From NCBI GenBank assembly GCA_027082925.1, contig JALWTD010000014.1, positions 134,393-198,392 of the forward strand: DNA of 64,000 nucleotides, given 5' to 3'. The DNA comes from Flavobacteriaceae bacterium (GTDB lineage: Bacteria; Bacteroidota; Bacteroidia; Flavobacteriales; Flavobacteriaceae). A model generated the notes under the pieces. It was given only the letters and a program-made list of their open reading frames with translations, did no database searches and was not told the DNA's origin. The stretch's first letter is position 1, and each line of letters begins with the position of its first letter. The position numbers were made by a program, and so were the translations under genes. This document shows positions 1 to 64,000 of the stretch, one piece after another.

Positions 1-1842
1 AGAAGCTTTCATTTAGGAGATACCGATAACGCCTTTGCTCATTGTGATTTTATAATAGAAGGCGAAACTTTTTCCAACGGACAAGAACATTTGTACCTAG
101 AAACGCAAGGATGTTATGCCGTACCTATGGAAAACGGAAATATCAAAATTACTTCTTCTACACAAGGACCTACATCTGTTCAAAAAATTACAGCAAGGGT
201 ATTGGGTGTACCTATGCACAAGATAGAAGTTGATGTTATTAGGCTTGGTGGCGGATTTGGAGGAAAAGAAGATCAAGCAACTCCCTGGGCTGTAATGGCC
301 GCCGTTGCTGTACAACATTTAAAAAAACCGGTCAAATTTGTTTTAAACAGGCATGATGATTTAAGAATGACCGGCAAGCGTCACCCTTACGAATCTACTT
401 TTAAAATAGGATTGACAAAAGATTTAAAAATAACTGCTTTTGAAGCTGAATTTTTACAAAACTCTGGTGCTGCCGCAGATTTATCTCCGGCCATAGCTGA
501 AAGAACTCTTTTTCATGCAACCAATAGTTACTATATACCAAATGTAAAAACAACGGTATTAAGTTGTAAAACAAATCTGCCTCCAAATACTGCTTTTAGA
601 GGTTTTGGCGGTCCGCAAGGGATGTTTGTTATAGAATCAGCCATCGCAAAGGCGGCACATATTATTGGAGTAGAGAAGGAGCGCATACAAGAAGCAAACC
701 TATTGGATGAGAATGACACTTTTTCGTACGGACAAATAGCAACACAGGTTGAGGCTAAAAATACTTGGCGTACAGCAGCATTAAATTTTAAACTCGAAAA
801 AATAGAACATGAAGTAAGAGATTTTAACGCACAAAACACGCAGTTTAAAAAAGGAGTTTCAATAATGCCTATCACATTTGGAATTTCTTTTACAAATACT
901 CCAATGAACAACGCAAGAGCACTTGTACATATTTACCAAGACGGAAGTGTAGGTGTTAGCACCGGCGCTGTTGAAATGGGACAAAGTGTAAATACTAAAA
1001 TGCTACAGGTTGCTTATAAAACACTTGGTATACATCCTTCAAAAGTAAAGCTAGAAACTACCAATACAACAAGAGTTGCTAACACATCGCCAACGGCTGC
1101 AAGTTCTACAGCTGATTTAAATGGAAAAGCTGTTTTAAAAGCATGTGAAACCCTTATTTCTAGACTGTCTGAAGTGGCTGCAAATATGCTTAACACAAAA
1201 GCTGGTGAAGTAAACTTTAAAAATGATGCGGTTTTTGTAAACAATAAAAAATCACCTATAACCTGGGAAGATGTTATTGCTCAAGCAATGCTAGACAGAG
1301 TTGCTTTAACCGAAAACGCACACTATACCACACCGGTAATCCATTTTGATAAAACCAAAGAAAAAGGGCACCCGTTTGCGTATCACGTGTACGGAACGGC
1401 AATAACCACTACTACCGTGAATTGTTTAACCGGAACTTACGAAATCGATAGCGTTAAAATAATACACGACTTTGGGAAAAGTATGAATCTAGGAATTGAC
1501 ATTGGACAAGTTGAAGGAGCCTTAATTCAAGGTATTGGCTGGATGACAATGGAAGAGATTTCCTATAATAAAGAAGGAAAACTACTATCCAACGCACTAT
1601 CTACATACAAAGTCCCTGATATTTTTTCGGTGCCTAAAACGGTAGAAATAGCTCCTTTAGAAACAAAAGGAAACGACATGGCTATTCTAAAATCTAAAGC
1701 TGTAGGAGAGCCTCCTTTAATGTATGGAATAGGTGCTTACTTTGCCATTCAAAATGCCGTAAAAGCATTTAATCCAAATTACGAACCAAAATTCCATGCA
1801 CCATTTACTCCTGAAAAAGTTTTAATGGGACTTTATGAATAA
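1..1842 (+). CDS. Xanthine dehydrogenase, molybdopterin-binding subunit, 3' part (5' end outside window)
   Basis: Frame is open from base 1 (RSFHLGDTDNAFAHCDFIIEGETFSNGQEHLYLETQG...); motifs GGGFGGKE, TAFRGFGGPQG, GEPPLMYGIGAYFAIQNAV typical of XDH/aldehyde oxidase Mo-binding domain. Confidence 0.93.
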   Translation, partial: RSFHLGDTDNAFAHCDFIIEGETFSNGQEHLYLETQGCYAVPMENGNIKITSSTQGPTSVQKITARVLGVPMHKIEVDVIRLGGGFGGKEDQATPWAVMAAVAVQHLKKPVKFVLNRHDDLRMTGKRHPYESTFKIGLTKDLKITAFEAEFLQNSGAAADLSPAIAERTLFHATNSYYIPNVKTTVLSCKTNLPPNTAFRGFGGPQGMFVIESAIAKAAHIIGVEKERIQEANLLDENDTFSYGQIATQVEAKNTWRTAALNFKLEKIEHEVRDFNAQNTQFKKGVSIMPITFGISFTNTPMNNARALVHIYQDGSVGVSTGAVEMGQSVNTKMLQVAYKTLGIHPSKVKLETTNTTRVANTSPTAASSTADLNGKAVLKACETLISRLSEVAANMLNTKAGEVNFKNDAVFVNNKKSPITWEDVIAQAMLDRVALTENAHYTTPVIHFDKTKEKGHPFAYHVYGTAITTTTVNCLTGTYEIDSVKIIHDFGKSMNLGIDIGQVEGALIQGIGWMTMEEISYNKEGKLLSNALSTYKVPDIFSVPKTVEIAPLETKGNDMAILKSKAVGEPPLMYGIGAYFAIQNAVKAFNPNYEPKFHAPFTPEKVLMGLYE

Positions 1843-1855
1843 ATAACATTTGTAA

Positions 1856-2383
1856 ATGGCTAAAACAATAATAGAAACCGATAGAATGATGCTAAGACCT
1901 TTTGAAATAAGTGATTTTAAAGAGGTCTATGAATTTAGCTCTAATAAAGATGTTCAAAAATATACCGGTGATAAAACCATTGAAACTTTACAGCAAGCCA
2001 AAGATTTAATAAAAAGGGTGTGGCTAAACGATTACAATACCTACGGCTATGGAAGATGGGCTGTAATTTATAAACCAAACAACAAACTTATTGGATTTGC
2101 CGGATTAAAATACTTACCCGAATTTAATGAAACCGATATTGGCTTCCGTTTTTTACCTTCATATTGGGGTAAAGGGCTAGCTTCCGAAGTTTCGGAAGAA
2201 ATTATTAAATACGGATTTAAAAAATTAAACCTCAAGCAAATTATAGGTATCGCAATGCCCGAAAATACAGCATCAAACAAAGTATTGCAAAAAACAGGAT
2301 TTCAGTTGTATAAAGTTGATGAGTATGATGGTGATGGGAAACCTTACAATTGGTACGTTATCGTTAATCCAAACAATAATTAA
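1856..2383 (+). CDS. GNAT family N-acetyltransferase (RimJ/RimL-like)
   Basis: TDRMMLRPFEISDF...GFRFLPSYWGKGLASE...NTASNKVLQKTGF. Confidence 0.9.
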   Translation: MAKTIIETDRMMLRPFEISDFKEVYEFSSNKDVQKYTGDKTIETLQQAKDLIKRVWLNDYNTYGYGRWAVIYKPNNKLIGFAGLKYLPEFNETDIGFRFLPSYWGKGLASEVSEEIIKYGFKKLNLKQIIGIAMPENTASNKVLQKTGFQLYKVDEYDGDGKPYNWYVIVNPNNN

Positions 2384-2481
2384 CAAATTAAAAACTTTAA
2401 GCTATCAAAAATTACACAACATCTAACATTTTAAAGGGTGCTATAATTTACAGTGCCGGAGATAGTATTGCAGCCTTATTT

Positions 2482-2886
2482 TTGAATGAGTTTATGTGGA
2501 GTAGGCTAATTGGTATGGTACTAATAGGAGCCACTTTATATGCCTTCGAAATTCCAAATTATTTTAAATGGATTGATCAAAAAACAAAAAAAATGCAGGG
2601 AATTACTCTTACACTAAGTAAAACACTACTCGCTATTGTGTATTTTAATCCGCTTTGGATTGCGCGGCATTTATTTTTTATAAAAGTATTTTCAGGTAAT
2701 TTTTCTGCAATTAACACGCATTTATTAGAAATTGCTATGTGGTCCTTTTTGGTAAATATCCCTATTTCCTTTTTGGCTAACTTCTTAATTCAAAACAAAG
2801 TACAGTTAAAATGGAGATTTTTAGCAAGTGCTATCTTTTCTGCATTAATGGCAATTTATTACGCATTAAGCGAAGTTATCTTTTAA
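2482..2886 (+). CDS. Small integral membrane protein of unknown function; start uncertain (open frame extends to about 2401)
   Basis: Several hydrophobic segments; upstream codons read AIKNYTTSNILKGAIIYSAGDSIAALFLNEF with no ATG. Confidence 0.6.
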   Translation: MNEFMWSRLIGMVLIGATLYAFEIPNYFKWIDQKTKKMQGITLTLSKTLLAIVYFNPLWIARHLFFIKVFSGNFSAINTHLLEIAMWSFLVNIPISFLANFLIQNKVQLKWRFLASAIFSALMAIYYALSEVIF

Positions 2887-2887
2887 A

Positions 2888-3364
2888 CTAATACTCCGTC
2901 TTATCTTCTTTGTTTTTCCAATTATCAAAAACGGTTAGTGCCTCTTTTTGCATAAGTTGAACAAACTTAATCTGTCTGTCCTCAATATTTTTTTCAATCT
3001 CATTATAAATAAACTGATCATCAAAATCTATTGCTGCCGCATCTTCTCTGTTACAAGCATAAAATACTTTTTCAGGACGTGCCCAATAAATAGCACCTAA
3101 ACACATAGGGCAAGGTTCACAAGAAGTATAAATTACACAATCCTTTAACTGAAATGTTTCTAGCTTTTCGCAAGCTTTTCGTATTGCAACTACTTCGGCG
3201 TGTGCTGTTGGATCGTTAACAGAAGTTACGCTATTATAACCTTCAGCTATAATTTCCCCATCTTTTACAACTACAGCTCCAAAAGGACCTCCTGCATTTG
3301 ATTTCATACCTTCATTAGCTAACTCAATGGCTCTTTTCATAAACTGTAAATCTTTATCTGTCAT
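2888..3364 (-). CDS. guaD: Nucleoside/guanine deaminase (CMP/dCMP deaminase fold)
   Basis: MTDKDLQFMKRAIELANEGMKSNAGGPFGAVVV...HAEVVAIRKAC...TSCEPCPMCLGAIYWA zinc motifs; the longer ORF start would run into tRNA-Leu, so the internal ATG is preferred. Confidence 0.9.
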   Translation of the reverse strand: MTDKDLQFMKRAIELANEGMKSNAGGPFGAVVVKDGEIIAEGYNSVTSVNDPTAHAEVVAIRKACEKLETFQLKDCVIYTSCEPCPMCLGAIYWARPEKVFYACNREDAAAIDFDDQFIYNEIEKNIEDRQIKFVQLMQKEALTVFDNWKNKEDKTEY

Positions 3365-3418
3365 TTTTTTAGGTTTTATTAGGAGTTTAAATAAAAGAAG
3401 TTTTATAGTCTTTTTTTG

Positions 3419-3503
3419 TGCGCGTAACTGGATTCGAACCAGCACGTTCTAAGCGAACACCAGCCCCTCAAGCTGGCGCGTCTACCAATTCCGCCATACG
3501 CGC
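3419..3503 (-). tRNA. tRNA-Leu (GAG)
   Basis: Reverse complement GCGCGTATGGCGGAATTGGTAGACGCGCCAGCTTGAGGGGCTGG...GGTTCGAATCCAGTTACGCGCA; loop TTGAGGG gives anticodon GAG; acceptor GCGCGTA/TACGCGC. Confidence 0.95.
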
Positions 3504-3553
3504 TTTATAAAGCTTCAAAATAAAAAAAGTCAAGCAATAAGCTCAACTTTTTG

Positions 3554-3626
3554 TGACCTGGCTGGGGCTCGAACCCAGGACCACCTCCTTAAAAGGGAGG
3601 TGCTCTACCAACTGAGCTACCAGGTC
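3554..3626 (-). tRNA. tRNA-Lys (TTT)
   Basis: Reverse complement GACCTGGTAGCTCAGTTGGTAGAGCACCTCCCTTTTAAGGAGGTGGTCCTGGGTTCGAGCCCCAGCCAGGTCA; loop CTTTTAA. Confidence 0.96.
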
Positions 3627-3654
3627 ATCTTTTCCCTTTTCACAATTGCGAGTG

Positions 3655-3662
3655 CAAATATA
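3655..3662 (-). promoter_or_regulatory. Bacteroidota -7 promoter element (TATATTTG) upstream of the tRNA pair
   Basis: + strand caaatata; reverse complement matches TAnnTTTG about 30 nt upstream of tRNA-Lys. Confidence 0.65.
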
Positions 3663-3741
3663 CTATCAAAACTTTAGATAACAAGTTTTTTGTACCTTTT
3701 TTTGTCGATATTTGTACTTTAATTCTTTTGACTCAAAACAC

Positions 3742-4251
3742 ATGAAAATAGTACTAATGGGATATATGGCCTCCGGAAAATCTGTAATAGGCAACACCTT
3801 GGCCGAATTATTAAACCTGCCTTTTATTGATTTGGATAATTATATAGAAGAAGAGGAGCAAATGACTATTTCTGATATTTTTAGTAAGAAAGGTGAGATT
3901 TACTTTCGAAAAATAGAAAATAGGTATCTTGATTTATTGTTAAACAAAGATGCTAATTTTATATTATCATTAGGTGGCGGCACACCTTGTTATGCTAATA
4001 ATTTAAAGCTTATCACCTATAAATCAACGGCTATTTATTTAAATGCTTCCATAAATACAATTTACGAAAGACTACTTCAGGAACGTGAAAAAAGACCTAT
4101 TGTAATGAATATTAAAGACACTCATTTAAAAGAATTTATTGCGAAACATCTTTTTGAGCGAAATCCTTTTTACCAAGAAGCACACTACCAAGTTAGCGTA
4201 GATAATAAAAGTGTAAAAGAAGTTATTGACGAAATTATCCAGTTACTCTAA
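3742..4251 (+). CDS. aroK: Shikimate kinase
   Basis: MKIVLMGYMASGKSVIGNTLAELLNLPFIDLDNYIE...LSLGGGTPCY. Confidence 0.93.
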   Translation: MKIVLMGYMASGKSVIGNTLAELLNLPFIDLDNYIEEEEQMTISDIFSKKGEIYFRKIENRYLDLLLNKDANFILSLGGGTPCYANNLKLITYKSTAIYLNASINTIYERLLQEREKRPIVMNIKDTHLKEFIAKHLFERNPFYQEAHYQVSVDNKSVKEVIDEIIQLL

Positions 4252-4743
4252 CACTGCATATGCGGTTTTAGTTTCAAAAACAACGGTTACATGTTCATGC
4301 ATTGATGTTGAAAGCGATATTCCCTTAAAATCGGCTTTAACAGGGAATTTTTTATGATTTCGATTAACCAAAACAGCTGTTTTAAATTGTTTAAGCGGAA
4401 CTTCTAAAAAGTGTTTTATACCATAAATTAATGTAGTTCCTGAATTTAAAACATCGTCTACAAGCACAACCGATTTGTTTTTATAGTCCTCTGAAGCTAA
4501 ACTTGTAGTAATTTTAGCTAACGGATTCTTTTTATCTATTAAAACCTCACATAAAGAAATAGTAAGAGCTGGTGCTATTTCTGATAAATATTTTGACAAA
4601 TATTTCGCAAACGTATATCCATTTCCTGTAATACCTGCCAACACAATTTCGGTTTCATTACAGTTGGTTTCGTATATTTGATACGCAATTCTTCTTGTTT
4701 TATTTACTATTTGCTCGTTTGTTAAAATAATTGAATTATCCAT
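4243..4743 (-). CDS. Phosphoribosyltransferase family protein (PyrR-like)
   Basis: PRPP motif SVVLVDDVLNSGTTL. Confidence 0.85.
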   Translation of the reverse strand: MDNSIILTNEQIVNKTRRIAYQIYETNCNETEIVLAGITGNGYTFAKYLSKYLSEIAPALTISLCEVLIDKKNPLAKITTSLASEDYKNKSVVLVDDVLNSGTTLIYGIKHFLEVPLKQFKTAVLVNRNHKKFPVKADFKGISLSTSMHEHVTVVFETKTAYAVLE

Positions 4744-5348
4744 TAGTTATTTTTTTCAAATATAAAAAACAATTCTCTTCCATCTCTAGGTTTAATTGAA
4801 CTGTAGCATCTTTCCAATATTTTAATTGAAAATTTTTCTTTAAACAATGCTAAATACGAATTTAAACTACCTCCATAAGGTGGTCCTTGGGCTGTTAGCT
4901 CAAAATCAAACAACAAACCTACCAGTTTTCCTTTTTCTTTTAAAAGCTGATACATTTTAGCAACGTACTTTTTGCGTAGAGAAGGGTGTAAGGCACAAAA
5001 AAAAGTTTGTTCTATAATTAAATCGTAAGTATTGCTGTGCTCAAAAAAATCTTCTTGAACTAATTGTTCTTCAGGAAAATTAGGCGCTCTTTTACGAATA
5101 TTTTGAAGTGGTTGATGCGCTAAATCTAAAACCGTAATATTTTTAAAGCCATTTTTAAATAAATATTCGGCTTCATAACCATTTCCTGCTCCGGGAATTA
5201 ATATTGAAAGTTCTTTATTACAAAGTTGATTTACATAGTCTTTAATAGGTGGCGAAACGTATCCAATATCCCATCCTATGGTATTGTTTTTATAATTTTG
5301 CTCCCAAAATGATTGTTGTAAATCTTCTTTTTTATTCTTGAAATCCAT
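4743..5348 (-). CDS. TPMT-like class I SAM-dependent methyltransferase
   Basis: FWEQNYKNNTIGWDIGYVSPPIKDY...LSILIPGAGNGYEAEYLFKNGF; TAATG stop/start overlap with downstream gene. Confidence 0.88.
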   Translation of the reverse strand: MDFKNKKEDLQQSFWEQNYKNNTIGWDIGYVSPPIKDYVNQLCNKELSILIPGAGNGYEAEYLFKNGFKNITVLDLAHQPLQNIRKRAPNFPEEQLVQEDFFEHSNTYDLIIEQTFFCALHPSLRKKYVAKMYQLLKEKGKLVGLLFDFELTAQGPPYGGSLNSYLALFKEKFSIKILERCYSSIKPRDGRELFFIFEKNN

Positions 5349-5694
5349 CTAAATCGCGTCTGTCTTTTTTAGTAGGTCGTCCCATTCCTTTTTTACGGTA
5401 ATAATCTTTTGAATATTTTAATAACTCAAATTTTTCAAATTCACTCTCCGGTGTCAAATCTTTTCTATATAAATCTACCAACTTTGCTCCAACACGGTTC
5501 GCCGGAATGTCTAACACTTTAAATTTGTAATTAATTTGATTTTTTCGAACGGTAACTTCTTCACCGTTAAAAACTAATTTTGAAGGCTTTACGTGATCTC
5601 CATTTATTTTTACATGTCCCTTTTTACAAGCTTCCGTAGCTATATTTCTAGTTTTAAAATATCGTATACACCACAAATATTTATCAATTCTCAT
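5332..5694 (-). CDS. RNA-binding S4 domain protein (Hsp15-like)
   Basis: MRIDKYLWCIRYFKTRNIATEACKKGHVKINGDHVKPSKLV. Confidence 0.9.
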   Translation of the reverse strand: MRIDKYLWCIRYFKTRNIATEACKKGHVKINGDHVKPSKLVFNGEEVTVRKNQINYKFKVLDIPANRVGAKLVDLYRKDLTPESEFEKFELLKYSKDYYRKKGMGRPTKKDRRDLDGFQE

Positions 5695-5773
5695 ATAATA
5701 AAGTTAAAATTTAACTTTTCTCTTTTAACAAAGGTATGAAAATAGTATCTTGCGCACTTAAAATTTATATTAA

Positions 5774-6598
5774 ATGAAGTTTAAAAGTTTATTTCTTATT
5801 GTAGTCTCGGGTATTGTCTTATACGCGTGTAATAATGACAATAACACCGAAGTATTTGATGCTGCAGAACAAGCATTAATTGATGACGATGCACTTGTTG
5901 AGTACCTACAAACACATTACTTAAATCCTGATGATGATGGAATTTGGACGATTACCAACGGAGAAACACCGTTAATGGATCAAGTTAGTGTGCAAAATAT
6001 TACAAAAGATGATATTGCGTATAAACTATACTATTTAAAGCAAAGTGATGGTGTTACATCTTCACCTTCGAGAGCCGATTCTGTGTTAACAACATATACC
6101 GGAATGCTTCTAGATAGTACTGTTTTTGACTCTAGATCTACCTTTACTTGGTTCGCATTAACAAATGTTATTGACGGATGGAGTTATGGGTTTACACACT
6201 TTAAAGGAGGAAATATTATTGTAAATCCTGATGAATCTTTTTACTACGAAAACTACGGAAAAGGGCTTTTATTTATCCCTTCTGGATTAGCGTATGGAAA
6301 TATTAATCAAATTACGATTCCTTCAAATTCTCCGCTAATCTTTCAAATTACACTAAACGATGTAAATCAAGCTGACCACGATAACGACGGTGTATTATCT
6401 ATTTTAGAAGATATTGATGGTGATGGCGATGTTAGAAATGATGACAGTGATGAAGACGGACTTCCGGATTACTTAGATGTTGATGATGATAATGATGATA
6501 TTCTTACCATAGATGAAGATACTGATGGTGACGGAAACCCAATGAATGATGATACCGATGGTGATGGTATTCCTAACTACTTAGATAGCGATAGCTAA
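5774..6598 (+). CDS. FKBP-type peptidyl-prolyl isomerase-like lipoprotein with C-terminal Asp-rich Ca-binding (TSP3-like) repeats
   Basis: Lipobox VLYACNN; GMLLDSTVFDSR, GLLFIPSGLAYGN; C-terminus DTDGDGNPMNDDTDGDGIPNYLDSDS. Confidence 0.82.
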   Translation: MKFKSLFLIVVSGIVLYACNNDNNTEVFDAAEQALIDDDALVEYLQTHYLNPDDDGIWTITNGETPLMDQVSVQNITKDDIAYKLYYLKQSDGVTSSPSRADSVLTTYTGMLLDSTVFDSRSTFTWFALTNVIDGWSYGFTHFKGGNIIVNPDESFYYENYGKGLLFIPSGLAYGNINQITIPSNSPLIFQITLNDVNQADHDNDGVLSILEDIDGDGDVRNDDSDEDGLPDYLDVDDDNDDILTIDEDTDGDGNPMNDDTDGDGIPNYLDSDS

Positions 6599-6613
6599 AA
6601 AACAAATAAAACT

Positions 6614-6645
6614 AAAAAAGGCGTCTTAATTAAGACGCCTTTTTT
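6614..6645. terminator. Intrinsic bidirectional terminator
   Basis: Perfect palindrome AAAAAAGGCGTCTTAATTAAGACGCCTTTTTT between convergent genes. Confidence 0.92.
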
Positions 6646-6663
6646 TATAAACTAGTTTTTAGT

Positions 6664-7290
6664 TTATGATTTTTTATTTGAAAGTCTGTACGACAAACTA
6701 AAAATAATTTGTTCTGGTCTAGAATCGATACGATAAGCAGGAGTCGTAACAATATCGTTTACAAATTCTGCTTCATTAGTACTCAAACCTCGTTCGTAAC
6801 GTACATCTAATCCTAGTCGTCCAATTTCAACAGACGCTCCTATATTCATTCCAACGGTAAAGTCGTTTTCAATATTATTAAAGCTCAATCCGTTTAATTC
6901 GTTATCTAAAACGTATTGAAATGCCGGACCTGCAAAAATATGTAACGGCCCAATCACTCTAATTCCCACCAATACAGGCATATCTAGTTTAGATATTTTG
7001 TAGTCTTCTAATGTTGAGTTTAACTCGTATTCACTAGTTGTTTTTGTGTAAACCAATTCTGGTCTAACATAAATAGGACCTAAATCAATTTTTCCATAAA
7101 AACCAACATTAAACCCCGATTTCCCTTTTCCCTTATTATCAATAACTGTTTTAGTGTTATTAATAAACTCTGAAAGCTCTCCGTTTGAGTTATAACTTAA
7201 CCCAAACTTAAACCCAAATCCACTTTGCGCTGTTGACAGTCCAATAAAAGAAATAAATAGTATTGAAAATAATACAAACCTTTTTTTCAT
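6664..7290 (-). CDS. Outer-membrane beta-barrel protein (PorT-like family)
   Basis: Signal peptide MKKRFVLFSILFISFIGLSTAQ and alternating beta-strand pattern. Confidence 0.8.
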   Translation of the reverse strand: MKKRFVLFSILFISFIGLSTAQSGFGFKFGLSYNSNGELSEFINNTKTVIDNKGKGKSGFNVGFYGKIDLGPIYVRPELVYTKTTSEYELNSTLEDYKISKLDMPVLVGIRVIGPLHIFAGPAFQYVLDNELNGLSFNNIENDFTVGMNIGASVEIGRLGLDVRYERGLSTNEAEFVNDIVTTPAYRIDSRPEQIIFSLSYRLSNKKS

Positions 7291-7341
7291 AAAAATATAA
7301 TTTTAAAGTTACAATGACTGTAAAACGCAAAAAAGATATCT

Positions 7342-8295
7342 TTATTTTCTCTTGATTACTTTTTCAACAGCTACTACAATAGCTTTATCGTTTAAACCGT
7401 ATTTTTCCATAAGCTGTGCCGGTGTTGCAGATTCACCAAAACTGTCGTTTACAGCAACAAACTCTTGAGGTACCGGATTGTTTTGTGCTAGTACTCTAGC
7501 AACACTCTCTCCTAAGCCTCCTAAAATATTATGCTCTTCTGCTGTAACCACACAACCTGTTTTACCAACTGATTCCAAAACTGCATCAGAGTCTAACGGT
7601 TTAATAGTATGAATATCTATTACTTCAGCACTAATTCCTTTTTGTTCTAAAATTTCTGAAGCTTGCAATGCTTCCCACACCAAATGCCCTGTAGCTATAA
7701 TTGTAACATCTTTTCCTTCAGTAAGTTGAACGGCTTTTCCAATCTCAAATTTTTGATTTTCAGGAGTAAAAACAGGTACTTTTGGTCTTCCAAAACGCAA
7801 ATATACAGGCCCTACATAATCGGCAATTGCAATGGTTGCCGCTTTGGTTTGATTGTAATCACAGGTATTAATTACCGTCATTCCAGGGAGCATTTTCATA
7901 AGTCCTATATCTTCTAAAATTTGATGTGTTGCGCCATCTTCACCCAAGGTTAATCCTGCGTGTGAAGCACAAATTTTTACATTTTTACCTGAATAAGCAA
8001 TAGATTGACGAATTTGATCGTACACTCTTCCGGTAGAAAAATTGGCAAATGTACCTGTAAATGGGATTTTTCCTCCAATAGTTAAACCTGCGGCAATCCC
8101 CATCATATTCGCTTCAGCAATTCCAATTTGAAAAAACCTATCTGGATGATTTTCAATAAATTTCTCCATTTTTAGTGACCCAACTAAATCGGCACAAAGT
8201 GCGACTACATTTTCGTTAGTATCTCCTAATTCTGCCAATCCGGCTCCAAATCCAGATCTAGTGTCTTTTTTTTCAGTAAATGTGTATTTTTTCAT
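7342..8295 (-). CDS. Transketolase, C-terminal subunit
   Basis: KKDTRSGFGAGLAELG...GEDGATHQILEDIGLMKMLPGMTV...VVTAEEHNILGGLGESVA. Confidence 0.93.
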   Translation of the reverse strand: MKKYTFTEKKDTRSGFGAGLAELGDTNENVVALCADLVGSLKMEKFIENHPDRFFQIGIAEANMMGIAAGLTIGGKIPFTGTFANFSTGRVYDQIRQSIAYSGKNVKICASHAGLTLGEDGATHQILEDIGLMKMLPGMTVINTCDYNQTKAATIAIADYVGPVYLRFGRPKVPVFTPENQKFEIGKAVQLTEGKDVTIIATGHLVWEALQASEILEQKGISAEVIDIHTIKPLDSDAVLESVGKTGCVVTAEEHNILGGLGESVARVLAQNNPVPQEFVAVNDSFGESATPAQLMEKYGLNDKAIVVAVEKVIKRK

Positions 8296-8346
8296 TTGTT
8301 ATTTATTAAAAATCGCTTCAAAAATAATGATATTAACTATACGAAA

Positions 8347-8925
8347 CTACAATTTTATCAATTCTTCGTATAATTTATGAACCGGCAATCCCATCACATT
8401 AAAATAACTGCCTTCAATTTTAGGTACTCCTATATAACCTATCCATTCTTGAATACCATAAGCACCTGCTTTATCTAGCGGCATAAAGGTATCTACATAG
8501 TATGTAATTTCTTCTAATTGCAGCTGTTTAAAATGTACTTTTGTGGTGTCGTGAAAAACTTTTTGACCGGTACTTGTTTTTATACATACCGATGTAATCA
8601 CTTTATGGGTAGTGCCCGACAGGCTTTTAAGTATTTCTATTGCTTGCTTTTTAGAACTTGGTTTTTCTATAGCTGCATTGTGATGCCACACAATGGTATC
8701 TGCAGTAATAACAACATCGTTAGTTGCTATATTTTTAAAAGCGTTTGCCTTTAAAGTTGCCAGAAAATTGGTAATTTCTTCTTCTTTTAAACTCGCATTA
8801 TATTTTTCATCAATATTTTTTACTTGAACGGTAAAAGGAATTTTTAACTCTCCAAAAAGTGCTTTTCGCCTCGGCGAAGCAGATGCTAGAATAATATTTT
8901 TATTTTTAAACTTGTGTTGAAACAT
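8347..8925 (-). CDS. maf: Maf family nucleotide pyrophosphatase
   Basis: IILASASPRRKALF...VITADTIVWH...DKAGAYGIQEWIGYIGVPKIEGSYFNVMGLPV. Confidence 0.93.
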   Translation of the reverse strand: MFQHKFKNKNIILASASPRRKALFGELKIPFTVQVKNIDEKYNASLKEEEITNFLATLKANAFKNIATNDVVITADTIVWHHNAAIEKPSSKKQAIEILKSLSGTTHKVITSVCIKTSTGQKVFHDTTKVHFKQLQLEEITYYVDTFMPLDKAGAYGIQEWIGYIGVPKIEGSYFNVMGLPVHKLYEELIKL

Positions 8926-9818
8926 TAATTATATATTGAAAAAATAATAATTGTATTTACTCCAAAAAACATCATTATTTTGAGCAAAACACTTAATTTA
9001 GAAAAATCTGACTTGGTTGTTGCTTTTATTAGTTTAAATATTGTAAACCCCATAGGAAACAAAACAAATAGTACTAAATAAGCAAGTGTTATTTTATAAT
9101 TACTCCAATATCCAAATAAAAAATACAGCACTACCACACTAAACAAAACGCCCAACAAAGAAGCTATTTGCTTTGCTTTGTAAACGCCCAATGTTATTGG
9201 TAGTGTCTCTAACCCAAAACTATAATCGCCTTTAATATCTTCAATATCTTTTATAAGCTCTCGCATAAAATTAATTACAAAAGCAAAAGAGGAAAGCAAT
9301 AGAATAAAAGTAATAATTTGGGCATTTACCACTTTTTCGAAGTAGGTTAATATTAAAACATTATAGGCTATAAGCAACGAAATTAAAACGTTGCCAACAA
9401 ATGCCATTCCTTTTAATTTTTTTGAATAATAATAAAGTAATAGTGAAGGAATAAAAAATAAAAAGGCAAGTGAAGGATCTCCCAAATTAAACGCCAAAAT
9501 TACTCCAGAAACCACACCCAATACATTTGTTACTAAGTACCATTTATACGCTGTTTCTTTCGAAACTAACCTCGATATAATAACGCTATTTGGTTTGTTT
9601 ATGGTATCTATTTTAACATCGTAAATATCATTAATTATATACCCTGCGGCTGCAATAAAAACTATTGAGCTTAAAAGTAACGCAAACTGTAAAACCGTTA
9701 AAATTTGAGGTACTTGAAATGAAGGGAAAAGCACAAATTTAATTAGGAGTTGCACATATATCATTAAGCTTATATTTTTCCATCTAATTAGCTTAAAAAA
9801 AGTAATTAACAATGCCAT
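8925..9818 (-). CDS. UbiA-family prenyltransferase (geranylgeranylglycerol-phosphate geranylgeranyltransferase-like)
   Basis: AAGYIINDIYDVKIDTINKPNSVII; multi-TM. Confidence 0.87.
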   Translation of the reverse strand: MALLITFFKLIRWKNISLMIYVQLLIKFVLFPSFQVPQILTVLQFALLLSSIVFIAAAGYIINDIYDVKIDTINKPNSVIISRLVSKETAYKWYLVTNVLGVVSGVILAFNLGDPSLAFLFFIPSLLLYYYSKKLKGMAFVGNVLISLLIAYNVLILTYFEKVVNAQIITFILLLSSFAFVINFMRELIKDIEDIKGDYSFGLETLPITLGVYKAKQIASLLGVLFSVVVLYFLFGYWSNYKITLAYLVLFVLFPMGFTIFKLIKATTKSDFSKLSVLLKIMMFFGVNTIIIFSIYN

Positions 9819-9822
9819 TCTA

Positions 9823-10281
9823 TTAGTTGAAGTTTTTTTTAATTCGGGCTAAATTACGCTTATTATCTCTATCTTTTAAAGATTCTCTCTTATCGTAATT
9901 TTTCTTTCCTTTACAAAGTGCAATATCTAATTTAGCCCAGCCTTTATCTGTTATATACAAACGCAAAGGCACAATGGTAAGTCCAACATTTTGAACTTCT
10001 TTTCTTAGCTTTTTTAGCTCTTTTTTATTCAACAGCAGTTTTCGTTCACTTTTGGGTTTGTGATTGTAGGCATGTCCGTACAAATACTCTTCAATAAACA
10101 TATTAATCACAAAGAGTTCTCCTTTTTCATTAAATTCACAAAAACTTTCTGTTATTCGAGCTTTACTCTCTCTAATAGATTTAATTTCGGTACCTGTAAG
10201 CTGTATTCCTGCCGTATATCTATCTAGTATTTCGTACTCGAAACGAGCCTTTTTATTTTGTATGTTAATTTTCTTTTGCAT
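9823..10281 (-). CDS. smpB: SsrA-binding protein
   Basis: INIQNKKARFEYEILDRYTAGIQLTGTEIKSIRE...YDKRESLKDRDNKRNLARI. Confidence 0.96.
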   Translation of the reverse strand: MQKKINIQNKKARFEYEILDRYTAGIQLTGTEIKSIRESKARITESFCEFNEKGELFVINMFIEEYLYGHAYNHKPKSERKLLLNKKELKKLRKEVQNVGLTIVPLRLYITDKGWAKLDIALCKGKKNYDKRESLKDRDNKRNLARIKKNFN

Positions 10282-10343
10282 AAAGTGCAAAGGTACTATT
10301 TTTTAAAGATAATTGTGCGATTACTCGTTTCTGAAACATTAAA

Positions 10344-10853
10344 TTATAAAGAAGGTATTTGTAACAATATTGAAGTAACTGTATTCCCTGTTATTGTTAC
10401 AATGTACAGGTTGGCGTTGTTAGTATCTTCTATTTGAGGATACTTGTCTGCTCCTATAATTTTGTTTACAAAAGACGGTGTGGTATTGCTGTGACCAACC
10501 ACTAAAACTGTTTTTCCTTTTGTTTGTTTTTGAAATTCTTCGCTATAAAGCGCTCTTGGATTGTATGGTGTAATTACTAATTTTTTAGATAAAGCCGTAG
10601 GCGTTGCTGTTTGTAATGTTCTGTTATAATTTGTAGAAAAAATCATATCAAACGGCACGTTTTTAAATACGGTGTTCCAAGTATTTGCTCTTCGTTTTCC
10701 CTTTTCTGTTAAGTTTGGATTTTTTTCTGAAGGATTTGTACGCACTTTTTCGGCATGACGTATAAAAAAGTATGTTGTAATTTCTGCTGTTTCTTGAGCA
10801 GTAATTGTTGTAAAACTTATTAAAAGTAGTAAAACAATAATGTATTTTTTCAT
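10344..10853 (-). CDS. Histidine phosphatase family protein, exported
   Basis: Signal peptide, FFIRHAEKVR, TVLVVGHSNT. Confidence 0.88.
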   Translation of the reverse strand: MKKYIIVLLLLISFTTITAQETAEITTYFFIRHAEKVRTNPSEKNPNLTEKGKRRANTWNTVFKNVPFDMIFSTNYNRTLQTATPTALSKKLVITPYNPRALYSEEFQKQTKGKTVLVVGHSNTTPSFVNKIIGADKYPQIEDTNNANLYIVTITGNTVTSILLQIPSL

Positions 10854-10884
10854 GAGTTAGGTATTTGAACAAACGAATATACAC

Positions 10885-10919
10885 AAAAAAACTCCTCAAT
10901 TCTCATTGAGGAGTTTTTT
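10885..10919. terminator. Intrinsic terminator downstream of clpB
   Basis: AAAAAACTCCTCAATtctcATTGAGGAGTTTTTT. Confidence 0.9.
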
Positions 10920-10938
10920 AATAAACTACGTTCAGTTC

Positions 10939-13527
10939 TTATTTATTTCTAAATACAATTGTATTGTCAAATGCATCAATTCGTATATGACTATCTGCCG
11001 TAATTTTACTTGCTAAAATTTCTTTTGAAAGTTCGTTCAAAATATCTTTTTGAATAACTCTCTTAACCGGTCTGGCACCAAACTGCGGGTCAAACCCTTT
11101 ATTTGCAAGTGTTTCAACAGCTTCGTCGGTATAACTAATATGAATGTCTTTTTGTAACAACATTTTAGCCAATCCGTCTAACTGAAGTTTTACAATTTGA
11201 TGAATTTCTGTTTTATTCAAAGGAGTAAACATAATAATTTCATCAATTCTATTCAAAAACTCAGGGCGAACACTTTGCTTTAATAAGCCTAATACTTCTT
11301 CTTTTGTTGTTTTGGTTATGGTTTCTCGCTTATCCATATCTATATTTTCAAATTTCTCTTGAATTAAGTGAGCTCCCATATTTGAAGTCATTATAATAAT
11401 AGTATTTCTAAAATCTGCTATTCTACCTTTATTATCTGTTAATCGTCCTTCATCTAAAACTTGCAACAAAATATTAAACGTGTCAGGGTGTGCTTTTTCA
11501 ATTTCGTCTAACAAAATTACAGAATAAGGTTTACGTCTAACAGCTTCTGTAAGTTGACCTCCCTCATCATATCCCACATATCCTGGAGGTGCACCAATTA
11601 ATCTGCTCACTGCATGACGTTCTTGATATTCACTCATATCTATACGTGTCATTGCATTCTCATCGTCAAATAAGTATTCTGCCAAAGCTTTTGCTAGTTC
11701 TGTTTTACCTACACCTGTAGTTCCTAAAAACAAGAATGTTCCTATTGGTCTTTTCTCATCTTGCAATCCTGCTCTTGAACGTCTTACAGCATCGGCAACA
11801 GCTTGTATTGCTTCATCTTGACCAACTACACGTTCGTGTAATTCTTCTTCTAAAAGCAATAGTTTTTCTCGTTCACTTTGGAGCATTTTGGTTACAGGAA
11901 TACCTGTCCATCGTGCTACAACTTCAGCAATATCTTCACGCGTTACAATTTCTTTAATTAATGCTGAGTCTTGATTTCCGGCCAATTCTTTCTGTAGCTT
12001 TTCGAGCTTATCTTGCTCGTGTTTAATTTTGCCGTATCTAATTTCGGCAACGCTACCATAATCTCCTTCACGCTCTGCACGTTCAGCTTCCAGCTTGTAT
12101 TTTTCTATAGCTTCTTTGGCTGCTTGAATGGCTTCAATGAGCTCTTTCTCACTAGTCCATTTTGCATTAATTTCATTACGTTGCTCTTTCAAGTTAGCTA
12201 ACTCTTCTTTAAGCGATGCTAACTTTTTAGTGTCGTTTTCTCGTTTAATCGCTTCAATTTCAATCTCAATTTGCATAATCTTACGATCTAATATATCTAA
12301 TTGCTCTGGCTTAGAATTAATTTCGATACGTAATTTTGCAGCAGACTCATCCATTAAATCTATGGCTTTATCTGGTAAAAATCGGTTTGAAATATAGCGT
12401 TGAGAAAGCTCTACGGCAGCAATAATAGCTTCATCTTTAATTTGTACTTTGTGATGATTCTCGTATTTTTCTTTAATACCTCTCAATATAGATATTGCAC
12501 TCTCTGTATCAGGCTCATTTACCTGTACTTTTTGGAATCTTCGTTCTAATGCTTTGTCTTTTTCAAAATACTTTTGGTACTCATCTAAAGTTGTTGCTCC
12601 AATAGCTCTCAACTCACCTCTAGCCAATGCCGGCTTTAAAATGTTAGCAGCATCCATTGCTCCTTGACCACCTCCGGCTCCAACCAATGTGTGTATTTCG
12701 TCAATAAACAACACTATTTCTCCGTTAGAAGATGTAACTTCTTTAACCACCGATTTTAAACGTTCCTCAAACTCACCTTTGTATTTTGCACCGGCAATTA
12801 GCGCTCCCATATCTAGTGAATAGATTTGCTTGTCTTTCAAATTTTCAGGAACATCACCTTTAATTATTCGGTGTGCTAAACCTTCGGCAATAGCCGTTTT
12901 ACCTGTACCTGGTTCTCCCACAAGCATTGGGTTGTTTTTTGTACGTCTTGATAAGATTTGAAGTATTCTCCTAATCTCTTCATCGCGCCCAATAACAGGA
13001 TCTAGCTTACCGTCTTTTGCCAATTGATTTAAATGACGGGCATACTTATTTAATGAATTATAGGTTTCTTCAGCACTTTGAGATGTTACATTGCTTCCTT
13101 TTCTCAATTCAGAAATTGCTGCTTTTAATTCTTTTTCAGCAATACCTTGATCTTTTAAAATTTGTGAAGTTGTATCGCCTGTTTTTAAAATAGCTAACAG
13201 TAAATGCTCAATAGATACAAATTCATCATTCATTTTTTTCGCTTCAGATGTTGCTGTATTAAGCATTTTTGAAGCGTTACTTGAAAGCATTATTTCTCCT
13301 CCAGATACTTTTGCATAGCTTTCAAGAGTTTTATCTATCATACTTTTAAGCAACGATGTATTTACTCCTAATTTTTTCAATAAAAAAGGCGTAACGTTTT
13401 CATCTACTTCAAAAATTCCCTTTAGAATATGAGAATCTTCTATTTGTTGATGTCCATAACCCTGCGCTATTTGTTGCGCTTGTTGTATGGCTTCTTGTGA
13501 TTTTATAGTAAATTTATTAAAGTTCAT
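10939..13527 (-). CDS. clpB: ATP-dependent chaperone ClpB
   Basis: [18 protein letters not shown]; two AAA modules [15 protein letters not shown] and [36 protein letters not shown]-track N-terminal extension looks non-coding. Confidence 0.97.
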
Positions 13528-13671
13528 ATTTTTTCGTGTTTTGTTTTTTATATTTGAATTCTCAAAGAGCATTCCAATTGTAAAAGCTTTAAATAGGCGG
13601 TCATTATGTCTTGTTTTTTGGTGAGTTTCAGACAAAATGTCTATATTTTACACTATATCGCAATTTTTTAA

Positions 13672-14070
13672 ATGGGAATATTTAATAATTTTTTTAAAAG
13701 TAATGAAGGTAGTGAATCTAGTTCTAATTGTAATTGGATTCCGTTGACAAGTAATAGTCAAATTGAAGAAATACAAGCTCTTTCTTCTGAAGGCACTATT
13801 GTAATTTTTAAACATAGTACCCGATGTAGTATAAGTAGTGTGGTTTTAAGCAGGTTTGAGAAAGAATGCAATTTTACCTCAAATGATGCCGTAAAATTAT
13901 ACCTGCTAGATTTACTTTCTTTTAGAACTCTATCAAACAGTATAGCGCAGGTGTTTAATATTCCTCACCAATCACCACAACTTATTGTAATTAAAAACAA
14001 TACTGTTGTTTACAGCGCATCTCACTTTTCAATAAGCATTGATAAAGTGAAAACAATACTTTCGCAATAA
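13672..14070 (+). CDS. ytxJ: Bacillithiol-associated redox protein YtxJ-like (DUF2847)
   Basis: IVIFKHSTRCSISSVVLSRFE...FNIPHQSPQLIVIKNNTVVYSASH. Confidence 0.87.
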   Translation: MGIFNNFFKSNEGSESSSNCNWIPLTSNSQIEEIQALSSEGTIVIFKHSTRCSISSVVLSRFEKECNFTSNDAVKLYLLDLLSFRTLSNSIAQVFNIPHQSPQLIVIKNNTVVYSASHFSISIDKVKTILSQ

Positions 14071-14072
14071 GT

Positions 14073-15257
14073 TTAATTGAATGGATGCTTTAAAATAATT
14101 TTTTTGATACGTCTTTTTAAATCTTGACCGGTATCATAAATCATTTGCTCATTACTTGGAAAAGGTATATAGTCTCCTAATAAATTTAACGATTTATTAT
14201 CTAGCGCCGCTTTGTTTCCTACACATATTGCAAAATGATGCTCAAACGTAAACTCACTTGACAAAGGATAGGTTTCAACGGTTTCGTTTGTTGTGTAGTT
14301 ACGATATAAAATGGTACCAACAACTTGAACAGACTTTGTTTGTGTAATTTCTTTAAACTTACATGTTACTTTTTTGTAGATGGTTTCTTTTATGTTATTT
14401 CCTAAGGAATCTTTGATATAATCGCCATGAGCATCAACCAAATACTTCCAACCATCTTTTACACGTTTCTCTTTTACAGTCTCTTTCTCATACACTTGTT
14501 CCGGTGATATATTTATTTGAATAATGGAGATTGTAAGATGTGAATTGTAGTTGATATTAGCTTGTTTTTGATTGTGATATGTTGTCCAAAAATCATCTAA
14601 TCCATATGTATCAAAATCGAGTAAATCTTTTTCGAGACTTATTGGAATTACTTTTTCAGACTCATTTTGCATAGACACATATACAAAATTTGTTCCGTTA
14701 AACTTTGCTACATTTAATAAAGAGTCTGTTTTTTTATAATTCGGATTTATCTCATTAAGATATGATAAATCATCGTAAACAACTCTAAAATCATTTTTAC
14801 TTTTAGCTGTTTTAAGTTTCTGAAGCGAACCATTGTAAAGGTATTTTGAAAGTTTACTTCTAACAGTTTCTATTTTGTTTGAATAGTCGTAAAATTTAAA
14901 TACAGCGTTTCTTTTGTGCTTGTAAACAGGTAGAGGCAAAAGAGGCTTGATTAAATCTTGACGCTGTTTTAAATCTAGATACAAATTAAAAATAGCCTCT
15001 AAATTTGATGGATTTTCTGAAGATTTTAATGCCGCAATGTCTTCTTTGTTTTTTTGCATCGCCTTTTTATAAGCATCTTCAAGCATTAAAATATATGACT
15101 GGTTGCTTTTTTTGGTTTTGTTTTTACGTAGGTGTTTAACTGCAACGGCAATAGCATTATCATAATTACCATTATTAATAGATTGCTGTGTTTTTTTTAC
15201 ACTATTGCACGAAATTAGAAATACCGAAACTACTAGAAAGTAAAATACTTTTTTCAT
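14073..15257 (-). CDS. Lipoprotein of unknown function
   Basis: MKKVFYFLVVSVFLISCNSVKKT lipobox; no recognised domain. Confidence 0.7.
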   Translation of the reverse strand: MKKVFYFLVVSVFLISCNSVKKTQQSINNGNYDNAIAVAVKHLRKNKTKKSNQSYILMLEDAYKKAMQKNKEDIAALKSSENPSNLEAIFNLYLDLKQRQDLIKPLLPLPVYKHKRNAVFKFYDYSNKIETVRSKLSKYLYNGSLQKLKTAKSKNDFRVVYDDLSYLNEINPNYKKTDSLLNVAKFNGTNFVYVSMQNESEKVIPISLEKDLLDFDTYGLDDFWTTYHNQKQANINYNSHLTISIIQINISPEQVYEKETVKEKRVKDGWKYLVDAHGDYIKDSLGNNIKETIYKKVTCKFKEITQTKSVQVVGTILYRNYTTNETVETYPLSSEFTFEHHFAICVGNKAALDNKSLNLLGDYIPFPSNEQMIYDTGQDLKRRIKKIILKHPFN

Positions 15258-16544
15258 TTATTTTAATGTTACTGGAGGAAGTATTTTTCCGGTACATTTT
15301 CCAAAACCTATTCTAACATTTTCATTTTCGCAATAACCTCTTATAATAACATTATCTCCATCGTTAAAAAATACACGTTGCGTGCCATCTTTTAATGTGA
15401 TAGGTTTTTTTCCTGCCCAGGCTAACTCTAACATAGATCCAAAACTGTTTTGGGTTGGCCCAGATATTGTTCCGCTTCCCATCATATCTCCGGCTCTAAC
15501 ATTACATCCATTAATTGTATGATGCGCCAATTGTTGTGCCATTGTCCAGTATAAATACTTAAAATTGGTGGTTGTCAATAAATTTAAATCGCCGTTTTCT
15601 GTTTCTAAAAATGCTTTAATTTTAACATCAAAAGTACCATCGGTACGTGTTTGTTGTAAGTAGGGAAGAGGTTTTATATCTTGTTTAGGGCTCTCGCACC
15701 TAAATGGTTCTAAAGCATCCATCGTTACAATCCAAGGTGAAATTGTAGAGGCAAAACTCTTTCCTAAAAACGGTCCTAAAGGCACGTATTCCCATTTTTG
15801 GATATCTCGAGCACTCCAATCGTTAAATAACACCATTCCAAAAATATATTCTTCGGCTTCATCAACAGGAATTGGTTCTCCTAAATGATTTGCTGCTGTA
15901 GTTATAAAAGCTGTTTCAACTTCCATATCTACAAGTTTTGAAGGGCCAAAAACAGGGGTGCTTTCTCCCTGAGGTAATGTTTGGCCATAAGGTCTGTGAA
16001 TTGGTGTTCCTGAAACAACAATAGACGATGCTCTACCGTGATAACCTACCGGAATGTGTAACCAGTTAGGCATTAACGCATTGTCTTTTCCTCTAAACAT
16101 AACACCTACGTTAGTTGCATGCTCTTTACTAGAATAAAAATCGGTATAATCACCAACATCAATAGGTAACAGCATTTCAACTTCGTTTACATCAAAAATT
16201 ATAATATCTCTATGTGCTTTATTGTCTCTTAGTTTTGGGTTTTTGGCATCAAACACATCCGCAATTCTATTACGCACCAATCGCCATGTTTTTCTTCCAT
16301 CGGCAATAAAATCGTTTAAAGAATCTTGCATAAAAATATCGTCTGTTAAAGGAATACCTTCAAAATAACCTAACTGATGAAAAGCACCTAAGTCTATCGC
16401 ACACTCACCAATTCGTGTTCCAATGGTTATAATATCATCTTTGGTAATAAATACTCCAAAAGGAATATTTTGTATTGGAAAGTCACAGTTTTCAGGAGTC
16501 TCTAACCACGATTTTCTGTCTGGATTATTTGCCGTTATTTGCAT
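15258..16544 (-). CDS. fahA: Fumarylacetoacetase
   Basis: NIPFGVFI...HIPVGYHGRASSIVVSGTPIHRPYGQ...FNDWSARDIQKWEYVPLGPFLGKSF. Confidence 0.96.
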   Translation of the reverse strand: MQITANNPDRKSWLETPENCDFPIQNIPFGVFITKDDIITIGTRIGECAIDLGAFHQLGYFEGIPLTDDIFMQDSLNDFIADGRKTWRLVRNRIADVFDAKNPKLRDNKAHRDIIIFDVNEVEMLLPIDVGDYTDFYSSKEHATNVGVMFRGKDNALMPNWLHIPVGYHGRASSIVVSGTPIHRPYGQTLPQGESTPVFGPSKLVDMEVETAFITTAANHLGEPIPVDEAEEYIFGMVLFNDWSARDIQKWEYVPLGPFLGKSFASTISPWIVTMDALEPFRCESPKQDIKPLPYLQQTRTDGTFDVKIKAFLETENGDLNLLTTTNFKYLYWTMAQQLAHHTINGCNVRAGDMMGSGTISGPTQNSFGSMLELAWAGKKPITLKDGTQRVFFNDGDNVIIRGYCENENVRIGFGKCTGKILPPVTLK

Positions 16545-16623
16545 ATATACGTTGTGTGTTATTGCTATTAGTAAAATTTATTTCAAATATATAAGAAACT
16601 TCTTAAATGCAAAATGAAATTAC

Positions 16624-16631
16624 TACTTTTG
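16624..16631 (+). promoter_or_regulatory. -7 promoter element TACTTTTG upstream of glyA
   Basis: Matches TAnnTTTG, 33 nt before the glyA ATG. Confidence 0.55.
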
Positions 16632-16664
16632 CCATAATTTTAACTTTTAAAACCGCAATATACA

Positions 16665-17939
16665 ATGCAACGCGACCAGATTATTTTTGATTTAATTCAA
16701 GATGAAAAAAACCGACAAGAAACAGGTTTAGAACTTATTGCTTCTGAAAACTTTGTAAGCGACCAAGTTATGGAAGCTATGGGTTCTGTTTTAACAAATA
16801 AATACGCCGAAGGGTATCCTAATAAACGCTACTATGGTGGTTGTGAGGTAGTTGATATTGTTGAACAGATTGCTATTGATAGAGCTAAAGAACTTTTTGG
16901 TGCTGAATATGTAAATGTGCAGCCTCATTCAGGCTCTCAAGCCAATGCAGCTGTGTACCATGCCGTATTAAATCCGGGCGATAAAATTTTAGGGTTTGAC
17001 TTGTCACACGGAGGACACTTAACCCACGGATCTCCTGTAAACTTTTCAGGAAAACTTTACAAAACATCGTTTTATGGTGTTGATAAAGAAACCGGAGTAT
17101 TAAACTATGATAAAATTTTAGAAGTTGCCAAAAAGGAAAAACCAAAACTAATTATTGCCGGAGCTTCAGCATATTCTAGAGATATTGACTTTGAAAAATT
17201 TAGAGAAATTGCCGATAGCGTTGGAGCCTTATTAATGGCCGATATTTCGCATCCGGCGGGGCTTATAGCTAAAGGTATTTTAAATGATCCTATTCCTCAT
17301 TGTCATTTTGTAACTACTACAACGCACAAAACGTTGCGAGGACCTAGAGGAGGAATTATTATGATGGGAAAAGATTTTGACAATCCTTTTGGACAAAAAT
17401 TAAAAAATGGAAACCTAAAAAAAATGTCGTCTCTCCTTAATTCTGCCGTATTTCCCGGAAATCAAGGAGGACCTCTTGAACACGTAATTGCTGCTAAAGC
17501 GGTTGCTTTTGGTGAAGCGTTAACCGATGATTTTTTACATTATCAAATTCAAGTAAAGAAAAATGCCGGTGCTATGGCAAATGCTTTTACAGAAAAAGGG
17601 TACGAAATTATTTCAGGAGGAACGGATAATCATTGTATGCTTATAGATTTAAGAAATAAAAACATTACCGGTAAAGAAGCAGAAAACGCGTTGGTAAGAG
17701 CCGATATTACCGTAAATAAAAATATGGTACCGTTTGATGACAAATCACCTTTTGTTACTTCTGGAATTAGAGTTGGAACTGCTGCCGTAACTACACGAGG
17801 ATTAAAAGAGACTGATATGGTTACTATTGTTGATTTAATTGACGAGGTTATTCAGAACTTTAACAACGATAAAACACTAGAAACCGTTGCTAACAAAGTA
17901 AATGATATGATGGCTAACAAACCATTATTTAACTGTTAA
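16665..17939 (+). CDS. glyA: Serine hydroxymethyltransferase
   Basis: [39 protein letters not shown]...[15 protein letters not shown]. Confidence 0.98.
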
Positions 17940-17953
17940 ATACCTGTTTAGAA

Positions 17954-17987
17954 CAAAAAAAGCCTACTAAAAAGTAGGCTTTTTTTA
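17954..17987. terminator. Intrinsic terminator between convergent glyA and rmuC
   Basis: AAAAAAAGCCTACTaaaAAGTAGGCTTTTTTT. Confidence 0.9.
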
Positions 17988-19301
17988 TACGTCTTCATTT
18001 GCTCTGTCTAAAATATTTTGTGGCAACGATTTTTTTGTTTTTGCACCTAACTTTTTAAGGTTCTGTACTTTTCGAATCATATTTCCTTTTCCTGTTGAGA
18101 GTTTGTTCATAGCGTTTTGATAACTTTCTTGAGATGAATGTAATGCTTTTCCTATTTTTATTAAATCCTGAACAAAACCTTCAAATTTATCGTATAACAA
18201 TCCGCTCTCTTTAGCAATCTCTAGCACATTTCGTTTTTGATCTTCTTGTTTCCATATAGAAGCTACCGTGCTTAGAGTTGCTAATAGGGTAGATGTAGAA
18301 ACCAAAACTACATTTTTATCAAGAGCTTCTAAATAAATAGTACGCTCTTCTTGCAAGGCAATTAGTAGCGCCGGCTCTATAGGTACAAACATTAAAACAT
18401 AATCCGGTGTATTAATTCCGTAAAGATTGCTGTAGTTTTTTTCACCCAACTCTTTAAAGTGCTTTTTAATACTTATTAAATGATTTTTTAAGGCTCTTTT
18501 TTGTGTTTCTTCATCTTCTGCATTAAAGTAGTTTTCGTAAGCAGTTAACGAAACTTTCGAATCAATTATTAAATGTCTGTTATCGGGTAAGTTAACTATA
18601 AAGTCGGGTTTCTTTAGTAAATTATCTGCATCTCTAAAACCACCTTGTGTTGTAAAGTGCACGTCTTTGGTAAGCCCCGATTTCTCTAACAATACTTCTA
18701 GCTGAATTTCACCCCAATCTCCTTGAGTTTTAGATTCTCCTTTTAAAGCATTTGTCAAATTAATAGCATCTTGACTCATTTGTAAGTTTAGTGATTCTAA
18801 CGATTTTATTTTTTCTATAAGTGCAGAGTTTCGCTGAATATCTTCTTTATTTACTTCTTCTACTTTTTTCTCAAAAGACTGTATCTTTTCCTGCAACGGT
18901 GTTAAAATATTTTTAAGATTTTCTTTATTTTGTTGCGTAAACTTAAACGACTTTTCTTCTAGTATTTTATTTGCTAAAATTTCAAAATCTTTAGCTAATT
19001 TTTCTTGTGTTTTCGACAAATCTTCTTTCTGAAACTCTAATTTTTCTTTTAAATGACTTATCTCTCCTTGTTTTTGAGTGTTTTGCGCTGCAAGCTCTTC
19101 TTTTTTAGCTTGAAGTGCTTTCATTTCCGCTCTTAAGCTATCAATCGTTTCTTCAGCTGTTTTTTTTACTTCTGCTAATAATTCATTTTTCGTTTTTAAA
19201 GCCGATTTTTCTTTTTCAAAAGAAACACGATTTAACAACTTTCCTATAAAAACACCTATTCCTACACCTATGAGTAAACTTAAAATAACTATAAAATCCA
19301 T
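17985..19301 (-). CDS. rmuC: DNA recombination protein RmuC
   Basis: N-terminal TM, coiled coil, KGESKTQGDWGEIQLEVLLEKSGL, KPDFIVNLPDNRHLIIDSKVSLTAYENY. Confidence 0.94.
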   Translation of the reverse strand: MDFIVILSLLIGVGIGVFIGKLLNRVSFEKEKSALKTKNELLAEVKKTAEETIDSLRAEMKALQAKKEELAAQNTQKQGEISHLKEKLEFQKEDLSKTQEKLAKDFEILANKILEEKSFKFTQQNKENLKNILTPLQEKIQSFEKKVEEVNKEDIQRNSALIEKIKSLESLNLQMSQDAINLTNALKGESKTQGDWGEIQLEVLLEKSGLTKDVHFTTQGGFRDADNLLKKPDFIVNLPDNRHLIIDSKVSLTAYENYFNAEDEETQKRALKNHLISIKKHFKELGEKNYSNLYGINTPDYVLMFVPIEPALLIALQEERTIYLEALDKNVVLVSTSTLLATLSTVASIWKQEDQKRNVLEIAKESGLLYDKFEGFVQDLIKIGKALHSSQESYQNAMNKLSTGKGNMIRKVQNLKKLGAKTKKSLPQNILDRANEDV

Positions 19302-19307
19302 GTCTTA

Positions 19308-19850
19308 CTAATTAAAGTTTATTATTTGATATCCTTCACTTTGGTATTCAACTAAAACCGTTAAAGCTGAAAGTGCCATTTTAACATTTTCCGACTTTTC
19401 TTCTAATTTAAATCCTTTTGCAAAAAAAGATTGACCACATACGTACATCTCTACATTTGCCTCACGTAATTGACTGATAAGTTCTTGATTTGGGTTTAAA
19501 ACACCATAGTAGTCTTTAAACGATAAATTGGCTAAAGCATCTTTTGTTGCAGCACCATGAAGCACTACCACAACCTTCAAATTTTGTAAGGGAACACCTT
19601 GTTGTACATGCATATTTAAAAATCTAGCAACCGTATTTATAAGTGGATTAATTCCTTTTTTCTTTGAAGCATCGGTAAAAATATCAAAAATTACCTTGTA
19701 TTGCTTATCTGTTTTTAGAACTAGCTCAGGATTTTGTATTTGAAATACCTTTCCATAACCTTTAACTGCTGGTCCAACAACCGTTTTTACTTCCTGAGCA
19801 TTTATCGCTATAAAATGAAATATAGCTACTAAAAAAAATATTCTCTTCAT
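19308..19850 (-). CDS. Exported DsrE family protein
   Basis: Signal peptide; KVVVVLHGAATKDAL, VEMYVCGQSFF. Confidence 0.8.
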   Translation of the reverse strand: MKRIFFLVAIFHFIAINAQEVKTVVGPAVKGYGKVFQIQNPELVLKTDKQYKVIFDIFTDASKKKGINPLINTVARFLNMHVQQGVPLQNLKVVVVLHGAATKDALANLSFKDYYGVLNPNQELISQLREANVEMYVCGQSFFAKGFKLEEKSENVKMALSALTVLVEYQSEGYQIINFN

Positions 19851-19955
19851 TATTTAAAGCTTTTTAACAACAATTGCAGCATATAAAAGTAAGATTTTTA
19901 TATTTGCTGAAATAACTTGAAGTTTAAAATAAAAACGGAGTTATTAACAATTTAT

Positions 19956-20501
19956 ATGAAAACACTTACACGATTTATTTTATACACCCTGCTAGGGTGG
20001 AAAACTGTTGGAAACTTTGATAAAAATTTAAAAAAGTGCGTTATTATAGGTGCTCCTCACACGCATTGGCTCGATTTCCCTCTTGGAATTGCAGTGAAAT
20101 TTGCTGAAGAAGTACCTGCTAACTATATTGGAAAGGCATCGCTCTTTAAACCTCCGTTCGGATTTATTTTTAAATGGCTTGGAGGAGCTCCGGTAGATAG
20201 AACAAAAAGCAATAACAGGGTACAATCTATTATTGACCTTTTTAATAGTAAAGAACGGTTTATTTTAGCAATGTCTCCAGAAGGTACTCGTAAAAAAACT
20301 ACCAAATGGAAAACAGGATTTTACTACATTGCAAAAGGGGCAAATGTACCTATTGTAATGATGACTTTTGATTTTAAAAATAAGCAAGTTAAAGTATCTG
20401 AACCGTACTACACCACCAATAATATGGAAGCCGATTTTAACCATATATATAACTTTTACAGTGGTGTTAAAGGTAAAATTCCTGAAAATTTTAATTTGTA
20501 A
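19956..20501 (+). CDS. 1-acyl-sn-glycerol-3-phosphate acyltransferase-like protein
   Basis: APHTHWLDFPLG, GGAPVDRTK, SPEGTRKKT. Confidence 0.88.
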   Translation: MKTLTRFILYTLLGWKTVGNFDKNLKKCVIIGAPHTHWLDFPLGIAVKFAEEVPANYIGKASLFKPPFGFIFKWLGGAPVDRTKSNNRVQSIIDLFNSKERFILAMSPEGTRKKTTKWKTGFYYIAKGANVPIVMMTFDFKNKQVKVSEPYYTTNNMEADFNHIYNFYSGVKGKIPENFNL

Positions 20502-21711
20502 GCGCCACTATATTTCGCTTAAATAGCGGTATAGAAATAAGAAGCATTACTAGGCCTATTAAACCTAAAACACCTATTCTTGGTAAAATTTCAACTATAG
20601 AGAGATTTCTCCAAAAAATATCGTAATAACCTTGAATCCCCCAGTAATTTAAACTTATTACTGCAATTTTTTGCATAATATTAGGCATAACAAATAGCGG
20701 AATCATACTTCCTCCAATAGCCGACATCAATAAAATAATAATGGTGCTTAAATTTTGTAACTGCTGTCTTGTTTTTGATACCGAAACTAAGAATACACCA
20801 AAACTTGAGACAGAAAAGGCTACAGCTATTGTAAGTAAAATAAGACTTGTAATGTCTTTAAATATTGGCAATCCAAAAGCTATCCACGAAAAAACAAACA
20901 TGGTAACTAACTGCAACATAGAAATAAATAAAGTAGCTAACATTTTACCATATAAAATAGCCGTTGGCTTTATAGGTGTGTAAAGCAGGCGAGATAACGT
21001 TCCCGATTCTTTTTCCTCTAACAAACCACCTCCAACACCAGAAATACTAAATAACAGCATCATAATTGCTGTACCAGCAACTGCTTGTATCAATCCTAAA
21101 TTTCCGGTATCGGAAGATTTTTTTACAACAGGCACTGCGCTAACAACTGTTGAAATCTTATTTTTTAATGAAACTTTTGAAACATCGGTTAAAATACGCT
21201 GTTTTAAATCTGCGGGCATAGATTTAAACTTGGTATCCATATAGTGCGCTATTTTATGCATATATAGTTGAGATCCAATGGTATTCATAACAACTCCGGT
21301 AACTATTGATTGTAGCATTTTTGCTTCAAACGGATTTGCAGCATCGTACTTGAAAACAATAGGCAGTTTTTTTGATAAAAGTAATGAGTCTTTAAGTCCT
21401 TCATTTAAGATTAAAAATCCGGCATTTTTCCCCTTTAATAGAGCTTTATTTCCTTCTTCCAAAGTAACTTGTACCAAATTAATCGTGCTTAGCGTATCTA
21501 ACTGTACTTTTATTTTCTTCGAAATTAAAGATGTATCAAAACGTGTGTACAATAACGTAACTTGTTTGTTTTCAGAAGATGACATTGAAATACCTCCAAA
21601 AGCAAAAGCAAATAACGATATTAATAGAATGGGTATTAAAAAGGTTAGTACTACGTTTTTTTTGTTTGAAAAAAACAACTTTAAATCTTTTTTAAATATG
21701 GTTACTATCAT
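20491..21711 (-). CDS. ABC-2 type transporter permease
   Basis: Multi-TM; LLEEKESGTLSRLLYTPIKPTAILYGK. Confidence 0.9.
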   Translation of the reverse strand: MIVTIFKKDLKLFFSNKKNVVLTFLIPILLISLFAFAFGGISMSSSENKQVTLLYTRFDTSLISKKIKVQLDTLSTINLVQVTLEEGNKALLKGKNAGFLILNEGLKDSLLLSKKLPIVFKYDAANPFEAKMLQSIVTGVVMNTIGSQLYMHKIAHYMDTKFKSMPADLKQRILTDVSKVSLKNKISTVVSAVPVVKKSSDTGNLGLIQAVAGTAIMMLLFSISGVGGGLLEEKESGTLSRLLYTPIKPTAILYGKMLATLFISMLQLVTMFVFSWIAFGLPIFKDITSLILLTIAVAFSVSSFGVFLVSVSKTRQQLQNLSTIIILLMSAIGGSMIPLFVMPNIMQKIAVISLNYWGIQGYYDIFWRNLSIVEILPRIGVLGLIGLVMLLISIPLFKRNIVALTN

Positions 21712-21723
21712 TTTTGTGTGTGT

Positions 21724-22653
21724 TTAATAATCGCGTAATTGCTTACCTGTTAAATGAAGAAAAATAGTTTCTAAGTTTGCTTTTTGAATCTGAATATCCA
21801 CAATTTCTATTTTTAGCAACTCACAATGGTTTAATACTGCTTTTAAATGTAAATGAGGCTTGCATTTTACTGAAATTACAGACTTACTATATGAAACCGG
21901 TAATTGCAACACTTCTTGAAGCTTTGTTACAATTGAAGAAGGCACTTTTTTAGCTGTTTTTAATAAGATATATTCGTGTAAATCGCATTGTGCTTGTAAT
22001 TCGTTAATCGTTCCTTGAGCAATTATTTTTCCTGTATCAATAATGGCTATATTGTTGCACAAGCGTTCTACTTCTTCCATATAATGCGTTGTATAAATCA
22101 CCGTCATTCCTTTTGCATTTAGTGTTTCTATAATGTCAAATATTTTATTTCTACTTTGTGGATCTACTCCTGTGGTAGGCTCATCCATAAATAAAATTTT
22201 AGGATTGTGAAGTAGGGCAGCAGCAATGTTAATTCTACGCTTCATCCCTCCTGAGTAAGTTTTTAGTAAATCAGATTTTCGATCTTCTAGCCCTATTAAC
22301 TGTAAAAGTTCAGGAATTTTTTGCTTTAACTCTGTTTTTGAAACACCGTTTAATTGCCCCCAAAACATAAGGTTATCATAAGCCGAAAAATCTTCATACA
22401 AAGCAATCTCTTGAGGTACAACTCCAATTATTTTTTTACACTCATCGGCTTTTTTATTAACATCCTTACCGTTAATGTATGCGCTTCCTGAGTCGCTCTT
22501 TAACAAAGTGCTAAGTATTTTAATGGTGGTAGATTTTCCTGCGCCATTAGGACCTAGAAGCCCAAATATCTCTCCTTCTTGGATAGAAAAGCTAATTTTA
22601 TTTACTGCAGTAACACTTTCGAAGTGTTTTTCTAAATTAACAACATGAATCAT
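21724..22653 (-). CDS. ABC transporter ATP-binding protein
   Basis: Walker A GPNGAGKST, signature TYSGGMKRR, Walker B KILFMDEPTTGVDP. Confidence 0.96.
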   Translation of the reverse strand: MIHVVNLEKHFESVTAVNKISFSIQEGEIFGLLGPNGAGKSTTIKILSTLLKSDSGSAYINGKDVNKKADECKKIIGVVPQEIALYEDFSAYDNLMFWGQLNGVSKTELKQKIPELLQLIGLEDRKSDLLKTYSGGMKRRINIAAALLHNPKILFMDEPTTGVDPQSRNKIFDIIETLNAKGMTVIYTTHYMEEVERLCNNIAIIDTGKIIAQGTINELQAQCDLHEYILLKTAKKVPSSIVTKLQEVLQLPVSYSKSVISVKCKPHLHLKAVLNHCELLKIEIVDIQIQKANLETIFLHLTGKQLRDY

Positions 22654-22746
22654 AGTTTGTATCTATTTACAGTACAAACCTATTTATATTTCTACATGCT
22701 CTAAATTTATAGTTACTGAATTGTACTAATTTAATGATGAATTGTA

Positions 22747-22782
22747 AAAAAAGCTGCTAATTTTAAAATTAGCAGCTTTTTT
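22747..22782. terminator. Intrinsic terminator downstream of gcvT
   Basis: Perfect palindrome AAAAAAGCTGCTAATTTTAAAATTAGCAGCTTTTTT. Confidence 0.92.
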
Positions 22783-22797
22783 AAGTAAATGTTATTT

Positions 22798-23883
22798 TTA
22801 GGAAACTTTATAAAATGGCAACCGTACAACCACTGCCGGTATAGCCTTTTTTCGAACTTGAATAAATATTTTAGAATCGCGCTTTGAGTATGCTTTTGGT
22901 ACGTATCCCATACCAATTCCTTTTTTAAGAGAAGGACTCATAGTACCCGATGTAACTACACCTATTTTTGTACCTTCTTCATCTACAATATCGTATCCGT
23001 GTCTAGGAATTCCTTTTTCTGTTAATTCAAAAGCTACCAATTTACGTGTAACTCCTTCTTCTTTTTGCTTTTTTAATTGGGCGGCATTAATAAAGTCTTT
23101 TGTAAACTTAGTAATCCAACCCAAACCTGCTTCAATAGGAGAGGTAGTATCATCTATATCATTTCCGTATAAACAAAATCCCATTTCTAGTCGTAAAGTA
23201 TCTCTCGCGGCTAAACCTATAGGTTTAATTCCTAAATCGGCACCCACTTCAAAAATGGCTTTCCAAATATGCTCTGCATCTTCATTTTTAAAATAAATCT
23301 CAAATCCGCCAGAACCGGTATATCCGGTAGCTGAAATAATGACATCAGAAACACCTGCAAATGTGTCTATTTTAAACGTATAATAGTCCATTTCAGATAA
23401 GTTAACATTGGTTAACGATTGTAATGATTCTGAAGCTTTAGGCCCTTGAACTGCTAGTAACGAAATTTCATCAGAACTGTTCTCCATTTCAACACCCATA
23501 TCGTTGTGTTTCTTAATCCAGTTCCAATCTTTTTCAATATTAGACGCATTTACAACCAGTAAATATTCTTCTTCAGAAATTCTATAAACCAACAAATCAT
23601 CGACAATACCTCCTTCTGTATTAGGCATACAACTGTATTGTACTTTTCCGTCAAACAACACCGATGCATCATTAGACGTAACTTTTTGAATTAAAGCAAG
23701 TGCATTTTTACCTTTTAAGTAAAATTCGCCCATATGAGACACATCAAATACTCCAACGCCTCTTCTAACGGTTTCGTGTTCAACATTTACACCTTCGTAC
23801 TGAACAGGCATATTGTAACCGGCAAAAGGAACCATTTTAGCACCTAAAGCCTCATGAATATGATTTAAAGCAATATTTTTCAT
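22798..23883 (-). CDS. gcvT: Glycine cleavage system aminomethyltransferase
   Basis: [37 protein letters not shown]...[30 protein letters not shown]. Confidence 0.97.
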
Positions 23884-24040
23884 CTGTTATTATTTTGGCT
23901 GCTAAATTAATCATTGAATTGTGAATATTTTATTTTTTTAAATGAAATTTATCACAAAATTGTTAATCTTTTAAAAATACTATCTGAAGCCTAATCTTTT
24001 CTTTATATTTGATAAATCAATTTTTTACCTTTTACCGCAT

Positions 24041-25504
24041 ATGAAACCTATTCAGTTTTTAATGGTGCTGCTGTGTCTAATCGTTTTAAAAGGATACGCA
24101 CAACAAAATGAGCTTCCTAACGACTTTTTAACTAAAGATTTTCATAAAGACCGACGAGAACAACTTAGAAAATCACTTCCGGCGAATAGTGTAGCTGTTT
24201 TCTTTACAAACCCTGTTAGAAACAGATCTAATGATGTTGATTATGTATACCATCAAGATCCTAATTTTTATTATTTAACCGGATACAAAGAGCCACATGC
24301 ACTTTTGCTTATTTTTAAAGACAAACAACTTATTAATGGGAAAATGTACAATGAGGTTATTTTTGTGCAAGAGCGTAATAAACGCGCCGAAATGTGGACA
24401 GGTAAAAGGCTTGGAAAAAAAGGTGTTGAAACAACTTTAGGATTTGAGCTAGCCTTTAACGGTAGCGAGTTTAAAAGCAGTGATATTGATTTTTCTAAAT
24501 TTGATAAAATAATGTTTAATTCCTTTTTTAACGATGTTAGAAACACTTCAAACAAAGCAGATTTATACGATTTAATTGAAACATTTAAAGAAAAAGTATC
24601 TTTTAATATAAAAATGGGAAACAGCTCGGTAAGTGATAAAATTTATACGGAAGCCAAAGAAAGACTAGATACCAAAACACTGACTTATTTAATGGCCAAT
24701 TTAAGAGAAATTAAAACTCCTGAAGAGTTAACACTTTTAAAAAAAGCAATTAATATTTCGGCTATTGGGCAAATTGAAATGATGAAGGCAATGCTCCCAA
24801 ATATGTCTGAAACAGAAGCGCAAGGTGTTCATGAGTTTGTTTACAAAAAATACGGCGCTGAATACGAAGGCTATCCGTCAATTGTTGGAGCAGGAAATAA
24901 TGGCTGCATTTTACACTATATAGAAAATAATAAAACTGTAATTGGAAAAGACAATTTGGTGCTCATGGATTTAGGTGCCGAATATCACGGATACACTGCC
25001 GATGTTACTAGAACCATTCCTGCAAACGGAAAATTTTCAACAACACAAAAACAAATATACGATTTGGTTTACAAGGCACAAGAAGCCGGTATAGCAACTG
25101 CAGTGGTTGGAAATAGTTTTTGGTCTCCAAGTATCATTACCAAAAAAATTATAGATGAAGGCTTGGTTAAATTAGGAATTATAGCTTCTGTAAACGAAAA
25201 ACACAATTACTATCCGCATGGTGCCTCACATCACATAGGGTTAGATGTACACGACCTTAGTAACTACGGAAATTTCAAAGAAAATATGGTTATTACTGTA
25301 GAGCCCGGAATTTACATACCAAAAGGCAGCCCGTGTGATAAAAAATGGTGGGGAATAGCCGTTAGAATTGAAGATGATATCTTAATTACAAAAAACGGAC
25401 CCGTTATTTTATCAGGAAAAGCACCTAGAACTTCAGAAGAAATTGAAAAAATGATGAAGCAAACAAGTGCTTTAAATAACTTTAATTTACCTAAACTAGA
25501 TTAA
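24041..25504 (+). CDS. Aminopeptidase P family protein (Xaa-Pro aminopeptidase, M24), exported
   Basis: Signal peptide; LMDLGAEYHGYTADVTRTIPANGKF; HGASHHIGLDVHD. Confidence 0.94.
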   Translation: MKPIQFLMVLLCLIVLKGYAQQNELPNDFLTKDFHKDRREQLRKSLPANSVAVFFTNPVRNRSNDVDYVYHQDPNFYYLTGYKEPHALLLIFKDKQLINGKMYNEVIFVQERNKRAEMWTGKRLGKKGVETTLGFELAFNGSEFKSSDIDFSKFDKIMFNSFFNDVRNTSNKADLYDLIETFKEKVSFNIKMGNSSVSDKIYTEAKERLDTKTLTYLMANLREIKTPEELTLLKKAINISAIGQIEMMKAMLPNMSETEAQGVHEFVYKKYGAEYEGYPSIVGAGNNGCILHYIENNKTVIGKDNLVLMDLGAEYHGYTADVTRTIPANGKFSTTQKQIYDLVYKAQEAGIATAVVGNSFWSPSIITKKIIDEGLVKLGIIASVNEKHNYYPHGASHHIGLDVHDLSNYGNFKENMVITVEPGIYIPKGSPCDKKWWGIAVRIEDDILITKNGPVILSGKAPRTSEEIEKMMKQTSALNNFNLPKLD

Positions 25505-26793
25505 CCCAATAAGTAACTTTTTAAATCGCTGTATTCTGAAATTTTAATGGCTACTTTTTCTTTATCCATTATTTGTTGAATTTGAGGCGGTAAACTAATC
25601 GTCTCGTCTATAACAGGCGCTACCACATCTAGAAACTTCACCGGATGTGCTGTTTCTAAAAAAACACCTTGGGCCGTCCTCGAAGCAAGGTACTTTTTCA
25701 ACCCTAAATATCCTACAGCTCCATGTGGATCTGCAATATAATTTGCGATATTTTTAAGATGCTTCATTGCCTCTAAGGTTTCTTTATCTGTAAAAGAATA
25801 AGAGGTAAGGTGCTCTTTTAATGTCTCTATATCGTGATTGTAAATTTCCAGAATACGAACAAAATTACTTGGATCTCCAACATCCATCGCATTTGATATG
25901 GTTTGAAATGAAGGTTTTGGAGAATAAACTCCGGATTTTAAATACCTAGGAACCACATCATTTACATTTGTTGATGCCACAAAATGATGAATTGGCAACC
26001 CTAATTGTTGCGCCATCATACCAGCACAAATATTACCAAAATTACCGCTTGGAATAGAAAATACAAGGTCTAAATTTTTGTTTTTCAGTTGTTTAAACGC
26101 AAAGAAAAAATAAAACATTTGAGGTAACCATCGAGCTACATTAATAGAATTGGCCGATGTTAAATTAAGACGCTCTTTTAACTCGTTATCTAAAAAAGCT
26201 TTTTTAACCATTGCTTGGCAATCGTCAAAAGTACCCTCAACCTCAAGTGCCGTAATATTTTCTCCCAGCGTAGTTAATTGTTTTTCTTGTACTTCGCTCA
26301 CCTTTCCGCTAGGGTACAAAATAACTACATTAACTCCTTTTACTCCTAAAAATCCACTTGCTACTGCACCTCCGGTATCTCCCGAAGTAGCGACTAAAAC
26401 CGTAACCTCTGTGGTATTTTCCAATTTATTAAAATAGCCCAAACACCTCGCCATAAAACGAGCACCAACATCTTTAAAAGCCATTGTTGGTCCGTGAAAT
26501 AACTCTAGCGTCGCTATATTTTCTTCTAAAAGCACCACCGGAAAATCAAAACACAAAGTGTCTTCTATTATTAACTTAAGGTCATTTTCAGGTATTTCAT
26601 CGGCAACAAACTGCTTTATCACCTCAAAAGCAATTTCATTATTTGACAAAGATTCAATTTGCTCAAAAAATTGATTTTTTAAAGGCGTTATTTTTTCCGG
26701 AAAATACAATCCTTTATCGGGTGCCAATCCCCTAATTACCGCATCTTTAAAAGATACTTCTGATGCTTTTTTATTTAAACTGTAAAATTTCAT
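25501..26793 (-). CDS. thrC: Threonine synthase
   Basis: MKFYSLNKKASEVSFKDAVIRGLAPDKGLYFPE...GPTMAFKDVGARF...VATSGDTGGAVA. Confidence 0.97.
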   Translation of the reverse strand: MKFYSLNKKASEVSFKDAVIRGLAPDKGLYFPEKITPLKNQFFEQIESLSNNEIAFEVIKQFVADEIPENDLKLIIEDTLCFDFPVVLLEENIATLELFHGPTMAFKDVGARFMARCLGYFNKLENTTEVTVLVATSGDTGGAVASGFLGVKGVNVVILYPSGKVSEVQEKQLTTLGENITALEVEGTFDDCQAMVKKAFLDNELKERLNLTSANSINVARWLPQMFYFFFAFKQLKNKNLDLVFSIPSGNFGNICAGMMAQQLGLPIHHFVASTNVNDVVPRYLKSGVYSPKPSFQTISNAMDVGDPSNFVRILEIYNHDIETLKEHLTSYSFTDKETLEAMKHLKNIANYIADPHGAVGYLGLKKYLASRTAQGVFLETAHPVKFLDVVAPVIDETISLPPQIQQIMDKEKVAIKISEYSDLKSYLLG

Positions 26794-26795
26794 TA

Positions 26796-27725
26796 TTAGT
26801 TACTTTCTAAAATATTAATTCCTGTCGGATTTATTTTTGAAACGTGAATATCAAACGCTATTCCTGTATTTTCATACACGTTATGCATAGCCTTTGCCAC
26901 TTGCTGAGCTGTTTCCTTTCCTTTACTCAATGCAAAAACAGAAGGACCCGATCCTGAAATTCCACATCCAAGAGCTCCCGATTTAATAGCTGTTTCTTTT
27001 AATGCAGCATAAGAAGGTATTAAGGCAGCACGCACCGGTTCTACAATATAGTCATGCAAAGAACGTCCAATTAAATCGTAGTCTTCCGTATAAAGTCCAC
27101 TAATTAAACCTCCTACATTTCCCCACTGCTTTACAGCATCATTTAAAAGAACCGTTTCTTTTAAAATTTTGCGAGCATCGGCGGTTTTAATTTCTATTTG
27201 AGGGTGAATAACCGTTGCATATAAATCCGTTGGCGTATGAATAGCAACAATATCTAAAGGCTCTTGACTTCTCACCAAGGTGAATCCTCCAAAAAGGGCA
27301 GGAGTTACATTATCGGCATGAGCTACTCCTGAAGCCAAACGTTCTCCTTCCATAGCAAACTGCACTAACTCTATTAAAGAAAAAGGATTTCCAAGTAATT
27401 TATTTATTGCCCAAACGGCACCTGCAGCACTAGCAGCACTGCTTCCAATTCCACTTCCTGGTTTTATTTTTTTTACAATTTCTATTTCAAATCCGGTAGT
27501 AACATTAGCCTTTTTAAGCAATGCCAAAGCAGCAACACCCGCAACATTACGATTTACTTCTAAAGGAAGTTTTTGTCCTGATATTTTAACTATTTTAACT
27601 CCTTTCTCTGAAGTTTTTCGAACAATCATTTCATCTCCAATACTTTCGAGAGCTAAACCTAAAACATCAAATCCGCATGAAACATTTGCAATGGTTGCCG
27701 GACTAAAAATTTTTATTTCTTTCAT
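26796..27725 (-). CDS. thrB: Homoserine kinase
   Basis: ATIANVSCGFDVLGLAL; KPGSGIGSSAASAAGAVWA. Confidence 0.97.
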   Translation of the reverse strand: MKEIKIFSPATIANVSCGFDVLGLALESIGDEMIVRKTSEKGVKIVKISGQKLPLEVNRNVAGVAALALLKKANVTTGFEIEIVKKIKPGSGIGSSAASAAGAVWAINKLLGNPFSLIELVQFAMEGERLASGVAHADNVTPALFGGFTLVRSQEPLDIVAIHTPTDLYATVIHPQIEIKTADARKILKETVLLNDAVKQWGNVGGLISGLYTEDYDLIGRSLHDYIVEPVRAALIPSYAALKETAIKSGALGCGISGSGPSVFALSKGKETAQQVAKAMHNVYENTGIAFDIHVSKINPTGINILESN

Positions 27726-27730
27726 TGAAA

Positions 27731-30175
27731 TTAGTTATTACCTATTCTAATAATATCGGCAAATAATCCCGAAGCCGTTACATCGGCACCTGCTCCTGCA
27801 CCCTTTATAATTAAAGGCTGCTCGTGGTATCGTTCAGTATAAAATAAAACAATATTATCTTTTCCATCAAGATTGTAAAAAGGGTGGTTTGCTGCAACTT
27901 CTTCTAAGCCTACTTTTGCAATACCCTTATCAAAAGTAGCAACATATTTTAACTTACAATTATTTTTTTCAGCACTTTCTCTAAGCGAATTAAAATGAGT
28001 CTGTTCTTGTTTTAGTGTTTCCATAAATTCGGGTACCGTAGTAGCATTTAAACTAGATTCAGGTAAAAACGAAACATTTTCAATATCTTCTAACTCCATT
28101 TTTGCACCACTTTCTCTAGCTAAAATTAATATTTTACGCATTACATCAACACCACTTAAATCTATTCTAGGGTCAGGTTCCGTATATCCTTCAATACCAG
28201 CTTGCGTTACAACCTCATAAAAGGTAGCTGATTCATTAAAATTATTAAAAATAAAATTAAGACTTCCTGATAGAACCGCTTTAATTTTAGTAACTCTATC
28301 TCCTGAAGCCACCAAGTTTTTAAGTGTGTCAATTATTGGTAACCCAGCTCCAACATTGGTTTCAAACAAAAAAGGAGCGTGGTACTCAACCGAAAGTTCT
28401 TTTAATTTCAGGTAATTTGAATACGCAGAAGAACAAGCAATTTTGTTGCATGTTACTACGGACACACTTTCTTTTAAATAACTGGCATACAGCTTAGAAA
28501 CTGCCTCGGTAGCTGTATTATCGACAAAAATGCTATTTCTATAATTCAACGTTGTTACCTTTTTATGAAAAAGATTCATATCTAAACTTACACCATTTTC
28601 AAGTTGTTCTTTCCAGTTGTGTAAATCTATTCCATCCTCATCAAAATACATTTTACGAGAATTTGTTATCGCAACTACACGTACCTCTAGTTTTAAATTT
28701 TCTAATAAATAGTGCTGTTGTTGTTTTATTTGATCTAAAAGCTTACCTCCAACATTTCCTACACCAACTACAAATAAGTTTAGCTGCTTTGTTTGATTTT
28801 TAAAAAATGTTGTATGCAACGTATTTAGGGCCTTTTTAATATCTTTATGAGCAATTACTGCCGATATATTTTTTTCTGAAGCTCCTTGGGCAATTGCTCT
28901 AATGTTTACATTATTTTTACCCAAAGTACTAAACATTTTACCACTAATTCCTTGATGACTCTTCATATTATCGCCAACCAGTGCTATAATAGCATTGTTT
29001 TTTTCTACCGTTAAGGGAGCTACTTTACGCAGGCTAATTTCGTATTCAAAAGCTGTGTCAATGGCTTTTTTTGCAATAGCAGCATCGGCATCATTTATAG
29101 CAATACATATAGAATGTTCTGATGAAGCCTGTGTTATAAGGGTAATGTTAATTTCTTTTTGAGACAAAGCTTCAAACAATCGTTTTGAAAAACCCGGTAT
29201 TCCAACCATTCCACTTCCTTCTAACGTAATTAGTGAAATGTTTTCTATATGTGTAATTCCTTTTATTGGATTGGTATTTAACGTTGTTTTGGTTATTAGC
29301 GTTCCTTCTTTATCTGCATCAAATGTATTTTTTATTGCAATTGGTATTTCTTTTTCTAATACAGGCTGGATTGTAGGAGGGTAGAGCACTTTTGCTCCAA
29401 AATGAGAGAGTTCCATAGCTTCTTGGTACGATATACTTTTAATTGGAAAGGCCTCCGGAACAAATTTTGGATTTGCCGTGTACATTCCACTCACGTCTGT
29501 CCAAATCTCCAATAAAGAAGCATTGATTGCTGCAGCAATAATTGATGCTGTATAATCAGAACCTCCTCTTCCTAACGTAGAAACTTCACCGGTTTCGGTT
29601 TTTGAAACAAAGCCCGGAAAAATAACTACTTTATGTGTATTGTTATAAAAGTAACTAGAAATGTTGGTGTTAGTTAGCTCAAACTTTACAGATGCGTTGG
29701 CATAATTATCATCTGTAACAATAAGTTCTTGAGTATTTTTAAGAGCAATATTTAACTGATTCTCTTTCATTGCTTCAAAAATAATATACGAGGATAATAA
29801 CTCTCCGTAGCTTACAATTTTATCGGAAGTTTTTGACGAAAGTTCATTTATTAGAAAAACGCCTTCTAAAATACTCTCTAAATTGGAAAGCATTTTTTTT
29901 ACTTTTTCAAGAACTGTAGATTGAGTGACTAAAGGAATCAATTCTTCGACAACTTTTAAATGTCTTTCTTCAATTTGTTTTAAACTGTTTAAATACAATT
30001 TATCTTTATTGCAAGCCATACGACCTGCATCTAATAACAAATCGGTAATACCTCCAAAGGCAGAAACTACAACAACTATTTCTTCTTTGTGAGAATTGTT
30101 CTTTACAATGTTTATAACCTTAGCGATGCTTTTAGAAGATGCAACAGATGAACCTCCAAATTTTAATACTTTCAT
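27731..30175 (-). CDS. thrA: Bifunctional aspartate kinase/homoserine dehydrogenase I
   Basis: MKVLKFGGSSVASSKSI...TLGRGGSDYTASIIAAA...VGVGNVGGKLLDQI...PDPRIDLSGVDVMRKILILARE. Confidence 0.97.
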   Translation of the reverse strand: MKVLKFGGSSVASSKSIAKVINIVKNNSHKEEIVVVVSAFGGITDLLLDAGRMACNKDKLYLNSLKQIEERHLKVVEELIPLVTQSTVLEKVKKMLSNLESILEGVFLINELSSKTSDKIVSYGELLSSYIIFEAMKENQLNIALKNTQELIVTDDNYANASVKFELTNTNISSYFYNNTHKVVIFPGFVSKTETGEVSTLGRGGSDYTASIIAAAINASLLEIWTDVSGMYTANPKFVPEAFPIKSISYQEAMELSHFGAKVLYPPTIQPVLEKEIPIAIKNTFDADKEGTLITKTTLNTNPIKGITHIENISLITLEGSGMVGIPGFSKRLFEALSQKEINITLITQASSEHSICIAINDADAAIAKKAIDTAFEYEISLRKVAPLTVEKNNAIIALVGDNMKSHQGISGKMFSTLGKNNVNIRAIAQGASEKNISAVIAHKDIKKALNTLHTTFFKNQTKQLNLFVVGVGNVGGKLLDQIKQQQHYLLENLKLEVRVVAITNSRKMYFDEDGIDLHNWKEQLENGVSLDMNLFHKKVTTLNYRNSIFVDNTATEAVSKLYASYLKESVSVVTCNKIACSSAYSNYLKLKELSVEYHAPFLFETNVGAGLPIIDTLKNLVASGDRVTKIKAVLSGSLNFIFNNFNESATFYEVVTQAGIEGYTEPDPRIDLSGVDVMRKILILARESGAKMELEDIENVSFLPESSLNATTVPEFMETLKQEQTHFNSLRESAEKNNCKLKYVATFDKGIAKVGLEEVAANHPFYNLDGKDNIVLFYTERYHEQPLIIKGAGAGADVTASGLFADIIRIGNN

Positions 30176-30271
30176 TTTATTTTTAATATGTAACGTAAAT
30201 GTGTGTGTTTGTTAACTTTCTTTTCAATTATAAAGATTTGAAAAAATACGGCAGACTGAATGATATTATAG

Positions 30272-30290
30272 AAAAAACCCCTAAGGGGTA
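30272..30290 (-). terminator. Attenuator-like hairpin: ACCCC-TTA-GGGGT followed by a T run
   Basis: Minus strand TTACCCCTTAGGGGTTTTTTC; 5-bp stem with U tract, overlapping the leader stop codon. Confidence 0.75.
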
Positions 30291-30373
30291 ATCATAATTG
30301 TAGTTGTAGCAATAATAAAAAAACGCTTAGAAATAGCGGTATTTATAGAATTGTATGTGTTTTTATATTGCAT
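30281..30373 (-). CDS. Putative thr operon leader peptide (30 aa): MQYKNTYNSINTAISKRFFIIATTTIMITP
   Basis: Not in ORF track. Reverse complement ATGCAATATAAAAACACATACAATTCTATAAATACCGCTATTTCTAAGCGTTTTTTTATTATTGCTACAACTACAATTATGATTACCCCTTAG; 6 Thr and 6 Ile codons, clustered at the 3' end; stop codon sits in a hairpin loop upstream of thrA. Confidence 0.85.
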   Translation of the reverse strand: MQYKNTYNSINTAISKRFFIIATTTIMITP

Positions 30374-30377
30374 ACTG

Positions 30378-30385
30378 CAAATGTA
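30378..30385 (-). promoter_or_regulatory. -7 promoter element TACATTTG of thrABC
   Basis: + strand caaatgta; perfect TAnnTTTG only 4 nt before the leader ATG. Confidence 0.75.
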
Positions 30386-30484
30386 CTTATTTTTTTATTA
30401 TAGTAAAGTTTTTGTGTTATTTTTAATTAATTATTAATGATAAATTAACACAGCTGCATTTTTTACATAAAAATAACCAAGTTA

Positions 30485-31690
30485 TTATAAATCTACTAAC
30501 TCTTGATTTTTAAGCAAATCGTTAAATGTTTCTTGCTTTCGAATTAAATAATCTTTCCCGTTATGTATTAAAACTTCTGCAGGTTTAAATCTTGAATTGT
30601 AATTTGAAGACATTGAAAAACAATAGGCTCCGGCATTATTAAAGCACAAAATATCTCCTTCGCTAATTTCACTAATTCTACGGTTAGACCCAAAAGTATC
30701 CGTTTCACAAATATACCCTACAACTTCGTAGTAACGCTCTCTCCCTGAAGGATTTGAAATATTATGTATATGGTGATAAGCATCGTAAAGCATTGGACGA
30801 ATTAAATGGTTTAATCCTGAATCAACACTAGCAAAAACATTTGAAGGTGTATGTTTTACTACGTTTACGTGAGTTAAAAATACGCCTGCTTCACTCACTA
30901 AAAATTTTCCAGGTTCAAAAACCAGCGTCAATTCTTTGCCGTATTCTTTGCAAAACTCTAGAAAACGAGTGGATAGTTTTGCTCCAAGCTCTTCAATATT
31001 TGTAGATATATCACCTTCTTTATACGGTACTTTAAATCCGCTTCCAAAATCTATAAATTCTAAATCTTGGAACTCTAAAGCCGTATTAAACAGTATTTCA
31101 GTAGCTGCTAAAAACACGTCTATATCCAATATATCTGATCCTGTATGCATATGCACACCATTTATTTTCATACCGGTATTTTCTACAACACGCTTGATAT
31201 GAGGGATTTGATGTATTGAGATTCCGAATTTAGAATTAATATGTCCAACCGATATTTTTCTGTTTCCACCTGCCATAATATGTGGATTTATTCTAACACA
31301 TACCGGAATATTAGGATAGTGGTGTCCAAATTGCTCAAGTACCGACAGGTTGTCTATGTTAATTTGAACTCCCAGCTTAGCAGCTTCCTCTATTTCACTT
31401 AGCGAAACTCCGTTAGGTGTAAAAATGATAGACTCCGGAGAAAATCCTGCTTCAATACCTAGTAACACCTCTTGAATTGACACGGTATCAATCCCAGAAT
31501 TAATTTTTTTGAAAAATTTTAAAATATTAATGTTCGAATTTGCTTTAACCGCGTAATTAATTTTTAACTTTTTTACTTTTGAAAAAGCATTTAAAATTCT
31601 TTGGTACTGAGATTCTATTTTAGATGTATCGTATACATATAAAGGGCTTCCGTACTTTTGTGTTAAAGAAATAAGTAGTTTATTATCCAT
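30485..31690 (-). CDS. lysA: Diaminopimelate decarboxylase
   Basis: YGSPLYVYDTSKIESQY...INYAVKANSNINILKFF...GVHMHTGSDILD...FEPGKFLV. Confidence 0.96.
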   Translation of the reverse strand: MDNKLLISLTQKYGSPLYVYDTSKIESQYQRILNAFSKVKKLKINYAVKANSNINILKFFKKINSGIDTVSIQEVLLGIEAGFSPESIIFTPNGVSLSEIEEAAKLGVQINIDNLSVLEQFGHHYPNIPVCVRINPHIMAGGNRKISVGHINSKFGISIHQIPHIKRVVENTGMKINGVHMHTGSDILDIDVFLAATEILFNTALEFQDLEFIDFGSGFKVPYKEGDISTNIEELGAKLSTRFLEFCKEYGKELTLVFEPGKFLVSEAGVFLTHVNVVKHTPSNVFASVDSGLNHLIRPMLYDAYHHIHNISNPSGRERYYEVVGYICETDTFGSNRRISEISEGDILCFNNAGAYCFSMSSNYNSRFKPAEVLIHNGKDYLIRKQETFNDLLKNQELVDL

Positions 31691-31702
31691 CTATCACCTT
31701 TT

Positions 31703-31740
31703 TTGAAACACCAAATGTAAAAAACCTATCGATGTTTCAA
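31703..31740. promoter_or_regulatory. Inverted repeat TTGAAACA-N22-TGTTTCAA flanking the lysA -7 element TACATTTG
   Basis: Arms 31703-31710 and 31733-31740, 8/8 complementary. Confidence 0.55.
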
Positions 31741-31784
31741 AATAAATTTAAATGAAAATAACATTATTCAATCCTTTGTTAAAT

Positions 31785-31812
31785 AAAAAACTCCCTTTTT
31801 AAGGGAGTTTTT
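31785..31812. terminator. Intrinsic terminator downstream of pepT
   Basis: AAAAAACTCCCTTtttAAGGGAGTTTTT. Confidence 0.88.
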
Positions 31813-31834
31813 GTTTAATTAAAATACGTAAATA

Positions 31835-33070
31835 TTACTTTTTGGCTCTTTCTGCTGTAATTTTAGCAATGTTTATAATTACGCTGGTAGCCAACTGTAT
31901 AGACTCTGCCGCTATATACTCGTAACGTCCGTGAAAATTATGCCCACCCGCAAAAATATTTGGACATGGCAAGCCTTTGTACGAAAGTTGAGAACCATCT
32001 GTCCCCCCTCTAATAGCCTTAATTATAGGCTTTATACTCAATTGCTTCATTGCTTCTTCGGCAATATCAACAATATGCATTACAGGTTCAATTTTTTCAC
32101 GCATATTGTAATACTGGTCGTTGATTTCAACCTGAACCAACGTTGCTCCCCATTTTTTATTTATAGCATCTGCAGCGGCTTGAAATACTTTTTTTCGTTT
32201 TTCAAACAACGTCATATCGTGATCTCTAATAATGTATTGCAATTCGGTTTTTTCAACCTCACCTTTTAAACTATATAAGTGATAAAATCCTTCGTAACCC
32301 TCTGTTTCTTGAGGAATTTCATCCTGAGGAAGACTCGAGATAAACTCATTTGCAATAAGCATTGAGTTAATCATTTTTCCTTTAGCATATCCCGGATGTA
32401 CAATTTTTCCTTGAACAATAACTTTAGCACCTGCTGCATTAAAATTCTCATATTCTAACTCACCAACCTGACTACCGTCCATTGTATAAGCCCAGTCTGC
32501 TCCAAATTTATCTACATCAAACATATGAGCTCCTTTACCAACCTCTTCATCTGGTGTAAAACAAATTCTTATTTTTCCATGCTTAATTTCAGGATTTTGA
32601 ATAAGGTATTCCATCGCTGAAACTATTTCAGTAATCCCCGCCTTATCATCTGCTCCAAGTAGGGTAGTTCCGTTGGTAGTAATAAGTGTTTGACCTTTAT
32701 ACAATAACAAGTCCTCAAAATAACTTGGAGACAATACAATGTTTTCTGTTTCATTTAAAACAATATCTTTTCCGTCGTAATTTTGGTGAAATTGAGGTTT
32801 TACGTTAACTGCGGTAAAATCAGGACTCGTATCAATATGGGCTATAAATCCAATAGTAGGAACCTCGTAGTCTACATTTGAGGGAAGCGTAGCCATAACG
32901 TAACAATTTTCATCTAATGTTACATCATCCATTCCTATTTCTTTCAATTCATCGACCAAAATTCGCGCTAAATCCCATTGCTTATCTGTGCTTGGAAATG
33001 CAGAATTATTAGGGTCTGACTGAGTATCTACAGTAACATATTTAACAAAACGATCTATAATTTTTTGCAT
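31835..33070 (-). CDS. pepT: Peptidase T
   Basis: [13 protein letters not shown]...[18 protein letters not shown]...[12 protein letters not shown]...[18 protein letters not shown]. Confidence 0.96.
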
Positions 33071-33132
33071 TTTTTTAAATTTTTACCAAAAGTAAGTATT
33101 AGACAATGCTTTTACAATATAAAACTCATAAT

Positions 33133-33696
33133 TTATTGTAAAATTTTTATTTTTTCTATAAGTGCCATTGCATTACATAAACGTTCATCTTTTAAATCGG
33201 TACCATAAAGCTCTACATATACAGACAAGTACGTGTTTTCAGACAAAATAGTAAGCATGTTAAACCTACGAACGGAATATCCATTTTTTTCTCCTTCTGT
33301 TAAATACCAATATGTAGGTTGGCCATGAAAAGATTGATTTCCCGAATCAATTATTTTTAAATGTTGTTTTTCTAAAATCGCATTTTTTCGGTTGTGAAAA
33401 TCGGCATCAAAAGTAAGCACTCCATAATTAAATGACGCGTCTAAAATATATGTTTGTGTCAATTGCTTTGTAGTATCTGCAGTGAATATTTCAGACTGAG
33501 TTTTATCGTAATATAATTCTCTTTTCCAATTGTTTGGGATAGATATACTAAAGTTTTTGTTAAAATCTTTTACCTCGTGGATATTTTTAAAATTTACTGT
33601 TTTACAGCTAAATTCTTTTTCTAAAAAAGTATCTTTTCCACAACTTACAAACACGAGCAACACAACTACATACCTAATTGATTTAAAACTCATCAC
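33133..33696 (-). CDS. Lipoprotein of unknown function
   Basis: VVVLLVFVSCGKDTF lipobox. Confidence 0.7.
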   Translation of the reverse strand: MMSFKSIRYVVVLLVFVSCGKDTFLEKEFSCKTVNFKNIHEVKDFNKNFSISIPNNWKRELYYDKTQSEIFTADTTKQLTQTYILDASFNYGVLTFDADFHNRKNAILEKQHLKIIDSGNQSFHGQPTYWYLTEGEKNGYSVRRFNMLTILSENTYLSVYVELYGTDLKDERLCNAMALIEKIKILQ

Positions 33697-34751
33697 ATAC
33701 TCATTTTAGCTATTTTTTCATGTCCCGACAGCCAAGCATTATGCTTATCAACTATTTGAACAGCGTAAAATCCTTCATTACTTAGCTTTTCCCAACTTAA
33801 TCCTGCATCTTTCGAGTAAAAAATACCATTGGTAGACACTGCTATAAGCTCTTTTCCGTTTGTTTTAGGAACGTACTGCACGCAACTTACATATTTTGGA
33901 GATACTCCTTCAGCAACCAAACTCCAAGTAACTCCTCCATCGGTAGTTATTGCTTTATTTCCATAGTTACCAAATTTATCGGTGTAATCACCTCCACAAA
34001 CAATTCCGTTTTTAGCATCGTAAAAAGCAATACTGTAAATTCCTGTTGTATTTTTCCCCTGAACAATAGGCGTATTGTACACGCGCCAAGATTTTCCTCT
34101 GTCAGAAGAATGAAAAACTCGCGCCTTTTTTCCTCCGGTAGCAATCCAAACATTATCACCCACAATTGCAATATTTGTATTGCTTGCCGCAAAGGCAGCT
34201 TCGCCTTCAAAAGTTTTAGGAAAATCTTCACAAGCCACCTTAAACCAAGAACGCCCACCATCACGTGTTAATAGCATCGACAAACACCCATCTACAGCAT
34301 CACCCATTGCGATTCCGTCATTTTCATCGAAAAAACGTATTGCATCGTAAAAAACATCTTTATGACTTTCGGTATAAACAAGTAATGGTTTTTTAGCTTT
34401 TTCGATTTTAAATAAAAGTGCCGGATTTCCAATACTTAACGCGTAGTAAGAGTTATTTACAACCGCTAATGCTCTAAAATGAGGTATAATACTATCTTTT
34501 GTTACGTGTTCAACAAATACACCTCCTGAAGCAGTTATTGTTCCAACATCACCTTTTGAACCTGCATATACAACTACAGAATCATTTAGCGCAACAATAG
34601 CTCTAATACTTGTTCCTTTCAAAGAAAATGTGTGTAATGAAATAGGCTTGGTACTCGTTTTTTGACTCCATACACTAAAACTCACAGCCAACCATAAACT
34701 TAAGGAAACTACGACTTTACGTATCAAAATCTTAATTGTTAAAACGTCCAA
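33693..34751 (-). CDS. Exported YCF48/BNR-repeat beta-propeller protein
   Basis: Repeated LTRDGGRSWFKV, HSSDRGKSWRVY, TTDGGVTWSLV, SKDAGLSWEKL. Confidence 0.85.
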   Translation of the reverse strand: MDVLTIKILIRKVVVSLSLWLAVSFSVWSQKTSTKPISLHTFSLKGTSIRAIVALNDSVVVYAGSKGDVGTITASGGVFVEHVTKDSIIPHFRALAVVNNSYYALSIGNPALLFKIEKAKKPLLVYTESHKDVFYDAIRFFDENDGIAMGDAVDGCLSMLLTRDGGRSWFKVACEDFPKTFEGEAAFAASNTNIAIVGDNVWIATGGKKARVFHSSDRGKSWRVYNTPIVQGKNTTGIYSIAFYDAKNGIVCGGDYTDKFGNYGNKAITTDGGVTWSLVAEGVSPKYVSCVQYVPKTNGKELIAVSTNGIFYSKDAGLSWEKLSNEGFYAVQIVDKHNAWLSGHEKIAKMSM

Positions 34752-36216
34752 AATCGTAAGGTAGCTGTTTTTCTACATACATGGTGTTTTCAAACCTATC
34801 TAATGCAGGTAAATCAACCTCCATAAGTGGATTATTTTCAACTCTTGAATTTACAGCAAGAGGAGGAGGTGTGTTTGTTATAATCGAAATGGTATAGGCT
34901 AACAAAGGCTCGTTAACATCTCCTAGTTGTCCAAAATTAGTAAGTGTTTCTGACAATTCGTAGGTAGGATCAAATCCATCTTTATCGTTTACCCCCAACT
35001 TATTAACTTCTTCTAAAACAATAGGTTGCATTGCCCAAGTATGATTAGGATTTACACCTTCTCTTCCGAAGTTTTCAGAATCGTACAGTGTAACCGATGC
35101 GGTATATTTCCCATGTGTTTTGGTTCCAACTGTAATTACATTAATATACGGATTTAAACCATTGATAATTAACTCACTGGCAGACGCAGAACTCCCTGTG
35201 GTAATTACATACAATGTAGATAAGTTTAAACTATTGATAGCCTCTTGAAGCAACACATTTCCGTTAGTATCGGTATTGTATATTTCATTTGTGAAATTAT
35301 TCACCAACCAATCAGGATGGTTCGTTTCAAACCAATCTTGCAATTCATTATTCCAACGCTCCTTAGTGAACAGTTGCCCGTTAAATTGTCCCGTAATCAT
35401 TCCTGCCAAATAAGTTGCTGTTCTAACAGAACCACCACCATTGTAGCGTAAATCTAAAATAAGACTTGTAACCCCATTGGCTTTAATTTGTGCAAAAGCA
35501 GCATTTAAAGCACTATCATAAGTACTTGTAAAGCTGTTATACATAATATATCCTATTTTTTCTCCATTTATATTAAAAGTATTGGTAATGTATACCGGAT
35601 TTTCTTGATATGCTGTTTTTGTCAACTGCACCGACATCCCATTGGAAACAGGATTTCCTCCATTTAAATCGGCAAAATTCATCGTATAAGTGTCGTTTGC
35701 CAATAAAGAGCTATAGTTATCTACGGTTAATTGCACCCCGTTAATAGCATCAAAAATATAACCTCGTTGTACGTTTTTAGTGGCAGCATCAGAATTTGGA
35801 AGAATATACCTTACATACCCAAAAATGTTAACCGTACTTCCGTTTTCGTACACCAAACCATATTTAACACCATTACTCTTACTTATTCCTTGAAACGAAT
35901 TTTCTAAAGCAACATAATCATCTACAATCCAAGACCATTTATCTGTATTTTGTCTATCGTAAATTAGGCTTTCAAAAAAATCAGCCGGATTTGAATACGA
36001 ATTTAGCAATGCCAAATATGTAGTTGCATTATCGTTTTTAGTATTGGCTAAATTAGGCACGTTATCTTTCCAAAGATAGTATGTGTTTAATCCTCTCCAA
36101 ATAAAATCTTGCACTTCTACGTTAGATACATCTATATTAGGGTCGTTATCATTATTACAACTCAACAAACTAAAAGCCGTTACAAATACAGCCATTAAAA
36201 AAATTCGTATTTTCAT
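34732..36216 (-). CDS. S41 family C-terminal-processing-type peptidase, lipoprotein
   Basis: Lipobox LLSCNND; LILDLRYNGGGSVRTATYLAGMI; TTGSSASASELIINGL. Confidence 0.92.
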   Translation of the reverse strand: MKIRIFLMAVFVTAFSLLSCNNDNDPNIDVSNVEVQDFIWRGLNTYYLWKDNVPNLANTKNDNATTYLALLNSYSNPADFFESLIYDRQNTDKWSWIVDDYVALENSFQGISKSNGVKYGLVYENGSTVNIFGYVRYILPNSDAATKNVQRGYIFDAINGVQLTVDNYSSLLANDTYTMNFADLNGGNPVSNGMSVQLTKTAYQENPVYITNTFNINGEKIGYIMYNSFTSTYDSALNAAFAQIKANGVTSLILDLRYNGGGSVRTATYLAGMITGQFNGQLFTKERWNNELQDWFETNHPDWLVNNFTNEIYNTDTNGNVLLQEAINSLNLSTLYVITTGSSASASELIINGLNPYINVITVGTKTHGKYTASVTLYDSENFGREGVNPNHTWAMQPIVLEEVNKLGVNDKDGFDPTYELSETLTNFGQLGDVNEPLLAYTISIITNTPPPLAVNSRVENNPLMEVDLPALDRFENTMYVEKQLPYDFGRFNN

Positions 36217-36351
36217 AAGGATATTTTATTTTTATGAGATTGCAAGATATTAATTTTTATAAAAAAAAATCAAACTGGTGTTACAAAAACGTAACTTGGT
36301 CGTCAATATTATGAAAAACAGCTAAAAAGTTATTTCTAATTTAAACCAAAA

Positions 36352-36861
36352 ATGAACCAAACTGAGTTTTTAAAAACCGTGATACCTTTTAAGGATAAGG
36401 TGTTTCGTTTAGCAAAAAGGCTTCTTACTTCTACTGAAGAAGCAGAAGATGCGACTCAAGAGTTATATTTTAAATTATGGAAAAACAAATCGCAGTTAAA
36501 AAATTACAGAAGCATTGAAGCTTTTGCAATGACAATGACCAAAAATTATTGTTTTGACAGGTTAAAATCTAAACAGGCAAGTAATTTGTCTCTTGTACAT
36601 AGCAATTACCAAGAAAAGGGAACGCCATTACAAAGGCAAATTGAACTGAACGACAGCGTAAGCATTATAGAAAAGTTAATTGAAGAATTACCTAAACAAC
36701 AAAAAATAATTATACAAATGAGAGACATTGAACAATACGAGTTTGAAGAAATTGCAGAAATGTTAAATTTGAACCCAAACACCGTAAGAGTTTCTCTCTC
36801 TAGAGCAAGAAAAACAATTAGAGAAAAATTAACAAAACAACACAATTATGGAGTTAGCTAA
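36352..36861 (+). CDS. RNA polymerase ECF-type sigma-70 factor
   Basis: KDKVFRLAKRLLTSTEEAEDATQELYFKLW...QYEFEEIAEMLNLNPNTVRVSLSRARKTIREKL. Confidence 0.94.
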   Translation: MNQTEFLKTVIPFKDKVFRLAKRLLTSTEEAEDATQELYFKLWKNKSQLKNYRSIEAFAMTMTKNYCFDRLKSKQASNLSLVHSNYQEKGTPLQRQIELNDSVSIIEKLIEELPKQQKIIIQMRDIEQYEFEEIAEMLNLNPNTVRVSLSRARKTIREKLTKQHNYGVS

Positions 36862-37273
36862 CATAGAAAAGTTGTTGGAAAAATACTTAAATGCAGAGAC
36901 AACTCTCGCCGAAGAAAATGATTTAAAAAATTATTTTTTAAGCGATAATATCGCCCCGCATTTATTAGAATACAAATCGTTATTCGAGTATTTTTCAATA
37001 AGTAAAAGTGAACGTTATACCAAGACCATTCATTTAAAAAGTCAAAAGAAGAAATGGAAATGGCTTTCGGTGGCCGCATCACTTGTATTAATAGTAAGTG
37101 TTTATTCTATTAAACAAGCAAACGACAGACGCATTGCTGAAAAAGCATATGCAGACACACAAAAAGCGTTTAATTTGTTATCAACAAATTTAAACAAAGG
37201 TACTGTAGCAATTGGAGGACAACTCAAAAACATTGAAACAGTAGAACGAAAAATTTTTAAGCAACAACATTAA
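36848..37273 (+). CDS. Single-TM protein, putative anti-sigma factor
   Basis: Overlaps the sigma gene by 14 nt; TM WLSVAASLVLIVSVYSI after a short cytoplasmic N-terminus. Confidence 0.65.
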   Translation: MELANIEKLLEKYLNAETTLAEENDLKNYFLSDNIAPHLLEYKSLFEYFSISKSERYTKTIHLKSQKKKWKWLSVAASLVLIVSVYSIKQANDRRIAEKAYADTQKAFNLLSTNLNKGTVAIGGQLKNIETVERKIFKQQH

Positions 37274-37274
37274 A

Positions 37275-37832
37275 ATGAAAAAAATGAAAAAATTTATAAC
37301 AATAGCACTATTTTCATTAGTTACAATAGTGTCATTTTCCCAAAACTCGATATTTAATAAATTCGAAGATCTTGATGAAGTATCAACCGTAGTTGTTACC
37401 AAACAAGCCTTTAACTTAATGGCTCAGTTTAACAACGGAAGCCCTGAAGCTGAAGAATATGTAAAACTTGTTAAAAATATAGACGGATTACGTTTATACA
37501 CAACAGAAGATTTAGCTGTAGCAAAAGAAATGAAAAATGTGGTTGAAAAATACCTAAAAGCATCTCAACTTACAGAGTTAATGCGAGTAAAAGACAAAGA
37601 TGTAAATATCAAGTTTTACATAAAAGCAGGGAAAAACGAAAATTACGTACAAGAACTACTTATGTTTGTTGATGGTATTGGAAAATACACCAGTAGAACC
37701 GACAGTCCTGTAAAACCTGAGTCTGTAATATTGTCTATTACCGGAGATATCAATTTAAACGAAATCTCTAAACTCATGAACAAAATGAATATTAAAGGCG
37801 GTGAGCACCTTAAGAAATCTGACAAACATTAA
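37275..37832 (+). CDS. DUF4252 domain-containing protein, exported
   Basis: Signal peptide; SQLTELMRVKDKDVNIKFYIKAGKNENYVQELLMFVDG. Confidence 0.82.
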   Translation: MKKMKKFITIALFSLVTIVSFSQNSIFNKFEDLDEVSTVVVTKQAFNLMAQFNNGSPEAEEYVKLVKNIDGLRLYTTEDLAVAKEMKNVVEKYLKASQLTELMRVKDKDVNIKFYIKAGKNENYVQELLMFVDGIGKYTSRTDSPVKPESVILSITGDINLNEISKLMNKMNIKGGEHLKKSDKH

Positions 37833-37835
37833 AAA

Positions 37836-38381
37836 ATGAAAATCTTAAATAAATATATTGCGATTGCTGTTGTTTTTATTAGCGTTATAGCTTGTAAAAC
37901 AACACCTTCGCTACAACAATATTTTGTAGAAAAACAAAATAGTAACGACTTTATTGCGTTTGACATTCCTGCCAGTATATTGCAGTTAAAAAACACTACT
38001 GTTTCTGAAGATGTTCAAAAAACATTAAAATCAATAAAAAAAGTAAACCTTTTAGCACTTAAGTTAAATGATGAAAATAAGTCGCTGTACAACTCTGAAA
38101 AACAAACTATTAAGACCATTCTTAAAAATTCAGATTACAGTGAATTAATGCGACTTAAACACAAGACTGCTGCAATACAAATCTATATCTTAGGAAAAGA
38201 AGATAAGATTGATGAAGTGGTATTGTTTGGATACGAAAGCAACAAAGGATTTATTATTGCCAGAGTTTTAGGAGAAGATATGAATCCCAAAGACATTGTA
38301 AAACTAACTCAAAGCATTCAACTAGACAGTAGTTCAAATGAATTAATGCAACTAGGGAAACTTTTTGAAGACATAAAATAA
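37836..38381 (+). CDS. DUF4252-like lipoprotein
   Basis: Lipobox VIACKTT; SELMRLKHKTAAIQIYILGKEDKIDEVVLFG parallels the preceding gene. Confidence 0.78.
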   Translation: MKILNKYIAIAVVFISVIACKTTPSLQQYFVEKQNSNDFIAFDIPASILQLKNTTVSEDVQKTLKSIKKVNLLALKLNDENKSLYNSEKQTIKTILKNSDYSELMRLKHKTAAIQIYILGKEDKIDEVVLFGYESNKGFIIARVLGEDMNPKDIVKLTQSIQLDSSSNELMQLGKLFEDIK

Positions 38382-38404
38382 ATTATTTTAAACGCTATCA
38401 CAAA

Positions 38405-38432
38405 CCATACTACCCAAATAGTATGGCTTTTT
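38405..38432 (+). terminator. Intrinsic terminator after the DUF4252 pair
   Basis: CCATACTAcccaaaTAGTATGGCTTTTT. Confidence 0.75.
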
Positions 38433-38500
38433 AACTATCTATTAACTAGAATAAGCAATTATTATACTATTTTTGAGGTTTGAAATTTTAATTAAAACTC

Positions 38501-40939
38501 ATGAAAAAAATAGTATTCTTATTTGTTTTATTACTATCAACCTCTATCAACGCTCAAAGTAAACAATACAGAGGCGAAAGAGAGAAAATAAATGACCTAA
38601 TACACACAAAACTAAAAGTTAGCTTTAACTTTAAAGAAAAACAGCTTAACGGAGAAGCTTGGGTAACACTTGCTCCTCATTTTTACCCTACAAACAAAGT
38701 AGTTTTAGACGCTAAAGCTTTTTTAATACACAGTATTAAGGTTAACAATAAAACTGCAGAATACAACTACTCTGATAACGAAATAACTATAGACCTAGAC
38801 AAAACCTACAAAAAAGGCGAAAAATACACTATTTACGTAAACTATACTGGCAGACCCGAAGAAGTTACTCAAAAAGGAAGCAGTGTTATTACAGATGCAA
38901 AGGGACTTTACTTTATAGATCCAGAAGATGAAGACCCTGAAAAACCAACTCAAATTTGGACACAAGGAGAAACAGAGTCTAATAGCTGTTGGTTTCCGAC
39001 AATAGACAGCCCAAACCAAAAAACAACTCAAGAAATATACATTACCGTACCCGATAAATTTATCACCTTATCAAACGGAAAACTAATTAGTCAAACTAAA
39101 AATAACGACAATACACGTACAGACTACTGGAAAATGGACAAAAAACACGCTCCGTATCTATTTTTTATGGGAGTAGGTAAATTTAGCGTTGTACATGACA
39201 CATGGAACGGCATTAACGTAGATTATTACGTTGAAAAAGAATACGAAAATGTAGCAAAAGCCATTTTTGGTAAAACTCCTGAGATGATGAGTTTCTTTTC
39301 TGAAATTACAGGCATAAAATACCCTTGGGATAAATACAGTCAAATTGTTGTAAGAGATTATGTAAGCGGCGCTATGGAAAATACGACAGCTGTAGTACAC
39401 GGAGAAGGCGCACAACAAAAAAAAGGACAATTAATCGATAACAACGAATGGGAAGGAACCATAGCTCATGAGTTGTTTCATCATTGGTTTGGCGATTTAG
39501 TTACTGCCGAAAGCTGGTCAAACTTAACCGTAAACGAGTCTTTTGCCACTTACAGCGTATACCTTTGGTATGAGCATAAATACGGAGAAGACAAAGCAAA
39601 TGCACACATGTACAGCGATGTGCAAACCTATATGCAAAGCGAAAGTGAAAGCAAAAATCTTGTTCGGTTTTACTATGACGACAAAGAACATATGTTTGAT
39701 ACCGTCAGCTATCACAAAGGAAATGCAATTTTACATATGCTACGAGACATCTTAGGAGATGACGCATTTTTCCAAGGACTTACCGAGTATTTAAACCAGT
39801 ACAAATACGGAACTGCAGAAGCGCATCAACTCCGATTAGCATTAGAAAAAGTAAGCGGAAAAGACCTAAATTGGTTCTTCAATCAATGGTATTTTGGAAA
39901 CGGACACATTAAGTTTGATGTTTCTTACGATTACAACACAATAAACAGCACCGTTACTGTCAATATCAATCAAAAAGGAAATACGTTCATTTTTCCACTT
40001 TCAATAGATATTTATGAAGGCGATCATAAAACACGTTACAACGTGTGGGTAAACAACAAGCAAGCCTCTTTTACTTTTAGGTTTGACAAACTTCCTAAAC
40101 TTATTAATATTGACGCTAAACACGTGTTATTAGCCGAAATAAACGACAAAAAAACATTAGACAACTATATTTACCAATACAAAAATGCACCTCATTATTT
40201 AGACAGAAAATTAGCTTTAGATGAGATTGCAAAACACCAACAAACAAGCAAAGGTACTTTTTATACACTTGTAAAGGCTTTAAACGATCCGTATTACGAA
40301 CTAAGAATTCAAGCATTAGAAAACCTTGACCTGTTTCAAAAATACAACAAAAAAGAAGCTATTATTAAAATTGAAAAGTTAGCAAAATACGATAAAAAAA
40401 CGCTGGTAAGAGCCGCTGCTATTAAAGTATTAGGTAAATTAATAGATCCTATCTACAAGCCACTATTTGAAAAGGGGCTAAATAGCGAGTCGTACGCCAT
40501 TATTGGAAGCTCTTTAGTGTCAATGTATCAATTAGACAAGCAAGCCGCTATAAACAAGGTAAATTCGCTAGATAATGATGTTAAAGAGTATCTTTCTGAT
40601 GCTATTACAAACATTTATATTAACGAAAAAGATAAAACACAGCTTCCTTTTATTGCAAATCACGTATTAAAAGGAATGTTTTTAACCCAAAACCAACAAA
40701 CACAGCAGTTATACGCTGAAGCCTACAAATGGGTTGTAGAAAGCAACAATATAGAAGCCATTCAAAACCTTACAAATAGCTATGTGAAACTTGGATTACG
40801 CTACAAAAAATACAATTTTGATAAAATGGCCGTGAATATGATAAATCAAATTGTACAAGCTCAAAAACAATCTAACAATAGTAATAAAGAAGAAATTGTG
40901 CTAATTTTAAGAACCGGATTAGCTAAATTAATAGAGTAA
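38501..40939 (+). CDS. M1 family metallopeptidase, exported
   Basis: GAMENTTAVV; HELFHHWFGDLVTAESWSNLTVNESFATY. Confidence 0.96.
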   Translation: MKKIVFLFVLLLSTSINAQSKQYRGEREKINDLIHTKLKVSFNFKEKQLNGEAWVTLAPHFYPTNKVVLDAKAFLIHSIKVNNKTAEYNYSDNEITIDLDKTYKKGEKYTIYVNYTGRPEEVTQKGSSVITDAKGLYFIDPEDEDPEKPTQIWTQGETESNSCWFPTIDSPNQKTTQEIYITVPDKFITLSNGKLISQTKNNDNTRTDYWKMDKKHAPYLFFMGVGKFSVVHDTWNGINVDYYVEKEYENVAKAIFGKTPEMMSFFSEITGIKYPWDKYSQIVVRDYVSGAMENTTAVVHGEGAQQKKGQLIDNNEWEGTIAHELFHHWFGDLVTAESWSNLTVNESFATYSVYLWYEHKYGEDKANAHMYSDVQTYMQSESESKNLVRFYYDDKEHMFDTVSYHKGNAILHMLRDILGDDAFFQGLTEYLNQYKYGTAEAHQLRLALEKVSGKDLNWFFNQWYFGNGHIKFDVSYDYNTINSTVTVNINQKGNTFIFPLSIDIYEGDHKTRYNVWVNNKQASFTFRFDKLPKLINIDAKHVLLAEINDKKTLDNYIYQYKNAPHYLDRKLALDEIAKHQQTSKGTFYTLVKALNDPYYELRIQALENLDLFQKYNKKEAIIKIEKLAKYDKKTLVRAAAIKVLGKLIDPIYKPLFEKGLNSESYAIIGSSLVSMYQLDKQAAINKVNSLDNDVKEYLSDAITNIYINEKDKTQLPFIANHVLKGMFLTQNQQTQQLYAEAYKWVVESNNIEAIQNLTNSYVKLGLRYKKYNFDKMAVNMINQIVQAQKQSNNSNKEEIVLILRTGLAKLIE

Positions 40940-40949
40940 TTTACACCGC

Positions 40950-40992
40950 ACACCATAAAAAAAGAGGCTGCTAGCCTCTTTTTTTATGGTGT
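40950..40992. terminator. Bidirectional terminator with 20-bp arms
   Basis: ACACCATAAAAAAAGAGGCT-gct-AGCCTCTTTTTTTATGGTGT, perfect arms, overlapping the XRE stop codon. Confidence 0.92.
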
Positions 40993-41400
40993 ATACTCTT
41001 TAAACGTACCATCTCCATAGAAAATTACAATTCGCTCTATGTCAGATTTCTGTTTAGAAGTAACCGGCGGAGCAACAATCGGCTGTTTTTCTTCAGGAAT
41101 AGACGTTTTAACAGGCGTTTCTGAAGAAAAAAGGGTAGGAGTCGCTTCTTTTTCATCAGTACCAACCTTCTTTGTTAAAGGAAATTCTCCCTCTCCTTTC
41201 AACAGCCAGTAAAATGATACCTCAGGAAAGTGATTTAAAATTTTTAAAACAAACTCTAAACTAGGTTTATTTCGCTCCGACAGGATATGCGAAATACTAG
41301 AGCGCTGCACCTGTATTTTATCTGCTAATGAAGAAGCCGATAAATCGTAGTATTTCATTATTTTTTTTAATCTATCCGAAAAATCCTTAGAGTTTACCAT
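40984..41400 (-). CDS. XRE-family HTH transcriptional regulator
   Basis: FSDRLKKIMKYYDLSASSLADKIQVQRSSISHILSERNKPSLEFVLKIL. Confidence 0.92.
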   Translation of the reverse strand: MVNSKDFSDRLKKIMKYYDLSASSLADKIQVQRSSISHILSERNKPSLEFVLKILNHFPEVSFYWLLKGEGEFPLTKKVGTDEKEATPTLFSSETPVKTSIPEEKQPIVAPPVTSKQKSDIERIVIFYGDGTFKEYTP

Positions 41401-41419
41401 TGTAACATATTATGCGATA

Positions 41420-41741
41420 TTACAAATGTAACACTTCTTGTTTTTATACACAAATAAGATACTTAACTACATTTTGACAATAAAAAACTTAAACTTTAAC
41501 TTTATTAAATAGCGTATTATATTCTAAATTACAGTTATTTATAGTTTTATAATAGATTATTCTTATGCGATACATCCCTAACTTTACAATTGTAACTAGA
41601 TTTATTACATCTTTCAACACTATTAATTATGTTTTGTTGTTTACATTTGTAACCTATATCTACTTCTTGGTATTATGTTTAGTTCTAATTTTCTCGTAAA
41701 CCTCTGTTGTTGTTGGATTTTTTATTGATTTACATTTGTAA
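41420..41741. promoter_or_regulatory. Cluster of four TTACAnnTGTAA palindromes (41420-41431, 41584-41595, 41641-41652, 41730-41741)
   Basis: TTACAAATGTAA, TTACAATTGTAA, TTACATTTGTAA, TTACATTTGTAA; three contain the -7 element TACATTTG on one strand. Confidence 0.8.
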
Positions 41742-41833
41742 ACATTGTAAACGTAGTTATTTTGGTTTGCAATTCCTATAATTTAGGCTATCTTCGAAAA
41801 AAATATGTGCGTTATTTCTTATGAATATCAACT

Positions 41834-42958
41834 ATGAACTTATTGAATTTTTTACCTGATAACGATATTCAAAAACTACAAGAATGGTATCGTTTAAATT
41901 ACGAAGCTACACTCAAAGGAAGGTATATTGTTTTTGATACTATTTTTCCTTTATTACAACATCTTCCTTCTACTGTTTTCAAAAAAGAAGTTTTAGGATA
42001 CTCTAGCAATAATATTCCTATTTATAAAATTACTGCAGGCACAGGTTCAAAAAAAATTCTTATCTGGTCACAAATGCATGGTAATGAAAGTACCGGTACA
42101 AAATCGTTATTCGATTTATTTCGGTTTTTAGCACATGCTAAATTTAAAAATGTTACTGAAAATATTTTATCAAAATGCACTCTTGTATTTATTCCAATGT
42201 TAAATCCTGATGGAGCCATTCTTTTTACGAGAGAAAATGCACAAAATATAGATTTAAATAGAGATGCCGTAAATAGAGTTGCTCCGGAAAGCAACTTACT
42301 TAGAAATGTATTAGACACCTTTCGCCCTGAATATTGTTTTAACTTACACGATCAACGTACTATTTTTAATATTGAGGGAACCTGTAATCCTGCCACCTTA
42401 TCTTTTTTAGCTCCTTCAGAAAACCTTGAACGGACTATTACTTCAGGAAGAATAGAAACCATGCAGGTTATTGTTTCTATGAATCAATTACTACAAAAGT
42501 TAATTCCTAATCAGATAGGTAGGTATACCGATGAATTTTACCCAACAGCTACAGGAGATAATTTTCAAAAGCTAGGACACAACACCATATTAATAGAATC
42601 TGGACATTTTAAAAATGATTATCAAAGAGATGTGACCAGAGAATATCACTTCTATGCACTTTTACAAGGAATTATTCATATTGCAAATAATTATAAAACC
42701 AACTACAAAGACTATTTTAAAATACCAAACAACGATATCAAGTTTTTAGACGTTATATATAACAATGTAACCGTTTTTGAAAATGGAATTAAAAAAACCA
42801 CATCTGTTGGTGTTCAGGTTAAGTTTAAGGTAAAAGAAGGGGTACTTACTCGTTATGAACATATTGAGAAAATAGGCGACCTATCAAATTACTTCACTTA
42901 CAACTATATAAATGCAGAAAATTCAACTATAAAGGAGTTAAAATTATCAAATTCGTAA
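41834..42958 (+). CDS. M14 family zinc carboxypeptidase-like protein
   Basis: KILIWSQMHGNESTGTKSLFDL...IPMLNPDGAILFTRENAQNIDLNRDA...NLHDQRTIF. Confidence 0.92.
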   Translation: MNLLNFLPDNDIQKLQEWYRLNYEATLKGRYIVFDTIFPLLQHLPSTVFKKEVLGYSSNNIPIYKITAGTGSKKILIWSQMHGNESTGTKSLFDLFRFLAHAKFKNVTENILSKCTLVFIPMLNPDGAILFTRENAQNIDLNRDAVNRVAPESNLLRNVLDTFRPEYCFNLHDQRTIFNIEGTCNPATLSFLAPSENLERTITSGRIETMQVIVSMNQLLQKLIPNQIGRYTDEFYPTATGDNFQKLGHNTILIESGHFKNDYQRDVTREYHFYALLQGIIHIANNYKTNYKDYFKIPNNDIKFLDVIYNNVTVFENGIKKTTSVGVQVKFKVKEGVLTRYEHIEKIGDLSNYFTYNYINAENSTIKELKLSNS

Positions 42959-43032
42959 ATATTATCTTCATTTGTCGTTTTTTTTTAATAAATTTGCATT
43001 AATTATTTTTAATTCCTTTATGACATCGCATT

Positions 43033-43512
43033 ATGAAAAAATTTGTGTTAGATGAAATAGATCATCAGATTTTAGACATCCTTATAGAGAACGCTAGAAC
43101 ACCTTTTACAGATATTGCAAAAAAGCTAGTAGTTTCTGCCGGAACCATACATGTGAGAGTAAAAAAGATGGAAGACGAAGGTATCATAAAAGGTTCAACA
43201 CTTACACTTGACTATGAAAAGATGGGATATTCATTTATATCACACGTTGGTATTTATTTAGCCAAAACATCAAAAACAAAGCAAGTAATTACCGATTTAA
43301 AGAAAATTCCAAACGTAACTATTGCATATATTACTGCCGGAAAATATAATATATTCTGTAAAATTAGAGCGAGAGATACTACACACGCTAAAGAAATTAT
43401 TTTTGAGATTGATGACATTGACGGTGTTTCAAGAACAGAAACAATGATTTCCTTAGAAGAGAGTATTAATGACAAAACACGTTTAATGCATTCTATTTTT
43501 AGAGAAATTTAA
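43033..43512 (+). CDS. Lrp/AsnC family transcriptional regulator
   Basis: LDEIDHQILDILIENARTPFTDIAKKLVVSAGTIHVRVKKMEDEGII. Confidence 0.95.
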   Translation: MKKFVLDEIDHQILDILIENARTPFTDIAKKLVVSAGTIHVRVKKMEDEGIIKGSTLTLDYEKMGYSFISHVGIYLAKTSKTKQVITDLKKIPNVTIAYITAGKYNIFCKIRARDTTHAKEIIFEIDDIDGVSRTETMISLEESINDKTRLMHSIFREI

Positions 43513-43530
43513 TTCAATTTTAATATCCTG

Positions 43531-43565
43531 AAAATACCTTATCATTTTTTGTGATAAGGTATTTT
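43531..43565 (+). terminator. Intrinsic terminator after Lrp/AsnC gene
   Basis: AAAATACCTTATCAttttttgTGATAAGGTATTTT. Confidence 0.85.
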
Positions 43566-43584
43566 TGTTTTGTAGCATAATTAC

Positions 43585-43592
43585 TACATTTG
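43585..43592 (+). promoter_or_regulatory. -7 promoter element TACATTTG upstream of the E1 gene
   Basis: Matches TAnnTTTG, 17 nt before the ATG at 43610. Confidence 0.55.
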
Positions 43593-43609
43593 AAGCTTAT
43601 AATTGTACC

Positions 43610-45613
43610 ATGAAAACAAGTAACAACACACACATTTCTGTAAAATTTAACAGAGAATCATATACAGACAGCCAACTTATTAATTTGTATAAATCCATTT
43701 TAAAACCTCGGTTGATAGAAGAAAAAATGCTTATCCTATTACGGCAAGGTAAAATTTCAAAGTGGTTTTCAGGCATTGGACAAGAGGCTATTGCGGTTGG
43801 TGTTACAAATGCGTTACAAAATGACGAATACATACTTCCTATGCACCGAAATTTAGGAGTTTTTACTTCAAGAAATATTCCTCTACATCGCTTGTTTTCT
43901 CAGTGGCAAGGTAAAAAAAGTGGATTTACCAATGGTAGAGATCGCTCATTCCATTTTGGTACTCAAGAATACAAAATTGTAGGTATGATTTCTCACCTTG
44001 GTCCACAACTAGGGGTAGCTAACGGAATTTCATTAGGACATTTATTGCGAAAGGAAGCTAAACTTACCGCTGTTTTTTCTGGAGAAGGTGGTACTAGTGA
44101 AGGTGATTTTCACGAAGCGCTTAATGTTGCTTCGGTTTGGAATTTGCCGGTTTTATTTTGTATAGAAAATAACGGATACGGACTGTCGACACCTTCTTCA
44201 CAACAATTTAAATGCGAAAACATTGCAGATAAAGGTATTGGATACGGAATGGAAAGTTATATTATTGATGGTAATAATATTTTAGAAGTACACGCTAAAG
44301 TAAGTGAAATTGCCGAAAGCATTCGCACCAATCCAAGACCTGTACTTTTAGAATTTAAAACCTTCAGAATGAGAGGTCATGAAGAGGCTAGTGGTACTAA
44401 ATACGTACCTAAAGAACTTCTTGAACAATGGGCTTTTAAAGATCCTGTTGAAAATTACCGTGCATTTTTAAAAGAAAAAAATATTCTTTCTGAAGAAGAA
44501 GATATAAAACTAAAAGAAGCCATTATTACTGAAATTAACGAGCATTTGGCCATCGCCTTTAACGAAGAAGAAATAGCTTCTACAACAGAAAACGAATTAA
44601 ACAGCGTTTACAAAACTGTCACATATTCAGAAATTAAACCTTCAGAAAAAACTAAAAATATTCGATTGGTTGATGCTATTTCTCAAGGTTTAAAACAAAG
44701 TATGGAACGGCATCCTAAATTAGTAATTATGGGACAAGATATTGCCGATTACGGCGGTGTGTTTAAAATTACTGAAGGATTTTTAAAATTATTTGGAGAA
44801 GAAAGGGTTCGAAATACACCTATTTGTGAATCTTCTATTATTGAAACAGCTTACGGGCTCTCTATTAACGAATATAAAGCAGTTGTAGAATTGCAATTCT
44901 CCGACTTTATCACCTCCGGATTTAACCCTGTTATTAATTTACTTGCCAAATCGTATTACAGATGGCAACAGCAAGCCGACATTGTTTTAAGAATGCCGTG
45001 TGGAGCAGGAGTTGGAGCAGGACCATTTCACAGTCAAACAAACGAAGCTTGGTTTACTAAAACACCTGGTTTAAAAGTAGTGTATCCTGCATTTCCGTTT
45101 GATGCAAAAGGACTGTTAGCTACGGCAATAGAAGACGAAAATCCAGTATTATTTTTCGAACACAAAGCACTGTACAGGTCTGTATATCAAGATGTTCCTG
45201 AAGACTATTATACAATTCCATTCGGCAAAGCTTCTGTAGTAAAAAACGGAGAATCGCTTAGTATTGTTACATATGGAGCAGGAGTACATTGGGCTTTAAA
45301 AACAACCAAAGAATTACAAGTTTCTGCGGATATAATTGATTTACGAACCCTGCAACCACTAGATACGCAAACTATTTATGATTCTGTTAAAAAAACAGGA
45401 AAAGTGCTTATTTTACAAGAAGATACACTGTTTGGAGGAGTTGCATCTGATATTTCTGCGTTAATTACAGAAAATTGTTTTGAATTTTTAGATGCCCCAA
45501 TAAAAAGAGTAGGTAGCTTAGAAATGCCTGTTCCGTTTGCTAAAAACTTAGAAGCCTTATTTTTACCAAAAGAAAGATTACAAACAGCTATAAATGAATT
45601 AATTAACTATTAA
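43610..45613 (+). CDS. 2-oxo acid dehydrogenase E1, fused alpha and beta subunits (branched-chain type)
   Basis: GEGGTSEGDFHEALNVASVWNLPVLFCIENNGYGLSTP; GQDIADYGGVFKITEGFLKLFGEERVRNTPICE. Confidence 0.95.
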   Translation: MKTSNNTHISVKFNRESYTDSQLINLYKSILKPRLIEEKMLILLRQGKISKWFSGIGQEAIAVGVTNALQNDEYILPMHRNLGVFTSRNIPLHRLFSQWQGKKSGFTNGRDRSFHFGTQEYKIVGMISHLGPQLGVANGISLGHLLRKEAKLTAVFSGEGGTSEGDFHEALNVASVWNLPVLFCIENNGYGLSTPSSQQFKCENIADKGIGYGMESYIIDGNNILEVHAKVSEIAESIRTNPRPVLLEFKTFRMRGHEEASGTKYVPKELLEQWAFKDPVENYRAFLKEKNILSEEEDIKLKEAIITEINEHLAIAFNEEEIASTTENELNSVYKTVTYSEIKPSEKTKNIRLVDAISQGLKQSMERHPKLVIMGQDIADYGGVFKITEGFLKLFGEERVRNTPICESSIIETAYGLSINEYKAVVELQFSDFITSGFNPVINLLAKSYYRWQQQADIVLRMPCGAGVGAGPFHSQTNEAWFTKTPGLKVVYPAFPFDAKGLLATAIEDENPVLFFEHKALYRSVYQDVPEDYYTIPFGKASVVKNGESLSIVTYGAGVHWALKTTKELQVSADIIDLRTLQPLDTQTIYDSVKKTGKVLILQEDTLFGGVASDISALITENCFEFLDAPIKRVGSLEMPVPFAKNLEALFLPKERLQTAINELINY

Positions 45614-46304
45614 TTAAATTCCATTTAAAAATTTTAAAAAGCTGAGTCCAATAAGTAGGTAACGGAGCAATTATTTCAACTTTTTTACTTAAAAAAGGGT
45701 GCGTAAAACTTATAATATGTGCGTGTAAAAATAAATTTGTGTAGTTAAATTCGCTTACAAACATCCTGTTATGAAAACGATCTCCATATTTGTGATCGCC
45801 AATTAAAGGATGACTCACTTTATTCATATGAATTCTCAATTGGTGCATTCTTCCGGTTTTAGGTGTTAATTTAATTAAGCTATACCGTGAAGATTTATAA
45901 GGATGCACCGGAATATCCAATGCAATAGTTTTTAGCAATTTACAATGTGTTTCTGCATCTTTATATACTTGAGTATCCGGATTTTTTACCGGTGTAGTTA
46001 TTGTTAAGTCGTTTTTTAAAAAACCTCTAACAATACCCAAATATTTTTTTTGAATATTTTCTGTAGCAAATAAATTTTGAAATGTAGAAACAAAATCTTT
46101 GCTTTTAGCTAAAACTAAAACTCCTGAAGTTTTACGATCTAAACGATGTACAGGATAAAAATTATTACCAAGTTGCTGACACAGTATATCTAGTAGAGTT
46201 GCATCTTTAATATTACGTGCGTAATACGATTTATGCACGAGCACATTATTTGGCTTATTTATAATAAGCAGATAGCTATCCTCGTACAGTATTGGTATTT
46301 TCAT
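45603..46304 (-). CDS. RluA-family pseudouridine synthase (TruC-like)
   Basis: YPVHRLDRKTSGVLVLAKS; TPKTGRMHQLRIHMNKVSHPLIGDHKYGD. Confidence 0.92.
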   Translation of the reverse strand: MKIPILYEDSYLLIINKPNNVLVHKSYYARNIKDATLLDILCQQLGNNFYPVHRLDRKTSGVLVLAKSKDFVSTFQNLFATENIQKKYLGIVRGFLKNDLTITTPVKNPDTQVYKDAETHCKLLKTIALDIPVHPYKSSRYSLIKLTPKTGRMHQLRIHMNKVSHPLIGDHKYGDRFHNRMFVSEFNYTNLFLHAHIISFTHPFLSKKVEIIAPLPTYWTQLFKIFKWNLINS

Positions 46305-46466
46305 TGGCTAATGATACAAGAAAAGGGAAGTTGCAAAAAACTTTATTGAACATAATATAAATTATAGCACAAATTTCGTTATTATCATTCTAAGAAAATA
46401 TGCTAAAACTTTTTACCTTCATCCAAAAGTAACAAGTGATTGCACAAAATACCGCAGAAAATAAAT

Positions 46467-46919
46467 TTAAACTTTCTTTACTTTTACAGCATTCATTCCT
46501 TTTAAACCTCTTTCAAGTTCAAAAGTAACCTTATCATTTTCCTTAATTTCATCAATTAAGCCACTTACGTGCACAAAATATTTATCTTGTGTTTGAGTAT
46601 CTATAATAAAGCCAAAGCCTTTTGAAGTGTCAAAAAATGAAACTTTTCCAATATTTTCGGTAATTTCCTCGTGACGATCTTCTTTTTTAGGGATTCCAAT
46701 CTCAATGCTATCAACATCAACTTCGATTTTATCGTCTGGATTTGGTGGCGTGTCTGTTAAGTTTCCGTACTTATCTACGTAAGCAATCATATTATCAAAG
46801 CCAACGCCTTTATTTGAGTTTGCTTTACGAGCTTCTTTTTTCTTTTTCTTTTCTTCGCGTTTTTTTAAGCGTTTTTTTTCTTTTTCAATTTTGTTAAAGG
46901 TTTGTTGCGATTTTGCCAT
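46467..46919 (-). CDS. Cold-shock-domain protein with Lys-rich N-terminus
   Basis: IGKVSFFDTSKGFGFIIDTQTQDKYFVHVSGLIDEIKENDKVTFELERGLKGMNAVKV. Confidence 0.92.
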   Translation of the reverse strand: MAKSQQTFNKIEKEKKRLKKREEKKKKKEARKANSNKGVGFDNMIAYVDKYGNLTDTPPNPDDKIEVDVDSIEIGIPKKEDRHEEITENIGKVSFFDTSKGFGFIIDTQTQDKYFVHVSGLIDEIKENDKVTFELERGLKGMNAVKVKKV

Positions 46920-47092
46920 GTACTATTTAATGTTCTAATTATTACGTGTTTATATTTTTTAATTGAAAAACCAAATGAAGATTAGGGATGAGAAATAAGT
47001 AATTTCTACTAACTTTTAATTAGTTAATACAATTGTTCGTTGTATAAGTGTATACAGCCAACTTCAGGCAAATATAAACTATCTATTTTAAT

Positions 47093-48208
47093 TTAATATA
47101 CTTCCTTAAAACGAATTTTAAGTTTATTTTGTAATTCTTGTATTCGTTGTTGCTCCTGAGCACTTACTAACGCTACAGAAACGCCCTCTTTTCCTGCTCG
47201 TGCAGTTCTTCCGCTTCTATGAGTGTAATATTCATCTTTTTCAGGTAATTGATGATGTAACACAAAAGCCAAGTTACTAACATCTATTCCTCTAGCAGCT
47301 ACATCAGTAGCTATTAATACTTGTAACGATTGGTTTTTAAACATACGCATTACCTTATCTCGTTCTTTTTGTTGCATATCGCCTTCTAAGGCTGCTACAG
47401 AAAAACCTTCCTCTTGTAATAATCGTGCTAATTTTTGCACACCTGCTTTTGTTCTACAAAATATAATACCTCGTTCTTCACTTCTATTTTCTAAAAACCG
47501 AATTATAACGTTTAGTTTATTATTTACAGTTGTTTTAATATACTCGTGAGAAATATTTGCATTTACCAATGTATTTTCATCTATAACTACTTTGGGAGCG
47601 TTAACAGACATATATGTTTTGGTGATTTTTTTAACATCTTCAGGAAATGTTGCAGAAAATAACCACGTATTTTTTGTTTTTCCGGTATACTTTAATATTC
47701 TGTTTAAATCTTGTTTAAACCCCATACTCAGCATTTCATCGGATTCATCTAACACCAGTACCGAAATATGTTTTAGGTCTATTTCTCCTCTTTCTATAAA
47801 ATCCATTAACCTTCCCGGTGTTGCAACCACTACATGCGTTGTTCGTTGCAATGATTTTAATTGTTTTTCTATTTTTTCGCCACCATAAATTGCTTCTACA
47901 AATAATTTTTTATCGTTGTATTTTGTGAATTTAAACAACTGCTTTTTTATTTGTTTCACCAATTCTCTTGTTGGTGATAATATAAGTGCTTGTATTTTAG
48001 AAGATTCTGTGTCTATTTTTTGCAATACTGGTATTCCGTAAGCTGCTGTTTTTCCGGTACCGGTCTGTGCCAGTCCTATAAAATCGGTTTCTGAATTTAA
48101 AAGTAATGGTATTACCTTCTCCTGAATTTCTGTAGGTGTTTTTATAGAAATTTCATTCAAAGCTTTAATATAAGAAGTCGCTACTCCTAATTTTGTAAAT
48201 GTTGACAT
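47093..48208 (-). CDS. DEAD/DEAH box RNA helicase
   Basis: AQTGTGKTAAYGIP, VLDESDEML, SATFP, HRSGRTARAGKEG. Confidence 0.96.
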   Translation of the reverse strand: MSTFTKLGVATSYIKALNEISIKTPTEIQEKVIPLLLNSETDFIGLAQTGTGKTAAYGIPVLQKIDTESSKIQALILSPTRELVKQIKKQLFKFTKYNDKKLFVEAIYGGEKIEKQLKSLQRTTHVVVATPGRLMDFIERGEIDLKHISVLVLDESDEMLSMGFKQDLNRILKYTGKTKNTWLFSATFPEDVKKITKTYMSVNAPKVVIDENTLVNANISHEYIKTTVNNKLNVIIRFLENRSEERGIIFCRTKAGVQKLARLLQEEGFSVAALEGDMQQKERDKVMRMFKNQSLQVLIATDVAARGIDVSNLAFVLHHQLPEKDEYYTHRSGRTARAGKEGVSVALVSAQEQQRIQELQNKLKIRFKEVY

Positions 48209-48309
48209 TTTTAACTGTAGTTTTAAAAAGTGCAAATGTACGCCTTATTTAATGGCTTTAACCTATTAAGGTTATTTATGTAGTAAAAATGCATATTTTT
48301 GAACACATT

Positions 48310-49545
48310 ATGAAAAATGTTTTAATTATTGGTTTTGTTTGGCCTGAGCCACAATCTACCGCTGCCGGAACAAGAATGTTACAGCTTATCCGATTTTTTT
48401 TACGCCATAACTATTTTGTAACTTTTGTTTCTACTGCTACAAAAACCGAAAGGTCACATAATTTAGAATCTCTTGGAGTGCAAACGCATACCATTTTTCT
48501 TAACGATAGCTCTTTTGATACGTTAGCGCAAAAAATAAATCCTGAAATTGTTATTTTTGACAGGTTTCTTACAGAAGAACAATTTGGCTGGAGAATAACT
48601 GAAAACTGCCCAAATGCACTAAAAATACTAGATACTGAAGATTTACACTTTTTAAGATACGCCAGACAACAAGCTCTTAAAAATAAAAAGCCAATAAACA
48701 ATAATTACTTAGTTAACGATTATACAAAACGCGAAATTGCAAGTATTTACCGTTGTGACTTGTCGTTAATCATTTCTAAATTTGAATTTCGTTTACTAAA
48801 AGATGTATTTCACATTCACAAACGTATTTTACGCTACCTTCCGTTTTTACAAAATAGTATTACTAAAGAACTGCTTGACTCCTTCCCTACTTTTAATGAT
48901 CGAAAAGATTTTATAGCCATCGGCAATTTTAAACACCAACCTAATTGGGAAGCTGTACGCTATTTAAAAACTGATATTTGGCCTAAAATTCGCCAAAAAC
49001 TACCTAATGCTTCTTTGTTAATCTACGGTGCTTACACTACTCAAAAAGTGCTTCAATTACATAATGAAAATGAAAATTTTATAATAAAAGGCAGCACCAA
49101 CAATCTTAAAGAAACATTTACTAATGCCAGAGTATGCTTGGCTCCTCTCCTATTTGGTGCTGGTTTAAAGGGCAAACTAATAGATTCTATGCGTTATGGA
49201 ACTCCAAATATTACAACAAGCATTGGCGCTGAAGGCATGCATAATAATTTAGAGTGGAATGGTTTTATTGAAAATGACCCTAATGAATTTGCTTTAAAAG
49301 CTATTAAATTGTACTCCAACCAATCGGTTTGGGAAAAATCACAGCAAAATGGAATTGAAATTCTGAACACGTGTTTTTCTAAGGAAAAGTTTGAGAAAAA
49401 GTTTCTAAATCGCATTAAAAAACTCCAAAAAAAACTTCCTCTATACAGAACTTATAACGTAGTTGGACAAATTTTACATTCGCAAGAGTTAAATAGCTCT
49501 AAATACTTTTCGAAATGGATAGAAGAAAAAAATAAAAATCTTTAA
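48310..49545 (+). CDS. Glycosyltransferase (GT4-like)
   Basis: FIAIGNFKHQPNWEAVRYLKTDIWPKIRQKLPNASLLIYG...LAPLLFGAGLKGKLIDSMRYGTPNITTSIGAEGM. Confidence 0.88.
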   Translation: MKNVLIIGFVWPEPQSTAAGTRMLQLIRFFLRHNYFVTFVSTATKTERSHNLESLGVQTHTIFLNDSSFDTLAQKINPEIVIFDRFLTEEQFGWRITENCPNALKILDTEDLHFLRYARQQALKNKKPINNNYLVNDYTKREIASIYRCDLSLIISKFEFRLLKDVFHIHKRILRYLPFLQNSITKELLDSFPTFNDRKDFIAIGNFKHQPNWEAVRYLKTDIWPKIRQKLPNASLLIYGAYTTQKVLQLHNENENFIIKGSTNNLKETFTNARVCLAPLLFGAGLKGKLIDSMRYGTPNITTSIGAEGMHNNLEWNGFIENDPNEFALKAIKLYSNQSVWEKSQQNGIEILNTCFSKEKFEKKFLNRIKKLQKKLPLYRTYNVVGQILHSQELNSSKYFSKWIEEKNKNL

Positions 49546-49671
49546 TACTGAGGGGTATTAGGCTCGTTTACAAGCTTCTATACAGCTGCGTCAAATAAAA
49601 TGACTAAATTAATTGGAATTATACATCTTATCTTTTAAATTTACAAAACCTAAAAATGTTCAAGAATATTG

Positions 49672-49711
49672 AATCTTTTAACATTATCGTTATAAATAAC
49701 GTTAAAAGATT
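49672..49711. repeat. Inverted repeat AATCTTTTAAC...GTTAAAAGATT
   Basis: 11-nt perfect arms 49672-49682 / 49701-49711. Confidence 0.85.
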
Positions 49712-49712
49712 T

Positions 49713-49785
49713 TCAGTCGTGATACTTGCTACATAAAGAAATTATCGTGGGGACGACAGTTTTTTTGCAAGAATATTGCGACTGA
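49713..49785. repeat. Imperfect hairpin TCAGTCGTGATA...TATTGCGACTGA with cGTGGGGACGACAG in the loop
   Basis: 7-bp perfect basal stem extended through wobble pairs; same stem type as 50597-50665. Confidence 0.75.
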
Positions 49786-49806
49786 TTTTAGTGAAAACAC
49801 ATGTGT

Positions 49807-49886
49807 AAAAACAGTTGTAAAGCAAAAAATCTTTTCTATACTACGTTGTGGGGACGACAATTAAAAGATTATTTACAACTGTTTTT
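49807..49886. repeat. Long hairpin with GTTGTGGGGACGAC in the apical region
   Basis: 15-nt perfect arms AAAAACAGTTGTAAA / TTTACAACTGTTTTT plus inner AATCTTTT / AAAAGATT. Confidence 0.85.
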
Positions 49887-49912
49887 TTATGGGGACAACA
49901 GTTTTTTCTTAC

Positions 49913-50047
49913 TTACACTAAAATAGTTATACCACAGTTTTCTGGTCTTACAATAGCTCCTGATTTTGACTTGAATTCAAAATTTGGAATTAACGTGTTA
50001 ATATATACTTCTCTAACTTGCGGTTTCATTGTTTCAATTAAAATCAT
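49913..50047 (-). CDS. Possible 44-aa small protein: MILIETMKPQVREVYINTLIPNFEFKSKSGAIVRPENCGITILV
   Basis: Not in ORF track; complete ATG-TAA ORF 15 nt downstream of the CAP-domain gene on the same strand. Confidence 0.45.
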   Translation of the reverse strand: MILIETMKPQVREVYINTLIPNFEFKSKSGAIVRPENCGITILV

Positions 50048-50062
50048 AATCTTATTTTTTTA

Positions 50063-50557
50063 TTATTGTTTAATAAATAGCTGAGTAAAGTAATTTATAC
50101 CATTGCTATTCTGTTTTGTAGACACACCAAAGTGTGTAAAATTCGGATTTTCGATAAGTGATTTATGCGAGGTACTTCGCAACCAGGCACTTACAACTTC
50201 TTCAGCTGTTGAATAGCCAAAGGCCACATTTTCGCCAACCGATTTAGCCTTTGCTTTTGTCACTAACTCTTCTTGTCTTTCAGCAAAAAAGTCATGGTTT
50301 ACGCGATTTACTTTCGCCATATAGTCTGTGTGCTCAAAAGCTACAGCAGATATAATATCTAGCTTATCTAACGGTAGCAAACCTACATCTTCTCTATGTT
50401 TATTAACTAAATCTAAAATATCTAACTCTATTTTAGAATATTCATAAGTGGTCTCAGTAAGTGCTGATAGATCTATTTCATCATCATTTTTTGTACAAGA
50501 AATTTGTAGTGTAGTTACAAAAAGGAGTAGCACAAGTCTAAATCGAATTGATTTCAT
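50063..50557 (-). CDS. CAP/SCP domain lipoprotein
   Basis: Lipobox LQISCTKND; DILDLVNKHREDVGLLPLDKLDIISAVAFEHTDYM...GENVAFGYSTAEEVVSAWLRSTSHKSLIENPNFTHFGV. Confidence 0.92.
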   Translation of the reverse strand: MKSIRFRLVLLLFVTTLQISCTKNDDEIDLSALTETTYEYSKIELDILDLVNKHREDVGLLPLDKLDIISAVAFEHTDYMAKVNRVNHDFFAERQEELVTKAKAKSVGENVAFGYSTAEEVVSAWLRSTSHKSLIENPNFTHFGVSTKQNSNGINYFTQLFIKQ

Positions 50558-50596
50558 AAGTTTTGGGGTTACAAAAAGGGGTTACATTAAAAAATA

Positions 50597-50665
50597 CAGC
50601 CGCAATATTTACCTTACTATATACCGTTGTGGGGATGGTCGTTATTGATAAATGTATTGCGACTG
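50597..50665. repeat. Imperfect hairpin CAGCCGCAATATTTA...TAAATGTATTGCGACTG with GTTGTGGGGATGGTC in the loop
   Basis: Stem CAG/CTG + CGCAATA/TATTGCG + TTTA/TAAA; right arm TATTGCGACTGnTTTTAGT shared with 49775-49792. Confidence 0.75.
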
Positions 50666-50856
50666 CTTTTAGTCTTACTAAGTGACAGGTGTAATTTAGA
50701 CAATATAGCATTGTTTAGATTTCCTGTATATTTTGTTATGTACAATGGTGGTAAGTCAGTTTTAAACCGGCTATCAAAGAGTGCGATAGCTGCTGAGACA
50801 ATTATTAAGTCTATTAATAACATTGTAATCATGTCTTTTCGGGGTTTTGGCGTTTA

Positions 50857-51111
50857 TTGGGTTGATTTATTTATTCCTTTTTTAAAAAAAGAGGTAGAAT
50901 CAAAGGTCTTACTAACCATCTAACTATAAAAAAAGCATTTTCGGACTGCTTTTGTTTAGTATGTGATTCCAGAGAGACTACCTCAATGGGTTGATTTACT
51001 TATTCATTAATTCTTACTATTTAATTATTCTTACTAATTAATTACAATTTGCTCGGGGTTAAGAAGCAACTCATAATTGTTTTTTTTTGGGTTGATATTC
51101 TATTTATTCCT
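50857..51111. repeat. Three diverged copies of TGGGTTGATTTAyTTATTC (50857-50878, 50987-51015, 51087-51111); the last spans the marR 3' end
   Basis: Direct sequence comparison; copy 1 is linked to TCTTACTAACCATC (50907-50920), which is also inside marR (51333-51346). Confidence 0.65.
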
Positions 51112-51546
51112 AATTTTCTCCAATAATTGATTAAGAGCTATAATTTCGGTAGTTGATAAATTACTTACAACCTCATTTTCAAACTGAGTGTGTACTTTAT
51201 CAATTTCTGATAGTAATTGCAAACCTACTTCTGTAATTCTAATTTCTACTTTCCTCCTATTTGTTTCACTTTGCACTCTAGTTATTAAGCCTTTTAACCT
51301 TAGCTTTTCAACTAGCCTTGTAGTGTTACTGTTCTTACTAACCATCATAGACTGTAGCGTTAGCAAATCGGCGGGTTTACCATTTAAATCTCTTAAAGAA
51401 CGTAATACTTGAAATTGTTGAATAGATAAAGCATATTGTTTTAAATGATCTGAAAACTTTTCATTCATCCAGTTACCTGTCTGCAATATATTCTCTATTG
51501 TGTATTCAGGTAAGTTTAACTCATCCTTTTTATCACTTTTATTCAA
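51100..51546 (-). CDS. MarR family transcriptional regulator (TTG start assumed)
   Basis: LSIQQFQVLRSLRDLNGKPADLLTLQSMMVSKNSNTTRLVEKLRLKGLITRVQSETNRRKVEIRITEVG. Confidence 0.88.
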   Translation of the reverse strand: MNKSDKKDELNLPEYTIENILQTGNWMNEKFSDHLKQYALSIQQFQVLRSLRDLNGKPADLLTLQSMMVSKNSNTTRLVEKLRLKGLITRVQSETNRRKVEIRITEVGLQLLSEIDKVHTQFENEVVSNLSTTEIIALNQLLEKIRNK

Positions 51547-51567
51547 CTTCGGGGGGACAACAATTAT

Positions 51568-51606
51568 CTATACTACTATTGTATAGACAACAAATGTATA
51601 TACAAT
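51568..51606. promoter_or_regulatory. marR operator/promoter: CTATACtactattGTATAG, overlapping ATTGTATA...TATACAAT and -7 TACATTTG
   Basis: Inverted repeats 51568-51586 and 51578-51606; -7 element on the minus strand at 51591-51598. Confidence 0.65.
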
Positions 51607-51765
51607 TATTTAAAAAACCAAATTTATTATACTATTATTATCGTTTTAGTACAGTTTTTAAAGATTTTTTAGAGGTTTTTTATGAATAATCGTATCATAA
51701 ACAGCTACTATATTTACCTGATATCCTCTTTATTTCAGTCGTACAATGTGGATTTTGAGCAAAAA

Positions 51766-51799
51766 AAAGTACCAATGCATACAATGCATTGGTACTTTA
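51766..51799. terminator. Hairpin/terminator downstream of the cytochrome gene
   Basis: AAAGTACCAATGCAT-aca-ATGCATTGGTACTTT, 15-bp perfect arms. Confidence 0.85.
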
Positions 51800-51816
51800 T
51801 AAGTAAACTTTTTTTG

Positions 51817-52332
51817 TTATTGGTTCATCTTTCTGTTTTTTCCCATTCCTCCTCCCATTCCGTTTGGGTGCATGGTATTGAAATGTTTTGCAAACCATTC
51901 TGGCTGCTCAATTTCATTATCGTAAATATACTCAGCAATCTTCACAACATCCTCTTCTTTAAAAGGTTGCTTTGGCATTACTTTAAATTGAGAAACTGCG
52001 CCTAGCATTAAAGCATTTTCTTCCTTTGGATCTAACACCCAAGTTGTAACTGCTTTTACAAAGGCTTCTTTTGTAGGAAAACTTTTTTGATACCGATTTT
52101 TAACAGCAACCATTGGAGGCGCTATAATATCATTGTGTGATTTTGTTATTACACTATGACAAGCATAACAATTGTTTTTGAATAACGTATAAGCTTCTGT
52201 TTGTTCTTTACTTGTAGTCACCGCTTCTTTATTGTCGTTGGCAACTACACTATCTTTTTCTTTCGTGCTGTTATTATTACAACTGCCTACTAAAAAACCT
52301 GTAAATACTATTGCTAAAATTTTAAATTTCAT
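51817..52332 (-). CDS. Class I c-type cytochrome lipoprotein
   Basis: Lipobox FLVGSCNNN; single CXXCH heme motif CYACH; distal Met in SQFKVMPKQPF. Confidence 0.87.
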   Translation of the reverse strand: MKFKILAIVFTGFLVGSCNNNSTKEKDSVVANDNKEAVTTSKEQTEAYTLFKNNCYACHSVITKSHNDIIAPPMVAVKNRYQKSFPTKEAFVKAVTTWVLDPKEENALMLGAVSQFKVMPKQPFKEEDVVKIAEYIYDNEIEQPEWFAKHFNTMHPNGMGGGMGKNRKMNQ

Positions 52333-52398
52333 ATCGTTTTATTTAGTGCTTAAATTTACTCATTTTAAAACAAATGTTATGTAACAACAACATCAATC

Positions 52399-53013
52399 TT
52401 ATTGGTTACATTGTTCGTTTGATGAACTAATGATGTCTGTAAATTCTGCCAATGTTATATACTGAGGTAAGTAATCTACTCCGTTTGCTACAAGTTGTGT
52501 ATTAAAGTTTCTCATGTGGTTTCTTGATCCACATTTTAACTTATCGTATGTAGTTAAAATATCTGAATGTGTTGTTCTAGATTCTAAATCTTGTAAATCT
52601 TTAATATCCAAATCTTCAATAATAGCACCTACTGTTAAGGCTTCTACAAGAGAAATATCCGATTGCGCAACCAATGCTGTGTAAAGATCTTGTAATACTT
52701 GGTTAGAGAATACTCCTCTATCTGGTGATGCTGGGTCTGTTAGTTGGTAAGTGTTTAGTAAGGTTAGTATTTGATCCATATGTCTTTGCTCACTTTGTGA
52801 TATATTTCCAAAAATGGCGTCTCCATATTTATCATATGAGTATAAATATACATCTCTAGCTAATTTTTCTTCTTCTCTAGAAAATAATAAATCGTTTATT
52901 TCCTCTTGTGATAGTGGAATAATTTCTTCAACTACTGTACTGTTGTTATCGTCATCAGAACAGCTTACTAATGATACCGTTATAGCGAAAGCTACTAATA
53001 CTATTTTTTTCAT
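52399..53013 (-). CDS. DUF2202 (ferritin-like) domain lipoprotein
   Basis: Lipobox LVSCSDDD; FSREEEKLARDVYLYSYDKYG...NISQSEQRHMDQIL. Confidence 0.88.
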   Translation of the reverse strand: MKKIVLVAFAITVSLVSCSDDDNNSTVVEEIIPLSQEEINDLLFSREEEKLARDVYLYSYDKYGDAIFGNISQSEQRHMDQILTLLNTYQLTDPASPDRGVFSNQVLQDLYTALVAQSDISLVEALTVGAIIEDLDIKDLQDLESRTTHSDILTTYDKLKCGSRNHMRNFNTQLVANGVDYLPQYITLAEFTDIISSSNEQCNQ

Positions 53014-53146
53014 CCTTTTATAATTTTAATTGTTAATAATCTATTACTTAGGGACAAAAACGATACCAAAATTAATAAAAAACCGTAACTTTAGATACAT
53101 AGTATTCCAGTTATTCTGATAATAGAAAGGCCTTTTTTAACCAAAA

Positions 53147-53180
53147 AAAGCCGTGTTTTGAAACACAGCTTTTAATTTTA
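53147..53180. terminator. Likely terminator downstream of typA
   Basis: AAAAGCcGTGTTTtgAAACACaGCTTTT, one internal mismatch. Confidence 0.7.
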
Positions 53181-53196
53181 TAATGAATTATCTTCT

Positions 53197-54966
53197 CTAT
53201 CTGAAGCTAATTTTACGCATTCTTAAACTTTTAGGAGTAACTTCTAAATATTCATCATTTCGTAAATACTCCATACATTCTTCTAAAGAAAAGTCAACTT
53301 TTGGTGCTATTTTTACGCCATCATCAGTACCAGAAGCTCTAACATTTGTTAGTTTTTTTCCTTTAATTAAGTTTACAGCCATATCTTCTTGCTTGTTATT
53401 TTCACCCACAATTTGTCCTTTATAAATTTCTTGATTAGGATCTATAAAAAACTTACCTCTATCTTGTAGCTTATCTATAGAATATGCGGTTGCTTTTCCT
53501 GTTTCTGCTGAAATAATAGCGCCGTTAGATGTTGTTGTAATTTCTCCTTTATAAGCATCAAAACCTCTAAGTCTATGATTTATAATGGCTTCTCCAGCCG
53601 TAGCTGTAAGAATTTTATTTCTCAACCCTATCAATCCTCTTGATGGAATATCAAATTCTAAATGCTGTAAATCTCCTTTAGGTTCCATAACCAATAAATC
53701 TCCTTTTCGTAAAGTTACCAAGTTTATGGCCTTACTTGCGGCATGTTCAGGAACATCTATAACTAAAGTTTCGTAAGGTTCGCATTTAACACCATCAATT
53801 TCTTTGATAATAACTTGAGGACGTCCAACTTGCAACTCGTATCCTTCTCTTCTCATGGTTTCAATTAGAACAGATAAATGCAAAATTCCTCTTCCAAATA
53901 CGTTAAACTTATCTTCACTATCTGTATCTTCTACTCTAAGTGCTAAGTTTTTCTCTGTTTCTTTATATAGTCTATCTCTCAAGTGTCTAGAAGTAACATA
54001 TTTACCTTCTTTACCATAAAAAGGTGAATTGTTAATTGTAAATAGCATACTCATTGTTGGCTGATCTACTTCTATACGTGGCATTGGCACCGGGTTTTCT
54101 AAATCGGAAATAGTATCTCCAATCTCAAACCCATCAATTCCTGTAATTGCGCAAATATCTCCACTTCTTACTTTACTAGCTCTATCTTTTCCCAATCCTT
54201 CAAATGTATGCAACTCTTTAATACGTACTTTTTTTAACGTACCGTTAGCCTTACATAACATATAATCTTTTCCTTCTTCTAAATTTCCTCTAAATACTCT
54301 ACCAATAGCTATTCTTCCTACAAAAGAAGAAAAATCTAATGATGTTATTTGCATTTGGGGATCTCCGTCATTATAAGGGGCTTCAGGTATTTTTTCTAGA
54401 ATAGCATCTAGTAGTGGCGTAATATTATCGGTTTCTTTTTCCCAATCATAACTCATCCAACCATTTTTAGCCGACCCATAAATGGTTTCAAACGCTAATT
54501 GCTCTTCTGTTGCATCTAGTGCAAACATTAAATCGAAAACTTTCTCGTGTACCAAATCGGGTGTACAATTTTCTTTGTCTACCTTATTTACTACAACTAT
54601 TGGTGTTAAACCTAACTCCAGTGCTTTTCCTAACACAAATCTAGTTTGAGGCATTGGACCTTCAAAAGCATCAACTAATAGTAAAACGCCATCAGCCATT
54701 TTTAAAACACGCTCTACTTCTCCTCCAAAATCAGCATGCCCAGGAGTATCAATAATATTTATTTTAACTCCTTTATAATTTACCGAAACATTCTTTGATA
54801 AAATGGTAATTCCTCTCTCACGCTCTAAATCGTTACTGTCCAGTAATAATTCTGTACGTTCTTTTCGTTCATCAAGTATTTTTGCTTGATCAATAATTTT
54901 ATCAACCAAAGTAGTTTTACCGTGATCAACGTGAGCTATAATAGCGATGTTTCTAATAGATTGCAT
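53197..54966 (-). CDS. typA: Translational GTPase TypA/BipA
   Basis: [21 protein letters not shown]...[11 protein letters not shown]...[16 protein letters not shown]. Confidence 0.98.
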
Positions 54967-55079
54967 TCTGTAATTTTTTAAGCAGGTGCAAAAGTAGGTG
55001 TTTTATTTTGTTTATTGTTAATAAAAGCAAAATAATGATGTTATGGACACATGAGCATACCTCTTAACTACCAAAAAAA

Positions 55080-55107
55080 AGAGCCATTTAATGACTCTTT
55101 TTTATAA
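55080..55107. terminator. Terminator downstream of the proline dehydrogenase gene
   Basis: AAAAAGAGcCATTTAATGaCTCTTTTT. Confidence 0.75.
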
Positions 55108-55113
55108 TAACAA

Positions 55114-56280
55114 TTATATTTTTCGCCTTTCACGCTCTCTTTTCAGCAATTCCAATTCTCTACTTGTTTGCCCGGCAACAGACGTATTCTCTTCGGCTCT
55201 TCTAATAAGGTAAGGCATTACATCTCTTACAGGTCCAAAAGGTAAGTATTTTGCCACATTGTATCCTTCTTTTGATAAGTTGTAGCTTATGTGGTCGCTC
55301 ATACCGTAAAGTTGCCCAAACCATATTCTGTCATCATTTTTAGAAATCGATGAATTTTTAATCAAGTCCATTAGTAAATATGAACTTTCTTCATTGTGTG
55401 TACCTGCAAAAATGGCCATATCATCAATGTTTTCAAACATATAAGTAAGTACATCGTTGTACATTTTATCGGTTGCTTCTTTACTTTCACATATAGGATC
55501 TTTATAACCTTTTTTGGCTGCTCTTTCACGTTCTTTTTCCATGTAAGCACCTCTTACCAGCTTCATTCCTATTTTAAATCCTTCTTTTTTAGCTCTCTCG
55601 TGTAATTTTTTTAAATAATCTAGTCTATCCCATCTGTACAGTTGTAATGTTCCAAATACAATAACTTTTTCTTTATTGTATTTTCTCATCATTTCTTCAA
55701 TTAAATCATCGGCGGCATCTTGCATCCAAGTCTCTTCCGCATCAATAAGTAAAGGTACATTGTTGTCGTAAGCCGATTTACTTACCGTATTATATCGTTC
55801 TTTAATTCTATCCCATTCTTCTTGCTCTTGAGCGGTTAATTGCTTTCCTTCAGAAACTTTTTGATAAACCTCGAGTCTTCCAAATCCGGTTGGTTTAAAT
55901 ACCGCAAAAGGAATGCTTTCCTTTTCTTTTCCAAATTTAATGGTATTTAGTGTTTTTGACATGGCCAAATCAAACTGAGATTCTATTTCCTTTCCTTCTG
56001 CAGAATAGTCGAGCACCGAGTGTACATTTTTGGTAAACATTTTATCTATAGTAGGCATACAGTCTTCTTCTGTTACTCCTCCACAAAAATGATCAAAAAC
56101 AGTTGTTCTAATAATACCTTCAACGGGTAAGTGAGTTTTTAAAGCAAATTTGGTAACTGCAGTTCCTATTTTAACCAACGGTTCTCGCTTTATCATTTCA
56201 AACAAATAGTAGGCTCTATCTAATTCTGAATTAGATTTTAGTGCAAACGCTACTTCAGTATTGTCAAATATTTTTTTCAT
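55114..56280 (-). CDS. Proline dehydrogenase
   Basis: FDHFCGGVTEEDC...VPLLIDAEETWMQ...KLVRGAYMEKERERA...YLPFGPVRDVMPYLIRRAEENTSVAGQ. Confidence 0.95.
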   Translation of the reverse strand: MKKIFDNTEVAFALKSNSELDRAYYLFEMIKREPLVKIGTAVTKFALKTHLPVEGIIRTTVFDHFCGGVTEEDCMPTIDKMFTKNVHSVLDYSAEGKEIESQFDLAMSKTLNTIKFGKEKESIPFAVFKPTGFGRLEVYQKVSEGKQLTAQEQEEWDRIKERYNTVSKSAYDNNVPLLIDAEETWMQDAADDLIEEMMRKYNKEKVIVFGTLQLYRWDRLDYLKKLHERAKKEGFKIGMKLVRGAYMEKERERAAKKGYKDPICESKEATDKMYNDVLTYMFENIDDMAIFAGTHNEESSYLLMDLIKNSSISKNDDRIWFGQLYGMSDHISYNLSKEGYNVAKYLPFGPVRDVMPYLIRRAEENTSVAGQTSRELELLKRERERRKI

Positions 56281-56377
56281 CGTAATTATTTATCTTAATA
56301 AATTATACAAAGATACTTACAAAGTGTTTATTTATTAATTTTTTTCTCCTTATTTTGCACAAAATTTTTAAGAAAAA

Positions 56378-57445
56378 ATGACACCTATTTATTCTAACGG
56401 CTACTGTGTGAATTTTTTAGAAGACGCTTATACAAAATTAGCTGATTTTATTGCAGATTATACCCCTTCTAAACTCTTTATTTTAGTAGACACCAATACA
56501 CATATTAGTTGTTTACCTATTTTACTTGCTAAAATTTCTTCTGATGTTTCTTTTGAAATTATTGAAATAAAAGCAGGTGAAGCACATAAAAATATTGAAA
56601 CTTGCATAAGTGTTTGGAATCGGTTAACAGATCTTGGAGCCGATAGAAAAAGTGTAATGATTAACCTTGGTGGTGGTGTGGTTACCGATTTGGGAGGTTT
56701 TGTTGCTTCAACTTTTAAACGCGGTATTAAATTTGTAAACATTCCTACTACACTTTTAAGTATGGTTGATGCTTCTGTTGGTGGAAAAACAGGTGTCGAT
56801 TTAGGTGTTTTAAAAAATCAAGTAGGATTATTTTCAAATCCCGAAATGGTTTTAATTGATTATGATTATTTAAAAACCGTTTCTGAAAGAGAAATACGCT
56901 CTGGTTTAGCCGAAGTTATTAAATACGGGCTCACTTACGATGCAAAAGTTTGGAATGAAATTAAAAATATGCCTCAAATAGATACCGAAAGCATAAGCAA
57001 TCTCATATACCGATCTATCGAAATTAAAAATGAAGTTGTTACCAAAGATCCTAAAGAAAGTGGTATTCGAAAAGTCTTAAATTTTGGTCACACATTGGGA
57101 CATGCGATTGAATCTTACTTTTTAGAATCGGTAAATAAACAACATTTAACACATGGTGAAGCCATTGCTATTGGTATGGTTACCGAAGCGTATATTTCTG
57201 GAAAACTACTACAGTTTCCAAATGCAACACTTCAAGATATAAAAAATACCATACTATCTATCTACGGAAAAGTTGAAATTGAAGAAGAAGATTTTGAGGG
57301 TATCATAAACCTGTTAAAGCACGATAAGAAAAATGTAAGCGGACAGGTAAACTTTGTACTGTTAACTGCGTTAGAAAAATTTAAATTAGATTGTAAAGTG
57401 CCTAATACATTAATTATTGAAGCTCTTTCGTTTTACACCAACTAA
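56378..57445 (+). CDS. aroB: 3-dehydroquinate synthase
   Basis: NLGGGVVTDLGGFVASTFKRGIKFVNIPTTLLSMVDASVGGKTGVDLG...FGHTLGHAIE. Confidence 0.97.
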   Translation: MTPIYSNGYCVNFLEDAYTKLADFIADYTPSKLFILVDTNTHISCLPILLAKISSDVSFEIIEIKAGEAHKNIETCISVWNRLTDLGADRKSVMINLGGGVVTDLGGFVASTFKRGIKFVNIPTTLLSMVDASVGGKTGVDLGVLKNQVGLFSNPEMVLIDYDYLKTVSEREIRSGLAEVIKYGLTYDAKVWNEIKNMPQIDTESISNLIYRSIEIKNEVVTKDPKESGIRKVLNFGHTLGHAIESYFLESVNKQHLTHGEAIAIGMVTEAYISGKLLQFPNATLQDIKNTILSIYGKVEIEEEDFEGIINLLKHDKKNVSGQVNFVLLTALEKFKLDCKVPNTLIIEALSFYTN

Positions 57446-58575
57446 CAACATCCTTTTATAACTTCTCTGTACACTTCTTTATAAGCCGGAAGTATATTTT
57501 GTAAACCAAATTGTTTTGCCTGTTCAAGAGCGTGTTGTTTAAATTGTTGCAATCTATCTGTATCTTCTAAAATGTAAATACCATTTTTGGCCATATCATC
57601 CACATCGCCTACATTGCTTAAAAAACCTGTAACACCGTGAACATTTACCTCTGGTAATCCTCCAGAATTTGTAGAAATAACAGGTGTTCTAGCGGCCATT
57701 GCTTCTAAAGCCGCCAATCCAAAACTTTCTGTATCTGAAGGCAATAAAAATAAATCTGAATAACAAAGTAACTTATTTACTTCATGGCTATTTCCTAAAA
57801 AAAGCACTTTATCTTTTATTTCCAATTTTTTAACTTCTTCCTCCAAAAATTCTCTATCTGGTCCATCTCCTATTAACAATAGTTTTGAAGGGATTTTTTG
57901 TTGAATTTTATAAAATATTGCCAAAACATCTGAAACTCTTTTAACAGGTCTCATATTACTAATATGTGTAATAATACGTTCGTCTTCGTTGGCTATATTA
58001 TGACGTTGACATTCCGGATTGCTAATTTCGGGATATTTTTCAAAGTCTATAAAATTATGTATTACTTTAATTTCTTTACGTATCGAAAACAAACGTAAGG
58101 TATCTTTACGCAAGCTATCTGATACTGTGGTAACTACATCGGAATTATTGATACTAAACTCAACTGCCGATTTATAATTAGGATGGCTACCAACCAACGT
58201 AATATCAGTGCCGTGTAACGTAGTAACTACTTTTATATCAATTCCTTTCTCTCTTAGCATTTGCTTTGCCATATAAGCTGCATATGCGTGTGGTATGGCA
58301 TAATGTACGTGTAAAATTTCTAAATTATATTGTTGAACTACTTCTACAATTTTACTAGACAATGCCAGCTCGTAAGGTTGAAAATGAAATAACGGATATT
58401 CCTCAACAAATACCTCGTGAAAATGAATGTCGTTAGAAATAAAGTCTAACCGAACCGGCTGTTTATAGGTAATAAAATGTACGTGGTGACCTTTTTGAGC
58501 CAGTGCCATTCCTAATTCTGTAGCTACCACTCCACTACCTCCAAAAGTTGGATAACAAACAATTCCTATTTTCAT
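57442..58575 (-). CDS. bshA: N-acetyl-alpha-D-glucosaminyl L-malate synthase
   Basis: MKIGIVCYPTFGGSGVVATELGMALAQKGHHVHFITYKQPVRL...HVHYAIPHA. Confidence 0.95.
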   Translation of the reverse strand: MKIGIVCYPTFGGSGVVATELGMALAQKGHHVHFITYKQPVRLDFISNDIHFHEVFVEEYPLFHFQPYELALSSKIVEVVQQYNLEILHVHYAIPHAYAAYMAKQMLREKGIDIKVVTTLHGTDITLVGSHPNYKSAVEFSINNSDVVTTVSDSLRKDTLRLFSIRKEIKVIHNFIDFEKYPEISNPECQRHNIANEDERIITHISNMRPVKRVSDVLAIFYKIQQKIPSKLLLIGDGPDREFLEEEVKKLEIKDKVLFLGNSHEVNKLLCYSDLFLLPSDTESFGLAALEAMAARTPVISTNSGGLPEVNVHGVTGFLSNVGDVDDMAKNGIYILEDTDRLQQFKQHALEQAKQFGLQNILPAYKEVYREVIKGCC

Positions 58576-58645
58576 TTTAATACTTAATTTAATTGAAAAG
58601 ACGTACGTAATTCTAATTTCTTACTATTACATCCAAACTTATAAA

Positions 58646-58671
58646 AAAATCCTGCAAATGCAGGATTTAAA
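58646..58671. terminator. Hairpin downstream of transketolase N subunit
   Basis: AAATCCTGCAaaTGCAGGATTT. Confidence 0.75.
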
Positions 58672-58674
58672 TTA

Positions 58675-59520
58675 TTAATAATCTCCCAATGTTTCTGGGT
58701 TTTGTTTTAAGGCTTCTTCTAATTGTGCATCACTAGGTGGTTTTCCGTGCCAAGCGTGTGTATGCATCATAAAATCAACACCATTACCCATTTCTGTATG
58801 AAGCAATATACAAACAGGCTTACCTTTACCTGTTAAAGATTTGGCTTTATTTAAACCTTCAATAATGCTCTCTATATCATTCCCTTTTTCTACATCAAGT
58901 ACCTGCCAACCAAAAGCTTCAAATTTAGCTCTTAAATCTCCTAGCGGAAGTACCTCGTCGGTAGGACCATCTATTTGTTTTTTATTATAATCAACCGTAG
59001 CGATGTAATTATCTATTTTTTTACCTGCAGCATACATTGCAGCTTCCCAAATTTGTCCTTCTTGTAACTCGCCATCTCCGTGCAGAGAATACACCAATTT
59101 ATGGTCTCCATTTAGTTTTTTAGCTTCAGCAGCTCCTATAGCTACACTCATTCCTTGTCCTAACGAACCACTTGCTATTCGAATTCCCTCTAAGCCTTCA
59201 TGAGTTGTAGGGTGTCCTTGTAAACGTGTATTCATTAATCTAAAGGTTGCTAACTCTTTTACAGGAAAAAAACCACTTCGTGCCAAAACACTGTAATAAA
59301 CCGGAGAGATGTGTCCGTTTGATAAAAAGAAAAGGTCTTCGTTTTTACCATCCATTGTAAAATTAGTCGAGTAGTCCATAATTTCTTGGAACAATACTGT
59401 TAAAAATTCATTACAACCTAATGAACCTCCTGGATGACCTGACTGTACGGCATGTACCATTCTAACAATATCTCTTCGTACTTGCTGTGCAAAATCTTGT
59501 AATTGTTGTGTTTTTGACAT
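58675..59520 (-). CDS. Transketolase, N-terminal subunit
   Basis: VRRDIVRMVHAVQSGHPGGSLGCNEFLTVLF...SGSLGQGMSVAIGAAEAKKL...HGDGELQEGQIWEAAMYA. Confidence 0.94.
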   Translation of the reverse strand: MSKTQQLQDFAQQVRRDIVRMVHAVQSGHPGGSLGCNEFLTVLFQEIMDYSTNFTMDGKNEDLFFLSNGHISPVYYSVLARSGFFPVKELATFRLMNTRLQGHPTTHEGLEGIRIASGSLGQGMSVAIGAAEAKKLNGDHKLVYSLHGDGELQEGQIWEAAMYAAGKKIDNYIATVDYNKKQIDGPTDEVLPLGDLRAKFEAFGWQVLDVEKGNDIESIIEGLNKAKSLTGKGKPVCILLHTEMGNGVDFMMHTHAWHGKPPSDAQLEEALKQNPETLGDY

Positions 59521-59592
59521 TTTGTTTAATTTGATTTGATGCAACAAAAATACTATTTTTCATTTTTGCCACAACAAAATTAACTGCTAATA

Positions 59593-60864
59593 TTATGTTT
59601 TTTGCTTTTTCTTTTTTGCTGCCGGAAATAATACATTGTTTAAAATTAACCTGTATCCCGGAGAATTTGGGTGTAAATCGAGTTCTGTTTTTGGATCTCC
59701 TACTCTATGCTGATAATCTTCTGGGTCGTGACCGCCGTAAAAAGTAAACATTCCTTTTCCTTTTACTCCGTGAATATAGCGAGCTTCTCCATTGGTCTTA
59801 TTCATACCCATGACTAAAATATTTGACTTGACAAACTTGCTGTCAAAAGCTGTTGTTTGCCCCATAAATCCTTTTATTAACATCGTGTGATTTTGACACA
59901 ACATTGTTGGAATAGGATCCCACTTTGCAGAGTATTCTTGCAACGAAAAATAATCTTCAGTACGTTTAATTTTTCGTTTTCTTGTGGTGTCTATTGATGA
60001 AAATTCGTATTCAACAGGGTTTCTGATAAGTGTAAAATCTTTAAATGCAAATGTGTTGGAAAAATTTAATTTATCTTGATAATTCACATCAGAAGGGTCT
60101 CCGTCAAACATAGATTCGCAAATATCAACACCTTCTGCAGCCAAAGCAATATCAAAACTATCTGTTGCTGAGCACATTGCAAACATAAAACCACCTCCAA
60201 TTACAAAATCTCTGATTTTCAACGAAACGGCCAATTTTTCTTCTGAAACTTTATGATATCCTAGTTTTTGCGCTAATTTTTCTGCTGTTTTTTTTTGTTC
60301 TATATACCAAGAAGCTGTTCTGTACGCTCCATAAAATTTACCGTACTGTCCTGTAAAATCTTCGTGGTGTAAATGAAGCCATTCATACATTAACAACTTT
60401 TCATCTAACACATCTTCATCATAAACAACATCAAAAGGTATTTCGGCATACGATAGCACCATTGTAACGGCATCGTCCCAAGGCATTTTATCTTTTGGAG
60501 AGTACACTGCTATTTTAGGTGCTTTTTCTAAAGTAACTGCCTCCATATTTTTTGAAGGACTACTTATTTCTTCTAAAATTTGAGCGGCTTCTGTATCTGA
60601 AATTACATGAAATGTAACTCCTCTAATTTTACATTCGTTTCTGGTAGCTTCATTATCTTCTAATAAAAATGAACCTCCTTCATAATTTAGCAACCATTTT
60701 GCTTTGTGACCTTGCTGAAGTGACCAATAAGTGATTCCGTAAGCCTTCAGATGATTGGTTTGTGTCACATCATCCATAGGTATTAAAATAAAAGAAGCTA
60801 GTACCGTTTGTGTAATAAATAGCAGTATTGGTAGTAGTAATAACTTAATTGACTTTATAAACAT
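59593..60864 (-). CDS. Exported protein of unknown function (homologues are often labelled 'asparagine synthetase B' in this group)
   Basis: Signal peptide LLLLPILLFITQTVLASFILIPMDDVTQTNHLKAYGITYWSLQQG; no Asn synthetase catalytic motifs. Confidence 0.7.
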   Translation of the reverse strand: MFIKSIKLLLLPILLFITQTVLASFILIPMDDVTQTNHLKAYGITYWSLQQGHKAKWLLNYEGGSFLLEDNEATRNECKIRGVTFHVISDTEAAQILEEISSPSKNMEAVTLEKAPKIAVYSPKDKMPWDDAVTMVLSYAEIPFDVVYDEDVLDEKLLMYEWLHLHHEDFTGQYGKFYGAYRTASWYIEQKKTAEKLAQKLGYHKVSEEKLAVSLKIRDFVIGGGFMFAMCSATDSFDIALAAEGVDICESMFDGDPSDVNYQDKLNFSNTFAFKDFTLIRNPVEYEFSSIDTTRKRKIKRTEDYFSLQEYSAKWDPIPTMLCQNHTMLIKGFMGQTTAFDSKFVKSNILVMGMNKTNGEARYIHGVKGKGMFTFYGGHDPEDYQHRVGDPKTELDLHPNSPGYRLILNNVLFPAAKKKKQKT

Positions 60865-60873
60865 ATTTAATCA

Positions 60874-62391
60874 TTAGAAAGGAAAATCATCATTATCACC
60901 TGAAGTTCCAAAGGCATCTTCTGCAGATGTAGGAGTACTGCTTTGATTTGCTACATTCATTTTAGAATGAAACTCATTGCTAAACCCGTCATCTAAATTA
61001 CTAAACTGAGCTAAATGACCTGTAAATTTAAGTCGTATATTGTCCAATCCACCATTTCTGTGTTTTGCTACAATAAATTCAGCTTGCCCTTCACAAGGTG
61101 ATCTATCGTCATCATCCCATTCTGTATGTCCATAATATTCCGGACGATAAATAAATGAAACAATATCGGCATCTTGCTCTATGGCCCCCGATTCACGTAA
61201 ATCTGAAAGTAACGGACGCTTGCTACCACCACGTGTTTCAACCGCACGAGACAACTGAGAAAGTGCTATAACAGGGATGTTGAGCTCTTTAGCTAAAGCC
61301 TTTAAGTTTCTTGAAATGGTTGAAATTTCTTGTTCTCTATTTCCTCCTCCTTTTTGAGAAGTACCTGCAGTCATCAATTGTAAATAATCAATAATAATTA
61401 TTTTTATACCGTGTTGCGAAGCTAAACGACGTGCTTTTGCTCTTAAATCAAAAATTGATAAAGACGGAGTATCATCAATAAAAATAGGAGCGTTAGACAG
61501 GTTTTTAACTTTCACATTTAGCTGTTCCCATTCATGTGGTGCTAAATTTCCTTTTCTCAATTTACTTGAAGAAATTCCTGTTTCACTAGAAATCATACGT
61601 GTAATTAACTGAACTGAAGACATCTCTAAAGAAAATACAGCTACAGGTGTATCAAAATCTACGGCAATATTTTTTGCCATCGATAAAACAAATGCTGTTT
61701 TTCCCATACCGGGACGCGCTGCCAAAATAACTAAATCTGAAGGCTGCCAGCCTGATGTTAATTCATCTAATCTGTTAAATCCGCTAGGAACACCACTCAT
61801 TCCTTCTCTATTGGAAATTTCTTGTATTTTTTTAATTGCTTGACTAACAAGACCTTGTGCAGACTCATGTCCCTTTTTAAGATTTCCTTGTGTTACTTCA
61901 AATAATTTTGCTTCGGCATCATCTAGTAAATCAAATACATCTATAGTTTCGTCATAAGCTTCTTCAATAATTTCTGAAGAAATAGAAATAAGTTTACGTT
62001 GTATGTACTTTTGAAGAATAATACGCGCATGAAATTCAATATGTGCCGATGAAGATACTTTTTGCGTAAGTCCTATTAAATAGAAGTCTCCTCCTACTTG
62101 TTCTAATTTTCCTGATTTTCGTAATTGGTTGGCTACCGTGAGTAAATCGGTTGGTTCAGAATTTTGAAATAAAGTATATATAGCTTCGTAAATTAGTTGG
62201 TGAGCTTCTTTGTAAAACACATCGGGATGTAAAATATCAATAACATCATCTATTCCCTTTTTATCAATCATCATGGCTCCTAAAACCGCTTCTTCCAAGT
62301 CTATTGCTTGAGGCGGTATTTTTCCTTTCTCAAGGCTAATAACCGTGTTTTTTTTGAAATTTTTAGCTTGTATTGATTGTAAGTTCTTCAC
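60874..62391 (-). CDS. dnaB: Replicative DNA helicase
   Basis: PPQAIDLEEAVLGAMM...DLVILAARPGMGKTAFVLSMA...IIIIDYLQLM; no intein. Confidence 0.98.
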   Translation of the reverse strand: MKNLQSIQAKNFKKNTVISLEKGKIPPQAIDLEEAVLGAMMIDKKGIDDVIDILHPDVFYKEAHQLIYEAIYTLFQNSEPTDLLTVANQLRKSGKLEQVGGDFYLIGLTQKVSSSAHIEFHARIILQKYIQRKLISISSEIIEEAYDETIDVFDLLDDAEAKLFEVTQGNLKKGHESAQGLVSQAIKKIQEISNREGMSGVPSGFNRLDELTSGWQPSDLVILAARPGMGKTAFVLSMAKNIAVDFDTPVAVFSLEMSSVQLITRMISSETGISSSKLRKGNLAPHEWEQLNVKVKNLSNAPIFIDDTPSLSIFDLRAKARRLASQHGIKIIIIDYLQLMTAGTSQKGGGNREQEISTISRNLKALAKELNIPVIALSQLSRAVETRGGSKRPLLSDLRESGAIEQDADIVSFIYRPEYYGHTEWDDDDRSPCEGQAEFIVAKHRNGGLDNIRLKFTGHLAQFSNLDDGFSNEFHSKMNVANQSSTPTSAEDAFGTSGDNDDFPF

Positions 62392-62542
62392 GCAAATATG
62401 GTATTTAAAATTGGCTAGTTATTCCTAATTTGAAAACTAAAAGTGATGTAACTATTCTCAAATTAGTGAAACAAATTTAAAAAACAAATGTAATTTTTAA
62501 AACTCAATTTCATGGTTAAAAATACGTTTTATTTTATGCACA

Positions 62543-62652
62543 TATTTTGTTAATAAGTAACTATTTTGTTAATAAGTGGTTACTATTATAAAAATCTAAC
62601 ACATTTTAAATATTCGTTATCTAAAAAATTGTAGTTACTTTTATAAAAGTAA
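62543..62652. repeat. Direct and inverted repeats in the dnaB/DUF3810 intergenic region
   Basis: TATTTTGTTAATAAGT x2 (62543, 62562); GTTACTwTTATAAAA x2 (62579, 62634); perfect palindrome TTACTTTTATAAAAGTAA 62635-62652. Confidence 0.75.
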
Positions 62653-62675
62653 TTTAATGTTTTTATTAAAAACCT

Positions 62676-63749
62676 ATGACCAAACTAAAAACCTATAAAA
62701 TACTAAGCCTACTGCTAATAGCACAGTGGGCTTTTGTTAAAATAATCGCACAGTTTCCCGACTTTATTGAGCAATTTTACTCAAAGGGATTGTACGTATT
62801 TATTTCTAGTTTGTTGCGAATTTTACTGGGCTGGATTCCCTTCTCTGTTGGAGATGTTTTTTACATTGTAATTGTAGTTGTTATTCTTAAAATTGGCTAC
62901 TTATTTTTTAAAAATAACTCCTATAATTTTAAAATTACTGCGTATAGATTTGGTAGTTTAATTTCTGTAGTCTTTTTTGCATTCTATTTTTTTTGGGGCT
63001 TAAATTACTTTAGAACTCCCTTAAACAAAAGGTTAAACATTTCTAATGAATCGTATTCTAATGAAGAGCTAATTGATTTTACACAAAAACTTATTTCAAA
63101 AATAAATGAGGTTCAGCTACAAATAACAAAAAATGACTCTGTAGTTGTTTTAAACCCAAACAGCAAAAGTGAAATTGAGCAACAAGTTACCGATGCCTAT
63201 TTGCAATTAGCTATGGAATACCCAACATTTTCATACAAGTATCCTTCTATAAAAAAATCTATTTTTAGTTTGCCTTTAACCTATACGGGATTTGCAGGAT
63301 ACCTAAATCCGTTTACCAATGAAGCCCAAGTAAATGCTCAAATACCAAAAAACACTTATCCGGCAACCTTGTGTCATGAAACTGCACATCAAATAGGAAT
63401 TGCTTCAGAAAGTGAAGCAAATTTTACAGGGTATTTAGCTAGTATTCATGCTAAAAATATTTATTTTAACTACGCAGGGTATTTAATGGCTTTACAATAC
63501 GCTTTATTTGAAGTTTACAACTACAATCCTGACACTTTTAAATTGCTAACAACTACTATTCATAAAGGTATTTTAAAAGATATGCAGCAAAATCAAAATT
63601 TTTGGAATATCTATAAAAATTGGTCTCAAAAATACTTTAAAACATTTTACGACTCATACCTAAAAGCAAACAAACAAAAGGAAGGTATTCGAAGTTATAA
63701 CAAAATGGTTTTGTGGCTAATTAACTATCACAAAATCAAAAAGATTTAG
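62676..63749 (+). CDS. DUF3810 domain-containing membrane protein with HExxH motif
   Basis: N-terminal TMs; TYPATLCHETAHQIGIASESEANFTGYLA. Confidence 0.85.
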   Translation: MTKLKTYKILSLLLIAQWAFVKIIAQFPDFIEQFYSKGLYVFISSLLRILLGWIPFSVGDVFYIVIVVVILKIGYLFFKNNSYNFKITAYRFGSLISVVFFAFYFFWGLNYFRTPLNKRLNISNESYSNEELIDFTQKLISKINEVQLQITKNDSVVVLNPNSKSEIEQQVTDAYLQLAMEYPTFSYKYPSIKKSIFSLPLTYTGFAGYLNPFTNEAQVNAQIPKNTYPATLCHETAHQIGIASESEANFTGYLASIHAKNIYFNYAGYLMALQYALFEVYNYNPDTFKLLTTTIHKGILKDMQQNQNFWNIYKNWSQKYFKTFYDSYLKANKQKEGIRSYNKMVLWLINYHKIKKI

Positions 63750-63844
63750 CAAAAACTCTTAATGTTTTGTTAAAAAATTGTTTACGAATACTTTTAACTA
63801 AAGTTTAAATTTAAATTTATAGCCAATATTCAAATTAACTACTA

Positions 63845-64000
63845 ATGAAGAAAGTACTTATTTTTCTATGTTTTCTAATTTCTGCTACCATTTATTCACA
63901 AGAATATTTTCCTAAAAACTCAGGAGTTAAAACACCAAAAAATTCAACAATTGCTCTAATTAACGCTAAAATATACGTTACACCTACACAAGTTATTACA
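63845..64000 (+). CDS. Exported protein N-terminus, likely amidohydrolase (truncated by window end)
   Basis: MKKVLIFLCFLISATIYSQEYFPKNSGVKTPKNSTIALINAKIYVTPTQVIT. Confidence 0.6.
   Translation, partial: MKKVLIFLCFLISATIYSQEYFPKNSGVKTPKNSTIALINAKIYVTPTQVIT

Follow-up and report, generated by a model that had tools for sequence, protein, structure and literature searches.

In the textbook view, attenuation is a competition between an antiterminator and a terminator. The thr attenuator of E. coli (RF00506) encodes a leader peptide rich in threonine and isoleucine (ThrL) directly upstream of thrABC, with ribosome stalling as the expected sensor, and combines an antiterminator with a strong terminator that carries a U-tract. 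The tnaC leader of the E. coli tna operon represents a Rho-dependent type with a leader peptide, no intrinsic terminator and G-poor exposed RNA near the leader stop codon; it senses free tryptophan via the nascent peptide, and the stalled ribosome shields the Rho loading site. Thr leaders of Bacteroidota may be listed in what is reportedly a large attenuator survey, that of Lopatovskaya in 2010 (cited in PMC4833913). In mycobacteria, leaderless poly-cysteine ORFs attenuate their operon, with control exerted at translation of the downstream gene (Canestrari 2020, as cited in PMC9031893), and Rho-dependent attenuation has been suggested for mycobacterial cys leaders (PMC1262725). For Flavobacterium psychrophilum, PMC9723704 reports strong indications that amino-acid operons are preceded by leader-peptide attenuators; its main text names conserved 5' elements at pheA and hisG, not at thrA, and describes no terminator-less type. 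The main text of PMC2965389 makes no mention of thrA, threonine, Bacteroides or Flavobacterium, and a search of the literature open without subscription returned no description of a terminator-less thr type with a motif conserved across the phylum.

The window analyzed here is a stretch of 64,000 nucleotides from a Lutibacter-like Flavobacteriaceae genome, the best named relatives of which belong to Lutibacter, and all features for which window coordinates are given below lie on its minus strand. Downstream of lysA and of a short leader it encodes thrA, a bifunctional aspartate kinase/homoserine dehydrogenase I (27731..30175; NCBIfam NF006959, 1046 bits), thrB, a homoserine kinase (26796..27725; NCBIfam), and thrC, a threonine synthase (25501..26793; NCBIfam TIGR00260). 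An earlier sequence-only reading had described a 30-codon leader ORF, MQYKNTYNSINTAISKRFFIIATTTIMITP, 4 nt downstream of a -7 promoter element, TACATTTG, and both are present (30281..30373 and 30378..30385, respectively). The promoter element is of the sigma-A type TAnnTTTG and is conserved in congeners, and the ORF is conserved in the genus, the family and the phylum. As that reading also noted, the Thr/Ile control codons ACA ACT ACA ATT ATG ATT ACC (30287..30307), of which the Thr run is conserved, are clustered just 5' of a hairpin at the end of the ORF, ACCCC-TTA-GGGGT (P2, 30277..30289). The leader stop codon TAG (30281..30283) lies inside P2 and is made up of the final two loop bases and the G that begins the 3' arm. 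The GGGG of P2 is followed by six T in total, and the G-free tail 3' of P2 (30257..30276) opens with T5 in the window species; it contains AATATC (30262..30267), the window copy of a conserved CAUAUC motif, and is followed by an A+T-rich stem, TTTTCAA...TTGAAAA, that has no U-tract (P3, 30221..30244). We propose that this leader is a ribosome-controlled, threonine-responsive attenuator of a terminator-less type, here called type H, which would differ from the classic four-segment attenuator and be widespread in Bacteroidota; on present evidence this proposal can be believed about as readily as doubted.

The distribution of the layout was assessed in thrA upstream regions from the genus (Lutibacter), the family and the phylum, in which a Thr-rich ORF with a hairpin at its end was sought. 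The genus sample consisted of 38 Lutibacter genomes, and in the 32 thr leaders compared the Thr ORF plus P2 layout was invariably found upstream of thrA (32/32). A Thr-rich tail beside a hairpin, the pattern that the sequence-only reading had pointed to as worth seeking across Flavobacteriaceae, occurs in 79 of the 83 sampled family regions having a Thr ORF. The ORF is absent from 16 family regions, and in at least some of them thrA directly follows another gene (e.g. L060). In L060, L116 and L251, thrA is found immediately after the end of an ilvA-like gene, without a Thr leader. Outside the family, 24 of 34 Bacteroidota thr leaders are of the hairpin type (Thr ORF plus P2) and the other 10 are classic leaders that lack P2 and have a terminator (e.g. 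L217-L219, L234, L238, L245, L257 and L259), in which a stem like AAAGCCTTTCTGAATTCAGAAAGGCTTTTTT follows the ORF. The two designs barely overlap in the tallied sets, where one borderline case, L188, is the sole hairpin-type (type H) leader to pass the terminator test, by means of P2 itself and the U-run after it. Two records, one titled Klebsiella pneumoniae (L123) and one titled Rhodobacteraceae (L135), carry a flavobacterial thrA and leader, and are probably mislabelled or mis-binned metagenome assemblies.

Comparison of the leaders also bears on the nature of P2. Of the 152 Thr codons that overlap its 5' arm, 103 (68%) are ACC, as against 84 of 571 (15%) elsewhere in the leaders. Four lineages have the two arms exchanged (ACGGG-GUAA-CCCGU, ACGGG-GUGA-CCCGU and related forms) and keep the stop codon in or at the loop, and the arms of L223 read AUCCGC/GCGGAU. 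As the flipped arms and the preference for ACC codons in the 5' arm show, what is conserved in P2 is an RNA stem. Placement of the stop codon within the hairpin, which had been presented as part of the design, is seen in Lutibacter, Flavobacterium and several further families, while in other genera the stop lies 3-16 nt past the stem. A second hairpin, P1 (CGCT-ATTTCTA-AGCG, 30324..30338), is located within the leader ORF 5' of the Thr run; it is weak in the window species (z of 0.06) and stronger, with altered sequence, in relatives (mean z of 1.0 over 111 non-redundant leaders), and could possibly act as an early pause hairpin. Its recurrences have differing sequences, such as CGCA/UGCG, ACACAC/GUGUGU and CAACUC/GGGUUG.

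The tail 3' of P2 is the second conserved part. In the 111 non-redundant leaders, G makes up at most 9%, and mostly 5% or less, at each of positions 7-20, counted from the last G of the stem; over positions 4-20 the G content is 3.5%, and G is absent altogether from 63 of 111 tails, as compared with 12.7% and 11 of 111 further on. The CAUAUC motif starts mostly 10-12 nt after the P2 stem core, with at least five of six matches in 63% of the tails against 17% of Markov sequences, and with all six in 30% against 1.6%. In several families it is followed by (A/G)(U/C)C(C), family identity beyond the named records being our own reading. A covariance model of P2 plus tail found one strong site per genome in the genus; weaker matches were inspected and look like chance. 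When 198 genomes were searched with a phylum-wide covariance model, 15 sites were found at E <= 0.05, every one of which maps by its coordinates immediately upstream of thrA. An Rfam scan of the window returned two tRNAs and no match to the leader, and neither the RF00506 Thr_leader covariance model nor the other Rfam thr models matched at gathering score or up to an E value of 10. Hairpins resembling P3 are found some 25-60 nt 3' of P2 in four groups of genera (L004-L032 and loci of Flavobacterium and Winogradskyella). In Winogradskyella, P3 is followed by TTTTATTCTCTT and might be a weak terminator there.

The position of the promoter suggests how translation of the leader may begin. The Flavobacterium TAnnTTTG box occupies positions -12 to -5 according to PMC9723704, and if this spacing is applied to the window, +1 falls on the A of the leader ATG (30373), so that the leader ORF is predicted to be leaderless, with its start codon at the transcription start. 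In the genus, all 28 sequences with a consensus box beside the ORF have a start codon exactly at the predicted +1 (24 ATG and 4 GTG); the other four have no consensus box there, and three of them (L008, L012 and L025) have, by eye, TTTTA at the same spacing. Elsewhere in the family, most predicted 5' UTRs are 0-18 nt long. Since leaderless mRNAs account for only 5.5% in PMC9723704, the predicted start of the thr leader is unusual. If correct, it would give a very simple loading scheme for the sensing ribosome.

To relate the position of the ribosome to P2, its leading edge was set 12 nt beyond the first base of the codon in the A site. When the A site holds the first or the second Thr codon of the run (30307 or 30304), the edge is 3-6 nt short of P2; at the third Thr codon the ribosome touches P2, and at later codons it covers it. 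Over the 111 leaders, a mean of 2.2 of 5.1 Thr codons leave P2 free. In constrained folding of three groups of genera, P2 forms at 0.72-0.90 with a ribosome on the first Thr codon and cannot form with a ribosome at the stop. Thus the idea that a stalled ribosome covers the 5' arm applies from the third Thr codon onwards and fails for the first two, and it is not a general rule, as the early Thr codons leave P2 free.

On this basis, the following sequence of events is proposed for type H leaders. Transcription is predicted to begin at or beside the leader AUG, and the ribosome could therefore load as soon as the 5' end emerges. Its speed across the Thr/Ile run would report charged tRNA-Thr, as the codons and the operon controlled lead one to expect. 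When threonine is ample, the ribosome would reach the stop codon inside P2, block P2 while there and then depart, leaving exposed not only P2 but also the stretch of Thr codons and the G-free CAUAUCAYC tail; polymerase would be slowed just past P2 and then released by a factor-dependent step, most likely involving Rho. When threonine is scarce, the ribosome would remain on the Thr run, shielding it and, at later codons, the 5' arm of P2, and polymerase would continue into thrA. P2 would thus act as a regulated pause or termination-assisting hairpin and not as a stand-alone terminator. The parts of this scheme differ in strength. Threonine-responsive control by the leader peptide is very probable, sensing being well supported and stalling being the presumed means; that the output step is at transcription is probable; and the specific version with pausing and Rho is possible, though rather doubtful, the Rho step being suggested by two features, a tail poor in G but containing C and the lack of any other terminator. 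In this step the leader would resemble tnaC and the model suggested for mycobacterial cys leaders (PMC1262725). It is a tenable, if tentative, view that P2 and the G-free CAUAUC(A/G)YC tail form a new thr-specific RNA element of the Bacteroidota, with a leaderless leader peptide that would regulate transcription with no intrinsic terminator involved, either by pausing that depends on the hairpin plus factor-dependent release or by another undescribed output. Several points count against the type H model: the six U after P2 in the window species could give weak intrinsic termination there, the same genus has classic his, ilv and phe leaders, and P2 folds in spite of a ribosome at the first Thr codon.

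Among the alternatives, the best surviving is the one advanced in the sequence-only reading, in which P2 and the U-run form an intrinsic terminator and a ribosome stalled on the Thr/Ile codons covers the 5' arm, no antiterminator being needed. The last element is supported in that no classic antiterminator was found, and a ribosome at the later Thr/Ile codons does sit over the 5' arm, but one at the first Thr codons does not reach P2. TTTTTT follows P2 in the window species, where no other site of the region looks like a terminator; a generic terminator scan found this one site against 1.1 in shuffles, and P2 alone is not significant in the window, so that the case is built wholly on comparison. 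In relatives the U-tract is not conserved: T5 occurs within the first 10 nt after P2 in 4 of 111 non-redundant tails, and T5 runs at tail positions 3-12 number 7 against 5.2 +/- 2.1 in shuffles, for which lack of enrichment the U-run was rejected as a conserved terminator. Also, the P2 stem of the window is weak (-6.2 kcal/mol) compared with the terminator stems found in the window (-11.6 to -19.3 kcal/mol). The 32 genus leaders contain no stem-plus-U-tract terminator, the P2 and U6 of the window being a weak exception, and a U-run next to P2 is peculiar to the window genome and a few others. Considering that U-runs are not enriched in relatives and that the stem is weak, the U6 is most likely incidental to the window species, in which it could possibly add weak intrinsic termination. 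Intrinsic termination at P2 is therefore an unlikely account of the leader.

A classic attenuator could also be hidden in the region, with P2 as the 1:2 pairing, the C-rich end of the tail as segment 3, P3 or its G-run as segment 4, and a 2:3 pairing of GGGG with YCC as antiterminator. In Flavobacterium, UAUAAUCC can pair with a downstream GG(A/G)U-G-UAUA, a pairing predicted by RNAalifold, and G-runs are often found 3' of the motif in other families. However, pairing between tail and GGGG amounts to about 3 bp or less in Lutibacter, the C-run is missing in some congeners, and no U-tract follows P3 in Lutibacter or Flavobacterium. A 2:3 pairing is moreover impossible in the lineages with flipped arms, where the 3' arm of P2 is C-rich and the pyrimidine cluster of the tail is nevertheless still C-rich, which indicates that the tail is not the pairing partner of P2. 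A mutually exclusive antiterminator is thus possible in Flavobacterium only, and since it fails in Lutibacter and in the flipped lineages it was rejected as a general feature, making a hidden classic attenuator quite improbable.

Equally improbable is translational attenuation, in which the leader ribosome would make the thrA start codon more or less accessible, in line with the proposal for the mycobacterial leaderless poly-cysteine ORFs (precedent cited in PMC9031893). What speaks for it is that the thr leader is a short ORF, predicted to be leaderless, with a run of the amino acid that the operon makes, and that it has no terminator. In constrained folding of type H leaders, however, the accessibility of the thrA start is 0.56/0.56/0.56, 0.63/0.64/0.62 and 0.46/0.45/0.45 in the three groups of genera when the leader is free, occupied at the stop or occupied at the first Thr codon, respectively. 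Sequestration of the start is not supported by these values, which speak against translational control, and the spacing between P2 and thrA ranges across leaders from about 67 to 264 nt. To our knowledge, P2 and the CAUAUC motif have no counterpart in the mycobacterial leaders.

That P2 and the CAUAUC tail are the binding site of a thr-specific trans-acting regulator, either protein or RNA, with the leader peptide in a secondary role, is very improbable. The element is sequence-specific, largely unpaired, phylum-wide and restricted to thrA, as such a site might be, but the Thr run and a stop codon in or beside P2 are as conserved as the motif, and no candidate factor was identified. A chance ORF beside a chance hairpin has a negligible probability: terminator-like sites of the quality of P2 do arise by chance in the region, but a chance origin of the layout is excluded, as far as comparison of sequences can do so, by its conservation across genus, family and phylum.

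Set against the described systems, type H leaders share with the E. coli thr attenuator the leader peptide, its position and the expected sensor, and differ from it in having no conserved antiterminator or terminator and a stop codon in or next to a small hairpin; that the architecture is distinct had been held in the sequence-only reading. They share with tnaC the leader peptide, the G-poor exposed RNA near the stop and the absence of an intrinsic terminator, and differ in the expected signal, which would be uncharged tRNA-Thr, and in that the role of Rho is presumptive. The sequence-only reading did not include the G-free CAUAUC tail or the predicted leaderless start, nor the classic leaders of the his, ilv and phe operons. 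The latter leaders, like the classic thr leaders of other Bacteroidota families, resemble type H in placing a short ORF that holds regulatory codons ahead of a biosynthetic operon, and differ in the stem (a long one at his and ilv) and U-tract 3' of the ORF. In the window genome, the his leader (MNFIQLHHRHFHTCTQAS with AACCCGTTTGAGCAAATCAAACGGGTTTTTT, upstream of hisG; L317) and the ilv leader (an Ile/Val leader with AAACCTTCCT...AGGAAGGTTTTTT, upstream of ilvD; L363) have stems of -15.6 and -16.5 kcal/mol, respectively, both with U-tracts, and the phe leader (MNNNTWNSFYFYFYFYNKR, upstream of PDT/pheA; L370) has a terminator-like stem with a long U-tract; all three are classic attenuators. The cell therefore does not lack the intrinsic-terminator route, and the same genus retains the textbook design at other amino-acid operons. 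At thrA, Bacteroidota appear to keep the Thr-run sensor and to replace the terminator by a small stop-codon hairpin and a G-free sequence. This defined element of about 35 nt, for which promoter, start, codons, hairpin and motif have been placed, offers a handle on transcription-translation coupling and early termination in Bacteroidota.

Two further features were observed around the thr genes of relatives. A cassette of about 90-110 nt, which opens with ATGAAACGAGCAT and contains ATGA(T/C)TAATAGCGAACAGCAT (a MINSEQH-like reading), immediately precedes thrA or thrB in L025, L140 (two tandem copies), L015, L017, L063 and L064; the copies in L025 and L140 have no Rfam match. The window genome (G000, 2.47 Mb) contains just one bifunctional gene of the thrA type at E <= 1e-100, and most congeners carry a second thrA-type gene, about 36% identical and often inside a longer open frame.
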